Below, piece by piece: positions 1 to 48,998 of a stretch of DNA of 48,998 nucleotides (the first letter of the stretch is position 1; each line of letters opens with the position of its first letter). The notes beneath the pieces are model-generated. The model was not told where the DNA came from. It searched no databases and worked only from the letters and a program-made list of their open reading frames with translations. This DNA comes from Candidatus Poribacteria bacterium (GTDB lineage: Bacteria; Abyssobacteria; SURF-5), in NCBI GenBank assembly GCA_016215705.1, contig JACRIR010000024.1, positions 1-48,998 of the forward strand, written 5' to 3'. The position numbers and the translations under genes were made by a program.

Positions 1-1583
1 AAATAAGGTGCTATACTTATGTAGGACATCTGAGGCCTCCTTTGCCAAAAGGTTTGTTTGCCAATCCCTTTTTAGCAGAAGATTCCGAAGATGTCCATTC
101 TCTTTTAACTAAGACTCACCAACTAATTTGGAGAAGAACCTTCTTTCTTTTCTTCTTCTTTTCCCAAATCCGCGTTTATCGGCGTGCATCTGCGGTTAAG
201 AATGCCTTTTGTTGTTTCTTCTTCTTTTCCCAAATCCGGTCGCATTCCTGATCCAACCTCTTCTTCTCTATTCGTTCCATTCGCAACCCACTCGTATCAT
301 TCTTGTTCCAAAATTGGCGCAAAAATTAACAAAAAGTTCGTTGCTCGACTTCCCCCCACCATGTACCATATGCATCAGAACATTGGCGCTGTCACACCGG
401 GTTCCGATACTCGTGTTTGGTGTCTCGTGTCAATCGGGAAAAAGACGGAAAAGAAAGGAACGACTTCTAATGCCATTCACAAAGCAACGACCTCTTAGTC
501 GTCATTTTGAGCGAAGCGAAGGATCTCATTCATCCCTCATTCTTCATCGTTTATCATTCCTGTTTGGTTCCCATGTGGCCACGTCCGTTCAACGGATGAA
601 AAATGACCTCGCGGTGAACTCTGAGCTCTCTTTGATTCAAAAAATCACCTTTGAAAAGGCACCCTCTAAAAATTTCAAAACAAACCACGATTCTTTGCGT
701 CATTGCGTCATATGTGTCATATTTTCTCGGAAAACCTCGTCAACCCGCGCGCACTCTGTCTTTAGAACTTATTATCAACGCAATGCTTCCAAATTCCCTT
801 TCGCCTTTCCCCCTTCGCCTTTCGCCTCCCATATTTTCATCGGGGTTTTGTGTCATGCTTGTGTCATTTGTGTCATGTCTCTGTGCCACAAAGAGTTACA
901 AAGAAAATATGGAGAAAATATCAATGAACTCGCGCCATTCACACCCCGCTTTGTACATTCTCGCCATTCGTGTTCCCTCTTCTGTTTTTGTTTTCGCCCC
1001 TTTCGCCTCACATGCACGCGGTTCCCAAGAATTTTTCAAATGTACCCCGTAAAGATGCGTCACTTGCGTCACTTGCGTCACGAATCGCCAATAAATCGTG
1101 CCGTATTGTCTTCTCTCCGACTGCGCAAGTCCTTTTCGAAATTGTACTTATATATTTCCTTTCGCCTTTGCCCTTTCGCCTTTCGCCTGCTCTTCTTTCA
1201 TCCCGGAGATGCGTCACTTGCGTCACAGCCTTGTCCCACAAAGACTTACAAAGAAGTGAGGAGAAATCTCCAATGAATTTACACCTTTCGTCAAGATTCG
1301 TCCTCCACCGCTTCCCGCATTCCGTCTTTGGCGCCGCCCACGTTCAACATCTTGACTTCTTTTCTCTTTTCCTTGAGAATCTGCGGAAATCAGTCCGAAT
1401 CAGTGAACCCGGTTCCTTTTCTTTGCGGCGTTCCTTCATGTCTCGTGCTGAGCCTGCGAAGTCCCGCGCCTTGCGGGATGCGCCTTCGTGGATTATGTCT
1501 TGTCTTCTTCTCAAAATCTGTGAGAGTCAGCGTAATCTGCGGATTCCCCGTTTCTTTTTCTTCCTCCTTTGTGGAATGACAAC
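1..1583. other. Gene-free, pyrimidine-rich repetitive region
   Basis: I see no credible gene here. The open frames present are rich in Ser, Phe, Arg and Pro, lack ribosome binding sites and resemble no family. The stretch is full of CTTTCGCC runs and short tandem units, such as three copies of TGCGTCACT at about 1055-1081. A block around 810-945 (CTTTCGCC run, GTGTCAT motifs, then CACAAAGA-TTACAAAGAA, GGAGAAA and CAATGAA) recurs in degraded form around 1165-1280, so the region contains an imperfect direct duplication. A GAGCGAAGCGAAGGATCT piece near 509-526 belongs to a repeat seen again at 5233 and 17485. Phrases like AATCCG-N-ATCTGCGG-TTAAGAATG recur at 2680-2840. Confidence 0.6.
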
Positions 1584-1612
1584 TTGACATTGTGTCCAAG
1601 ATATGATACTAT
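1584..1612 (+). promoter_or_regulatory. Candidate sigma70 promoter of the PaaX-type gene
   Basis: TTGACA at 1584-1589 is followed after 17 bp by TACTAT at 1607-1612, a 4/6 match to the -10 consensus. It lies about 50 bp before the chosen ATG at 1666. This argues against the longer reading frame that would start at 1603, inside the promoter. Confidence 0.45.
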
Positions 1613-1665
1613 TTACTAACGGTCGTAAAAAAAGCGAACATACATATAACAGAAAGCATCTCCAT

Positions 1666-2544
1666 ATGCAGAACACACAAAACCTGATCCTCTTCCTATT
1701 CGCACAGGCCGAAAGCCTGCCGCTCAAAGACGCTGTCGAAATCGGCAGCCTCATGCGCAAATCCCCCGCCTCGATGCGCGCCGGAATCAACCGCCTCGCG
1801 CGCGAGGGTATGCTCACTCGCTTCGGATGGAAGCGAAAAGCCGCTCAATACGCCCTCTCCCCCGCCGGCCGCGCGCTCGCCAACGAGGTTCTGACGCGCT
1901 TCATGCGGATTCACTCGATTGTCGAGGCAAAGCACACGTGGGACGGAACATGGACCCTCGTGAGCTTCGACGTTCCCGAACGCATCCGCAAGCAACGCGA
2001 TGAATTCCGAACCAGACTCAGGGAAATGGGATTCGGTCAGTTGACAGGCGGACTCTGGATCGCGCCGAACGACGCTTCCGCCGGCGCTCTGGCGCTTGCC
2101 GATTCGCTCCGCATCCGAAACCGCGTCGCGGTAGCGATCACGAAGGATGTGCGTCTCGGGAACGAGCAGATTTCGTCAGTCATCCAAAACATCTGGCCGC
2201 TTGCGCGCCTCAATCGCGAGTATTCCAGAATGCGGACACGTATGAAGTCGCGCATCAGCAAAATGCAGGCGCGCATGAACAGCGGGGCGCCGCCGAGCGG
2301 TTCGCCTCCGGATGCCCGCGAAGCTTTTCTCGAAATATTTATTCTGTTCAGCGAAGCGGCTGAGCTTATCTCGAAGGACCCATGTTTGCCCGAAGAACTT
2401 CTGCCGCCCGGCTGGCTCGGCCTCGAAGTCCAGGACCTGATTCATGAATATTTCCATATGCTTCATGGGTTCGAGTCGAGCGATCCCTATGCGTTCTTGC
2501 TCAAGCTCCCGGGCGGACTGCATATTCCAAAACCCAGAGCTTAG
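1666..2544 (+). CDS. PaaX-family transcriptional regulator
   Basis: The protein has 292 residues from the ATG at 1666. It starts with a winged-helix segment (about residues 1-70: LILFLFAQAESLPLKDAVEIGSL, then a recognition-helix-like SPASMRAGINRLAREGML). The central PaaX domain follows (WTLVSFDVPERIRKQRDEFR, then LREMGFGQLTGGLWIAP), and a C-terminal helical part ends the protein. PaaX proteins are repressors, classically of phenylacetate catabolism genes and relieved by an acyl-CoA ligand; the effector here is unknown. A start at 1603 would add 21 residues but overlaps the candidate promoter, so 1666 is preferred although its ribosome binding site is weak. It sits upstream of the molybdopterin oxidoreductase gene and may control it or the methyltransferase genes further on; that is inference. 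The family call is solid. Confidence 0.85.
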   Translation: MQNTQNLILFLFAQAESLPLKDAVEIGSLMRKSPASMRAGINRLAREGMLTRFGWKRKAAQYALSPAGRALANEVLTRFMRIHSIVEAKHTWDGTWTLVSFDVPERIRKQRDEFRTRLREMGFGQLTGGLWIAPNDASAGALALADSLRIRNRVAVAITKDVRLGNEQISSVIQNIWPLARLNREYSRMRTRMKSRISKMQARMNSGAPPSGSPPDAREAFLEIFILFSEAAELISKDPCLPEELLPPGWLGLEVQDLIHEYFHMLHGFESSDPYAFLLKLPGGLHIPKPRA

Positions 2545-2589
2545 TGAACGATTATAGAGTCTATGGCTTAAGAAAGACAAAGAGATGCC

Positions 2590-2652
2590 AACCACGGAGG
2601 ACACGGAGATGGAAAGAAAAGCAATGAGGATTCCCAATGCTTCTCCGTGGTT
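2590..2652. repeat. MITE-like element with AACCACGGAG inverted ends
   Basis: AACCACGGAG at 2590-2599 is answered by its reverse complement CTCCGTGGTT at 2643-2652, bounding 63 bp with no coding content. A relative with AACCACGGGG ends lies at 44336-44418. The rest of the gap up to 2858 holds three degenerate copies of a CGAATCCGTG-AATCTG(T/C)GGAT phrase (about 2680-2833) also seen in the first 200 bp of the window, and no gene. Confidence 0.6.
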
Positions 2653-2858
2653 AACAATTCTTCTTTTGTTTCTTTTTCCCGAATCCGTGTCAATCTGTGG
2701 ATAAGAATGACTCTTTTGCTTTTTTCCTTCTTTTCCCCGAATCCGTGAAATAAGTGAAATCCGTGGTTTTGCTCTTTCTTTTGTTTGGTTGCGGCTTTGC
2801 CGCGTTGTGCGAATCCGTGAAATCTGCGGATTACAAGCTTCTTTAGGAGAATATGACC

Positions 2859-4997
2859 ATGACTAAGAAATTCACTCACTGCGGAATCTGCCTTGCCGCC
2901 TGCGGGCTGGAACTGGAAGTCGAGCAAAACCGCATCGTCTCGCTTCGCAGCGATTCCGAGCATCCGCTCACTCGCGGATTCGTCTGCGCGAAAGGACTCG
3001 CCGGCCTGGAGATGACAACCGACCCGCTCCGTGTCCTCCATCCATACGAGAGAATCGGTTCCGAGTGGCGCCGAATCGCGTGGGACGAAGCGAATGAAAA
3101 GATTTCGCAGCGGCTGCGCGAGATTATCTCGAAGCATGGTCCGCAATCGGTCGCGATGTACTACGGCGCAGGCAACCCGACCTCTTCCATCAACTACATG
3201 ATGGCCGACGGCTTTGTGCGCGCACTCGGCTCCGACCGCATGTACAATGTGCTAACGCTGGAATTCACCAACCGGTATTTAGTAATGGAGAAAATGTACG
3301 GCAGACAGTTCTTCGTCACTCAGCCGGACATCGAGAACACCCACTGCCTCCTGATTTTCGGCAGCAATCCGATGGTCTCGATAGACCACCCGGGCATAAT
3401 CGCCTCGCTCAAAGCATTGAAAGAGCGCGGCGGCAAGCTGATCGTCGTCGATCCCAGAAGGACCGAGACTGCACGCATGGCAGATATCCATGCTCGGATT
3501 ATTCCCGGAACGGATTTGTTTATGCTCGAGGCGATGTATTCTCGCATATTCGCTCACAAGCTGCACAATTCGCCATTTCTGGAAAAGAACTGCTCCGGCC
3601 ATGAATTCTTTGAGAAGCGCACGTGGCCGGTGACATTGGACGACGCAGAAAGAATATGCGGTGTCCCTGCGAAACTCATCGCCCGGATAACCGAGGAATT
3701 TACGCGCGCAAAGTCGGCATGCGCTGTCGCGAAGCTCGGAATAAACACCTCAAGTAATGGCACGCTCACATACTGGCTCGTCGAGGCTCTGAACGCAATA
3801 ACCGGAAACGTCGACCGGCCTGGCGGACTCATCTTCAATCCGGGCATCCTAGACCTCAATCTGCTCTCACGCATGGCTGCCGGGCGAAAGCAACGAAAAT
3901 CGAGAGTCGGCGGCTTCCCCTATCTCACTGGCTCATATCCGGCGTCGGTTTTGCCGGCCGAGATTCTGTCGGATGCGCCCGACAGGATACGCGCGCTCAT
4001 CGTTGACGCAGGAGACCCTTCCCTCGTATTTCCAAACTCGCAGAAATTCGAGAAGGCGGCAAAGAGGCTGGAACTCATCGTGAGCATAGATATGTATATG
4101 AATGAGACGGCCCAGGTATCCCACTTTGTCCTCCCTGCCGCAAATTTCTTCGAGAAAGACGACCTCTATGTCACGTTTCCCGACCATTTCGCCCAAAAAT
4201 TCGCGCAATGGAGCCATAAAGTGGTCGAACCTCCAGACGAAGCAAGGGCCGAGTGGGAGATTTTTCGTGATCTGTCGCGCCGGATTGGTGTCCCGATACT
4301 AAATCAGTGGCCGCTGGATATTATGTTCCGTATCGGAGAACTGGCCGGGAAGACAATGGGACAACCAAAGAAATTCGCCTTCAACCCGAAAAACTACTAC
4401 AAAATGCTCCTCGGGATGATGGGCAAAGTCAAATTCTCCGAGCTGATGTCCAATCCTCACGGAGTGAGCGCAGGCAGCATCAAATTCGGCGCTGCGCTCC
4501 GAAAGTTGGCTACGCGATCCCGGAAAATCGAGCTCGCGCCTGCCGATTTTGTGCGCGAGATCGAAAAGATAGCGCTGCCACCAAACACTCCTCCGGATCT
4601 GCCGTTTACTCTGATTACCGGCGAAAGATCTCCACACACAAAGAACACTAACCTGCGCGGACTGAAGAGCCTCACCTCGAGGCAATCAGAGAATTTTGCG
4701 CGAATCAATCCGAACGACGCGGCTTCTCAATCGATTCGAGACGGCGACACGATCGAAATCTCGACATCGAGCGGCGCGCTGCGAATCAAGGCCAAGGTAG
4801 ACGACACCATGCGGGGGGGCGTCGTCTCCATCGGCCACGGATGGGGCCGGAAACTGGCCCACCCGGAGAGCCGCGATATGACTGCGGAACACGGAGTAAA
4901 CGTGAACCTGTTGACCGACGATTCTCGACTCGACGCGCTCACGGGAATGCCCGTATACAATTCTATCCCGTGCTCGATCCTCAAGTGCGACAAATGA
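2859..4997 (+). CDS. Molybdopterin-dependent oxidoreductase (DMSO reductase superfamily), ligand residue atypical
   Basis: A 712-residue catalytic subunit of the molybdenum/tungsten-bis-MGD family (COG0243). The N-terminus carries the [4Fe-4S] motif C-x2-C-x3-C-x27-C (CGICLAACG then FVCAKG, residues 8-43), followed by a family-typical WDEA segment and YYGAGNPTSS. A nucleotide-binding region reads LLIFGSNPM and LIVVDPRRTETA. The C-terminal molybdopterin-binding domain begins near residue 575 (PFTLITGERSPHTKNTNLR). There is no Tat signal peptide, so it is probably cytoplasmic. Where formate dehydrogenase H has SeCys140, the aligned stretch reads LTLEFTNRYLV, with no Cys, SeCys, Ser or Asp. No partner electron-transfer subunit lies beside it. 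AGGAG at 2845-2849 fits the ATG at 2859 better than the one at 2853. The substrate is not predictable; the family assignment is secure. Confidence 0.88.
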   Translation: MTKKFTHCGICLAACGLELEVEQNRIVSLRSDSEHPLTRGFVCAKGLAGLEMTTDPLRVLHPYERIGSEWRRIAWDEANEKISQRLREIISKHGPQSVAMYYGAGNPTSSINYMMADGFVRALGSDRMYNVLTLEFTNRYLVMEKMYGRQFFVTQPDIENTHCLLIFGSNPMVSIDHPGIIASLKALKERGGKLIVVDPRRTETARMADIHARIIPGTDLFMLEAMYSRIFAHKLHNSPFLEKNCSGHEFFEKRTWPVTLDDAERICGVPAKLIARITEEFTRAKSACAVAKLGINTSSNGTLTYWLVEALNAITGNVDRPGGLIFNPGILDLNLLSRMAAGRKQRKSRVGGFPYLTGSYPASVLPAEILSDAPDRIRALIVDAGDPSLVFPNSQKFEKAAKRLELIVSIDMYMNETAQVSHFVLPAANFFEKDDLYVTFPDHFAQKFAQWSHKVVEPPDEARAEWEIFRDLSRRIGVPILNQWPLDIMFRIGELAGKTMGQPKKFAFNPKNYYKMLLGMMGKVKFSELMSNPHGVSAGSIKFGAALRKLATRSRKIELAPADFVREIEKIALPPNTPPDLPFTLITGERSPHTKNTNLRGLKSLTSRQSENFARINPNDAASQSIRDGDTIEISTSSGALRIKAKVDDTMRGGVVSIGHGWGRKLAHPESRDMTAEHGVNVNLLTDDSRLDALTGMPVYNSIPCSILKCDK

Positions 4998-5019
4998 ATC
5001 AGGGAATATCGGAAACATG

Positions 5020-5190
5020 ATGCGGCAGCCCGGAAAACCGGGGACACCATGCGACAGCCCGGAAAACCGGAGACACCATGCGGCAGCCCGGAAAACCGGG
5101 GACACCATGCGACAGCCCGGAAAACCGGAGACACCATGCGACAGCCCGGAAAACCGGAGACACCATGCGGCATCGTGTCCCCGATTTTCC
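5020..5190. repeat. Five 29-bp tandem repeats made of the hairpin-repeat core
   Basis: Five contiguous 29-bp units start at 5020, 5049, 5078, 5107 and 5136, each ATGCG(G/A)CAG, CCCGGAAAACCGG, then (G/A)GACACC. Two sub-types alternate (units 1 and 3 against 2 and 4; unit 5 is like 4), giving a 58-bp higher-order period. Each unit contains a small CCGG-AAAA-CCGG hairpin. The array ends at 5165 with ATGCGGCATCGTGTCCCCGA, the right half of the palindromic repeat found elsewhere in the window. There are no unique spacers, so it is not a CRISPR array. Confidence 0.85.
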
Positions 5191-5232
5191 GAAACAAAAT
5201 GTCTAAACGTCAGCGGATCAGCGTAACAATCT

Positions 5233-5330
5233 GTCATTCTGAGCGAAGCGAAGAATCTCTGTGAAATACTAGAACCTGAACCAATAACGAGATTATTCGC
5301 TCGGGCCTGCGGCCCTTCGCTCAGAATGAC
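5233..5330. repeat. 98-bp element with 16-bp terminal inverted repeats
   Basis: GTCATTCTGAGCGAAG at 5233-5248 is matched by its exact reverse complement at 5315-5330. The interior is non-coding and holds a GGGCCTGCGGCCC palindrome (5303-5315). Solo fragments of the same family occur near 509 and 17485. It resembles a miniature inverted-repeat element; no transposase is nearby. Confidence 0.65.
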
Positions 5331-5344
5331 GTATATCCTGGGAC

Positions 5345-5373
5345 TTGACAACACCGGAATGTTATGGTATCAT
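5345..5373 (+). promoter_or_regulatory. Sigma70-type promoter of the tetR-type gene
   Basis: TTGACA at 5345-5350, a 17-bp spacer, then TATCAT at 5368-5373. It is followed immediately by a palindromic operator and lies about 83 bp before the ATG at 5456. Confidence 0.7.
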
Positions 5374-5401
5374 TTTAGAGAGTGAACGGTTACTCTCTAA
5401 A
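5374..5401. promoter_or_regulatory. Palindromic operator, probable TetR autoregulation site
   Basis: Arms TTTAGAGAGT and ACTCTCTAAA are perfect 10-bp reverse complements around the 8-bp centre GAACGGTT. The 28-bp site begins directly after the -10 box and covers the expected transcription start. That is a classical placement for a repressor encoded by the next gene. Confidence 0.7.
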
Positions 5402-5455
5402 TCAGCGCGATTAACCAGTGGCGCCGACCACGGACCTGCGGAGGCAATCATCGAT

Positions 5456-6103
5456 ATGGTCTCGAAAACTTTCCTGAAGATTCCCAAGAAAAAGCAGGAC
5501 CGGGTGCTCCGCGCGGCCCAAATCGAATTCGCCAAGTCAGGTTATCACAAAACGAACATCAATGACATTTGCAGGCGCGCCCGAATCAGCAACGGGGCGC
5601 TCTATAAATACTTCAAAAACAAAGCGGACGTGTATCAGGCCGTGATTGACCGTCAAGTCGAAGGCAAGGACGAATATATGCGCGGCGTCTTGAATAGCGA
5701 GGGCCCCTGCATCGGAAAAATGCGTTTGCTCATGTGGAACACGGCGACCGAAACCGGAGCTCGCAATGATACGTTTCGCATCTTGCTCCAACTCGGGACC
5801 TCCGATATGAACAAATTCGCTCGCGAAGTTACGCGTCGCATCGAATCGACCTCTTTCAACAACATCCGTGCGATCTTGCTCCAGGGAATCGAGTGCGGCG
5901 AGGTTCGGCCCGATATCGACCTCGAGATGATTGCTCATCTCATCAGCAGTCTGTGTTTCTTCATGTACGCCGGATTCGTCTCTGAATATCATCGAATTCG
6001 GCTTGAGGAATTCTTTCACATTCCTTTCACGGGCGACGAGGATTCCCACCGTCACCTTGTAGACCGTGTTTTGGACTGGCTGGGGAAAATGATTCTTACG
6101 TAG
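5456..6103 (+). CDS. TetR/AcrR-family transcriptional regulator
   Basis: The protein has 215 residues from the ATG at 5456, which follows GGAGG at 5440-5444. The first 60 residues form the TetR helix-turn-helix: RVLRAAQIEFAKSGYHKTNINDICRRARIS, then NGALYKYFKNKADVY. The rest is an alpha-helical ligand-binding domain with no recognisable effector signature. An upstream reading-frame extension exists but would run through the promoter and operator. The gene probably represses itself through the 28-bp palindrome at 5374-5401. It may also act on the following larC2-like gene and its neighbour, although the hairpin repeat at 6132-6182 separates them. Family call secure; ligand unknown. Confidence 0.9.
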   Translation: MVSKTFLKIPKKKQDRVLRAAQIEFAKSGYHKTNINDICRRARISNGALYKYFKNKADVYQAVIDRQVEGKDEYMRGVLNSEGPCIGKMRLLMWNTATETGARNDTFRILLQLGTSDMNKFAREVTRRIESTSFNNIRAILLQGIECGEVRPDIDLEMIAHLISSLCFFMYAGFVSEYHRIRLEEFFHIPFTGDEDSHRHLVDRVLDWLGKMILT

Positions 6104-6131
6104 GAATCCGGATTTCGGGAGTGTCCGACCA

Positions 6132-6182
6132 ATTCCTTAGTTCGGGGACACCATGCCGCATGGTGTCCCCGAACTAAGGAAT
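6132..6182. repeat. Perfect hairpin repeat (GGGGACAC core), 25-bp arms
   Basis: A 51-bp perfect inverted repeat with a 1-nt centre. The core GGGGACACCATGC and its complement are shared with the repeats at 13435, 15331 and 18638; the outer 12 bp (ATTCCTTAGTTC) are specific to this copy yet still perfectly paired. It lies between tetR and larC2 and could act as a terminator or mRNA-end structure, although no T-run follows. Confidence 0.85.
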
Positions 6183-6348
6183 CATCAAAAACGAGGGCAT
6201 CCGTGGGGCGAACCTTGTGTTCGCCTGATTTTGGCGGAGAAACGGATTCTTTCTTTCGCGGGACTGATGTACGCTGTTTGGCTTCATCGTGATTCAATTG
6301 CAGACTTTATGCTGCAGAGCGTGACCGCCCTTCTCAGGAGACGATGGA

Positions 6349-6852
6349 ATGGAGCAAACAGGGACGCTCATCCTGGCGCAAGTCGATCATCTCACAGGCG
6401 AAGAGATGGGCTTTGCCATCGACCAAATAATGAGTTGGGGCGCAAACAACGTGTATATCTTCCCGGGCATCACAAAGAAGAACCGCTCCGGTTGCGTGAT
6501 TCTGGTCGATATCGATCCGGGAGAAGAAGCGCAGTGGGCCGGCCTTCTGGCTGAGGAGTTGTCGATCTACGGTTACCATCGAATCCTGACTTCCCACTAC
6601 TGCTCCCGGTGCCGCGTGGAAACTCATGCGGTTATCATTCGAAAAGGTCGCGACCGATTGGAAACAGAAGTTCATTTCAAAACAACAGAAGACGGGAAAA
6701 CCCATGGCCGAATCGAACATGCCGACCTTGTGCGCGTCCGTGAGAAGATAAAGGAAAAGCTGAAAATAGGCGTTCCCCTGTCGAAGCTACGGACATACCT
6801 CGAGTCGCGCGCCGCAGGGGGTGCAAAGTGTCCGATCGAAATCAATCTATAA
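6349..6852 (+). CDS. Stand-alone LarC C-terminal (LarC2/DUF111-type) protein
   Basis: 167 residues. The sequence follows the C-terminal domain of LarC, the CTP-dependent nickel insertase that completes the nickel-pincer nucleotide cofactor of lactate racemase. A VDHLTGEEMGFAIDQIMSWGA segment is followed by NNVYIFPGITKKNRSG, corresponding to LarC's NIDDM..., GALDV, PI-MKK-RPG. Later come a GYHRI segment, ETHAVIIRK and a final KEKLKIGVPLSKLRTYLE like LarC's E-D-ARLA-E-GVPL-EV. The large LarC1 domain is absent, and no larA, larB or larE is in the window. AGGAG at 6336-6340 supports the ATG. It is followed 46 bp later by the 593-residue gene, probably in one operon. Family relationship is likely; whether it handles nickel is inference. 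Confidence 0.65.
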   Translation: MEQTGTLILAQVDHLTGEEMGFAIDQIMSWGANNVYIFPGITKKNRSGCVILVDIDPGEEAQWAGLLAEELSIYGYHRILTSHYCSRCRVETHAVIIRKGRDRLETEVHFKTTEDGKTHGRIEHADLVRVREKIKEKLKIGVPLSKLRTYLESRAAGGAKCPIEINL

Positions 6853-6898
6853 AGTATATGCTTGTTTTCCGGAACCTGAAAGAAGAGGACGAATGCAC

Positions 6899-8680
6899 AT
6901 GAAAAAAGAAGTGCTCGCCGCGATGATGGCCTCGATAGCCGATGTTGACCTTATGACCTGTGATCGCCTCGAGGCTCTGACAAGGGGTCATGGCATGCTC
7001 AGCCTGGCCGTCTTTTCAATTGCTAACGTAATCGCCGAGGAACTCCTTCGAGGAGCCAAGCTGAAGGTGACATCGGAGAACGCGCCGGAGATTCAACTGG
7101 ACGATGTTCTGCAAAAGTGTATCGCGGCGGCCAGGGCCGCTGGGGCCGACGCAGCCAATGCAGCCCTGCTCAGCGCCACACTGGTTTACTTCGCAGGCTC
7201 AAACGTTCAGGCGGGCGTCGCTGCCGGCAATCGCAAGCTGGGCGCAATGGCGCGAATGATCGCCGGCGCTGACCGCTGCGGAGTGGCGGCGGTGCCGACA
7301 CCCAAGCTGAACAACAAAATATCCGGATTTCCCGCGGTCTCGGCTATATACCGCGCGATGGAGGAAGGAAAACTCAGCCCTATCGACGGCCGATTTGTGC
7401 CCAACGGAGTCGCACGCGGCCCGCTTTACGGCCACTCGGCGTTAGGTGAGGACGTCGTTTATCCTGCATTGGCCAGGGAGGGCGCGCGCATCGGAGCTCA
7501 GGCAATGATGAACGCATTCGCGGGGGCCGGAATGCAGCCTAATCCCATTATGTCATCCATTTTCGGCGCGGCGGCAATTCTCGAGATCGTCCATCCCGAC
7601 GCTCGAGTCGCGCCCGAGTATGGGGACTACGGCAGAATCAATTCAACGCACCTGACAGGCCAGGGCGCCGTCGCGGCTACGGGAATGCCGGAAAAACTTC
7701 ATATCAAGGGCATTGATCGTGAGATTGACACCGCCAAATTGGTGGGCGACATGGGATTGATTCTCAAGGACATCGGTGGCCCCACTGTAATGGCCATGAT
7801 AACCTTCGACGACATCCTGGGCTGTTTCAAAGAAGGCGGCTGGATCGGCTGCGGAGGAGGAGCGGGACCGGTCGCCAGCGTGCTCAGCCGGGTCACGACC
7901 GACGCGGTCATTGCCCTGTTGGCCCTCATCGACCGCAAGGGCAACGAAGAAGAAGCCGCTACTATTGTTCATGATGTTCGCCACGAATTTTATATGGACC
8001 CGGAGATCGGCAAGGTGTCCGCCAACGTCATGGCTCGCAAAGCCGAACAACTCAGACGCGGGTCTGTCACGCGATGTGTCATCCGAGGCACCGAGGGAGT
8101 CAAGGTCGAAGCCGCGCGACGTCGGGCTGCCAAAGCCCACGAAATGCTTTCTCAGGGCATCACATTGGGTGATATTGTGAAGGCGTTCGACGAAGAGAGG
8201 CAAGCGGCCGCTGAAAAAGGAGCTTCCGCCTATTTCATGAAGCAGATGGGACAGGATATCGGCATCAAGTTCACCAAAATAGCTTGCGGGGCCCGGCGGG
8301 CCGACGACATTGCCAAACGACATTTGAGCTTTGACGTCGATGCCGACGTTGAGATCACAATGGGAGACCAGACCATGCGCTTTGAAGGTTTGGCACATAA
8401 GGTAATACCTAAAGCTGTTCAGGAACAGGATGGAAACATCTTGCCCTTCGTCACTTTTGCAGCCGTTCCGCTGAACGAAATGCTGATGGGGTCAAATATC
8501 ATCTTGAATATCACAGTTCCTGCGGCAGTGGCTGCGGCAATGGGGAAACATCCGCCCCAGGAGGCGGCGCAACTGGCCGAAGCCGGAGGATTTATCTCGA
8601 CGGCGATCCCGGGAGCTCGAGAACGGGCTGAGAAAGTGGCCTTGTTGGCAGTTCGCATGGTCGAGCAGTTGAGCGAATAG
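6899..8680 (+). CDS. Large conserved-looking protein of unknown function, Gly/Ala-rich
   Basis: 593 residues from the ATG at 6899, the start that best fits AGAGGA at 6884-6889; an ATG at 6893 is too close. I do not recognise the family. The composition is soluble, with no signal peptide or clear membrane segment. Stretches that look like conserved motifs include GSNVQAGVAAGNRKLGAMARMIAGADRCGV (about 110-140), YGHSALGEDVVYPALAREGARIGAQAMMNAFAGAGMQPNPIM (about 180-220) and a glycine-rich loop GWIGCGGGAGPVASVLSR (about 320). The coding pattern is strong over the whole length, so it is a real gene. It directly follows the LarC2-like gene with a 46-bp gap, suggesting a shared function such as an enzyme and its cofactor-loading factor, but no lactate racemase signature is visible. 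Repeats and a new promoter follow it. Confidence 0.8.
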   Translation: MKKEVLAAMMASIADVDLMTCDRLEALTRGHGMLSLAVFSIANVIAEELLRGAKLKVTSENAPEIQLDDVLQKCIAAARAAGADAANAALLSATLVYFAGSNVQAGVAAGNRKLGAMARMIAGADRCGVAAVPTPKLNNKISGFPAVSAIYRAMEEGKLSPIDGRFVPNGVARGPLYGHSALGEDVVYPALAREGARIGAQAMMNAFAGAGMQPNPIMSSIFGAAAILEIVHPDARVAPEYGDYGRINSTHLTGQGAVAATGMPEKLHIKGIDREIDTAKLVGDMGLILKDIGGPTVMAMITFDDILGCFKEGGWIGCGGGAGPVASVLSRVTTDAVIALLALIDRKGNEEEAATIVHDVRHEFYMDPEIGKVSANVMARKAEQLRRGSVTRCVIRGTEGVKVEAARRRAAKAHEMLSQGITLGDIVKAFDEERQAAAEKGASAYFMKQMGQDIGIKFTKIACGARRADDIAKRHLSFDVDADVEITMGDQTMRFEGLAHKVIPKAVQEQDGNILPFVTFAAVPLNEMLMGSNIILNITVPAAVAAAMGKHPPQEAAQLAEAGGFISTAIPGARERAEKVALLAVRMVEQLSE

Positions 8681-8730
8681 GACAACGCAGCTTATCCCGC
8701 AAGGCTCTCTTTTTTGTGATGCCGGCGTTC

Positions 8731-8892
8731 CCTGTTCGTAGGGGCGACCCGCCGCTCCCAGGCGTGAGAAAGTCTGACAATTACCGGATGTATCCTGCTC
8801 GCAGGGGCGAACCCGGTCACGATCGGGAACGGGACAACGAAGCGGTGGCCTGCTTCCCTGCTCGTAGGGGCGACCCGGCGGGTCGCCCTACA
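8731..8892. repeat. Three direct repeats at 63-bp spacing (AGGGGCGA family)
   Basis: CCTG(T/C)TCG(T/C)AGGGGCGA begins at 8731, 8794 and 8857, exactly 63 bp apart, with diverged sequence between. The last copy ends as an inverted repeat, GTAGGGGCGACCC with GGGTCGCCCTAC. A relative lies at 37272-37300. Apart from these, 8681-8970 holds nothing I can identify. Confidence 0.6.
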
Positions 8893-8971
8893 TTAAGGAT
8901 TGGAATACGGGTTTAGTAGGATTGGGGGACGAGATCAATAGCGCCTTGTCAATGGTTTTCGCATTTTTCTG

Positions 8972-9000
8972 TTGACAAGAGGAGGACTCTTGTATATAGT
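8972..9000 (+). promoter_or_regulatory. Promoter of the methyltransferase cluster with operator dyad in the spacer
   Basis: TTGACA at 8972-8977, a 17-bp spacer and TATAGT at 8995-9000. The spacer holds the perfect dyad ACAAGAG-N5-CTCTTGT (8975-8993), overlapping the end of the -35 box, an obvious place for a repressor. The transcript leader would be about 265 nt before the ATG at 9274. That leader has no recognisable riboswitch, and it includes a fragment of the hairpin repeat (CATGGTGTCCCGGAAC near 9201). Confidence 0.65.
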
Positions 9001-9273
9001 ATATAGCATCGCTATTCACTGTTTGCAATTACTGCAGCGGCGATGTTTGAATTCCTGGATGGATTTTGATAATATAATGAACGAGATTCAAGCGTCTCCT
9101 CCCAGCAACTCAGCAGATTTCTTCCAATATCTATCAGTGACCGACGGATTATGTTCTCTCGTCAGAACGGATGAGAACAACCGACAGACACCCTGCAAAG
9201 CATGGTGTCCCGGAACAAACGGGAGTTTCTCCGGACAGCCAAAGGGACTGTAATTCATACGGGAGCCACGACA

Positions 9274-10353
9274 ATGTCCGCAAGCACAATCGATGTAGTT
9301 AACTGGGTCGGAAGGCAGCGCGCATTGAGGCCGGTGGGATTGCTTCTGAAGCGCTCGCTCGGGAAGAAGAGTTTTGCCCAGATGGCGGCGGCATCGGGAA
9401 GGCGCATCGGGGCGCCGATAATGGGAGCCTATCTCTCAGGGCTCACGGGCACAACCGTCAAACAGAACCTCACCGATGGCCGTATCATGTTCGAGACTAT
9501 TGAAAGATACGTCACCACCTTTAAACCCGACTTTGTCATGTGCGCTTTCCCCGATTTGACTGCGGAAGCTGAGGCCTGCGGATGCGAAATCAACATGCCC
9601 GACAACGCGCTTCCGTCAACGACGACACACCCCATTCAGTCACATGAGAGCATGAAGAGTCTGCGTATTCCGGACCCGCAAAAAGATGCGCGATTGCCGG
9701 TATTCATCGAGGCGACGCGCCTGTTTTCGAAACGGTTCACCCTGCCGAAAACAGTCCCGAGCGCCGGCCCTTTCACGCTGGCGGCGGAGCTAATGGGCGT
9801 CGATATCATCACTCGCAAGATAATCAAGGAGCCTCCGCTGGTACACGAAATCATGGAATACTCTTTGCAAGTGATTCAGAGATTCAATAACGAATTGATA
9901 AAGGCCGGGGCGGACGTCATCGGCATAGCGGAGCCGACGTGCAGCCTGCTCTCCGCCAAAGCGTTCGAGAAGTTCGTGCTTCCGTATCAGCAGCGCTACA
10001 TCAAAAGCCTCTCGGTTCCGGCGACCCTGCATATTTGCGGACGCGCAAACCATCTGATCGAGCTTATGTGCAAGACCGGCGCGACCGGCCTCAGCGTTGA
10101 CGCTCCGACCGACATCACCAAGCTCAAAGACCGCGTGCCGCCTGATATAATCATCCTGGGCAATCTTTCGCCGGTCGAGGTTCTCATGATGAAGAAGCCG
10201 GATGAGGTTCGGGGGGCGGCGCTTGACTTATTGAGGGCCATGGAGAACATTCCGAATTTCGGCCTTTTGAGCGGATGCGATCTGCCCGTGGGCACTCCGA
10301 TGGAAAACATCGGCGCAATGATAAACGCAGTGAAGGAATACAGGACGAAGTAG
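9274..10353 (+). CDS. MtaA/UroD-type corrinoid methyltransferase 1
   Basis: 359 residues of the uroporphyrinogen-decarboxylase superfamily branch that contains the methylcobamide:CoM methyltransferases MtaA/MtbA and bacterial O-demethylase methyltransferases. Zinc-thiolate motif residues are present: His253 and Cys255 in LHICG, and Cys335 in LLSGCDLPVGTP. The barrel-core segment DFVMCAFPDLTAEAEACGCEI is also typical. GGGAG at 9261-9265 supports the ATG at 9274; a longer frame from 9202 begins inside repeat sequence and is less likely. It is the first gene after the 8972 promoter and lies 10 bp from the activator gene, so they are co-transcribed. It could be the substrate-side (MT I) or carrier-side methyltransferase; the sequence does not decide. 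Confidence 0.85.
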   Translation: MSASTIDVVNWVGRQRALRPVGLLLKRSLGKKSFAQMAAASGRRIGAPIMGAYLSGLTGTTVKQNLTDGRIMFETIERYVTTFKPDFVMCAFPDLTAEAEACGCEINMPDNALPSTTTHPIQSHESMKSLRIPDPQKDARLPVFIEATRLFSKRFTLPKTVPSAGPFTLAAELMGVDIITRKIIKEPPLVHEIMEYSLQVIQRFNNELIKAGADVIGIAEPTCSLLSAKAFEKFVLPYQQRYIKSLSVPATLHICGRANHLIELMCKTGATGLSVDAPTDITKLKDRVPPDIIILGNLSPVEVLMMKKPDEVRGAALDLLRAMENIPNFGLLSGCDLPVGTPMENIGAMINAVKEYRTK

Positions 10354-10363
10354 GAGATCTTTT

Positions 10364-12292
10364 GTGAACCGGCATCTCGTAATATTTCAACCATCGGGCC
10401 AGCGCGGACGCATAGAAACGGGCAAGAACCTTCTCGAGGTTTCGCGCGAGCTGGGCGCTGATATCGAGTCGATTTGCGGCGGCAAGAAGACTTGCGGTAA
10501 ATGCAAGGTGCGCGTTCAGGAAGGCTTTTTCGAGCGCCACGGAATCGAGTCCCGTTCGACGCATCTCACGCCGCTAAGCGACGAAGAGAAAGACCTGCTG
10601 ATGACCGAAGAGATAGCGAAGGGATATCGTCTTGCATGCGCCGCGCAAGTGCTCGGCGACGTGTTGCTGTTCGTGCCTGAAGAGAGTCGAGGCGGCAAGC
10701 AGGTGGTTCGAAAAGAGGTCACTCTCAGGAAGATAACCCTCAATCCTGCCGTCAAGACCTATGCGGTCAGGCTCGAGAAGCCCACGCTCACCGATCCGCT
10801 GGGCGATTATGAGCGGCTTCTGAAAGCGCTTGAGGAGCAACACGGACTGAAGGGTTTGACGGCAAGCAGGCCGATGCTCGCCAAACTTCCGCAGGCTTTG
10901 CGAGATGGTGACTGGCAGGCATCGGTCGCCGTGTGGATGGGACGCGAAATATTGAATGTCGCGCCCGGCGCTTACATGAGATGCTTCGGACTGGCGATCG
11001 ATATCGGCACGACAACTATCGCCGGATACCTCTGTGACCTTGCGTCCGGTGAAGTCGCCGCCGTTCATTCGCTGATGAATCCGCAGGTGACATACGGCGA
11101 AGACGTAATGTCGCGCGTTACGTACATCATGACCCATGAGGGCGGCCTTGCGGAACTCCATCGCGAGATTATCGGCGCCCTGAATGAGATCGTTGCAGCA
11201 GTCTCCCGCAATGCGGGAACAGACCCCGCCGACATCCTCGAACTGTGCGTCGTCGGTAATACTGTAATGCACCACATCTTTCTCGATATTTCGCCTGTAG
11301 GCATAGGGGTGTCCCCATTTGTCCCCGTGATACAGAGCTCGGTCGATCTGAAGGCATCGGAACTGGGGATACGAGTGAACGAGTGCGCGAACGTGCACGT
11401 ACTGCCGATTGAGGCCGGATTTGTCGGCGCAGACAACGTCGGAGTCCTCATAGCCGAGGCGCCCTACGAAAAAGATGAGACGCAGCTTATTATCGATATC
11501 GGCACCAACGGCGAGATTCTCGTCGGCAATCGCGAAAAGCTCCTTTCGGCCTCGTGCGCAACCGGTCCTGCGCTCGAGGGCGCGCACATCAAATTCGGCA
11601 TGAGAGCGGCGCCCGGCGCGATCGAGCGCGTCAGCATCAAGCCGGAAAATCTGGAAGTTGAATACCGCATTATTTCAGGCGCGGACGGCGAGCTTGCGCG
11701 CGGCATCTGCGGCTCCGGAATAATAGACGCAATCGCGGAGATGTTCCGGGCGGGAGTAGTCGAAAAGAGCGGCAGGATGAGCAAATCGCTAAATTCGCCA
11801 AGGCTCGTACAGGACGGAAAGACCCGCGAGTTCATTCTCGTCCCGGCGGAGAAAACGGCGATAGGGAAAAACATCACAATTGCGACCGGCGACGTGCGCG
11901 CGGTGCAGTTGGCTAAATCGGCCATATACGCCGGCTCGAAAATACTGATGAAAAAGCTGGGAATCGAAAAGATCGACAGGGTCGTGCTTGCGGGCGCGTT
12001 CGGAACGTACATAGACCGTACGTGCGCCATGCTGATGGGCATGTTTCCCGACTGCCCGATTGAGAACGTGATCGCTGTCGGCAATGCGGCAGGCGACGGC
12101 GCGCGCATGGCGCTTCTCGACGTGAACAAAAGGCGCGAGGCGGACGAGCAAGCGCGACGAGTCGAGTACGTCGAGCTGACGCTCGAGAAAGAATTCGAGC
12201 GCGAATTTGTCGAGGCGATGCACTTTCCGCACATGATCGATCAGTTCCCGAGCTTGGAGGGCCTTTTGCCGAAACAGGAGGACCGCAAATGA
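10364..12292 (+). CDS. Reductive activator of corrinoid proteins (ASKHA-type, RACE/AE)
   Basis: 642 residues, GTG start with AGGAG just upstream. The N-terminal ferredoxin domain has Cys38-x5-Cys44-x2-Cys47 and Cys92, a [2Fe-2S] pattern. A linker follows, then an ASKHA ATPase region with GLAIDIGTTTIAGYLCDL (about 206), ELCVVGNTVMHHIFL, QLIIDIGTNGEI (about 373), a GSGIID segment and VVLAGAFGTYIDRTCAM near the end. This is the architecture of COG3894 proteins such as the O-demethylase activating enzyme, which uses ATP to drive reduction of inactive cob(II)alamin to cob(I)alamin on the corrinoid protein. In the window the target would be the corrinoid protein at 14645. It follows the first methyltransferase by 10 bp. 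A 46-bp palindrome lies just downstream. Identification is confident. Confidence 0.9.
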   Translation: MNRHLVIFQPSGQRGRIETGKNLLEVSRELGADIESICGGKKTCGKCKVRVQEGFFERHGIESRSTHLTPLSDEEKDLLMTEEIAKGYRLACAAQVLGDVLLFVPEESRGGKQVVRKEVTLRKITLNPAVKTYAVRLEKPTLTDPLGDYERLLKALEEQHGLKGLTASRPMLAKLPQALRDGDWQASVAVWMGREILNVAPGAYMRCFGLAIDIGTTTIAGYLCDLASGEVAAVHSLMNPQVTYGEDVMSRVTYIMTHEGGLAELHREIIGALNEIVAAVSRNAGTDPADILELCVVGNTVMHHIFLDISPVGIGVSPFVPVIQSSVDLKASELGIRVNECANVHVLPIEAGFVGADNVGVLIAEAPYEKDETQLIIDIGTNGEILVGNREKLLSASCATGPALEGAHIKFGMRAAPGAIERVSIKPENLEVEYRIISGADGELARGICGSGIIDAIAEMFRAGVVEKSGRMSKSLNSPRLVQDGKTREFILVPAEKTAIGKNITIATGDVRAVQLAKSAIYAGSKILMKKLGIEKIDRVVLAGAFGTYIDRTCAMLMGMFPDCPIENVIAVGNAAGDGARMALLDVNKRREADEQARRVEYVELTLEKEFEREFVEAMHFPHMIDQFPSLEGLLPKQEDRK

Positions 12293-12301
12293 TCGCGGAT
12301 G

Positions 12302-12347
12302 AAATCCCCCTTGATCCCCCTTTGCAAAGGGGGATCAAGGGGGATTT
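12302..12347. repeat. Perfect 46-bp palindrome of CCCCCTT/AAGGGGG blocks
   Basis: AAATCCCCCTTGATCCCCC continues to a TTTGCAAA centre and is mirrored exactly, giving 23-bp arms with no loop. It begins 10 bp after the activator's stop codon, inside the methyltransferase cluster. An imperfect relative lies at 26192-26225. It could attenuate or terminate transcription before the mtrH-like gene, or protect the mRNA end. Confidence 0.9.
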
Positions 12348-12424
12348 GTAAGTGCGAATCTATTTGCATGCTTTTCTTGCTCTTCTGTCTCCGATCTCGG
12401 CAATAATCAAATGGGAGAGCGCTT

Positions 12425-13378
12425 TTGAGAAACTTCATCTTTGAGAAAGTCCAAAGCGTTTGTGACATCGGCGGCGTGAAGGTCGGCGGTCAACCCGGCG
12501 TCAATCCGACTGTGCTCATCGGCTCGATGTTCCATAAAGGCGACAAGCTCATAGAGGACCGCAAGTCGGGGTCGTTCGACAAGGAGACCGCCCGCCAACG
12601 GCTGAAGCGACTTGAGGAAATCTCGGCAACCACTGGTATCCCTGCGATGGTGGACATAGTCGCCAACTCAGGCGACGAGTTTTCGAGCTACCTCGAGTAC
12701 GTGGCTGCCGAGACCGGCGCGCCCATTTGCATAGACGCATGGCAGCCAAAGGTAAGAGTGGAAGCGGCGCGATACGCGGCCCGCGCCGGCCTGCTCCAGA
12801 GGCTTGTCTACAATAGTCTGAATCCCTGGAACAAAGAGCTCGAGGCGGAAGTGAACGAGATTGCAGAGATCGGCGTTCGGCACGTGGCGCTATGCGTTTT
12901 CGATGAAAACGACAAACTGCCTGCCGGCAGGATGAAAGCCCTCGAGAAGCTGCTGCCGGTAATAGAAAAGGGGCGATTCAACAGCATCCTTGTGGATACA
13001 ACCGTGATGAACGTTGCCGCAATGGCTTTCTCGATACAGGCCGGTTTTGAGATCAAGCAGCGTTTCGGCCTGCCCGTAGGCTGCGCGCCCGCGAACGGAA
13101 CGTATATGTGGGAAGAGCTGCGGAAGTTCACGACGGCCGCCGGCTTCGCCGGCGCCGACTCCGCCGCGTGCGGAATCGCGGCCCTGCTCTGGAATGATTT
13201 TCTGTTTTATGGGCCGATGACCGGGACAGAGCGCGCATTCGCGGCCGCGGCTGCGGCGGAATCAATAAAGGCAATGTTCGTATACGCCGAATCCCGACGC
13301 CTGCCCGCGACGCAAACACATCCGCTTCGGAATTTGTTCGGGAAATTTGTGGAGCAACTGGAATCAGAGAAAGGATGA
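12425..13378 (+). CDS. MtrH-family methyltransferase (corrinoid to tetrahydrofolate/pterin)
   Basis: 317 residues starting at TTG 12425, supported by GGGAG at 12413-12417. It matches subunit H of tetrahydromethanopterin S-methyltransferase over its length: an N-terminal FIFEKVQSVCDIGGVKVGGQPGVNPTVLIGSMFH, then IPAMVDIVANSGDEF, YNSLNPWNKELEAE, FNSILVDTTVMN and GLPVGCAPANGTYMWEE. The protein is a TIM-barrel that binds the reduced pterin. In bacterial O-demethylases an MtrH-like MT II moves the methyl group from the corrinoid protein to tetrahydrofolate, and that is the most likely role here because no other Mtr subunits are present. The upstream palindrome could give it expression partly separate from the activator gene. 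Confidence 0.87.
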   Translation: MRNFIFEKVQSVCDIGGVKVGGQPGVNPTVLIGSMFHKGDKLIEDRKSGSFDKETARQRLKRLEEISATTGIPAMVDIVANSGDEFSSYLEYVAAETGAPICIDAWQPKVRVEAARYAARAGLLQRLVYNSLNPWNKELEAEVNEIAEIGVRHVALCVFDENDKLPAGRMKALEKLLPVIEKGRFNSILVDTTVMNVAAMAFSIQAGFEIKQRFGLPVGCAPANGTYMWEELRKFTTAAGFAGADSAACGIAALLWNDFLFYGPMTGTERAFAAAAAAESIKAMFVYAESRRLPATQTHPLRNLFGKFVEQLESEKG

Positions 13379-13434
13379 GCGCGCGGATAACCAAGCGGAA
13401 AGAACGGCCCTTGATTCGGTAGCGATAGGCGACC

Positions 13435-13477
13435 CGTAATTCGGGGACACGATGCGGCATCGTGTCCCCGAATTACG
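13435..13477. repeat. Perfect hairpin repeat (GGGGACAC core), 21-bp arms
   Basis: Core GGGGACACGATGC with its complement around a single G, extended by the copy-specific, fully paired outer stem CGTAATTC/GAATTACG. It is located between the mtrH-like gene and the second mtaA-like gene. Confidence 0.85.
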
Positions 13478-13599
13478 AAAAGTAGTCGCTGGTTTCCTAA
13501 CAGCGCCGGTACGCCAACGGCGACCAGATACGGTCCTTCATATGAACAGCGTAAGACAAAGTTACAGAACAGACTCTGTCAGATATTGGGAGAAGTGAA

Positions 13600-14628
13600 G
13601 TGACCTCAACCAAAACCAGTCGCGAGAAAGTTCTCAATCTGCTTAACGGCAAGAGAGACGGCGAGCTCCTCTGCTTCAGCGGAATGGGAAACGTTACCAC
13701 CGAGGGGATGAAGGAAACCGGCATTCGATTTGCAGAGTCGCACACCGACGCCGCGAAAATGGCTGCTCTCGCGGCCACAACCTACAAACTGTTCGGGTTT
13801 GAATGCGCCGTGGCCCCGTTTGACGTAGCAATAGAGGCGGAAGCGGTGGGCTGTCCTATTAACTTCTACACGCACGTGGACCCACAGGAGATTCTCTATC
13901 CGACCGTGAAAGGAAAGATCGTCAAAAGCGCGGCGGACATACGAATCCCGGACAACCTCGCGAGCGCAGGACGCGTGCCCGTTGTGACGGAAGCCCTGAA
14001 ACTGCTGAAGCGGGACATCGGCGACGCGGTCGCCATCGGCACTTACATCATGGGCCCGTTCACCATTGCCGGCCAGACAATGGAGCTGAATGACCTGCTG
14101 AAAATTTGTCTCAAGAAGCCGGAACATGTGGACGAAATCCTGCACGTTTACGCCGGACTCGTCATCAAGCTTGTTGATATATATTCGGCTGCGGGCGCGG
14201 ATTACATAACCATACGCGAGATGGGGGCATGCTCCGACGTGGTCAGACCCTCGCTCTTCAAGAAGCTCGTCGAGCCGCATCTCAGACGAATCTTCGAGAG
14301 CGCGCCCGTCCCGCTCGTGCTTCATATATGCGGGAAGTCGAATGGCATCATGGACTCGATGAACCAATGCCGCGCCGGCGCCATCAGTGTCGACCAGAAG
14401 AACGATCTGCATGAGACGCGAGCCACCATCGGGCCGGCGCCGATCCTGCTCGGTAACTTTGACCCATACAATGTCCTGGTCAAAGGGACACCCGACGACG
14501 TTTCGCGCGCGGTGGAAGAGTGTGTAAAAAGCGGAGTTGACGCAGTATGGCCCGGCTGCGATATTTGGCCGACCGTCCCAAAAGAGAATATGGAAACATT
14601 GATGCAGGCAGTGAAAAAGTCCAGATAA
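13600..14628 (+). CDS. MtaA/UroD-type corrinoid methyltransferase 2
   Basis: 342 residues with a GTG start at 13600 and GGAGAAG 7-8 bp upstream. It belongs to the methylcobamide:CoM methyltransferase-like branch of the UroD superfamily. His242 and Cys244 (LHICGKSNG) and Cys320 (WPGCDIWPTVP) occupy nearly the same positions as the zinc ligands of Methanosarcina MtaA (from family knowledge). GMKETGIRFAESHTDAAKMAALAATTYKLFGFECAVAPFDVAIEAEAVGC is also typical of MtaA-like proteins. It ends 16 bp before the corrinoid protein gene, the tightest pairing in the cluster, so it is the best candidate for the methyltransferase that works directly with that corrinoid protein. The methyl donor is unknown. 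Confidence 0.87.
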   Translation: MTSTKTSREKVLNLLNGKRDGELLCFSGMGNVTTEGMKETGIRFAESHTDAAKMAALAATTYKLFGFECAVAPFDVAIEAEAVGCPINFYTHVDPQEILYPTVKGKIVKSAADIRIPDNLASAGRVPVVTEALKLLKRDIGDAVAIGTYIMGPFTIAGQTMELNDLLKICLKKPEHVDEILHVYAGLVIKLVDIYSAAGADYITIREMGACSDVVRPSLFKKLVEPHLRRIFESAPVPLVLHICGKSNGIMDSMNQCRAGAISVDQKNDLHETRATIGPAPILLGNFDPYNVLVKGTPDDVSRAVEECVKSGVDAVWPGCDIWPTVPKENMETLMQAVKKSR

Positions 14629-14644
14629 CAGGAGAGGCACACCA

Positions 14645-15310
14645 ATGGCGGACGAATCAAAGAGACAAGAACTGCTGAAGAAACTGGCTGACGGGGTGTG
14701 GAAATTCGAGGAAGACGAAGTCGCAAAGGCCGCGAGCGAAGTCATCAGCCTCGGCCTCGACGCGTACGACGCCATAATGAATGGGCTTGCCAAGGGAATG
14801 GAGGAAGCCGGCCGCCTGTGGGAGGAAGAAGAGTATTTTGTGCCTGAACTGCTCCTCTGCGCCGACGCGCTTTACGCAGGTTTGGGTATCCTGCGACCGC
14901 ATGTAAGAATGGAAGATAAGGCGAAGAGCAAGGGTGTCGTCGTAATCGGCACGGTTCAAGGGGACGTCCACGATATCGGCAAGAACCTTGTAAAGATGAT
15001 GTTCGAGGTAGCCGGTTTTGAAGTTCATGATCTCGGCAAGGACGTCGAGCTCGAAAGGTTTGTCGAAGAACAGCTCAAGACAAACGCCGAGCTTGTGTGC
15101 CTCTCGGCGATGATGACCACTTCGATGCTCGGCATGGAGCGCGTCATAAAGATGATCCGGGCGAAGAATCCGAAGGTGAAGATCATGATCGGCGGCGCGC
15201 CCGTGACCCAGGACGTCGTTCAGAAATTCGGGGCGGACGGAACTGCGAACAGCGCCTCGAACGCTTTGAGAGAAGCTCTTAAGATGGTGGCGGCTTTGCG
15301 AACCATGTGA
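14645..15310 (+). CDS. Methyl-carrying corrinoid protein (MtaC/MttC/MtvC type)
   Basis: 221 residues, AGGAGAGG before the ATG. Residues 1-90 are the four-helix cap domain (B12-binding 2). Residues 95-221 are the cobalamin-binding Rossmann domain with the DxHxxG motif GDVHDIGKN, in which His109 is the predicted lower cobalt ligand. These are followed by VCLSAMMTTSMLGM and KIMIGGAPVTQDVVQKFGADG, which contact the cofactor's nucleotide tail. Length and layout match methanol, methylamine and O-demethylase corrinoid proteins. It shuttles the methyl group between the adjacent methyltransferases and is kept active by the ferredoxin-ASKHA activator encoded at 10364. Identification is secure; substrate class is not. 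Confidence 0.93.
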   Translation: MADESKRQELLKKLADGVWKFEEDEVAKAASEVISLGLDAYDAIMNGLAKGMEEAGRLWEEEEYFVPELLLCADALYAGLGILRPHVRMEDKAKSKGVVVIGTVQGDVHDIGKNLVKMMFEVAGFEVHDLGKDVELERFVEEQLKTNAELVCLSAMMTTSMLGMERVIKMIRAKNPKVKIMIGGAPVTQDVVQKFGADGTANSASNALREALKMVAALRTM

Positions 15311-15330
15311 CGCGCTGTCTTCCGTTTCGC

Positions 15331-15373
15331 CAAAAATGGGGGACACGATGCGGCATCGTGTCCCCCATTTTTG
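15331..15373. repeat. Perfect hairpin repeat between convergent genes
   Basis: Core GGGGACACGATGC around a single G, with the outer stem CAAAAATG/CATTTTTG; 21-bp arms in total. It lies in the 87-bp gap between the convergent corrinoid protein and uvrB genes, where it may serve as a two-way terminator. Confidence 0.85.
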
Positions 15374-15397
15374 CCGCTTCTTGTCCCCGATTTTCGC

Positions 15398-17395
15398 TTA
15401 CTTCAGCGCCAGTTCCAGTTGCTGCAGCTCGCGGATGCGGTCGCGCAGACCGGCCGCGCGCTCGAATTCAAGTTTCTCCGCTGCTTCTTTCATCTCGCGT
15501 TTCAGGTCCGCGAGCATCTTGGGCAACTCGCCTGAGGCAACGTAATCGGCGGCGCTCTCGGCTGCGATGGGCACCGTTACGTAGTCGGCCTCATACACGC
15601 TCGTGAGAACTTCAGGCATGGCTTTCACGACGGTCTTTGGTGTAATTTTGTGTTTCGTGTTGAACTCGGCCTGCGTCTTGCGACGCCGGTTGGTTTCGTC
15701 AATCGCCTTGCGCATCGAATCCGTCATCTTGTCGGCGTACATGAGAACGGAACCGTTCAGATTCCGGGCTGCCCGGCCAATCGTTTGGATGAGCGACTTT
15801 TCCGCGCGCAAGAAGCCCTCCTTGTCGGCGTCAAGGATCGCGACAAGCGAGACCTCGGGAATATCGAGTCCTTCGCGGAGCAGGTTGATGCCAATGAGCA
15901 CGTCGAAGAGCCCGCGCCTGAGATCGCGGATTATCTCGAACCTTTCGATTGTCGCGATATCCGAGTGCAGGTACCTCACGCGCACTCCGACCTCCTGATA
16001 GTAATCGGTGAGGTCTTCCGCCATCCGCTTGGTCAATGTGGTTACCAGCACGCGTTCGTTCTTTTCGACCCGCCGGCGTATCTCCTCGAGCAGGTCGTCA
16101 ACCTGATTGCGGGCCGGTCTTACCATGACTTCGGGGTCCATCAGGCCGGTCGGCCTGATGAGCTGCTCGACGATAACGCCCTTGCTCTTTTTCAGTTCGT
16201 ATTCGGCAGGCGTCGCCGACACGTAAATCACCTGGTTCGTGAGCTTCTGGAATTCCTCGAATTTGAGGGGGCGATTGTCCAGCGCCGAGGGGAGACGGAA
16301 GCCATAATCCACCAGGGTCTGCTTGCGCGAGCGGTCGCCGTTGTACATCCCGTTGAGCTGCGGAACCGTCTGGTGGCTTTCATCGATAAAGAGAAGGTAG
16401 TCATCCGGGAAATAGTTAATGAGGGTGAACGGCGGCTCGCCGGGACGGCGACCGTCGAGATGTCTCGAGTAGTTCTCGATCCCCGCGCAGAAACCGGTCT
16501 CTTTGAGCATCTCGATATCGAAAGTGGATCGTTGCTCGAGCCTCTGTGCTTCGAGAAGCTTGCCTTGCGAGCGCAACTCTTCAATGCGCTCTCGCAGCTC
16601 GGCCCGGATGCCTTGAATAGCGCGGCCGAGCTTGTCATATGAAGTCGCGTAGTGGCTGCCGGGAAAGATGAGCGCGCGGTCGAGCTTGCGAACCACTCGG
16701 CCGCGCAACGGGTCCACTTCCGAGATCGCATCTATCGAATCGCCGAAGAACTCGATTCTGACAACGCGGTCACTCTCATAAGCCGGAAACACTTCGACGA
16801 CGTCTCCGCGCACTCGGAATGTTCCCCTGTGGAAATCATGGTCGTTTCGTTCATACTGGATTTCGACGAGGTGCTTCAGCAAGTCCTCGCGGGTCATTTC
16901 GGCGTTGCTCTCGAGCGAGACGAGCATCCCGAGGTATTCTTCGGGCGAGCCGAGCCCATAGATGCACGACACGCTGGCGACGATGACGACATCGCGTCTC
17001 TCGAAGAGCGATCTTGTCGCCGAATGCCGCATTTTGTCTATTTCGTCGTTTATGGAGGCGTCCTTCTCGATGTATGTATCTGAGGAAGGCACGTACGCTT
17101 CAGGCTGATAGTAGTCGTAATAGCTCACGAAATATTCGACGGCATTCTCAGGGAACAGTTGCTTGAACTCGCTGTAGAGTTGGGCGGCCAGCGTTTTGTT
17201 ATGTGCGAGCACCAGGGCCGGCCTGTTCATTCTTGCGATGACATTGGCCATCGTGAACGTTTTGCCCGAGCCCGTGACTCCGAGAAGCACTTGATGCTTA
17301 AGGCCTTCCTCGATGCCCTCTACCAGTTTTGCAACCGCCCGCGGCTGGTCCCCTTTCAACTGAAAGTCGCTCACCAGCCGGAACTTGTCTGACAT
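15398..17395 (-). CDS. uvrB: Excinuclease ABC subunit B
   Basis: 665 residues, full length. Walker A is GVTGSGKT (about residue 40), followed by the damage-probing beta-hairpin region [16 protein letters not shown] and a DESHQT box. The helicase C-terminal part has [51 protein letters not shown]. The last 35 residues form a UVR domain ([28 protein letters not shown]) that contacts UvrC. UvrB verifies damage and loads UvrC in nucleotide excision repair. GGAGGAGAGG precedes the ATG at 17395. A possible -10 box TATAAT lies at 17437-17442 on this strand, without a good -35. Nothing unusual. Confidence 0.98.
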
Positions 17396-17502
17396 TGAAT
17401 CCTCTCCTCCGGTATAATAGTAGTGCTTCGCATATCATTATACAGAAACTTTAGGAAAAGGGACATACGACAATAGGCCGACAATAGATTCTTCGCTTCG
17501 CT

Positions 17503-17600
17503 CAGAATGACGTGCGGGATACCAGGGTGACGCATGGAAAACCAGAGCGCGGTTCTGGAAATCAGAGTAACGTTTGATAAACCAGAATGACATTCTTCGG
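17503..17600. repeat. Five degenerate 20-bp tandem units (CAGAATGACG)
   Basis: Units start at 17503, 17523, 17543, 17563 and 17583, each beginning CAG(A/G)(A/G)TGACG or a variant and ending in AAAC or ATAC. The first unit is the tail of a CTTCGCTTCGCTCAGAATGACG repeat (17488-17512), suggesting the array grew out of that element. It lies between the divergent uvrB and lipid kinase genes. Confidence 0.6.
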
Positions 17601-17624
17601 TTCCGATAATTGTGAAAGAACAGT

Positions 17625-18605
17625 ATGCATCCGGAATACGTTTTCATAGTGAATCCTTCTTCGGGAGGAGGCAAAGGGGAGATAGTCGCCCGCCTGCTTG
17701 AGAAAATGCTCCCGCAACATCCGGCATTTCGTGACGGAAAAGGGGGTGTGTTCCGAGCGAGTCAGGTCGGCTCGGAAGAATTCCACGACATTGCGGCCTG
17801 CGCCAAGACACTTGTTGCCGTGGGCGGTGACGGAACAGCACACTATCTCATCCCCCACCTCTTGAAGCTGTCGCCGCCTCCTGCGCTCGGGCTTATCCCG
17901 ATGGGCACAAGCAACGACCTCGCGCGCGCACTGAACGTATCCGTCGGCGAGGATTATGCCAACGAGCGAACATTGAGCAAGACTCTCGAGAATCTGCTCG
18001 AGGCCCGGCAATCGGGACTCGACGTGTTCAGTGTGAACGAGCGACTGTTTTTCTCCAACTATTTCAGTATAGGTTTTGATGCAATCATCGTTCGCGATTT
18101 TGATGACGTGCGCAAATCGTGGTGGGCCAGATTGTTGCCGCACGGACGAACTACGAACAACTTCCTATATTTTCTCATGGGATTGAAGAACGCCGGTTTC
18201 TTCATCGACCCTCCGTTGGAGATTGACTTCCTTGTCGACAGGGAGAGTAATCACGTCAGGGTGGACTCGCGCGTCCGGGCAATAATAGTCAGTAACTTGC
18301 CGGTCTATGCCGGCGGGTGCCACATCAGCCGCGATGCCAGAAAAGACGATGGGGTCTTCGAGATAACGATCATCCGGAGTACATACGATTACCTGACTCT
18401 AATAGCCTCCCGGTTCCTCCCGTTCGTGCGCCTGCCGCACGGTGCAGCCCAATACCACGCCAGGCGGGCGACCCTGCGCTTGCATTCGCCGTCACCAGCC
18501 CAGATTGACGGAGAAAAGTGCGCCGGTATCGAAGAGAGCAGGGGCGTCCTGAACATATCTTTCCATGCGAGCCTGCGCGTATTGTCGGTCACTTCCGGCA
18601 TGTGA
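17625..18605 (+). CDS. Diacylglycerol kinase-family lipid kinase
   Basis: 326 residues. The DAGK catalytic domain is clear: FIVNPSSGGGKGE at residues 7-19 (phosphate-binding loop), VAVGGDGTAHYLIPHLL (GGDGT motif, about 65-81), then LGLIPMGTSNDLARALN. The C-terminal half is the beta-sandwich typical of YegS/DgkB-like enzymes (FFSNYFSIGFDAIIVRDFD; AIIVSNLPVYAGGCHISRDARKDDGVFEITII). Members phosphorylate diacylglycerol or a related lipid with ATP, at the cytoplasmic face of the membrane. The gene stands alone and is divergent from uvrB. Substrate unproven; family certain. Confidence 0.92.
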   Translation: MHPEYVFIVNPSSGGGKGEIVARLLEKMLPQHPAFRDGKGGVFRASQVGSEEFHDIAACAKTLVAVGGDGTAHYLIPHLLKLSPPPALGLIPMGTSNDLARALNVSVGEDYANERTLSKTLENLLEARQSGLDVFSVNERLFFSNYFSIGFDAIIVRDFDDVRKSWWARLLPHGRTTNNFLYFLMGLKNAGFFIDPPLEIDFLVDRESNHVRVDSRVRAIIVSNLPVYAGGCHISRDARKDDGVFEITIIRSTYDYLTLIASRFLPFVRLPHGAAQYHARRATLRLHSPSPAQIDGEKCAGIEESRGVLNISFHASLRVLSVTSGM

Positions 18606-18637
18606 ACATTGTACGGAAAGTTCCCTGGTTGCGACAA

Positions 18638-18680
18638 CGAAAATCGGGGACACGATGCGACATCATGTCCCCGATTTTCG
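18638..18680. repeat. Hairpin repeat (GGGGACA core) with one mismatch in the stem
   Basis: CGAAAATCGGGGACACGATG pairs with CATCATGTCCCCGATTTTCG, leaving one C-A mismatch and a 3-nt loop. It has the same family core as 6132, 13435 and 15331 but a different outer stem (CGAAAATC). It follows the lipid kinase gene. Confidence 0.8.
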
Positions 18681-18821
18681 TCGTGCTCCGGTCTTCCTTG
18701 TGCCCCGGTTCTCGCGAAGGTTGTCCAAGTATGTAAGCGCTATTACAGAAAATATTCCGCGAAAGTTCAACTATTAGGTGAGCGATGGTCGCGAGATTGG
18801 GCAAGAGAGGCGGAATTTGAA

Positions 18822-19319
18822 ATGCTTTCGTTCCTAAACATGAAATGCACTGCATGCGAATCGGTATATACGCTATCCATAGAGGAGTTGAATATCGTAG
18901 TGCTCTTCAAGTGTTTTGAATGCGGGCAACACAACATGTATATTGCCGGGCATGTGCGAAAGCTTGACCAACAGATAATGACTGAAGGCACAGATGAGGA
19001 GAAGCAGAACCACGTTCTTGAGGCAGTCCAGCAGTTTGCCGTCGAGTTCGCCTGTGACGTAATGGACAAGATCGGCAGGGTCGTGAATGTCAATGTCGAG
19101 ATCGATCTGCCGGATAGTGGCAGCCGAAAGCCGAAGCGAATCAGGAAACGGGCGACGCGGGCAAAGGAGATTTCAGGCCGACGTGTTGCGCCTTCGGTTC
19201 AACAAACCGACGCGCCCAAGATAAGCCATGACGATGTTCGCGATTTCGTAAAAATAGACCTCAATCTCATCGATAAGAAGCGGTACTTCAATAAGTTCTT
19301 CGGCAAGGCGGAGAACTGA
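18822..19319 (+). CDS. Small zinc-ribbon protein of unknown function
   Basis: 165 residues from the ATG at 18822, with AGAGAGG at about 18804-18810; a longer frame from 18609 would start inside the preceding hairpin repeat. Residues 7-35 form a zinc-ribbon-like knuckle pair (KCTACES, then FKCFECGQHN). A helical segment follows, then a basic linker (KPKRIRKRATRAKE) and an acidic/hydrophobic tail with DFVKIDLNLIDKKRYFNKFFG. No family is recognised. The layout suggests a nucleic-acid- or protein-binding adaptor. It sits alone upstream of the yicC operon. Confidence 0.7.
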   Translation: MLSFLNMKCTACESVYTLSIEELNIVVLFKCFECGQHNMYIAGHVRKLDQQIMTEGTDEEKQNHVLEAVQQFAVEFACDVMDKIGRVVNVNVEIDLPDSGSRKPKRIRKRATRAKEISGRRVAPSVQQTDAPKISHDDVRDFVKIDLNLIDKKRYFNKFFGKAEN

Positions 19320-19384
19320 AACCTTCCTTTTTCGCAAATATCGCTCTCCAAAGAAGTTATACAATTTCTTGATGCGAGAGTAAT

Positions 19385-19413
19385 TTGACAAATGCCCAGC
19401 GGATGGCTATAAT
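19385..19413 (+). promoter_or_regulatory. Consensus sigma70 promoter of the yicC-coaBC operon
   Basis: TTGACA at 19385-19390 and TATAAT at 19408-19413 with a 17-bp spacer: a perfect match to consensus in both boxes. The leader before the yicC ATG at 19602 is about 180 nt. Confidence 0.85.
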
Positions 19414-19601
19414 CCTGTCGAATAAACACCTTTTATGAGTGTCTTCAACAAACGAGTTTGGTCGGATGAATTCGACCCTACAGGGAATCTGCAAACTCAA
19501 TGTAGGTGCGGATTTATTCTCGCGTGCCGTTTGTTGGAATGGCGGTTCCCGATGATTCTCGGATAGATTCAGGCAGTGGGCGAAATCCATTGGGGGTTTG
19601 C

Positions 19602-20486
19602 ATGATACGCAGCATGACAGGTTTCGGACGGGGAACGGCGGAGATTGGCGGCGTAACCGTCTGGGCTGAAATATCTTCTCTTAACCACAGATATCTCGAC
19701 GTGGGCGTTAGAGCCCCTTCACCTCTGAGCATTTTTGAGAACGACGTTCGGAAGTTGGTCCAGTCCCGGCTTGAGCGGGGCAGGGTAAACGTGTCGCTGA
19801 GCTCCGAGGGGATTCTGCCGGAGGCGAACCAGGTTGAATTCAATCAATACCTGGCTCGGCAGTATGTCGACGCAGCTCGAGCATTTGCGAAAGAGGCCGG
19901 TCTGGCGGATGACGTTGGAGCGGCGTCGGTGCTTCGGATTAACACATTATGGACACTGAAATTTCCGCGTCCGGACGAAATGGCCCGTTTATGGGAAGCG
20001 GTTGAGAAATCGCTCGGGACAGCGCTGGGGGAATTGCTCCAGATGCGCAAGGCCGAAGGTGAAAACATATGGGCTGACCTTTCGACCAGGGTTCAGCAGA
20101 TAAGCGCAATGGCGAAAGAGATTGCGGTCCGAGCGCCGGCTGTGGTCGATGAATATCGCCAAAAGCTCAAGGAACGTCTTGCGTCGATCATGCCGGCCGG
20201 TCTCGAAGTTGATGAGCAGAGGCTGCTCATGGAAGTGACCACATTCGCAGACAGGGCCGACATATCGGAGGAACTGGTGAGGATGCAAAGCCACATTGAC
20301 CAGTTCAACTCGCTTGCGAAACAAGACACGAACGTGGGGCGAAGGCTCGATTTCCTTATACAGGAGATGTTTCGGGAGATAACTACGGTTGGATCGAAAG
20401 CGCGCGACGCACAGACGGCGCATGCGGTCGTGGAAGTGAAGGGCTTGCTGGAGAAGTTGCGGGAACAAGTGCAGAACGTGGAATAA
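19602..20486 (+). CDS. yicC: YicC/YloC-family endoribonuclease
   Basis: 294 residues from the ATG at 19602, the conserved start MIRSMTGFGRG. The N-terminal domain continues with AEISSLNHRYLDVGVRAP and LERGRVNVSLS. The C-terminal DUF1732 domain holds the conserved RRLDFLIQEMFREITTVGSKARDAQTAHAVVEVKGLLEKLREQVQN. Family members cleave RNA and contribute to sRNA turnover. The order yicC-remA-gmk-rpoZ-coaBC is a widely conserved bacterial operon, here with short gaps and one consensus promoter. An upstream extension of the frame to 19506 is not supported by homology. Confidence 0.95.
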   Translation: MIRSMTGFGRGTAEIGGVTVWAEISSLNHRYLDVGVRAPSPLSIFENDVRKLVQSRLERGRVNVSLSSEGILPEANQVEFNQYLARQYVDAARAFAKEAGLADDVGAASVLRINTLWTLKFPRPDEMARLWEAVEKSLGTALGELLQMRKAEGENIWADLSTRVQQISAMAKEIAVRAPAVVDEYRQKLKERLASIMPAGLEVDEQRLLMEVTTFADRADISEELVRMQSHIDQFNSLAKQDTNVGRRLDFLIQEMFREITTVGSKARDAQTAHAVVEVKGLLEKLREQVQNVE

Positions 20487-20501
20487 GAAAGTGGAGTTGC
20501 A

Positions 20502-20747
20502 TTGACAGGGATAATCGGGATCGGATTCGGCGGGGCAATCATGGTGGATAAGATCGTGGCCATCGTGATGCCCGATTCAAAGCCGTCGATACGCCTTCGA
20601 GAGGTTGCAAAGACGGAGAACAGGCTCATAGACGCAACGCAGGGACACAAGACGCGGGCGATTATTATCACGACCAGCAACCACGTGATACTCAGTGGCA
20701 TCAATCCTGAGACTCTTGCACAGAGGATAAGAGAGATAGAAGTGTAG
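20502..20747 (+). CDS. remA: RemA-like protein (DUF370)
   Basis: 81 residues from TTG 20502, with GTGGAG at 20491-20496. The sequence (IIGIGFGGAIMVDKIVAIVMPDSKPSIRLREVAKTENRLIDATQGHKTRAIIITTSNHVILSGINPETLAQRI) is a full-length RemA/DUF370 protein. In Bacillus, RemA is a DNA-binding activator of biofilm matrix genes; outside Firmicutes the role is unknown. It sits between yicC and gmk, the standard position. Confidence 0.92.
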   Translation: MTGIIGIGFGGAIMVDKIVAIVMPDSKPSIRLREVAKTENRLIDATQGHKTRAIIITTSNHVILSGINPETLAQRIREIEV

Positions 20748-20810
20748 AGCGCCTGAATTGAAAGAGAAGAAGCAGAATAATTAGAGCGACAATGGTTTGA
20801 AGTTTCCAGG

Positions 20811-21506
20811 GTGAAGAAGAGAAGCAGAGGCGTGAGAACAGCGTCTAATACGGTAAGCACAGATGAGATAGAAGACATAGTGTCGGCGCGAGATTCCAGA
20901 CAGGGGCTGATCATAGTTGTCTCGGCTCCTTCGGGGGCAGGAAAGACGACGGTCTGTGAAACGCTAGTGGCGGAGTGGCCCGATATTCGATGGTCGGTTT
21001 CCTTCACGACTCGTCTTCCGAGGAGAGGCGAACGGGATGGCCGGCACTATCACTTTGTAACGCTGGAGGAGTTTGAATCCGAGCGGGAAAAAGGACGATT
21101 CGTGGAGTGGGCCAAGGTTCACGGCAATCTCTACGGAACTCCGCGTGATTTCCTCGAGAAACAGATTCTGGCAGGAAAAGATACGCTTCTCGTCATAGAC
21201 GTGCAGGGCGCAAGGGCCGTCAAAGAATCGTTCCCGGACGCAGTTCTTGTCTTCCTGTTGCCGCCGTCGCTTACGGAATTGGAGAGAAGGCTGAGGATAC
21301 GGAGTCAAGGGGGTAGCGAGAACATCTCTTCAAGGCTCAGAAACGCAAAGGTCGAATTCAGTTGTTATCGGACGTATGATTATGTGGTGGTAAATGACGA
21401 CGTGGCCGAGGCCGCCAGCCGGCTGAAGGCAATAATCCTGGCGGAAAGATGCAAGACAAGCCGGCTGAAGCGCGGGACAGAGCGTGAAGTGTCTAAACCG
21501 CGATAG
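20811..21506 (+). CDS. gmk: Guanylate kinase
   Basis: 231 residues from GTG 20811; a second in-frame GTG at 20880 would give the more usual length and remove a polar 23-residue leader. The P-loop is VVSAPSGAGKTTV. The GMP-binding segment reads SVSFTTRLPRRGERDGRHYHFVTLEEFESE...GRFVEWAKVHGNLYGTP, and LLVIDVQGA and VFLLPPS complete the core. It phosphorylates GMP to GDP with ATP. The start is uncertain; identity is not. Confidence 0.95.
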   Translation: MKKRSRGVRTASNTVSTDEIEDIVSARDSRQGLIIVVSAPSGAGKTTVCETLVAEWPDIRWSVSFTTRLPRRGERDGRHYHFVTLEEFESEREKGRFVEWAKVHGNLYGTPRDFLEKQILAGKDTLLVIDVQGARAVKESFPDAVLVFLLPPSLTELERRLRIRSQGGSENISSRLRNAKVEFSCYRTYDYVVVNDDVAEAASRLKAIILAERCKTSRLKRGTEREVSKPR

Positions 21507-21640
21507 AGTGAAGAAGTGAAAGGCACAGGGCGAGTCGGCTTTTTGCGTCAGGAACAACCGACCCTGCCGTGGGCAAGGTTGGAGCGGGATTGACAAGAAG
21601 GGTACATCGCGAGACTTGGCTTCACCAGGAAGGAGCAAGC

Positions 21641-21859
21641 ATGTTTAAAGTGTCGATCGAGAAGCTCTTGAAGAATTCGGGAGGACAGTACAGACTGCTG
21701 GCCATGGTTTTTCAGAGATTGCATCAACTTAATGCCGGTATGCATCCGTCCGTAAAGCCGACTTCCGTTAAGAACGCAACCATTGCGTTGATGGAAACGG
21801 CTGAAGGGAAAGTGCGGCTCGTAGAAAATGGAAAAGACGAATCAGCAATCGCTCAGTGA
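21641..21859 (+). CDS. rpoZ: RNA polymerase omega subunit
   Basis: 72 residues, with AGGAAGG before the ATG. It shows the omega pattern: a short lead (SIEKLLKNSGGQYRLLAMVFQRLHQL), a PSVKPTSVKNATIALMETAEGKV core and a variable tail. Location between gmk and coaBC supports the call. Its 3' end overlaps the coaBC start by 32 nt in another frame, so translational coupling is likely. Confidence 0.85.
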   Translation: MFKVSIEKLLKNSGGQYRLLAMVFQRLHQLNAGMHPSVKPTSVKNATIALMETAEGKVRLVENGKDESAIAQ

Positions 21860-23039
21860 CAAGATAATAGTGCTGGGAGTATCCGGCGGCATCGCCGCTT
21901 ACAAAGCCTGCGACCTTGCGAGCAAGCTTCGGCAGTCGGGCGCTGAAGTTATCACGGTCATGACAAGCGCCGCACAACAGTTTGTCGCACCACTCACTTT
22001 TCAGTCACTTACTCATAGACCGGTCATAACGAGCTTGTTCACCCCTATCGAGGAGTGGGAAATAGAACACATATCGGTGGCTCAAAAGGCGTCTCTGGCC
22101 GTGATCGCGCCCGCCACCGCAAACGTCATCGCAAAGATTGCGCTTGGCATAGCAGACGATTTCCTGACTACGTTCGTGCTGGCCACGAGGGCGCCCATAA
22201 TTATCTGTCCCGCGATGAACTGCGATATGTACGCAAATAAGGTTGTCCAGGGGAACCTGCAATGTCTGCGGGGAAGAGGATTTCATATCGTAGAGCCGGA
22301 AGAGGGGATGCTCGCTTGCGGTGACGTGGGCAAAGGCCGGCTGGCGAACGTGGAGACCATTTTCGGTCGCATCCGATCACTCCTGTGCGCGCGTCGGGAT
22401 TTCGAGGGGGTCAAAGTCCTGGTAACGGCCGGTCCCACGCACGAACACATCGATCCTGTACGCTATATCACCAACCCATCGAGCGGGAAGATGGGCTACG
22501 CGCTTGCTGAAGCAGCGAGAGAACGCGGAGCGCACACCATCCTGGTTTCCGGGCCGACGAGCCTGCCTTCGCCTGCCGGTGTGGAGACGATCCGGGTGGA
22601 CACAGCCGCTGACATGGCAAAGGCCGTATTCGACAAGGCAAGCGACTGCAAGGTTGTCATAGGCGCAGCCGCAGTGAGCGACTACGCGCCCGAGTTGGCG
22701 GCTGACCAGAAGATCAAGAAGAAGCCGTCGGATTTCACCCTCAAACTGAAGCCCACGCTGGACATCATCGGCGAATTGGGAAAGCACAAGGGCCGCCGTC
22801 TGCTAATTGGATTTTCGGTGGAAACCCGGGACTTGATCGAGAACTCTCTGAGGAAACTGAAATCCAAGAACCTCGATATGATCGTATGCAACGACGTCAC
22901 GCAGCCTGGCGCCGGTTTCGCCACTGACACCAACATCGTGACGATATTGGATAAGAAAGGCGGTTCAGAACAGTTGCCGCAAATGTCGAAGCTGCAAACC
23001 GCTCACAGAATCCTTGACAGAATCCACGAACTCCTCTGA
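21828..23039 (+). CDS. coaBC: Bifunctional phosphopantothenoylcysteine decarboxylase / phosphopantothenate-cysteine ligase
   Basis: 403 residues, a complete fusion. The N-terminal CoaC flavoprotein domain has GVSGGIAAYKACDLASKL, the catalytic-histidine segment EHISVAQKASLAVIAPATANVIAKIALGIADDFLTT, PAMNCDMY, and EGMLACGDVGKGRLA with the conserved cysteine. The CoaB domain begins near residue 190 (VLVTAGPTHEHIDPVRYITNPSSGKMGYALAEAA) and ends with NDVTQPGAGFATDTNIVTILDKKG. It makes 4'-phosphopantetheine from phosphopantothenate and cysteine for coenzyme A synthesis. It is the last gene of the operon. Confidence 0.97.
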   Translation: MEKTNQQSLSDKIIVLGVSGGIAAYKACDLASKLRQSGAEVITVMTSAAQQFVAPLTFQSLTHRPVITSLFTPIEEWEIEHISVAQKASLAVIAPATANVIAKIALGIADDFLTTFVLATRAPIIICPAMNCDMYANKVVQGNLQCLRGRGFHIVEPEEGMLACGDVGKGRLANVETIFGRIRSLLCARRDFEGVKVLVTAGPTHEHIDPVRYITNPSSGKMGYALAEAARERGAHTILVSGPTSLPSPAGVETIRVDTAADMAKAVFDKASDCKVVIGAAAVSDYAPELAADQKIKKKPSDFTLKLKPTLDIIGELGKHKGRRLLIGFSVETRDLIENSLRKLKSKNLDMIVCNDVTQPGAGFATDTNIVTILDKKGGSEQLPQMSKLQTAHRILDRIHELL

Positions 23040-23164
23040 GACAAAACGAATCCTGCCAAGATTATGGCGTAGGGGATAGTTTCCCCAATAACCATTCCTA
23101 CCAATTGGCTCGCGCGCAGAGACTTGTGTCGATAGGTATAAATACTAGCAGACTCAAAATCTTA

Positions 23165-23173
23165 TGTTATAAT
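23165..23173 (+). promoter_or_regulatory. Extended -10 promoter of conduit operon 1
   Basis: TG-T-TATAAT (TATAAT at 23168-23173) is an extended -10 element; no convincing -35 is seen 17 bp upstream, which is acceptable for this promoter type. The leader to the ATG at 23316 is about 135 nt. The remainder of 23040-23315 holds no gene. Confidence 0.5.
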
Positions 23174-23315
23174 TTGTACGCGCAAGCGATTGTTGCCTGC
23201 AATTTGAGCTTGCAGCGCCAGGTGTCAAAGTTCGACCAGATCGAGCCTTTCGGGGAGATAGTCGCAGATGTGGACCAATCGTAGGGCAAAGTGTTTGAAG
23301 GAGAAGGGAGCCGAT

Positions 23316-24092
23316 ATGCCAACAGCTCGGTGGGTAATGAGAACAGTGGTAATTGGTCTACTAGGTTCCGCGTTGATTTTGTCTTGTCAGACGACTTCCT
23401 CCAACGTTCAAATCGGACTCGCCGGCCCTATGATCAAGGGCGCAGAGTACGTGGGGATGGAGACGTGCGAGGCGTGTCATCCTGACCAGGCAAAGCGATT
23501 CAAGTTAACCTCGCATTTTGAGACAAGCGTGAAGGAAGGGGAAAACTCCAAAGGTGAAGCATGCGAATCCTGCCACGGAGCGGGAAGCCTGCATGCGGAC
23601 TCCGGTGGAGACCCTAGCAAGATAGTCAGGTATTCCGCCGACCGGTGCTTTGTCTGCCACGTTGACATACGGGGCAAGTTCCAACTCCAATATCACCACC
23701 CTGTCCCGGAGAAATGGATGAAATGCACCGATTGTCACAACCCGCATTCAGAAGACGTGAAGTCATGGTCGGCAGTATCCGTTCTGCGTCCCGGGGAAAT
23801 CTGTTTCAGATGCCACAAGGAGTTCAAGGGACCATTTGTATTTGCGCACGACCCATTGCGCGACGGCTGCCAGGTATGCCATAACCCGCACGGTTCGGTC
23901 TTCAAGAAAATGCTGATTGCCGATGGGGTCACGCTGTGCATCCGCTGCCATTGGGAACCGGCCACGAATACCGTGGATGCGAACTTCGCGCATATGCCTC
24001 ACGGAGGCTTTGCAATCGGGCGGGGTTCGGAATGCGTCGATCACCATACGGCCGTGCACGGCTCGAATATCGAGCGGCACTTCTTCCGTTAG
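23316..24092 (+). CDS. Heptahaem c-type cytochrome lipoprotein (DmsE/MtrA-like), copy 1
   Basis: 258 residues, with GAAGGAGAAGGGAG upstream of ATG 23316. The signal peptide ends in the lipobox LILSC (Cys24); Gln at +2 predicts outer-membrane sorting. Seven CxxCH sites follow: CEACH, CESCH, CFVCH, CTDCH, CFRCH, CQVCH and CIRCH. An eighth site reads CVDHH inside ECVDHHTAVHGSN, the place where DmsE/MtrA-family proteins have a final CxxCH followed by IHGSN. So it looks like a reduced relative of the decahaem MtrA/DmsE cytochromes that carry electrons through an outer-membrane barrel. The matching barrel gene follows 67 bp downstream, and a near-identical pair comes next. A role in extracellular or trans-outer-membrane electron transfer is strongly suggested by context. 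Confidence 0.9.
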   Translation: MPTARWVMRTVVIGLLGSALILSCQTTSSNVQIGLAGPMIKGAEYVGMETCEACHPDQAKRFKLTSHFETSVKEGENSKGEACESCHGAGSLHADSGGDPSKIVRYSADRCFVCHVDIRGKFQLQYHHPVPEKWMKCTDCHNPHSEDVKSWSAVSVLRPGEICFRCHKEFKGPFVFAHDPLRDGCQVCHNPHGSVFKKMLIADGVTLCIRCHWEPATNTVDANFAHMPHGGFAIGRGSECVDHHTAVHGSNIERHFFR

Positions 24093-24159
24093 TTAATGAA
24101 CGGGTCGCCCGTGGCTATCCTTGAACCACGACCACATCGCAATGAGGAGGATTTCTGAT

Positions 24160-26169
24160 ATGAAAGCGGCAAGGAAGCTCCTTCCGACACTGCTACTCGG
24201 ACTGCTCGTCACAATGGTCGTCTCCGTTCCAGCGGTTGCGCAGAATGATCCCCTTGAGGACCTGAATAGCCGGCATTATCCATACGGCGCCGAGGGGCCG
24301 GACGGCTGGTACTATGGATGGTACGCTCGAGGAGGGGCCACGTTTTACGACGTGAACGGCGATGAAGGGCGTTTCCGTGAAGACAGGTTTATCAAGGACC
24401 AGCTTACCGGCGGCATCGAGCAACTCTCGTATTCAAAGGAAAACTGGAATGTCTCGGTTCGCGCAATCGTTCCGGACAATTACTCCGCCGATGCGCATTA
24501 CCTCAAGCCCGATGTATTCCGCCTGGACTTAGACTTCAGCAGGCATCGCAAATATTATGATCTCATCAGCGAAGCGTGGAATCCCGCTCCCGCGTTCTAC
24601 GGTTTGACCGATGATTTCGCAGAGGCCGGCGACGACGACCTGTTTGCCGACCGGACGGACCTCAACCTCGAGGGTCAGCTTTTGATTCCGGAGATTCCGA
24701 ACATCATACTTGGCTGGCATCATTGGGAACGCACCGGAGATGAAGCGCTCGCGCGCGGCGGCGACGCCATTTCGATTAGTCCTGACGTGCCGACCCGTGG
24801 CGCCATTCCCGTGACAAACGACCTCGACGGTAAGAGCGATACCGTGTACGCGGAAATCCCGGTGACCTTCCGCGAGAAGTACAATTTCAAGTTGCGGCAA
24901 GAATACGAGACTTTTCGTGACGACCAGCGTGCCGCAACCACAACTTTTTTTGACGGCGCCCCTATTGCGACGTCTGTGCACGATGACGAGCCTGAGTGGA
25001 GAGAGTTCAGGACGCTTTTTGTCTTTGACGGTTTTCTTACCGAAAACGTTTATGCGACTGCGAGCTATTACCACAGCGACCTCGAAAACGAATTCGAGCG
25101 GAACGAACTGGACCCGGGCAGCGCTTTTCAGACGTTCACGGACAACGACGTGGACAATGACCGCGTCAGCGACACTCTTACCCTTGGGCTTGTCGTGTTT
25201 AATATCGCCAAAGACCTGACGCTGCACACAAACTTCAGAGCGGAGAATTCGGATACCGATGGTGACAGCTTCGGCAACGAATTCGGGACACCGACCGTGA
25301 ACGCATCCGACACCGATGAGACGCGCCTCGGGGAATCCCTGACCCTCGTTTGGCAGGGCTTTTCCCATACGACCATTACCCTTGACGGAGAGTGGGAGCA
25401 ACGATCCCTTGACATAAAAGAAGTGGTTGAGAACGAATTTTCGAGGGACGCCAATATTGATCACGCGAAACAGCAATATACGTTCACAGTCGTGAATCGG
25501 CCGCGTCGCGACCTGAGGCTCACAGCGAGGTATCGCTTCAAGGACAACGATGAGAATTACGACGAAGATTTCGACCTGGAACCCGACGAATATCCAGGCA
25601 TACTCGGCGACCTGGAGCAGGATTCTCATGAAATCACTTTGAAGGGAGACTGGCAATTTCTTCCAACGTGGACAACGACGCTCGAATATCAGTTCAAGAG
25701 CGCAGATGGGCAGTTCGATATTCAGAATACCGAGGGACAAGAGTTGGACGTGCACAGGATCTCCGGAACAGTTTTCGGGACACCCACGGAGAGGCTGATT
25801 CTGACCGGCATGGTGGCATATGAGAACTTCCAACTGGACACGCCCACCGACGAGCCACCCGGCAACGAGTGGCAAGATGGAACAGGGGCGTATGACACGC
25901 ACTACGATTCATATGTGCTTTTTGGCAGAGCGAAATATGTGATAAGCGAGAAATGGTCCACGGATTTGTCGTATCAACACACAGAGAATACCGGCAGAGA
26001 CGTGAACAACAATCTCGACGAGGTCTGGGTTGGGGCCGATTACGAACTGGCCGAGGGCAAAACCTTGAGCGCGCGGTATGAGTTTTTCGACTTTGATGAC
26101 GGCTTAGGTGACGGCTTCGACGACTACGACGGACACGGAATCTATTTGGCCTTCGCTTGTCGGTTCTGA
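24160..26169 (+). CDS. MtrB/PioB-like outer-membrane beta-barrel, copy 1
   Basis: 669 residues from the ATG at 24160, with GAGGAGG at 24144-24150; a TTG-started frame from 24121 is less likely. The signal peptide is cleaved near VPAVA-QN. The mature part is a long run of alternating strands rich in Tyr, Asp and Arg (ENWNVSVRAIVPDNY, EKYNFKLRQEYETFRDD, QYTFTVVNRPRRDLRLTARYRFKDND) and ends in a C-terminal Phe, as outer-membrane barrels do. It resembles decahaem-associated porins of the MtrB/PioB type, which sheath the cytochrome. The N-terminal CxxC of Shewanella MtrB is missing; the only mature cysteine is in the last strand (FACRF). Partner: the heptahaem lipoprotein just upstream. Confidence 0.82.
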   Translation: MKAARKLLPTLLLGLLVTMVVSVPAVAQNDPLEDLNSRHYPYGAEGPDGWYYGWYARGGATFYDVNGDEGRFREDRFIKDQLTGGIEQLSYSKENWNVSVRAIVPDNYSADAHYLKPDVFRLDLDFSRHRKYYDLISEAWNPAPAFYGLTDDFAEAGDDDLFADRTDLNLEGQLLIPEIPNIILGWHHWERTGDEALARGGDAISISPDVPTRGAIPVTNDLDGKSDTVYAEIPVTFREKYNFKLRQEYETFRDDQRAATTTFFDGAPIATSVHDDEPEWREFRTLFVFDGFLTENVYATASYYHSDLENEFERNELDPGSAFQTFTDNDVDNDRVSDTLTLGLVVFNIAKDLTLHTNFRAENSDTDGDSFGNEFGTPTVNASDTDETRLGESLTLVWQGFSHTTITLDGEWEQRSLDIKEVVENEFSRDANIDHAKQQYTFTVVNRPRRDLRLTARYRFKDNDENYDEDFDLEPDEYPGILGDLEQDSHEITLKGDWQFLPTWTTTLEYQFKSADGQFDIQNTEGQELDVHRISGTVFGTPTERLILTGMVAYENFQLDTPTDEPPGNEWQDGTGAYDTHYDSYVLFGRAKYVISEKWSTDLSYQHTENTGRDVNNNLDEVWVGADYELAEGKTLSARYEFFDFDDGLGDGFDDYDGHGIYLAFACRF

Positions 26170-26191
26170 GGCTGGCGAGAATGGAGGGTGT

Positions 26192-26225
26192 AAATCCCCC
26201 CTTCCCCCCTTTGCAAAAGGGGGTC
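26192..26225. repeat. CCCCCTTTGCAAAAGGGGG inverted repeat
   Basis: An imperfect relative of the 46-bp palindrome at 12302-12347. It lies 23 bp after the first barrel gene and could act as a terminator. The rest of the gap to 26717 contains no gene I can support. Confidence 0.6.
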
Positions 26226-26717
26226 ACAATGGAGCCTTTGGAAACGGGGGGCGTATAGGTGCGAATTTACTCGCAGAGGCAATGTGAAAAAAAGGCCGCA
26301 GATTCTATGCGAAGAAACTCGCACCCACAGAAGTCTGGGCCAATTTGCCGGTCGCAGGACAATCTCATATAGGGTGATTTGACCGAGAGGGTGCGTGATT
26401 TCACCTCCGCTGAGGGTTCGAACTCACACACTCAAGAGCGAGGTACGCGGCGCTGTCGCGAGGTCAGGCTGTGTGTGAGCTTATCCTCTGGGTTAGCCTG
26501 TGCCATCAAAGGAAACTTTATTTCAGCGCTTGAGATGGTGGCAGGTGAACCTGGCAAACTTTACCTTCCACATATACAATAGGCTCAACTGCGCATTCTG
26601 TTCAAACGTTCATCAAGCAATTGGCATGTGGATTGCTCAACCTTGCGCGGCAAGATCAGTGCATCCTCCGGCGACATTCCCATAAAAAGGCTTCAGTTGG
26701 ACAAATGAACATTTCTC

Positions 26718-26747
26718 TTGACACCAAACGGTTGTTCATGGTATATA
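26718..26747 (+). promoter_or_regulatory. Promoter of conduit operon 2
   Basis: TTGACA at 26718-26723, an 18-bp spacer and TATATA at 26742-26747. It gives the second copy a transcript of its own, with a leader of about 190 nt before the ATG at 26942. Confidence 0.6.
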
Positions 26748-26795
26748 TCAATATACGATATCCAAATACGATATCAATGCAAGATATGAATTGCC
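26744..26795. repeat. Four 13-bp iterons (GATATC/AAATAC) at the promoter
   Basis: Units begin at 26744 (TATATCAATATAC), 26757 (GATATCCAAATAC), 26770 (GATATCAATGCAA) and 26783 (GATATGAATTGCC), with a strict 13-bp step. They overlap the -10 box and cover the start region, so a regulator binding cooperatively here is plausible. Nothing similar precedes operon 1. Confidence 0.65.
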
Positions 26796-26941
26796 TGGGA
26801 GGAGGTGAGAAGAAGAATCCACACACTGAATCCCCGCCTGGTTTTTTCAACAAACACACCCCAATATCTTATTCGTCTGTATCTTCGTGTCGCTCAATTT
26901 TCTGAGAACAGAACTGCTTAGACCTAGGAAAGGGTACCCAT

Positions 26942-27730
26942 ATGCCAAAGGTCCGCTGGATAGTGAGGATATTGGTGATTGGCTTCTTGGGTTCCGCTCT
27001 TATCTTGTCCTGCCAAACGACCTCGCCCCAGATGCAAATGAGTCTTGCCGGTCCAATGATCAAGGGGGCGGAGTATGCGGGGGTGGAATCCTGTGAGGCA
27101 TGTCATCCGGAGCAAGTTAAGCGATTCAAACTGACTTCTCATTTTGGAACGAGCGTGCAGGAGGGAGAACAGGCCAAGGGAGAAGCATGTGAGTCTTGCC
27201 ACGGCGCGGGAAGCTTGCATGTTGAGGCGGGCGGCGACCCGAGCAAGATCGTGAGATATTCGGCCGAGCGCTGTTTCACTTGTCATGTCGATATACGGGG
27301 CAAGTTCCAGCTTCAGTTTCATCATCCCGTACCGGAGAAATGGATGAGTTGTACAGACTGTCACAATCCGCACGGGGAAGACGTGAGAGCATGGTCGGCT
27401 GTGTCGGTCCTGCGGCCGGGAGAAATCTGTTTCAGGTGTCATAAAGAGCAAAAAGGGCCGTTTGTTTTTGAACATGATCCGCTGCGCGATGGGTGTCAAG
27501 TATGTCATGACCCGCACGGGTCAGTGTTTGACAGGTTGCTTATCGCCAACCAGACGGTTCTTTGCATCCGATGCCATTGGGAGCCAGCCACAAACACGGC
27601 GGCGGGTAGTTTCGGAGGCGTCGCGCATGGGGCCGGCGGCGGCAACTTCTTCATAGGCCAAGGGGAGGAATGCGTTGATCATCATCGGGCTCCTCATGGC
27701 TCCAACATCTGGCGCACATTCAACAGGTAA
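26942..27730 (+). CDS. Heptahaem c-type cytochrome lipoprotein (DmsE/MtrA-like), copy 2
   Basis: 262 residues, AGGAAAGGG before the ATG. It is a close paralogue of the 23316 protein throughout: the same signal peptide and lipobox (LILSC, Cys24), the same seven CxxCH sites (CEACH, CESCH, CFTCH, CTDCH, CFRCH, CQVCH, CIRCH), and the same altered eighth site CVDHH in ECVDHHRAPHGSN. Differences concentrate before that eighth site, where this copy has a glycine-rich insert (GVAHGAGGGNFFIGQGEE). The second barrel gene follows 61 bp downstream. Retention of the altered site in both copies suggests it is functional. Predicted as an outer-membrane lipoprotein relay within the second conduit. Confidence 0.9.
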   Translation: MPKVRWIVRILVIGFLGSALILSCQTTSPQMQMSLAGPMIKGAEYAGVESCEACHPEQVKRFKLTSHFGTSVQEGEQAKGEACESCHGAGSLHVEAGGDPSKIVRYSAERCFTCHVDIRGKFQLQFHHPVPEKWMSCTDCHNPHGEDVRAWSAVSVLRPGEICFRCHKEQKGPFVFEHDPLRDGCQVCHDPHGSVFDRLLIANQTVLCIRCHWEPATNTAAGSFGGVAHGAGGGNFFIGQGEECVDHHRAPHGSNIWRTFNR

Positions 27731-27791
27731 CTAACGGCACGAATCCGGTGGTCACTGCAAACGCCGGAGCGTAGTGAGGAGGATTTCTGGT

Positions 27792-29891
27792 ATGAAATCT
27801 GCCAAGACGCTAATTCCGGCCTTAGTTGCCGGAATAATGGTGGCGCTGGCCATCTCTTCTATTGCCATTGCGCAGGGAGACCCACTTGAGGACCTGAACA
27901 ATTGGTACTACCCCTATGGGCAACAAGAAGAGATGGGCTGGTATTACGGCTGGTACGCACGAGGCGGCGCAACGTACTACGACGTGGAGGGAGATGACGG
28001 ACGCTTCCGACATGACAAATACATCGACGACCAGCTCACCGGTGGGATCGAACAGCTCTCATACAATCAGGAGAACTGGGACGTTTCGGTGCGAGCTGTC
28101 GTTGAGGATGACATTGCCGCAAGGGTTCATTACCTCAAACCTGAAGTATTCCGGATGGACTTTGATTTCCGCAAACTCCGAAGATACTACGATATTTCGG
28201 ATGATCCATGGGACCCAATCGCATACGGCTTTGACTCGGAGCGGCAGGTATTCCCGAGCGACGACAATACGTATGCCGACCGAGTCGACATGAACCTGGA
28301 AGGTCAATTGCTGATCCCCGAGATTCCCCATCTGATCCTCGGATGGCATCATTGGGAACGGTTTGGTGAAGAAGTGCTGGTTCGAGGCGAGCGGGTGCGC
28401 GTAACAGGCGACGTTCTGCCGAGGCAACGTGTCACGCCCGCCGTATCGGATTTGGACGGAAAGAGCGACACACTGTATGCAGAACTGCCGTTTACCATCC
28501 AGGAGAAATACAACTTCAAATTGCGTCAGGAATATGAGGCATACAGGGACGATCAGCTCATCTTATTCACCAGGTTTCTTAACGGGGACCCGGAACAGGA
28601 GCGAATTTTTGACGATGAGCCGGAATTCGACGAGTTTCGCACGCTGTTCAGTTTCGATAGTTTTCTCACCGACGGCATATACGTGAGCGCAAACTACTAT
28701 CACAGCGATTTGGAAAACCGGTTCGCGCGCGACGAAACCCGCAACAACTTCCCGGGACCGACGACGGATGTGTTTTTTGTTGACACGGATGTTGATAACG
28801 ATCGCGTAAGCGACGTGCTCGCGCTGGGCATAGTGTTCCTCGACCTATTGAAAGACACGAGGCTCAACGCGAATTTCAGAGTGGAACAGTCCGACACCGA
28901 TGGCAATAGCACCGGGTTCGAGGTTGTCGAAGCTACCGGCGCACGTATTCCACACACTCAAGACACGGGTCTGGACGAGACCCGGTTTGGTGAGTCAGTT
29001 GGAATTGTATGGAAAGGGATGGAAAACACGACGGTGGCGCTCGAGGGCATGTGGGAACAGCGGTTCCTGGACGTCGATGAGAATGACGATGTAACACAGC
29101 ATGAGCTCAGCGCCGCCCCGTTCTTCGGGCCCGACTCTTTCATACGCGACACCGACGTCGACCACCTCAAGCAACAGTATACTTTCACGGTCGTCAATCG
29201 GCCCCGCAGGGATATCAAGCTGACCGCTCGATATCGTTTCAAGGACAATGATGAAGACTACGACGATAACGTTGACCTCGAGCTCGGGGACCCAACACCC
29301 GCCGTGGAGAACTATCCCGGCGTTCTTGGCGACCTGGAACAGCAGACGCACGAGATAACACTCAAGGGTGACTGGCATTTTCTGCCGGCATGGACGGCCT
29401 CTGCGCAGTACCAGTTTGAAGACAGCGACGGCGAATTCGATATCCAGGATACAGAAGGCCAGAAACTACAATCGCACCGCGTGTCGGGAACCATTTACGG
29501 AAGCCCGATGCAACGACTGATGCTCACTGGCATGGCAATGTATGAGAACTTCCAGTTGGATACGCCCACCGATGCGCCGGCCGGAACCACTTGGGCCGAC
29601 GGCACGGGCGCGTATGATCTCAGCTATGACTCATATGTGCTTTTTGCCAGCAGCGACTATGTGATAAACGAAAAATGGTCGACGAATCTGTCTTATCAGC
29701 TTACCCTGAATACAGGGAAAGACGTGGATAACCGTTTGGATGAAGTATGGGTAGGCGCAGAATACAAGCTTGCGGAGAACAAGACCGTCAGCGCTCGTTA
29801 TGAGTTCTTCGACTTTGACGACGAATTCGGCGATGGATTCAACGACTACCAGGGGCACGGCATCTATTTGGCGCTTGCCTATAGGTTCTAG
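27792..29891 (+). CDS. MtrB/PioB-like outer-membrane beta-barrel, copy 2
   Basis: 699 residues from the ATG at 27792, with GAGGAGG at 27776-27782. The signal peptide ends near ISSIAIA-QG. It is paralogous to the 24160 barrel from the N-terminal DPLEDLN and GWYYGWYARGGAT motifs to the C-terminal GHGIYLALAYRF. The strand QQYTFTVVNRPRRD is identical in both. It is about 30 residues longer, with extra residues in predicted loops (for example EVVEATGARIPHTQDTG and the stretch before FIRDTDVDHLKQQ). There is no cysteine in the mature protein. Aspartate-rich loops (DNDEDYDDNVDLE) could bind calcium or metal ions. No surface multihaem cytochrome of MtrC/OmcA type is encoded nearby, so the outer partner is unknown. 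Confidence 0.82.
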   Translation: MKSAKTLIPALVAGIMVALAISSIAIAQGDPLEDLNNWYYPYGQQEEMGWYYGWYARGGATYYDVEGDDGRFRHDKYIDDQLTGGIEQLSYNQENWDVSVRAVVEDDIAARVHYLKPEVFRMDFDFRKLRRYYDISDDPWDPIAYGFDSERQVFPSDDNTYADRVDMNLEGQLLIPEIPHLILGWHHWERFGEEVLVRGERVRVTGDVLPRQRVTPAVSDLDGKSDTLYAELPFTIQEKYNFKLRQEYEAYRDDQLILFTRFLNGDPEQERIFDDEPEFDEFRTLFSFDSFLTDGIYVSANYYHSDLENRFARDETRNNFPGPTTDVFFVDTDVDNDRVSDVLALGIVFLDLLKDTRLNANFRVEQSDTDGNSTGFEVVEATGARIPHTQDTGLDETRFGESVGIVWKGMENTTVALEGMWEQRFLDVDENDDVTQHELSAAPFFGPDSFIRDTDVDHLKQQYTFTVVNRPRRDIKLTARYRFKDNDEDYDDNVDLELGDPTPAVENYPGVLGDLEQQTHEITLKGDWHFLPAWTASAQYQFEDSDGEFDIQDTEGQKLQSHRVSGTIYGSPMQRLMLTGMAMYENFQLDTPTDAPAGTTWADGTGAYDLSYDSYVLFASSDYVINEKWSTNLSYQLTLNTGKDVDNRLDEVWVGAEYKLAENKTVSARYEFFDFDDEFGDGFNDYQGHGIYLALAYRF

Positions 29892-29987
29892 TGTGCCGCC
29901 ACAATCGAATTTGCGGGTATGAGCGCGGCTTTGTCGAGACGCTGAGCTCATATTACTGTGGCAGAGCAACCTTGGCTAAAACTGAAG

Positions 29988-30022
29988 ACAGGGACAGACC
30001 CGAAGTATGAGTCTGTCCCTGT
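29988..30022. repeat. Hairpin ACAGGGACAGAC / GTCTGTCCCTGT
   Basis: A perfect 12-bp stem with an 11-nt loop, followed by TTTCTGT, located 97 bp after the second barrel gene. It probably works as that operon's terminator. The GGGACA theme recalls the other hairpin family but loop and arms differ. Confidence 0.65.
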
Positions 30023-30087
30023 TTCTGTCTGGTCGGTTTCAGCTTTTTTCTTGCCGCTAAGTATCTCAACTGGTAGAATAGGGGTTT

Positions 30088-31446
30088 ATGTGGCAAAGGA
30101 TTGACAGAAAACTGCGGTCTCCGATACTGACAGTCACACTAATTTGCGTCATTGGGCTCGCTTCCATTATCGGAACCGTCCCGACGCAGATTCTGCGGAA
30201 GAGTGAAAACGCCGCCGTTATCTACGAACTGCTTCGCGCCGTCGGAGCGGACCATCTTTATGGGACGTGGTGGTACTTGTCGCTGCTCGTGTTCCTCGCG
30301 TTCTTAATGACATACTGCTCGTTGCGAGGACTACCCTCGATAATCAGGACATTCAGCTTCATCCCCGATGCTTCGGCTTGGCCGAACCGAGAAGAAGGGG
30401 AGAAACATTCGTTAGCATTGTCCAATGATTCCGAGAGCTCGGCCCGCGAGAGAATCAGTCGCATTTTGAAAGACAATGGATATCATCTTCGCTCGGTTTC
30501 TCATACCGGCGAGGACACCTCCATCGTGTTCGAGAAGGGACGAGCAGGAGTTTTGGGGCCGCCGCTCGTGCATTTCGGACTGGTTGTCGTTTTTATCGGC
30601 GGGCTCATTACGTACAAATTCGGTTCGGCCTCCGAGATCAATATTGGCGAAGGCGAATCCTATGCCGTCCCCGGAACGGAGATGACTACCCGGCTTGAAA
30701 AATTCTCGATTATTCACCATCCCGGCACACGCGAACCAGAAGAGTATGTCAGTTCTCTAATGGTAAAAGATAAGTCGGGTCAGCCGGTGTGGCATCTGTT
30801 GCGCGTAAATCAGCCGCTCAATCTTTCCGGAATCAGCCTGTACCAGATGCGTTATCGACCAGAAGTCCGACACATCAGACTTGCGGCTTTCGAGCCGGGG
30901 AAGCGATCCTCCATTGGAATCGTTGACCTTGTTCCTGGCAAGAAGGCTGAATTGCCGGCGCAAAACCTTGCAGTCAGACTGGAGGAAATCATCCCGGATT
31001 TTGTCGTTGACTCGAAGAACAATGTGTCCTCGCGAAGTCAATATTTCCTGAATCCGGCCGCCAGAATTTCTCTTCTTCCGTCTTTTCAAGGAGCAGAGCC
31101 GATATGGACCGGTTGGGCATTCAAGGGGATGTTCCCGGCTCACAACTCGCCCGAGCCCCCGCTGCTTTTTGTGATTGAGCGCGTGAGCCTGAAATACTAT
31201 TCCGGAATCAAGATAGTGAGAGACCCGGGCGGTCCCGTGGCTTATCTTGGTTTCGCGTTCCTCGTAGGGGGAACGTTTCTTACCTGTTACGTATTTCGGC
31301 GTTTTGTCCGCCTCGACTTTGGCGCCGATACTCCGAATGAGTGCGGCTGCGTAACAGTCTCGGGATATAGTTTGAAGAACCGGCCCGATTTTGCGAATGA
31401 ACTACAAGGGTTGATGGTCCGGTTGCGCAAGGGACAAGAGGTATGA
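30088..31446 (+). CDS. resB: Cytochrome c biogenesis protein ResB/Ccs1
   Basis: 452 residues, with TAGGGG before the ATG. Three N-terminal membrane helices are visible (PILTVTLICVIGLASIIGTVP; YLSLLVFLAFLMTYCSL; PPLVHFGLVVVFIGGLITY). A large extracytoplasmic domain with INIGEGESYAVPGTEM, LRVNQPLNLSGISLYQMRY and GWAFKGMFPAH follows, and the last helix is VAYLGFAFLVGGTFLTCYVF. This is the ResB/Ccs1 family, which with CcsA forms the System II haem ligation complex. It overlaps ccsA by 4 bp (ATGA). Placement directly after two multihaem cytochrome operons suggests they are its main clients. Confidence 0.93.
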   Translation: MWQRIDRKLRSPILTVTLICVIGLASIIGTVPTQILRKSENAAVIYELLRAVGADHLYGTWWYLSLLVFLAFLMTYCSLRGLPSIIRTFSFIPDASAWPNREEGEKHSLALSNDSESSARERISRILKDNGYHLRSVSHTGEDTSIVFEKGRAGVLGPPLVHFGLVVVFIGGLITYKFGSASEINIGEGESYAVPGTEMTTRLEKFSIIHHPGTREPEEYVSSLMVKDKSGQPVWHLLRVNQPLNLSGISLYQMRYRPEVRHIRLAAFEPGKRSSIGIVDLVPGKKAELPAQNLAVRLEEIIPDFVVDSKNNVSSRSQYFLNPAARISLLPSFQGAEPIWTGWAFKGMFPAHNSPEPPLLFVIERVSLKYYSGIKIVRDPGGPVAYLGFAFLVGGTFLTCYVFRRFVRLDFGADTPNECGCVTVSGYSLKNRPDFANELQGLMVRLRKGQEV

Positions 31447-32312
31447 ACTCCACTATTTGGCTTGGGGTTGTGCAACTCGTTTATTTTGCCGGGAGCATCC
31501 TATTTTTTCTGGCGGCTTACTCGAGACGTGGGTGGCTGTTGAGGGCTGCGGCAATCTCGGGCCTGGGCGGCGCCACCGTCCAACTCGGATTCATTGTTCA
31601 TCGCGGCATGCTTGCTCGCCGATTGCCGATAACAAACACGTATGAAACGCTCGTGCTTTTCTCTCTGCTCTTGATGGTTTCCTACTTAGTGGCTTACAGG
31701 AGATACGGCATCCCTGCGCTTGGAGGATTCGCGAGTCTTGTCGCCGCCGCCATGCTTTCTGCGTGTTCGCTGATGTCATCTGAGATAGAGCCGCTCCTCC
31801 CCTCGCTCAAGAGCAACTGGCTGTTGTTTCATGTTCTCGCCTCTTTTCTTGGGTATGCCGCCTTCGGGCTCGCATTCGCGTCAGCAACAACCTATCTCAT
31901 ATTGGAGTTGGGGCTGGCGCGCATGCTTGGATTCAGGGCCTACATTCACCCTGCGTCTGCGAACGAGTTGGCTCAGACCCCGCCGGAGAAAGGATCGGAC
32001 AATTTGGCGATACCGGACTTTCTCGACTGGTTCACGTACCGGGCCATCGCATTCGGGTTTCCGCTGCTTACACTGGGAATTGTGACTGGGGCAATCTGGG
32101 CCGATGCATGCTGGGGAAGCTACTGGAATTGGGACCCGAAAGAGACATGGTCGTTCATAACGTGGTTCATCTACGCCGGCTGTCTCCACATGAGATTCGC
32201 CGGAATGCGGGGAAGAACCTCGGCGATAATGGCCGTAATCGGATTCGGGTGTGTCATTTTCACTTACTTCGGCGTGAACTACTGGCTTGCCGGTCTGCAT
32301 GCGTACGCGTAA
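31443..32312 (+). CDS. ccsA: Cytochrome c biogenesis protein CcsA/ResC (haem channel)
   Basis: 289 residues with about eight hydrophobic segments. The family signature WGSYWNWDPKETWSFITWFIYAGCLHMRFAG, the tryptophan-rich haem-handling WWD motif, is at about 222-252. It continues with FGCVIFTYFGVNYWLAGLHAYA at the end. CcsA moves haem to the outer face of the cytoplasmic membrane and, with ResB, attaches it to CxxCH cysteines. It is translationally coupled to resB (stop and start overlap). In this window System II would have to cope with the altered CVDHH site of the two cytochromes. Confidence 0.95.
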   Translation: MNSTIWLGVVQLVYFAGSILFFLAAYSRRGWLLRAAAISGLGGATVQLGFIVHRGMLARRLPITNTYETLVLFSLLLMVSYLVAYRRYGIPALGGFASLVAAAMLSACSLMSSEIEPLLPSLKSNWLLFHVLASFLGYAAFGLAFASATTYLILELGLARMLGFRAYIHPASANELAQTPPEKGSDNLAIPDFLDWFTYRAIAFGFPLLTLGIVTGAIWADACWGSYWNWDPKETWSFITWFIYAGCLHMRFAGMRGRTSAIMAVIGFGCVIFTYFGVNYWLAGLHAYA

Positions 32313-32462
32313 GACAGGCCTTCTCGATTTTTCTCTGTCCATCTGCTAAAATAAATCCGCCATTCATAGTCTCGACGTCGGTTTTGTGGAATGTTGGTCG
32401 GACCTGCCGATGACAAGTCCTTGAATGTCACCGCGGCCTTATGCCGTAAGGAGAGAAGAAGC

Positions 32463-33422
32463 ATGATACGAACGAAGATTTGTGAGATGCTGGGAATAGA
32501 GCATCCCGTACTGCTGGCCGGAATGGGAGGAGTGTCATTCAGCGCGCTGACGGCGGCTGTCTCGAAAGCGGGCGGGATGGGTGTCATCGGCGCAGCTTCA
32601 ATGGAACCGGACTATCTCAGGCAGGAAATCAAGACGATCAAATCGATCACCGACAAGCCGTTCGGGGTCGACCTGCTGATGCCGCTTCCGGACATGATAG
32701 AGGCGCAGATGGAAGTCATATACGACGAGAAGATTCCGGTTTTCGTATCGGGATTGGGCATCCCCAGCGAGTTTATCAAGGAAGGCCATAAACGCGGCAT
32801 GAAGATGCTGTGCATGATCGGTAAGGTGGCACACGCGCTAAGAGCGAAAGAGGCGGGCGCCGACGTGGTTGTGGCACAGGGGACCGAAGCCGGCGGGCAC
32901 ACAGGGAAAATCGGAACACTGGCGCTGGTTCCGCAAGTGGTAGACGCTACGGGCCTCCCCGTGATCGCCGCCGGCGGCATCGGCGATGGTCGCGGACTTG
33001 CGGCGGCTCTTTCGTTGGGCGCATGCGGCGTAATCATGGGAACGCGCTTCATAGCGACGCCGGAGGCGCGGGCAACCGACACCTATCGGAATGCCCTCCT
33101 GAAAGCGCGTGATGAGGATACGTTTGTGACCCGCTGCTACACCGGCAAGACGCTCCGCGCCATATCCAACGAATACATCCTCGACTGGGAGACGCGGCCT
33201 CAAGACCTCAAGAAGTTCCCGCAGCAGATTATGGTTTCGATGGAAGCGGGAGTTGTAAGTTTTGTGACGGATGGCGAAATACACGACGCCACCCGCCAGT
33301 GCATGCCTGCCGGTCAGGTCACCGGCATGATCCACGAAATAAAGCCGGCAGCCCAGATCGTAAAAGAGACCGTTGCAGAAGCCGAGCGCATCTTGAAACA
33401 GAACGCTGCGCTCGTGCGCTGA
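32463..33422 (+). CDS. Nitronate monooxygenase / FabK-like flavin oxidoreductase
   Basis: 319 residues from the ATG at 32463, supported by AAGGAGAGAAG. A TIM-barrel FMN protein of the 2-nitropropane dioxygenase/enoyl-ACP reductase II family: an N-terminal LGIEHPVLLAGMGGVSFSALTAAVSKAGGMGVIG, then VVVAQGTEAGGHTG, PVIAAGGIGDGRGLAAALSLGACGVIMGTRFIATPEA (FMN phosphate site) and a C-terminal cap helix. Members either oxidise nitronates or reduce enoyl-ACP in fatty acid synthesis; in an anaerobe the reductase role is more natural, but the sequence does not decide. It is a single gene that ends just before a strong bidirectional terminator. Confidence 0.88.
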   Translation: MIRTKICEMLGIEHPVLLAGMGGVSFSALTAAVSKAGGMGVIGAASMEPDYLRQEIKTIKSITDKPFGVDLLMPLPDMIEAQMEVIYDEKIPVFVSGLGIPSEFIKEGHKRGMKMLCMIGKVAHALRAKEAGADVVVAQGTEAGGHTGKIGTLALVPQVVDATGLPVIAAGGIGDGRGLAAALSLGACGVIMGTRFIATPEARATDTYRNALLKARDEDTFVTRCYTGKTLRAISNEYILDWETRPQDLKKFPQQIMVSMEAGVVSFVTDGEIHDATRQCMPAGQVTGMIHEIKPAAQIVKETVAEAERILKQNAALVR

Positions 33423-33446
33423 ACGCAACGCGGTCGTGGAAAGACT

Positions 33447-33483
33447 GAAAGCCTCTTCGGAAACGGATTCCCGAGAGGCTTTC
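33447..33483. terminator. Bidirectional intrinsic terminator between convergent genes
   Basis: GAAAGCCTCT pairs with AGAGGCTTTC around a 17-nt interior that itself contains partial pairing, with T-rich sequence on the right (TTATTT) and A/T-poor sequence on the left. It separates the flavin oxidoreductase gene from the 1131-residue minus-strand gene. A near copy is at 37141-37179. Confidence 0.8.
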
Positions 33484-33502
33484 TTATTTCCGCCCTTCTT
33501 TC

Positions 33503-36500
33503 TTACGGAGTTGCCTCGACGCTAAAGTTAAAGTGGTACTCATTGGCAATTATTGGATTCTCGCCGTAAATATAGGCGTTGTATGCATACATTCCGAGCG
33601 GAGCAGTCCCTGGAATGCGATGTGTCAGATGCGCCGAACGGCTCTCGGCCCCATTCAGCGCTACCTCATAAGGTCCCAGGAGCGCGCCGGTTGGAGGATG
33701 ACTGTTACCATCGGGGCGGGTGACCGTGGTCCAGTACCTGAACGTGATGGGTGAAAGTGTCTCGTTTATGACGGTTACGTCGTATCCGAGCACTCCGCCC
33801 CTGGTAATCGAGATTGCATCCGGAACGAGTAAGAGGGGGGCATCCTGATAATCATCCATGTATTCATCTGATCCGATATCGGGCAACGCCCCTACCGGCC
33901 TCGGATCGCCGTCAATGTCGTCGGCAGGGACTCCGGAAATCGAGCCTGCGTCAACACATGGCGAAGCCGGATTCAGGTGATAGTCGCCCTCCGTCCACGT
34001 CGTTCCGTTCCAATAGCCCGGCTGGACGAACAAGGGATCGATGTTGACGTTGCTTGCAGCGTCCCAATCGAGCGTGCAACCCGGGTCCACATAAATGTAC
34101 GATGTGCCACCCTTGACATCGCTGTAGCTGATCGACACAGATGAGTCATAGCCGGTGGCGCCGACTGTCATCTCAGGGCCATAACTGGACCCCCAACTAG
34201 CTGTGTTGCCCCACAGGATGCAGTTCTCGATGTTCAGCATTGAAGCAAAACAAGAGATCCCGCCACCGCCGGACGCCGTGTTCGCGGTTACAGTGCAGCT
34301 TGTAAGCGTTGTTGAAGAAGGCGCAAACGAGTAGTAGAGTCCCGCTCCGTAAGTAGCCGTGTTGCCGATTATGGCGCAGTTGGCAATGTCCGGAGACCCG
34401 GAGTAAACCATAATACCCCCGCCCGAGTATGACGAGTTTTCGCTGATGGCGCACTTGCTGATACTCGGAGCAGGAGACACGGAGGAGTAGATTCCACCTC
34501 CATAGGTCGCTGAGTTACCGGTGACGACGCAGTTGGTAATTGACGGAGCGCCAGCCTCGGTAAGTATCCCTCCACCGGCTTCAGCCGAGTTGCTGCTGAT
34601 GATGCAGTTGGCAATCGTCGGGGAAGCAGCCGCGCAGAAGATCGCACCGCCGTAGCCGGCAACGGAGCCACCAGTGATGGTGAACCCATCAACGAGCGAA
34701 TCAGAGTCCTCGCCGCTGTGGAAATAGAACCCTCGCCCATTGCCCTGGCAATCGATTATGGTATTCGCGGGCCCGTTAGCGGAGCGGAGAGTTATCGCCT
34801 TGCCGCCGAAATCGAGGTCACGGTTATCGACACCTGTATAAGTGCCGTCGCGAACGATTATCGTATCGCCATTGATCGCGTCGTCTATGCCGAGTTGAAT
34901 GGAGCAGAACGGGTCGCCAACCGTTCCTGTGCCGGGACAGGTATTGGCGGCATCCACATGAAGCTCGCGGATTTCGGGTTCAACCCCTTGGCTGTACGCC
35001 GCAGTGTCAGATTCCCCTTCTGCGCACGTCACCGTAACGGTAATGTCATAGTGCTGAACAGCGCTAGTCAGATTCGCGGGCGCAGTCCAGGCAGGAGTCT
35101 GGGCAGTCGAATTATCGAAGGAGCCACCAGCAGCGCTCCACAGATAACTCAGCGCATGGCCGCACGCGTCGTTTGCCGTTACGCTCAAGTTCACGTCGCC
35201 CGCTGATTCAACGGGATTAGGCGCCCCCGAAGGAGCGGGGGTTATCGTGACAGCGTCAACAACTCCGGGCGACACATCCTGCTGGTACGAATCGCTCGCA
35301 TATTGCCCCTCGGAGCAGGTGACCGTCACGCTAATCGTATACGAAGAGGTTGTCGCGCAGGTCGGATTCACCGGCGCATGCCATACGGGGTTCTGAGCAG
35401 TTGGGTCGCTGAACGTGCCGCCGGTAGCGCTCCACAGATAGCTGAGCGCATGGCCGCAGGTATCCTCCACCGTTACACCCACGTTCACATCGCCGCCTGA
35501 GACTGCGGGATTAGGCGCCCCTGACGGGTCGGTGGTTATCGTTACGGTGTCTGCGATCGACCCGAAAACCGCCTGCTGGCACGAATCGCTCGCAGACAAT
35601 CCCTCGTAGCATGACACCGTCACGCTGATAGTATATAGGGCCGTTGCGCAGGAGGCATTTGTGATCGCATGCCACACGGGGTTTCGAATGGTCGGATTAG
35701 TGAAAGAACCTCCTGTCGCGCTCCATAGATAACTGAGCGCATGGCCGCAAGTATCTTCCGCCGTCAAACTCAGGTTCACATCACCACCCGACGCCACGGG
35801 GTTGGGCGCTCCTGAAGGAGCAGAGGTTATGGATACGGTGTCAGCAATCCCCGGCAGCACATCCTGCTGATACGAACCGGTTGCATATTGCCCCTCGGAG
35901 CAGGTGACCGTCACGCCAATGGAATAAGATGCCGCAGCGCAGGTCGCATTAGTCGGCGCATGCCATACAGGGTTCTGAAGTGTTGGATCGCTGAAAGTTC
36001 CGCCCGTCGCATTCCACAGATAACTGAGCCCATGACCGCAAGTATCTTCCGCTGCCAAGCTCAAACTCACATCGCCACCGGATGCGACAGGGTCAGGCGC
36101 TCCTGAAGGACCGGAGTTTATGCTTACGGTGTCGGTAATCCCCGGCAGTACGTCTTGCTGATATGAACCGGTTGCATATTGACCCTCGGAGCAGGAGACC
36201 GTCACGCCAATGGAATAGGAGGCCGTAGCGCAGGTCGCATTAGTCGGCGCATGCCATATGGGGTTTTGAAGTGTTGGATCATTGAAAGTTCCGCCTGTCG
36301 CGCTCCACAAGTAACTCAATCCCTGACAGCAGGTTTCATCGATCGTCGCACTCAAGCTTACGTCGCCGCCTGCGGCCACAGGGTTGGGCGCTCCCGAGGG
36401 TCCGGAGGTTATCGCGATTTCCGGGATGACTGTGAAGGTCCCGTTGGCGGTAATGGACGGTATGACGTTTGCCGTTTCGTCGTACAAGGTAACACTTTCA

Positions 36501-36898
36501 AGGGCCAGGGGAGACGTGCATGCGCCTGGCGGGTCGTCCACCGACGCAAGCACCTCCACGAACACACCGCCACCGCTTGTGATCGGCGTTGCACGCGCTA
36601 TGGAAACAGCTACACGTCCTCCATTCGGGTTAACGGCCATAGAAAATCCGGTTGTGAGCGGCGTCAACTGAGCATTGGGTGGCCGCGGGGTAAGAACGGC
36701 AGAGTCAAACGTCAGAGCTATATCAGCTCCGGCCACTCCTGTTGCGTCATCTATGTTAATCGGGATGACGACATTAGCTCCAGCAGTGGCTGATAAATCC
36801 GGCACACTGACAGAGCGTTGCGCGAGCGCACTTGCCGGCGCCATGAAAAGCAAAGCCAGGCCGAGAAATATAGTTGGGATCGCTCGTAGCGTCTTCAT
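33503..36898 (-). CDS. Secreted modular protein: cohesin-like, five Ig/PKD-like repeats, beta-helix
   Basis: 1131 residues, AAAAGGAG before the ATG at 36898. Signal peptide ends near residue 26 (ALA-QRSV). Residues about 27-160 form a cohesin-like domain (VSVPDLSATAGANVVIPINIDDATGVAGADIALTFD, ending in a TLYDETANVIPSITANGTFTV strand). Five Ig/PKD-like repeats of about 95 residues follow, each with SGPSGAPNPVASGGDV, a CGHALSYLWSATGG core and a C-rich SYQQDV end. From about 645 a right-handed beta-helix starts (CSIQLGIDDAINGDTIIVRDGTY; repeats like ITNCVVTGNSATYGGGIYSS), ending with SPCVDAGSISGVPADDIDGDPRPVG and DIGSDEY. A final roughly 95-residue beta-sandwich closes it. There is no LPxTG, PEP-CTERM or dockerin. 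Its last ~490 residues are nearly identical to those of the 38968 protein. Function: surface adhesion or scaffolding, inferred. Confidence 0.85.
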   Translation of the reverse strand: MKTLRAIPTIFLGLALLFMAPASALAQRSVSVPDLSATAGANVVIPINIDDATGVAGADIALTFDSAVLTPRPPNAQLTPLTTGFSMAVNPNGGRVAVSIARATPITSGGGVFVEVLASVDDPPGACTSPLALESVTLYDETANVIPSITANGTFTVIPEIAITSGPSGAPNPVAAGGDVSLSATIDETCCQGLSYLWSATGGTFNDPTLQNPIWHAPTNATCATASYSIGVTVSCSEGQYATGSYQQDVLPGITDTVSINSGPSGAPDPVASGGDVSLSLAAEDTCGHGLSYLWNATGGTFSDPTLQNPVWHAPTNATCAAASYSIGVTVTCSEGQYATGSYQQDVLPGIADTVSITSAPSGAPNPVASGGDVNLSLTAEDTCGHALSYLWSATGGSFTNPTIRNPVWHAITNASCATALYTISVTVSCYEGLSASDSCQQAVFGSIADTVTITTDPSGAPNPAVSGGDVNVGVTVEDTCGHALSYLWSATGGTFSDPTAQNPVWHAPVNPTCATTSSYTISVTVTCSEGQYASDSYQQDVSPGVVDAVTITPAPSGAPNPVESAGDVNLSVTANDACGHALSYLWSAAGGSFDNSTAQTPAWTAPANLTSAVQHYDITVTVTCAEGESDTAAYSQGVEPEIRELHVDAANTCPGTGTVGDPFCSIQLGIDDAINGDTIIVRDGTYTGVDNRDLDFGGKAITLRSANGPANTIIDCQGNGRGFYFHSGEDSDSLVDGFTITGGSVAGYGGAIFCAAASPTIANCIISSNSAEAGGGILTEAGAPSITNCVVTGNSATYGGGIYSSVSPAPSISKCAISENSSYSGGGIMVYSGSPDIANCAIIGNTATYGAGLYYSFAPSSTTLTSCTVTANTASGGGGISCFASMLNIENCILWGNTASWGSSYGPEMTVGATGYDSSVSISYSDVKGGTSYIYVDPGCTLDWDAASNVNIDPLFVQPGYWNGTTWTEGDYHLNPASPCVDAGSISGVPADDIDGDPRPVGALPDIGSDEYMDDYQDAPLLLVPDAISITRGGVLGYDVTVINETLSPITFRYWTTVTRPDGNSHPPTGALLGPYEVALNGAESRSAHLTHRIPGTAPLGMYAYNAYIYGENPIIANEYHFNFSVEATP

Positions 36899-37058
36899 AA
36901 TGACCGGCTCCTTTTTGGCTCAAGTCACGAAACCCATATTTCCGAGTCCGCCAACGCGATGATCCTCAGTTAACGTTCCGCGGATACGTATCCATTACAT
37001 CAGCAACCCGGGACGCAGCACATGCCATAGGGATGATAATCCCGCCGGGTGTGAGAGT

Positions 37059-37088
37059 ATTGTAAGCTAGAGAGAAACCCGATGTCAA
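37059..37088 (-). promoter_or_regulatory. Promoter of the 1131-residue surface protein
   Basis: Read on the minus strand, TTGACA (37083-37088), an 18-bp spacer, then TACAAT (37059-37064). The leader to the ATG at 36898 is about 155 nt and includes a GGATACGTATCC palindrome (36981-36992) and a CCCGGCGGGATTATCATCCC stretch; no known riboswitch fold was recognised. Confidence 0.65.
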
Positions 37089-37140
37089 CTAAGTTGTGCG
37101 AATCAACGGCCTGTGCGCTGAATCAAGCCGTGAACAAATT

Positions 37141-37179
37141 GAAAGCCTCTTCGGAGAAGACTATTTCCGAGAGGCTTTT
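37141..37179. terminator. Terminator hairpin downstream of the GH17-like gene
   Basis: AAAGCCTCTTCGGA pairs with TCCGAGAGGCTTT with one bulge and runs into TTTTG. It is a near copy of the terminator at 33447-33483, and together they bracket the 1131-residue gene with its promoter. Confidence 0.7.
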
Positions 37180-37271
37180 GCAATCAAAGACAGCGGAGGC
37201 GATCTCTCCGTCCGTTCGGCTGACTCTTAGTACATACCTTTCTAAATACGGTCGCGTTTACCCAAGCTTAC

Positions 37272-37300
37272 GTAGGGGTGACCAGCGGGGCCGCCCCTAC
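37272..37300. repeat. GTAGGGG...CCCCTAC inverted repeat
   Basis: A 29-bp imperfect palindrome of the same AGGGGCGA family as the three copies at 8731-8892. It lies 48 bp downstream of the stop codon of the GH17-like gene. Nothing else is recognisable in 37180-37347. Confidence 0.6.
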
Positions 37301-37347
37301 ATCCGTGCTTTGCTGAGAAACGTGATAGAACTCGCGAAACGCGCCAC

Positions 37348-38850
37348 TTAGCGGATGACCCTTATTGTAGTGACATATGTGCCCGGCAGAGGCAGGTCAT
37401 GCAAGGTTGCGGGATAGTCCGGCTCAACCAGGAATATTGCATACTCTGTCGCCGTCTGATCTATGCCGCCTGTTGTGACATCTGCCACCCAACCGCCGTC
37501 ACTTCCGATTGTCGTAAGGGGCCAAGCCGCATAAGGCTTGACCCACCACGTGCTTCCCACTTTGATGTAAACCACTATTCTGTAATCTGAAGGGATCACG
37601 TTGACAACCTTACCATAAAGGTTGTCGAAGGTATTGATTTCCGGAACATCCCTGAGTATGATCCTTGGCTGACCGAAGTTGTCGATTACCTGTTTCGGCG
37701 TTCGGTCATTCCTGAATAATCCCCAATGCGGCTCAACAGGATTCCAGTCCTTCCAGTTCTGGTCAAACGCCTCAAAGTACGAGAATCGAGCGGTTGTCTG
37801 CGAGAGGCACAGATAATAATCGGCTTGATTAGCTTCACTGCAATTATCACAGCCGGCGGTCGGCAGGCCGACTTCCTTGAAGAATACGTATTTATCGCCG
37901 ACACCGTATGATGCGCGGGCCGCCCAAAGTTGCCGGTAAGCGTTATCGGTCCAGGCACAGGCCTCTGCAGGGTCGGTAATACCTTCCCAGTAAGCGTGGG
38001 TATTGGGGAAAAGCCAGTCGCCCAAGGTCATCAATTGTTCAGCCGTTGCGCGGGCACAGCCGTTGTAATATGTAGGCAAAGGCTCCGAGGTTGTAACCGG
38101 TTTGCCTGTGTCTATTCTCAAACTGTTTATGGCTTCGACCAACTCGGGATAAGTGTAGTCCAACCCCCAGTTGTAGGGGAGCGTCAAACCTTCATTGCCG
38201 ACACAATATCCGTCAACGCAGTCCTTGGCCGCACGCGCGTTTGCCATTTCCTCAGCGCTTCTTGGATTCCATACGCCCATGATAACGCCTTCAAAGCCAA
38301 GCTGTTTGGCAATGCTCGGCACCTGCCCCAAGACATTGTCGGCGCCAAAAGTTATCACTCCTCTGAATCCGGTGTCATAGAGCAGTTTCAGATCCTGACA
38401 GATGCTGCTTTCTGATGGGTAGAGTCCAATATCAGGGTCCCAATTGCCGCTGGGAGCATAGGTTACCCAAAGCAAAGAATAGAACTTCTCATCCGGCAGA
38501 CTTCCGCATGGAAAAGCAGAAATCAATTCCGCTGTCCTTCTCATGATGAGAACTGCGTCGGCTGAGTTGTTCACGTTGTCGCAGCTTGCGTCACCATGAA
38601 AGCGTTCACAGTCGTCGGCCGGGTGAGGCGGATCGCCAATGGGCAATTCGGCGGCGATTCTCAGGGCGAGGACGGCGTCGCCTGAGTTTATGTTCTCATC
38701 GCCACTGATGTCGCCTTTTGCACATTGGCAGGAAGTCCCTCCGCACGCATAGGCTTCTGCTTTGGTTCCCGCATCTAATGGAGAGAAGAAGAATGCAAGA
38801 ATGGTCAAGACGAATATGAGAGATCGAAATGTCTTCTTAGGGGCTTTCAT
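37348..38850 (-). CDS. Secreted GH17-like glycosidase with N-terminal dockerin
   Basis: 500 residues, AGAGGAGAC before the ATG. A signal peptide (about 1-33) is followed by a dockerin type I-like pair of calcium loops (GDISGDENINSGDAVLALRIAAEL at about 46, and GDASCDNVNNSADAVLIMRRTAEL at about 86). From about 122 there is a TIM-barrel resembling glycoside hydrolase family 17 (beta-1,3-glucanases): FYSLLWVTYAPSG, a CVGNEG motif with Glu220 as likely acid/base, HAYWEGI, and KEVGLPTAG with Glu326 as likely nucleophile. Those two positions match the GNE and (S/E)xGWP motifs of GH17. The last ~90 residues form a beta-rich tail (GKVVNVIPSDYRIVVYIKVGSTWWVKPYAAWPLTTIGSDGGW). The dockerin suggests docking onto a cohesin-bearing protein; five such domains are encoded next door. 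Confidence 0.75.
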   Translation of the reverse strand: MKAPKKTFRSLIFVLTILAFFFSPLDAGTKAEAYACGGTSCQCAKGDISGDENINSGDAVLALRIAAELPIGDPPHPADDCERFHGDASCDNVNNSADAVLIMRRTAELISAFPCGSLPDEKFYSLLWVTYAPSGNWDPDIGLYPSESSICQDLKLLYDTGFRGVITFGADNVLGQVPSIAKQLGFEGVIMGVWNPRSAEEMANARAAKDCVDGYCVGNEGLTLPYNWGLDYTYPELVEAINSLRIDTGKPVTTSEPLPTYYNGCARATAEQLMTLGDWLFPNTHAYWEGITDPAEACAWTDNAYRQLWAARASYGVGDKYVFFKEVGLPTAGCDNCSEANQADYYLCLSQTTARFSYFEAFDQNWKDWNPVEPHWGLFRNDRTPKQVIDNFGQPRIILRDVPEINTFDNLYGKVVNVIPSDYRIVVYIKVGSTWWVKPYAAWPLTTIGSDGGWVADVTTGGIDQTATEYAIFLVEPDYPATLHDLPLPGTYVTTIRVIR

Positions 38851-38967
38851 AGCTAGTCTCCTCTTCTGATCTGCCTGCCACGGGGGGCGTGCCTAACGTT
38901 TTGCTTCGCGCGCCCCCTTTCGCCTTTGCCCTTTCGCTTGGGCCTGCGGCCCTTTTCGCCTCCTGAT

Positions 38968-41900
38968 CTAGGGCGCCTCGACGTCAAAGTTGAAGTGGTA
39001 CTCATTGGCAATTATTGGATTTTCGCCGTAAATGTAAGCATTGTACGTGTACGTTCCGAGCGGAGCAGTCCCTGGAATACGATGTGTCAGATGCGCCGAG
39101 CGACTCTCGGACCCATTCAGCGTTACTTCATAAGGTCCCAAGAGCGCCCCAGATGGAGGATGAATATTCCCATCGGGTCGGGTGACCGTAGTCCAGTACC
39201 TGAACGTGATGGGTGAAAGTGTCTCGTTTATGACGGTTACGTCGTATCCGAGCACTCCGCCCCTGGTAATCGAGATTGCATCTGGAACGAGTAAGAGGGG
39301 TACATCCTGATAATCATCCATGTATTCATCTGATCCGATATCGGACGCGCCTACCGGCCTCAGATCGCCGTCAATGTCGTCGGCGGGGACTCCGGAAATC
39401 GAGCCTGCGTCAACGCATGGCGAAGCCGGATTCAGGTGATAGTCGCCCTCCGTCCACGTCGTTCCGTTCCAATAGCCCGGCTGGACGAACAAAGGATCGA
39501 TGTTGACGTTGCTTGCAGCGTCCCAATCGAGCGTGCAACCCGGGTCCACATAAATGTACGATGTGCCACCCTTGACATCGCTGTAGCTGATCGAAACGGA
39601 TGATTCATAGCCGGTGGCGCCGACTGTCATCTCAGGGCCATAACTGGACCCCCAACCGGCTGTGTTGCCCCATAGGATGCAGTTCTCGATGTTCAGCGTT
39701 GAGGCAAAACAAGAGATCCCGCCACCGCCGGACGCCGTGTTCGCGGTTACAGTGCAGCTTGTAAGCGTTGTTGAAGAAGGCGCGAACGAGTAATAGAGCC
39801 CCGCTCCGTAAGTCGCCGAGTTCCCGGTTATGGCACAGTTGCCTATATCGGGAGAGCTGGAGTAAACCATAATACCCCCGCCCGCATATGCCGAGTTTGC
39901 GCTGATGGTGCACTTGCTGATACTCGGAGCAGGTGCCACGGATGAGTAAATTCCGCCTCCATAGGTCGCTGAGTTACCGGTGACGACGCAGTTGGTAATT
40001 GACGGCGCGCCACCCTCGGTAAGTATCCCTCCACCGGCTTCAGCCGAGTTGTTGTTGATGATGCAGTTGGTAATCGTAGGAGAAGCCCCTGCGCAGAAGA
40101 TCGCGCCGCCGTAGCCGCCGGCGACAAAGCCGTTCGCAATGGTGAACCCATCAACGAGCGAATCAGAATCCTCGCCGCTGTGGAAATACAGCCCTCGCCC
40201 GTTGCCCTGGCAATCGATTATGGTGTTTGCGGGCCCGTTAGCGGAGCGGAGAGTTATCGCCTTGCCGCCAAAATCAATGTCCTGGTTGCCGAGACCCGAG
40301 TAAACGCCGTCATGGACAATAATCGTACAACCGTCCTCCGCGTCATCAATGGCCGGCTGAATTGAACAGAACGGGTCGTTGACCGTTCCGATTCCCGGAC
40401 ACGTGTTGGCGGCATCTACATGAAGCTCGGTGGGACCTCCCGGCTCAATACCTTGGCTGTATGTGCCGGTGTCAGACTCAGCGGGATTCTCTGAGCACGT
40501 GACTGTCACAGTGATGTCACAGTACTGAATCGCATCTGTAGAATTCACAGGCGCTGTCCATACTGGGTTCGGTGAGGTCGGATTATCAAACGAGCCGCAG
40601 GTCGGGCTCCACTGATAATTCAGCGCATGGCCACAAGCATCGTTCGCGGTCACGCTCAGATTCACGTCGCCTCCCGAGGCCACAGGATCGGGATTCCCTG
40701 ACGGACCGGAAGTGATTGTGACGGTGTCAGTCACCGCTCCGGACACCGTTTGATCAAACGAATCAAAGTCAAAGACGTTTGGGTTCTCGTAGCATCTAAT
40801 AGTCACACTGATCGCACGCAAAGTGGCTGCACATGTCGGGTTTGCGGGCGCCGTCCACACAGGATTCTGGGCGGTCGGATCATTGAAAGAGCCGTCCGGC
40901 GCGCTCCAAAGGTACGCAAGCGCATGCTGACACGAATCCTCGCCAGTAACACTGCAATTGACGGTTCCGCCCGAGGCCACAGGATTGGGATTTCCTGACG
41001 GACCGGAGGTGATTGTTACGGTGTCGGTCACCGCTGCGGACACAGTTTGGTCGAAGAAATCGAAGTCAGAGACGGTTGGGTTCTCGTAGCATCTAGCGGT
41101 CACGCTGATCGTGTGCAAAGCGGCCGCACAGGTCGCGTTCACGGGGGAAGTCCACACAGGATACTGGGCCGTCGGATTATCGAAAGAGCCTCCGGTGGCG
41201 CTCCAAAGGTACGTGAGGGTGTGGTCACATGAGTCCGCGGCCGTAACACTGCAATTTACTATTCCTTCGGACGCCACTGGATTGGGCGCGCCTGAGGGTC
41301 CGGAAGTTATCGTTACTGTTTCCGGTCCCACACAGAATCTTCCGTCATCAAACTCAACGGGAAGCGCCTCAGATTCGGTTTCGAAGAGTCCTTCGGTCAG
41401 GTCCAAGGCGCTGCAATCCCCTGGTTGGCCGATAACGTGGAAGGTGATGTTAAGCAAGTCGCCTTCATCCTCCGAGAGCGCGGTTGTGCTATAGAGTGTG
41501 ACACGAACCTCTCCCAAGGTCTCGAGATTCGGCGTCACCGTAAAGTCCGTGGTATATACAGTTTTTGTCACAGAAAGCGCATATATTTTGGTGGCGTCGT
41601 ATAAGATGGTGAGGTTGGTGACGGCAATCACACCCGTGGCGCCGGTAACATGAACCGGCACGGCGATATCCTCGCTAGTGGGACCGGCAGGACAATCGTC
41701 GGGCAAGCTGACGACCACGGTCTGCACACCTGCTTGCACGACCGGGGCCGATTGTTCCAGAGGCGTGCCCGGATTCGAGCCGGGACATGCAGGCGGCTGC
41801 CAACTGCCGTTCACGTCTCCCATCACCATCGCAACATAATCCTCGTTCTCATGATCGGCAATGAGAGGAGTGTATGACCGATTGGCCGGCGTGAACTTCC

Positions 41901-44265
41901 AATGAACACCGCACGGGAACGGAAGAGACCGAAGCCCGACGGTGTATTGAGCGATCATCGAAGCATCGAGGCCCGTGATAGTGTTGCTTCCATTCACGTC
42001 GGCAGCCGTTCTCTGACACTCATTCAGGGGCCGCATTCCGACCGTGTACTGCGCTATGAAAGAAGCGTCGAGGCCCGTGATGCCACCAGTCTGGTCGCTC
42101 TTTTGTGGGGTAAATGTGTAGTTGCCCGAAATGAGATCAAGCGCTTCATAGTGTCCTGAGCAGTCGGAAGCGACAATCCTTGCGTCCGGCCCTGCCACCG
42201 CCAATTGTGCGCCCGCGAGCGGTTTGTTAGTATCAGCCGCACAGGTCTGGCCGGTTGCGAAGTACCTTACGAAGCCCGAAACATCATACACGAGCGGGAT
42301 GCAAACCTCGCCATCCGTGCAGGCAACTGGGATAGGCCCTTCTTGTGTTTCAATCAGGCCGCACTGATTATCTAGTGGACAGCACTGTCCGGGAGCGGCA
42401 CCCGGGTCCACAAGGAACCTAAGGACAAAAAGATCACAGGGCCCTGCGGGCAACGGATTTGTGCCATAGAGAGTGACGCGGACCTGGTGGCCCTCCTGGT
42501 TATACGTCAGATTAAACGCAGACGTACAGCTTGACGTCAATACGTCCTGAAGTTGAAGCATCGCAGGTTCCGAACACCATGAAATAGTCAGGTCAGTGAC
42601 CGCCACGATGTCTTCTGCATTGTTTATAGTCACCGGCACATCAATCGTGCTTCCGGGGAGAGCTTCCAATTCCGGGATGTCTATAATCCTTTCGCCCGAG
42701 CAGACAGTGAATACGCCATTTTGGATTGTTATGGGTGTTATGGGATTCGCCGATTCATCAAACAGAGAAACATTTTGCAGAGTGAGCGGTGATGTGCTTC
42801 CGAACGCCGCTGATGGATTGACATCAAAAAGCACTTCGACCAATGCCCCGCTGCCACCTGAGATTCCACTCGCCCTGGCTGCAGAAATACACACCTGCCC
42901 CGGAGTCGAGTCGTTGTAGACTAGTGAGAAACCAGTAGTCAAAGCTATTGTCCTTACCGGCGGCTGGCAATTGGGTTCGTTGCTCAGCGTTATAATGTCG
43001 GGGTTGAATGTCAGGCATATATCAAAACCCGCTATGTCTGCCGCATCATTGATGCTGATGGGCACAACAATACAGGTGTCGCCAGGGCATCCGGTCGCGT
43101 TTCCGACACTCAAAGCTCGAGGAGGGGCTATACAGTCCCCAGTAAAATCCTGACCTGTCTGATTTGAATTCAAAGGAGTATATGTGCGACTTGGCGGGGT
43201 AAAGCTGCATCCAGTCAGACTCGGCGTAACCGTGTAGTTGCCCGGAGCCAAATTATCGAAGCTGTAAGAGCCGTTTGCCGCAGAATGCGTCGTCCTGGAA
43301 GCGGTACCGCTCAATGTGAGCGTTACCTGCGTCAAGTCACCCAAGTTCAGCGTCACCGTACCGGAAATGGAGCATACCTGTGGCGGATTCACGATAACGC
43401 TTCCGTCGTTGCAGGAGCTGGATACAGGGCTTCCCCCTACATCGAAGACCGCGCAACTCTGCAAGTCGAGCGGATACGTTTCCGGTGGCGCCGACGGACT
43501 TATACATGCAACCAACTCAACTAACGCGCCGTTGCCGGAAGGAATGGGATTTGCAGATGCCATAGAAATATTCACACACGGAGGGCTTATGTTTGATACG
43601 AGAGAGAAGCCGGCGGTGAGCGGTGTTGTTCGCACTTCAGTAGTGGTGATGATTGCGGGGTCGTAACAGACCCGGATGTCCGCCCCGGCTATCCCTTCGG
43701 CATTATCGATACTGATGGGGATAATAACATTGCAGTCCCCCGGATAACCTGAGACATCGCCGATGGTCAGTTCTCGCGAAGAATCGCATGCCGTGAAGCT
43801 TCCGTTCTGCCTGACCGACGGAATCGTATTCGCCATCTCGTCAAAGAGAGAAACACTCTGCAATGTGAGCGGAGTCGTGCACGGATTCGGAACTGCGTTG
43901 ACTGTCGCCAGCACTTCCACGAACACGCCGCCGGGGGTCCCCTGCGGGATGCCGTTTGCTCGCGCCATCGAGATAATGATCTGGCCCGCACTCGGGTTGG
44001 TAACCAAAGTGAATCCGGTGGTTAGCGTCGTCACCTGAGCGGGCGGCGTCCTCAGCGCCAATATGCCGGGCTCAAACGTCAGCCTGATGTCCGCGCCCGC
44101 AATGCCGGATGGGTCATCGATATTGATGGGAATCACGATGTTTGCGCCCGCTACGCCGGACAGCGCAGGCACGCTCACCTGCCGCTGGGCGACAGCTTCG
44201 CCGGACGCCGCGACGAGAATCATCATAATGAGGCCCACTGCCAAAACCATCCACAATCTTCTCAT
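38968..44265 (-). CDS. Giant secreted scaffold-like protein with five cohesin-like domains, internal dockerin, Ig/PKD repeats and beta-helix
   Basis: 1765 residues from the ATG at 44265, with AAAGGAGCAGG; a start 24 codons upstream lacks a signal peptide. After the signal peptide (ends near AVA-QRQV), two cohesin-like domains occur (VSVPALSGVAGANIVIPINIDD; LTIGDVSGYPGDCNVIIPISIDN). A carboxypeptidase-regulatory-like fold (SGTVTLNLGDLTQVTLTLSGTASRTTHSAANGSYSFDNLAPGNYTVTP) follows, then two more cohesin-like domains. A second regulatory-like fold hosts a dockerin-like pair (ITGLDASFIAQYTVGM and VNGSNTITGLDASMIAQYTVGL), and a fifth cohesin-like domain follows. Three Ig/PKD-like repeats, a beta-helix and a C-terminal sandwich nearly identical to the 33503 protein complete it. 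No sortase or PEP-CTERM signal. It is plausibly a scaffold that binds dockerin-bearing neighbours at the cell surface. Confidence 0.82.
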   Translation of the reverse strand: MRRLWMVLAVGLIMMILVAASGEAVAQRQVSVPALSGVAGANIVIPINIDDPSGIAGADIRLTFEPGILALRTPPAQVTTLTTGFTLVTNPSAGQIIISMARANGIPQGTPGGVFVEVLATVNAVPNPCTTPLTLQSVSLFDEMANTIPSVRQNGSFTACDSSRELTIGDVSGYPGDCNVIIPISIDNAEGIAGADIRVCYDPAIITTTEVRTTPLTAGFSLVSNISPPCVNISMASANPIPSGNGALVELVACISPSAPPETYPLDLQSCAVFDVGGSPVSSSCNDGSVIVNPPQVCSISGTVTLNLGDLTQVTLTLSGTASRTTHSAANGSYSFDNLAPGNYTVTPSLTGCSFTPPSRTYTPLNSNQTGQDFTGDCIAPPRALSVGNATGCPGDTCIVVPISINDAADIAGFDICLTFNPDIITLSNEPNCQPPVRTIALTTGFSLVYNDSTPGQVCISAARASGISGGSGALVEVLFDVNPSAAFGSTSPLTLQNVSLFDESANPITPITIQNGVFTVCSGERIIDIPELEALPGSTIDVPVTINNAEDIVAVTDLTISWCSEPAMLQLQDVLTSSCTSAFNLTYNQEGHQVRVTLYGTNPLPAGPCDLFVLRFLVDPGAAPGQCCPLDNQCGLIETQEGPIPVACTDGEVCIPLVYDVSGFVRYFATGQTCAADTNKPLAGAQLAVAGPDARIVASDCSGHYEALDLISGNYTFTPQKSDQTGGITGLDASFIAQYTVGMRPLNECQRTAADVNGSNTITGLDASMIAQYTVGLRSLPFPCGVHWKFTPANRSYTPLIADHENEDYVAMVMGDVNGSWQPPACPGSNPGTPLEQSAPVVQAGVQTVVVSLPDDCPAGPTSEDIAVPVHVTGATGVIAVTNLTILYDATKIYALSVTKTVYTTDFTVTPNLETLGEVRVTLYSTTALSEDEGDLLNITFHVIGQPGDCSALDLTEGLFETESEALPVEFDDGRFCVGPETVTITSGPSGAPNPVASEGIVNCSVTAADSCDHTLTYLWSATGGSFDNPTAQYPVWTSPVNATCAAALHTISVTARCYENPTVSDFDFFDQTVSAAVTDTVTITSGPSGNPNPVASGGTVNCSVTGEDSCQHALAYLWSAPDGSFNDPTAQNPVWTAPANPTCAATLRAISVTIRCYENPNVFDFDSFDQTVSGAVTDTVTITSGPSGNPDPVASGGDVNLSVTANDACGHALNYQWSPTCGSFDNPTSPNPVWTAPVNSTDAIQYCDITVTVTCSENPAESDTGTYSQGIEPGGPTELHVDAANTCPGIGTVNDPFCSIQPAIDDAEDGCTIIVHDGVYSGLGNQDIDFGGKAITLRSANGPANTIIDCQGNGRGLYFHSGEDSDSLVDGFTIANGFVAGGYGGAIFCAGASPTITNCIINNNSAEAGGGILTEGGAPSITNCVVTGNSATYGGGIYSSVAPAPSISKCTISANSAYAGGGIMVYSSSPDIGNCAITGNSATYGAGLYYSFAPSSTTLTSCTVTANTASGGGGISCFASTLNIENCILWGNTAGWGSSYGPEMTVGATGYESSVSISYSDVKGGTSYIYVDPGCTLDWDAASNVNIDPLFVQPGYWNGTTWTEGDYHLNPASPCVDAGSISGVPADDIDGDLRPVGASDIGSDEYMDDYQDVPLLLVPDAISITRGGVLGYDVTVINETLSPITFRYWTTVTRPDGNIHPPSGALLGPYEVTLNGSESRSAHLTHRIPGTAPLGTYTYNAYIYGENPIIANEYHFNFDVEAP

Positions 44266-44335
44266 GGTTCCTGCTCCTTTCCCGCAATTCCACGGCACGG
44301 ATACATCTCCGCACCTGTTTCCCAACGCTCTTCTC

Positions 44336-44418
44336 AACCACGGGGAGCGCAGGGAGTCACGGGGGAGAAGGAATGATTCATTTGTGGGGTTGTTTCTTTC
44401 CCCGTGATCCCCGTGGTT
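44336..44418. repeat. MITE-like element with AACCACGGGG inverted ends
   Basis: AACCACGGGG at 44336-44345 is matched by CCCCGTGGTT at 44409-44418; the interior is non-coding. Same family as the element at 2590-2652. It sits in the gap between two secreted-protein genes. Confidence 0.6.
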
Positions 44419-44480
44419 TACATTATTTTTCTTCTTTGCGCTTTACGGTCAAAGAATAATTAGATAGAGGGGCTTTAGCC

Positions 44481-46784
44481 TCAGCAATCCATCGCACAGA
44501 TGGTCGGATTCAAGCCCGCTGCTTCTCTCAGTACCAGGATAGCGTCGCCCGAGTTGTTCAGGTCATCGCAATTCACATCGCCCCGACAGCGCTCGCAATC
44601 ATCGGCCGGATGTGGCGGATTTCCGATGGGCAATCCAGCGGCGATTCTCAAGGCAAGTATCGCATCGCCTGAGTTGATGTTTCCGTCGTTGTTGATGTCC
44701 CCCTTTACACCCGCACAGCCATCAGGAGCAGGCTCCAGCCACACATCGTCGATGTACCAGCCGCTACACTCGTTAGGCCAGACGGCAGTGTGATAGAAAG
44801 CCATACGCACTGCTTTGCCCGCGTATGGAGTCAGCTCAACACTTGCCTGTGACCATCCGCCCGAGTTTCCCGTGATTGTAGGTATTGGCGCGTTTATCCA
44901 GTCCGACCACGTCCCGTTCACGAGCTCGGAGAGTTGGACGACACCTTGGTCATTGGAGCTGTAGCAGAACCATTGCCACCAGCGGAACCATATCTCCTGA
45001 CCTGGAATTACATCAGGAAGGCGAAGAGTCGGACTTATCAGCCGGCTGTCTGTGTCAGCTTCATAGTTACCGCCCAGCGCTGTGCCCGCACATTCTTGTC
45101 CGCTGTGGGCGGACGGAGCGCCGGCCGTCGGCGCACCGACCTCCCACTCACCGTTATCGGAACTCCAGTCAGCCCATCCGAGTTCAAAGTCTTCCGGATT
45201 GCGCATATGAGGGACACCACGCCATATCTCCACATCATCGAGGTACCAGCCGCTGCTTTCGTTAGGCCAGACTGCGCTGTGAGAAAACATTGCGCGAACC
45301 AGTTTGCCGCTATACCCGCTAAGGTCAACCATTGAGCGACTCCAGATATGGGCGCCATTGGCAAAAGCTGGCGTGAGATCGGCAGGCGTATAAGACCAAC
45401 TATTTGTTTGGGTGCTGTTTATGACGTCCACTTCCCGACCGAGTGGTGTGGTAATCTGGAAGGTATATCCCTGATTCTGGTTGTAACCAGTTATATCGAT
45501 CCGGTTCCATCCGGCTATCAGATTGAGCGTCGCCGGGAACTGGATGGGCGAGTCGAAACTAAAATTCAAGAAGCAGCGGGGAACGCAGTCGCCGCCTCCC
45601 TGAAGCGTTACAGTCTTCGCTTCTCTTACGTAAGCCCATATATATATCCAGAATTGGTAATCCCGGTCGCTGGTAATTGTGATCTCTCCATTGGACCCCG
45701 TAGACCAACTGAAGCCGGCAATACTTCCGGATTGCCATGCGCCCAGTGAAGTCCATGGCACCTCATAACTGTAGAAACCTACCCATCGGCCAGTTTCTTC
45801 CCAGAAATCCCCGCGCCAAGGACGCAACCATGACTCATTTGAATTGAACCTGTCATCCGCGTTGTATCGAATTACCCAAGTGTTATTGCTTTCGGCAACA
45901 CTGAGTCGCACTTTTCGGGAATCGTTTCCTGAATGATTACCTGCTTGCCAAAAGCGAAGTTGAACTTCCTCCTCGCCGCTAACTGTGGGGAGTAACAATG
46001 TTGGGCTAACGAGCGTTGTGTCCGTGTCAGCCTCATAGAGCCCGGCTAGAATTGTTCCAGCACATGAGTTTCCGCTGTTCGCTTCTCCGGGACCACTCGT
46101 GGGCGCCCCAACCTCCCATTCTCCATTGCCTGCATACCATTCCTGCCAGCCATCCTCAAACGTTTCGGGAGACCTGAATTCCGGTTCCACCACAACTACG
46201 GATACGTCGTCTATGTACCAGCCGGCGCTCTCGTTTGGCCAGACGGCGCTATGGTAGAATCCCAGTCGCACTCGGCGTCCGCTCATATATGACAGGTCCG
46301 CGCTATCCGTACTCCAGACGCACGTTCCATTAGCATAGTTTGCTGATAATGTGAACCAATCTGACCATCCAGTACTTCCCATCCCGGTGTAATACTGATA
46401 TTGAAGATTTCGGTAGTCGTTGTTCGCGTAGCTGCCGGCCTGCCAATAGTACAAACGGATTTCCCGCTTGCCAGTCACTTTGGGGAGTTGAATGGTTGGA
46501 CTTATCAATCTACTATCTGTGTCGGACGGATAGTTTCCGTTCAGCACAGTGGCGGCGCAATTGGTTCCGCTGTGAGCCGATGACACGCAGTAAGACGGCG
46601 ATCCGACTTCCCACACCCCGTTGTCCGCATGCCATCCATTCCAGCCGCTCTCAAAATCCTCGACGAACACCGTGCTAACGACAGCAGCGTTAGCCGTCGA
46701 GGGCAGCGCACCCGCGAGAACAAAAGCCAACAAGAAACATAAAGTGGAGAATCGAACATCTGTGCACTTTCTCTTAGATTCCAT
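44481..46784 (-). CDS. Secreted protein with three MAM-like jelly-roll modules and C-terminal dockerin
   Basis: 767 residues, GGGAGGGGAA before the ATG. A signal peptide (about 1-33, ANA-AVV) is followed by three copies of a module of 170-260 residues. Each copy has EDFESGW-x-W...G-WEVGSP, a CA-TVLNGNY-DTDSRLISPTI-LP segment, a RLYYWQ-like strand and a closing R-FYHSAVWPNES-GWYIDDV strand. This is the jelly-roll seen in MAM-type and metallopeptidase-associated domains; the second copy carries an insert. A dockerin ends the protein (GDINNDGNINSGDAILALRIAAGLPIG and GDVNCDDLNNSGDAILVLREAAGL), with two canonical 12-residue calcium loops and several cysteines. No catalytic domain is visible; carbohydrate or protein binding is likely. 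It starts 42 bp after the next minus-strand gene and is probably co-transcribed with it. Confidence 0.8.
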   Translation of the reverse strand: MESKRKCTDVRFSTLCFLLAFVLAGALPSTANAAVVSTVFVEDFESGWNGWHADNGVWEVGSPSYCVSSAHSGTNCAATVLNGNYPSDTDSRLISPTIQLPKVTGKREIRLYYWQAGSYANNDYRNLQYQYYTGMGSTGWSDWFTLSANYANGTCVWSTDSADLSYMSGRRVRLGFYHSAVWPNESAGWYIDDVSVVVVEPEFRSPETFEDGWQEWYAGNGEWEVGAPTSGPGEANSGNSCAGTILAGLYEADTDTTLVSPTLLLPTVSGEEEVQLRFWQAGNHSGNDSRKVRLSVAESNNTWVIRYNADDRFNSNESWLRPWRGDFWEETGRWVGFYSYEVPWTSLGAWQSGSIAGFSWSTGSNGEITITSDRDYQFWIYIWAYVREAKTVTLQGGGDCVPRCFLNFSFDSPIQFPATLNLIAGWNRIDITGYNQNQGYTFQITTPLGREVDVINSTQTNSWSYTPADLTPAFANGAHIWSRSMVDLSGYSGKLVRAMFSHSAVWPNESSGWYLDDVEIWRGVPHMRNPEDFELGWADWSSDNGEWEVGAPTAGAPSAHSGQECAGTALGGNYEADTDSRLISPTLRLPDVIPGQEIWFRWWQWFCYSSNDQGVVQLSELVNGTWSDWINAPIPTITGNSGGWSQASVELTPYAGKAVRMAFYHTAVWPNECSGWYIDDVWLEPAPDGCAGVKGDINNDGNINSGDAILALRIAAGLPIGNPPHPADDCERCRGDVNCDDLNNSGDAILVLREAAGLNPTICAMDC

Positions 46785-46826
46785 TTTCCCCTCCCGCCTA
46801 ACTTATTGGAAGAACAGGTCCGCCGT

Positions 46827-48998
46827 TTATTGATATTGCCCGCAACACGTCATCCCACACGGAAATTGCTGAATCAAGCCCGCAGCGTATCTCAGAATCA
46901 GAATCGCATCGCCGGAGTTGTTATCGCAGTCACAATTCACATCACCACGACACCGCTCGCACTCATCGGCAGGCTCGCACGGATTCCCTATGCACAATTC
47001 AGCGGCGATTCTCAACGCGAGAATCGCGTCGCCTGAGTTGATGTTTCCGTCGTTGTTGATGTCGCCCTTTTGTCCGTGACAACCAATCCAAAGAGTTCCG
47101 GCCTCATGGCATGCTCGCGGTCGGATTTCATTCCCGGACTCGTCATAGAGCAGAACGTTCTGAAAGTCTATGTCTGATTGCCCACCTTGAGCCACGCCCT
47201 CATTCACATCAAACAGCGCCTCCACGAACGCCCCACTGCCGCTCTGGATCGCGTTAGCTCGCGCGAGGGAAATGCAGACCACGCCCGGAGTCGACGTGTT
47301 GTACTGGACCGAGAAACCTGCGGTCAGAGAAGTTGTGCGAATGGGAGGTTGACATGAACCGTCGTCGCTTACCGTGACGATATCCGGATCAAATGTCAAA
47401 CAGAGGTCTGCGCCTGCCACTCCTCCTGCATTGTCAATCAATATGAGAACGACCACACACTTCGCGCCGGGCGCCGCGTATGTCTCCGCTGCCGTCAAGG
47501 TCTTTGTGCATGCATAGCAGGCTTCGCAAACCCACGTGCCGGTCCGCCAGTCGCTTGATCCACAGTCGTTGATGCCTCTAACCCTGTAAGCATAATCTCC
47601 ATGACCGTTCAAGGAGCAGACGTTTTCATCGAAGAAAGTGTCGGCGCCGGAGTAAACAGGCGCCCACGACCCACCATCCTTGGAGCGCTCCAACTGATAG
47701 CTGGTTGCGCTCGTGGAAGCATCCCAACTCACGGTATATATGCCGTCAGAATCGCCTGTTGGGTAAGCGATGGCGGCAGGCGAGTCGGGAGGCTCGCAAA
47801 CCTCGCAGGCAGTAACCACGCAATTCCCTGTGCCGGTTCTGTAAGTGCTCGGGCAGCCATTGGCGTCAATTGCTCTTACTCGATAACGATAGGCGCCGTT
47901 ACCAGGGGAGGGGCAGACATCCTCCCCAAAAGAGGTGCTCGCTCCTGAGTAAACTTGCATCCACGTGGAACCGGCATCGCCCGAGCGCTCAAGCCGGTAG
48001 CTCGCGGCGGCAGCCGAAACACCCCAACTTACGATGTACTCGCCGTCAGGATCAGTAGCTGGATAGGCTATGCCGCCGGGTGCAGGCGGACCATCGACCA
48101 CACAGTCCGTCGTGCCGGTCCTCCAGGCGCCACAGCCACAACTGTTGCATGCCCTGATTCTATAGCGGTAACTCCCGCAAGGAATGTTTTCGCCATAGGA
48201 AGTGCTTGGTCCGGAATAGACAGGCTCCCACGGGCCGCCATCTTTCGAGCGTTCCAACAGGTAATACGTCGCACGTGATGTAGTGGCCCAACTCACCGTG
48301 AATTGGCCGTCTGCGTCTGAAGCCGGATATGTAAGCGTCGCAGGCACTGGAGGCGAAGTATAATTGCAGTCTACCCCGGGACGCCAATCGCTTGTGCCGC
48401 ATGCGTTACTTGCATTGACTCGGTATCGATACACTCCGCAGCTTACACTTTCGTTGTAAGAGGTATTCGGGCCGGAGTAAATAGGAGTCCAAGTAACTCC
48501 ACCGTCGCTCGAACGCTCCAATTCATAACGAGCTACCCGTAAGGCGCTCGCCCAACTGACGGTGTATACGCCGTCGGAATCACTTGTCGGATAAGTGATG
48601 CTGGCAGGAACGGGAGGAGTGGTATAATTACACTCCGTCGGGCCGGTCCTCCAGTCGCTGCATCCACAATTGTTGCATGCTCTCACCCTGTAGCGGTAAA
48701 TCCCGCAGGAAACGGTATCTGAATATGAAGCACTCGGGCCGGAGTAAATAGGAGTCCATGTTACTCCACCGTCGCTCGAACGCTCCAATTCATAGCGGGC
48801 CACCCGTAAGGCACTCCCCCAACTAGCGGTGTATACGCCGTCGGAATCGTTTGTTGGATAACTAATGCTGGCGGGCGCGGGAGGCGCAGTGTAATTGCAG
48901 TCCGTCGAGCCGGTTCTCCATTCGCCGCACCCACAACTGTTGCATGCTCTCACCCTGTAACGGTAAATCCCGCAGGAAACGGTATCTGAATATGAAGC
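46827..48998 (-). CDS. Secreted fibronectin III-repeat protein with cohesin-like domain and dockerin (5' end outside window)
   Basis: At least 724 codons, open to the right edge, so the start and signal peptide lie beyond the window. The visible part holds about six fibronectin III-like repeats of about 80-95 residues (PPVPASITYPTSDSDGVYTVSWASALRVARYELERSSDGGVTWTPIYSGPNTSYNESVSCGVYRYRVNASNACGTSDWR). A cohesin-like domain follows (KTLTAAETYAAPGAKCVVVLILIDNAGGVAGADLCLTFDPDIVTV). A C-terminal dockerin with two calcium loops ends it (GDINNDGNINSGDAILALRIAAEL and GDVNCDCDNNSGDAILILRYAAGL). Cysteines recur in each repeat (ACNSCGCGEW), suggesting disulfides outside the cell. Having both cohesin-like and dockerin modules, it could link partners in a chain. 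The DNA repeats at the right edge are nearly identical. Confidence 0.8.
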   Translation of the reverse strand, partial: ASYSDTVSCGIYRYRVRACNSCGCGEWRTGSTDCNYTAPPAPASISYPTNDSDGVYTASWGSALRVARYELERSSDGGVTWTPIYSGPSASYSDTVSCGIYRYRVRACNNCGCSDWRTGPTECNYTTPPVPASITYPTSDSDGVYTVSWASALRVARYELERSSDGGVTWTPIYSGPNTSYNESVSCGVYRYRVNASNACGTSDWRPGVDCNYTSPPVPATLTYPASDADGQFTVSWATTSRATYYLLERSKDGGPWEPVYSGPSTSYGENIPCGSYRYRIRACNSCGCGAWRTGTTDCVVDGPPAPGGIAYPATDPDGEYIVSWGVSAAAASYRLERSGDAGSTWMQVYSGASTSFGEDVCPSPGNGAYRYRVRAIDANGCPSTYRTGTGNCVVTACEVCEPPDSPAAIAYPTGDSDGIYTVSWDASTSATSYQLERSKDGGSWAPVYSGADTFFDENVCSLNGHGDYAYRVRGINDCGSSDWRTGTWVCEACYACTKTLTAAETYAAPGAKCVVVLILIDNAGGVAGADLCLTFDPDIVTVSDDGSCQPPIRTTSLTAGFSVQYNTSTPGVVCISLARANAIQSGSGAFVEALFDVNEGVAQGGQSDIDFQNVLLYDESGNEIRPRACHEAGTLWIGCHGQKGDINNDGNINSGDAILALRIAAELCIGNPCEPADECERCRGDVNCDCDNNSGDAILILRYAAGLIQQFPCGMTCCGQYQ

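Follow-up and report, generated by a model that had tools for sequence, protein, structure and literature searches.

A modified last haem site in two MtrA-like porin-cytochrome conduits of a Candidatus Poribacteria genome

Gene Content of the Conduit Locus

The window, i.e., the whole analyzed stretch of 48,998 nucleotides from a Candidatus Poribacteria bacterium, carries on its plus strand a tandem array in the order cytochrome A, barrel A, cytochrome B, barrel B, ResB, CcsA. Both cytochromes are octahaem-type, MtrA-like predicted lipoproteins: copy A (P0001, 23316..24092, plus strand) of 258 aa and copy B (P0002, 26942..27730, plus strand) of 262 aa. Each has a short, hydrophobic N-terminus that ends in ILSC, a plausible lipobox, and exactly seven CxxCH codon patterns on the plus strand. 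The two proteins terminate in ECVDHHTAVHGSN or ECVDHHRAPHGSN (P0001, P0002), and near the C-terminus of both lies ECVDHHxAxHGSN, so that the seven CxxCH motifs plus CVDHH in this context, as noted in the preliminary description, are present exactly in both lipoproteins. The CVDHH site is encoded at 24033..24047 (plus strand) in copy A and at 27671..27685 (plus strand) in copy B; the HGSN tetrad following it in copy A is at 24057..24068 (plus strand). A further histidine, His229, was located by alignments at 24000..24002 (plus strand) in copy A, where it sits within an otherwise divergent loop between haems 9 and 10, its equivalent in copy B being at 27626..27628 (plus strand).

Each cytochrome gene is followed by a gene for an MtrB/PioB-type outer-membrane barrel, at 24160..26169 and 27792..29891 (both plus strand), identified by PF11854 with 26.5 and 23.7 bits, respectively, against a cut-off of 23; the stricter barrel profile TIGR03509 was missed (17.5 and 13.9 versus a cut-off of 240). 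Directly downstream of the conduits are genes for both subunits of a System II cytochrome c synthase, ResB (CcsB; 30088..31446, plus strand; PF05140, 168 bits) and ResC/CcsA (31443..32312, plus strand; PF01578, 164 bits), the latter with the WWD motif WGSYWNWDPKE. No MtrC-like gene was found within the window between or beside the two cytochrome-barrel pairs.

Both cytochromes match the NCBIfam profiles of the DmsE-family (TIGR03508) and GSU2203-family (NF041028) decahaem cytochromes, with scores of 155.7 and 162.2 bits for the former and 165.5 and 177.9 bits for the latter, all below the curated cut-offs (192.2 and 325, respectively), and thus they are relatives of MtrA/DmsE, not formal members. 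Instead of the ten CxxCH motifs of DmsE and MtrA they have seven CxxCH and one CxxHH. In the multiple alignment MtrA haems 3 and 4 are missing and sites 1, 2, and 5–9 are canonical, and the order of sites 5–10, with HGSN after the last site, is homologous to that in DmsE/MtrA. Judged by these alignments, the window cytochromes are octahaem-length MtrA relatives with an altered site 10, and the loci are best explained as predicted MtrAB-like porin-cytochrome conduits of the outer membrane. They share with Shewanella MtrA (6r2q; PMC7198977) the haem order (sites 1, 2, 5–10) and the arrangement with a barrel; MtrA, however, has ten canonical haems, whereas the window copies have seven canonical sites and one altered. 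They also differ from MtrCAB in having no MtrC gene beside the pairs and in being predicted lipoproteins. The OmaB/OmaC proteins of the Geobacter Pcc systems are likewise described as octahaem periplasmic cytochromes combined with a barrel (PMC4245776). An AlphaFold model built from the two window sequences had a pLDDT of 28.6 and was unusable.

Identity and Rarity of the CVDHH Site

The eighth site of both copies, CVDHH, lacks one of the two cysteines that, together with the haem histidine, make up a canonical c-type site. When the proteins are aligned pairwise with MtrA of Shewanella (6r2q_A), CVDHHRAPHGSN falls on CLNCHSQVHGSN, the tenth haem motif, the A10 motif aligned to CVDHH being CLNCH; in the multiple alignment with homologues of many families CVDHH shares a column with the last CxxCH. 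Hence the earlier proposal that this segment corresponds to a normal CxxCH of MtrA/DmsE-type cytochromes was upheld, and the objection that the two might not be positionally equivalent fails. The alignments also support the proposed replacement of the second cysteine by histidine with retention of the haem-ligand histidine. In MtrA, A10 is the outermost and the sole surface-exposed haem, which faces MtrC and passes electrons to it (PMC7198977), in agreement with the placement of the site at the end of the wire. We read CVDHH as the modified exit (haem-10) site of the conduit, and the wire here probably ends in a haem attached in an unusual manner, or else lacks an ordinary haem.

Homologues were collected from 386 genomes across the domain, from two phyla sampled with 369 and 396 genomes, and from smaller sets. 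Among 159 distinct homologues the last site is CxxCH in 153 and CX4CH in the other 6, and CxxHH occurs in none (0/159). A permissive last-site pattern, with other residues allowed, gave the same outcome and left three sequences unclassified, of which one is cut off where its contig ends, another has a canonical site with HGGQ, and the third has a natural deletion. The histidine of HGSN is invariant across the 158 homologues counted with the permissive pattern, and all 159 have a histidine in the loop that separates haem 9 from the last site. In the window's phylum, where three genomes were searched, neither sister genus yielded an orthologue of the conduit; the phylum of G049 was covered by one genome. 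Scanning of genome contigs with P0002 gave no relative and with the A1 query no more than one remote multihaem protein (24% identity), no relative was found on the viral contigs scanned, and a literature search for CXXHH with haem retrieved no paper. The CxxHH exit site is thus rare and confined to one genome among the homologues found. That conduit orthologues are known from a single genome counts against a one-thioether haem at this site.

The relatives in another phylum (G132 L034, G679 L062, and G673 L063; 38–41% identity) have seven CxxCH motifs at the same places, an eighth site before HGSN and a barrel gene next. However, their eighth site is CX4CH (CWSAGCH), in which both cysteines are present. 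According to a survey of 2014, neither the periplasmic Pcc cytochromes nor those of Mtr systems have an atypical motif (PMC4245776).

The genome of the window encodes a third cytochrome paralogue with a barrel of its own (G000:C139:16852-17622), 71–72% identical to the window copies and of the same architecture. Its last site is a canonical CIDCH, in contrast to CVDHH of the window copies, and it alone reads MGSN where HGSN is otherwise invariant. Within a single genome the exit site thus deviates from the usual form in two different ways. The notion that both conduit cytochromes keep the altered site accordingly holds within the window, whereas the genome as a whole has an exception, and CxxHH did not turn out to be a clade-wide trait: apart from two of the three paralogues of this genome, none of the homologues found has it. 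Support for the order in which the three paralogues branched is low, and a single origin of CVDHH is for this reason no more than possible.

Conservation of the Site and Putative Haem Ligands

Copies A and B share 78% protein identity, and the synonymous distance between them is saturated, so that no estimate is possible: at four-fold degenerate sites 25 of 85 positions are identical (0.294), against 0.268 expected for random letters. With the four-fold sites randomised, the residues still shared by A and B must be constrained. These include the first cysteine, both histidines of the motif, His229, and HGSN. In the C-terminal loop (residues 219–243 of B) 9 of 21 positions, including His229, are the same in both copies, while from C244 to N255 the agreement is 10 of 12; CVDHH is thus conserved in both window paralogues despite the divergence of the preceding loop, as had been noticed before. 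The motif itself is written in different codons (TGC GTC GAT CAC CAT versus TGC GTT GAT CAT CAT), with silent differences in the valine and the first histidine codons. A site kept through saturated synonymous divergence is neither an error nor a fresh decay, and on this codon-level comparison the change is old and selected. Moreover, a Cys-to-His replacement requires two base changes, via Arg or Tyr, and its retention in both copies argues that the histidine was selected.

Outside the haem motifs, the conserved histidines of the octahaem group are H67, H93, H127/128, H144, H178, H192, H229, and the histidine of HGSN (the numbering up to 229 is valid for both copies). Eight haem sites require eight distal ligands. 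In a relative from G674, haems 9 and 10 were lost in frame, and with them the His229 equivalent and HGSN, whereas six haem sites and the other six distal-type histidine positions remain; this suggests that His229 and the HGSN histidine serve haems 9 and 10. On general stereochemical grounds, a histidine four residues past the motif histidine cannot bind the opposite side of that haem; the HGSN histidine is therefore probably the distal ligand of haem 9, and His229 that of haem 10. The retention of His229 in the window copies suggests that haem 10 is kept, in which case they would preserve both axial ligands and one of the two thioether cysteines of this haem. By the same assignment, haem 9 of the CIDCH paralogue, which has MGSN, would be ligated by His/Met. 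HGSN may persist in the window copies only as a ligand of haem 9, a possibility that counts against a one-thioether haem 10.

The Adjacent Synthase and Possible States of the Exit Site

The System II genes of the genome comprise three ResB and four CcsA-type loci. Two of the CcsA sets have orthologous members in all three genera of the family (73–81% and 63–66% identity); the window CcsA, for which neither sister genus has an orthologue, is 38–40% identical to the first of these sets (C49-type) and 32–35% to the second. ResB/CcsA genes adjoin the conduit in the window, G132 (locus L034, immediately next, as in the window), and G304, and the conduit of G674 has a CcsA fragment nearby; all four conduits have non-standard or missing last sites. 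No ResB/CcsA was detected near canonical conduits (0/18 loci), in the DNA examined at the G679, G673, and G018 loci (also CX4CH relatives), or beside the third paralogue on the downstream side present on its contig. A CcmF-like protein is encoded about 5 kb away from one of the 18 canonical conduit loci. The association of the synthase with odd last sites is confounded by phylogeny, yet it fits an accessory lyase that travels with the conduit. Dedicated System II synthases are known in Wolinella, where NrfI serves CXXCK and CcsA1 serves CX15CH (PMC12285233).

The reading that we tentatively place first, at a little under an even chance, is that the exit haem is present, held by the first cysteine only, His-ligated, and matured by the adjacent lyase. 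Haem 10 would be bound covalently by a single thioether, with the motif histidine as the proximal and His229 as the distal ligand; the histidine in place of the second cysteine would alter the attachment, the pocket, or the potential of this outermost haem; and the downstream ResB/CcsA would be a putative accessory haem lyase for the conduits, like NrfI/CcsA1 in Wolinella. The alignment of CVDHH with A10 of MtrA and with the last motif of the homologues counts for this reading. The NrfI and CcsA1 synthases likewise act on non-canonical motifs, but these keep both cysteines (PMC12285233); the window pair is a candidate for such a role through its co-location with the odd motif and the lack of a CcsA orthologue in the sister genera. 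Natural cytochromes c with a single thioether are found in Euglenozoa, where the A/FXXCH motif, as in the window, misses one cysteine and keeps the haem histidine; there, however, Cys1 is lost and Cys2 binds vinyl-4, whereas the window copies have lost Cys2 and kept Cys1 (PMC5526843). The reported single-thioether c haems being the opposite of CVDHH in this respect, they count against the one-thioether reading.

The main rival, which we consider somewhat less likely, is a loss of haem 10, with the wire ending at haem 9 and CVDHH and HGSN kept for structure, for barrel contact, or because the HGSN histidine ligates haem 9. It is favoured, and the one-thioether reading opposed, by the behaviour of purified CcsBA, a System II synthase that attached haem in vitro only when both thiols and the histidine were present (PMC8112865). 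It also finds a parallel in G674, where a full barrel gene adjoins the cytochrome devoid of haems 9 and 10, so that the end of the wire appears dispensable in some lineages, and the lineage of the window cytochromes is already shortened by the absence of haems 3 and 4. However, the loss of the haem leaves unexplained why Cys1, both motif histidines, and His229 survived saturated divergence in both copies, and why cysteine gave way to histidine and not to a random residue. The conservation of four potential ligands within five residues (Cys/Asp/His/His) in both copies, at a position that is surface-exposed in MtrA (residues 284–306 and A10, PMC7198977), would also suit a non-haem Fe, Cu, or Zn site, or a redox-active or surface-reactive Cys-His exit or substrate site. 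We regard this as unlikely, since the site derives from a haem site and retains haem-type spacing, profile searches gave no partner motif or family match for such a metal, and the wire would have a gap here unless the metal were redox-active. Less probable still is a b-type (non-covalent) or otherwise bis-His haem with an unreacted first cysteine: the motif histidine and His229 are both kept, as it would demand, but a strictly conserved free periplasmic cysteine would be left unexplained, and we know of no b-type haem in the MtrA-like cytochrome family. Finally, the genome is a draft of 270 contigs, and one might suspect an artefact of sequencing or assembly, a pseudogene, or a recent conversion of one copy by the other. 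These explanations can hardly be entertained: the change is found at two loci, in independent synonymous motif codons and in full-length frames accompanied by barrels, and the synonymous sites are randomised throughout.

The last haem of an MtrAB-type conduit would be the point of electron exit from the cell, and a departure from CxxCH there would mean either that synthases naturally accept a one-cysteine CxxHH or that the wire works without an exit haem. The stronger proposition, a natural c-type haem on Cys1 of CxxHH at the conduit exit and made by the adjacent lyase, we hold as conceivable and still the lesser chance. If true, CxxHH would be a previously undescribed haem-attachment motif, in contradiction to the two-thiol requirement of System II. 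The CIDCH paralogue offers the genome's own control at the same site. In addition, the CX4CH relatives show that the exit site is more variable than reported by the 2014 survey (PMC4245776).

Variation at the last haem sites of related cytochromes

The genome contains a third conduit cytochrome (contig C139, 16852-17622; retrieved also as L003 1495-2268 and L065 11850-12623), in which the last haem site is the canonical CIDCH and is followed by MGSN, with Met in place of the otherwise invariant His. With this Met as a ligand, the wire could include a naturally occurring haem of His/Met type. In MtrA-type cytochromes of six other loci (L034, L062, L063, L111, L112 and L113) the last haem site is CX4CH (CWxxGCH); these proteins fall into two unrelated groups, and such a last site is absent from the report of the 2014 survey of Pcc/Mtr cytochromes (PMC4245776).

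A relative in genome G674 (L069 5201-5851) lacks the entire haem 9-10 segment (MtrA numbering) in frame and retains the C-terminal FDDHLRY and the neighbouring barrel; the deletion is possibly a collapse in the draft assembly. Finally, an MtrA-type octahaem cytochrome with eight canonical CxxCH motifs was found in G781, a genome of another phylum (L082 / L215 7238-7990). It forms a long branch separate from the window group, and haems 3 and 4 were possibly lost independently.

Candidate partners and maturation genes

Contig C145 of the window's genome (65341-66465 and 77818-80693) carries a group of clustered genes for large proteins with many haem motifs, in open frames of 464-668 aa. These proteins match the conduit cytochrome weakly and only locally, and are possible electron partners. 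Several System II synthase paralogues are encoded in this one genome (window 30088-32312; contigs C49, C73, C141 and C90), and the window pair appears to be accessory to the family.

Repetitive secreted protein

A large, repetitive secreted protein is encoded in the window (33503-36898, minus strand); CxxCH patterns apparent in its gene are antisense. The 15-base stretch TGTACGATGTGCCAC (plus strand) occurs at 34096 and 39555, which suggests a second, related gene.
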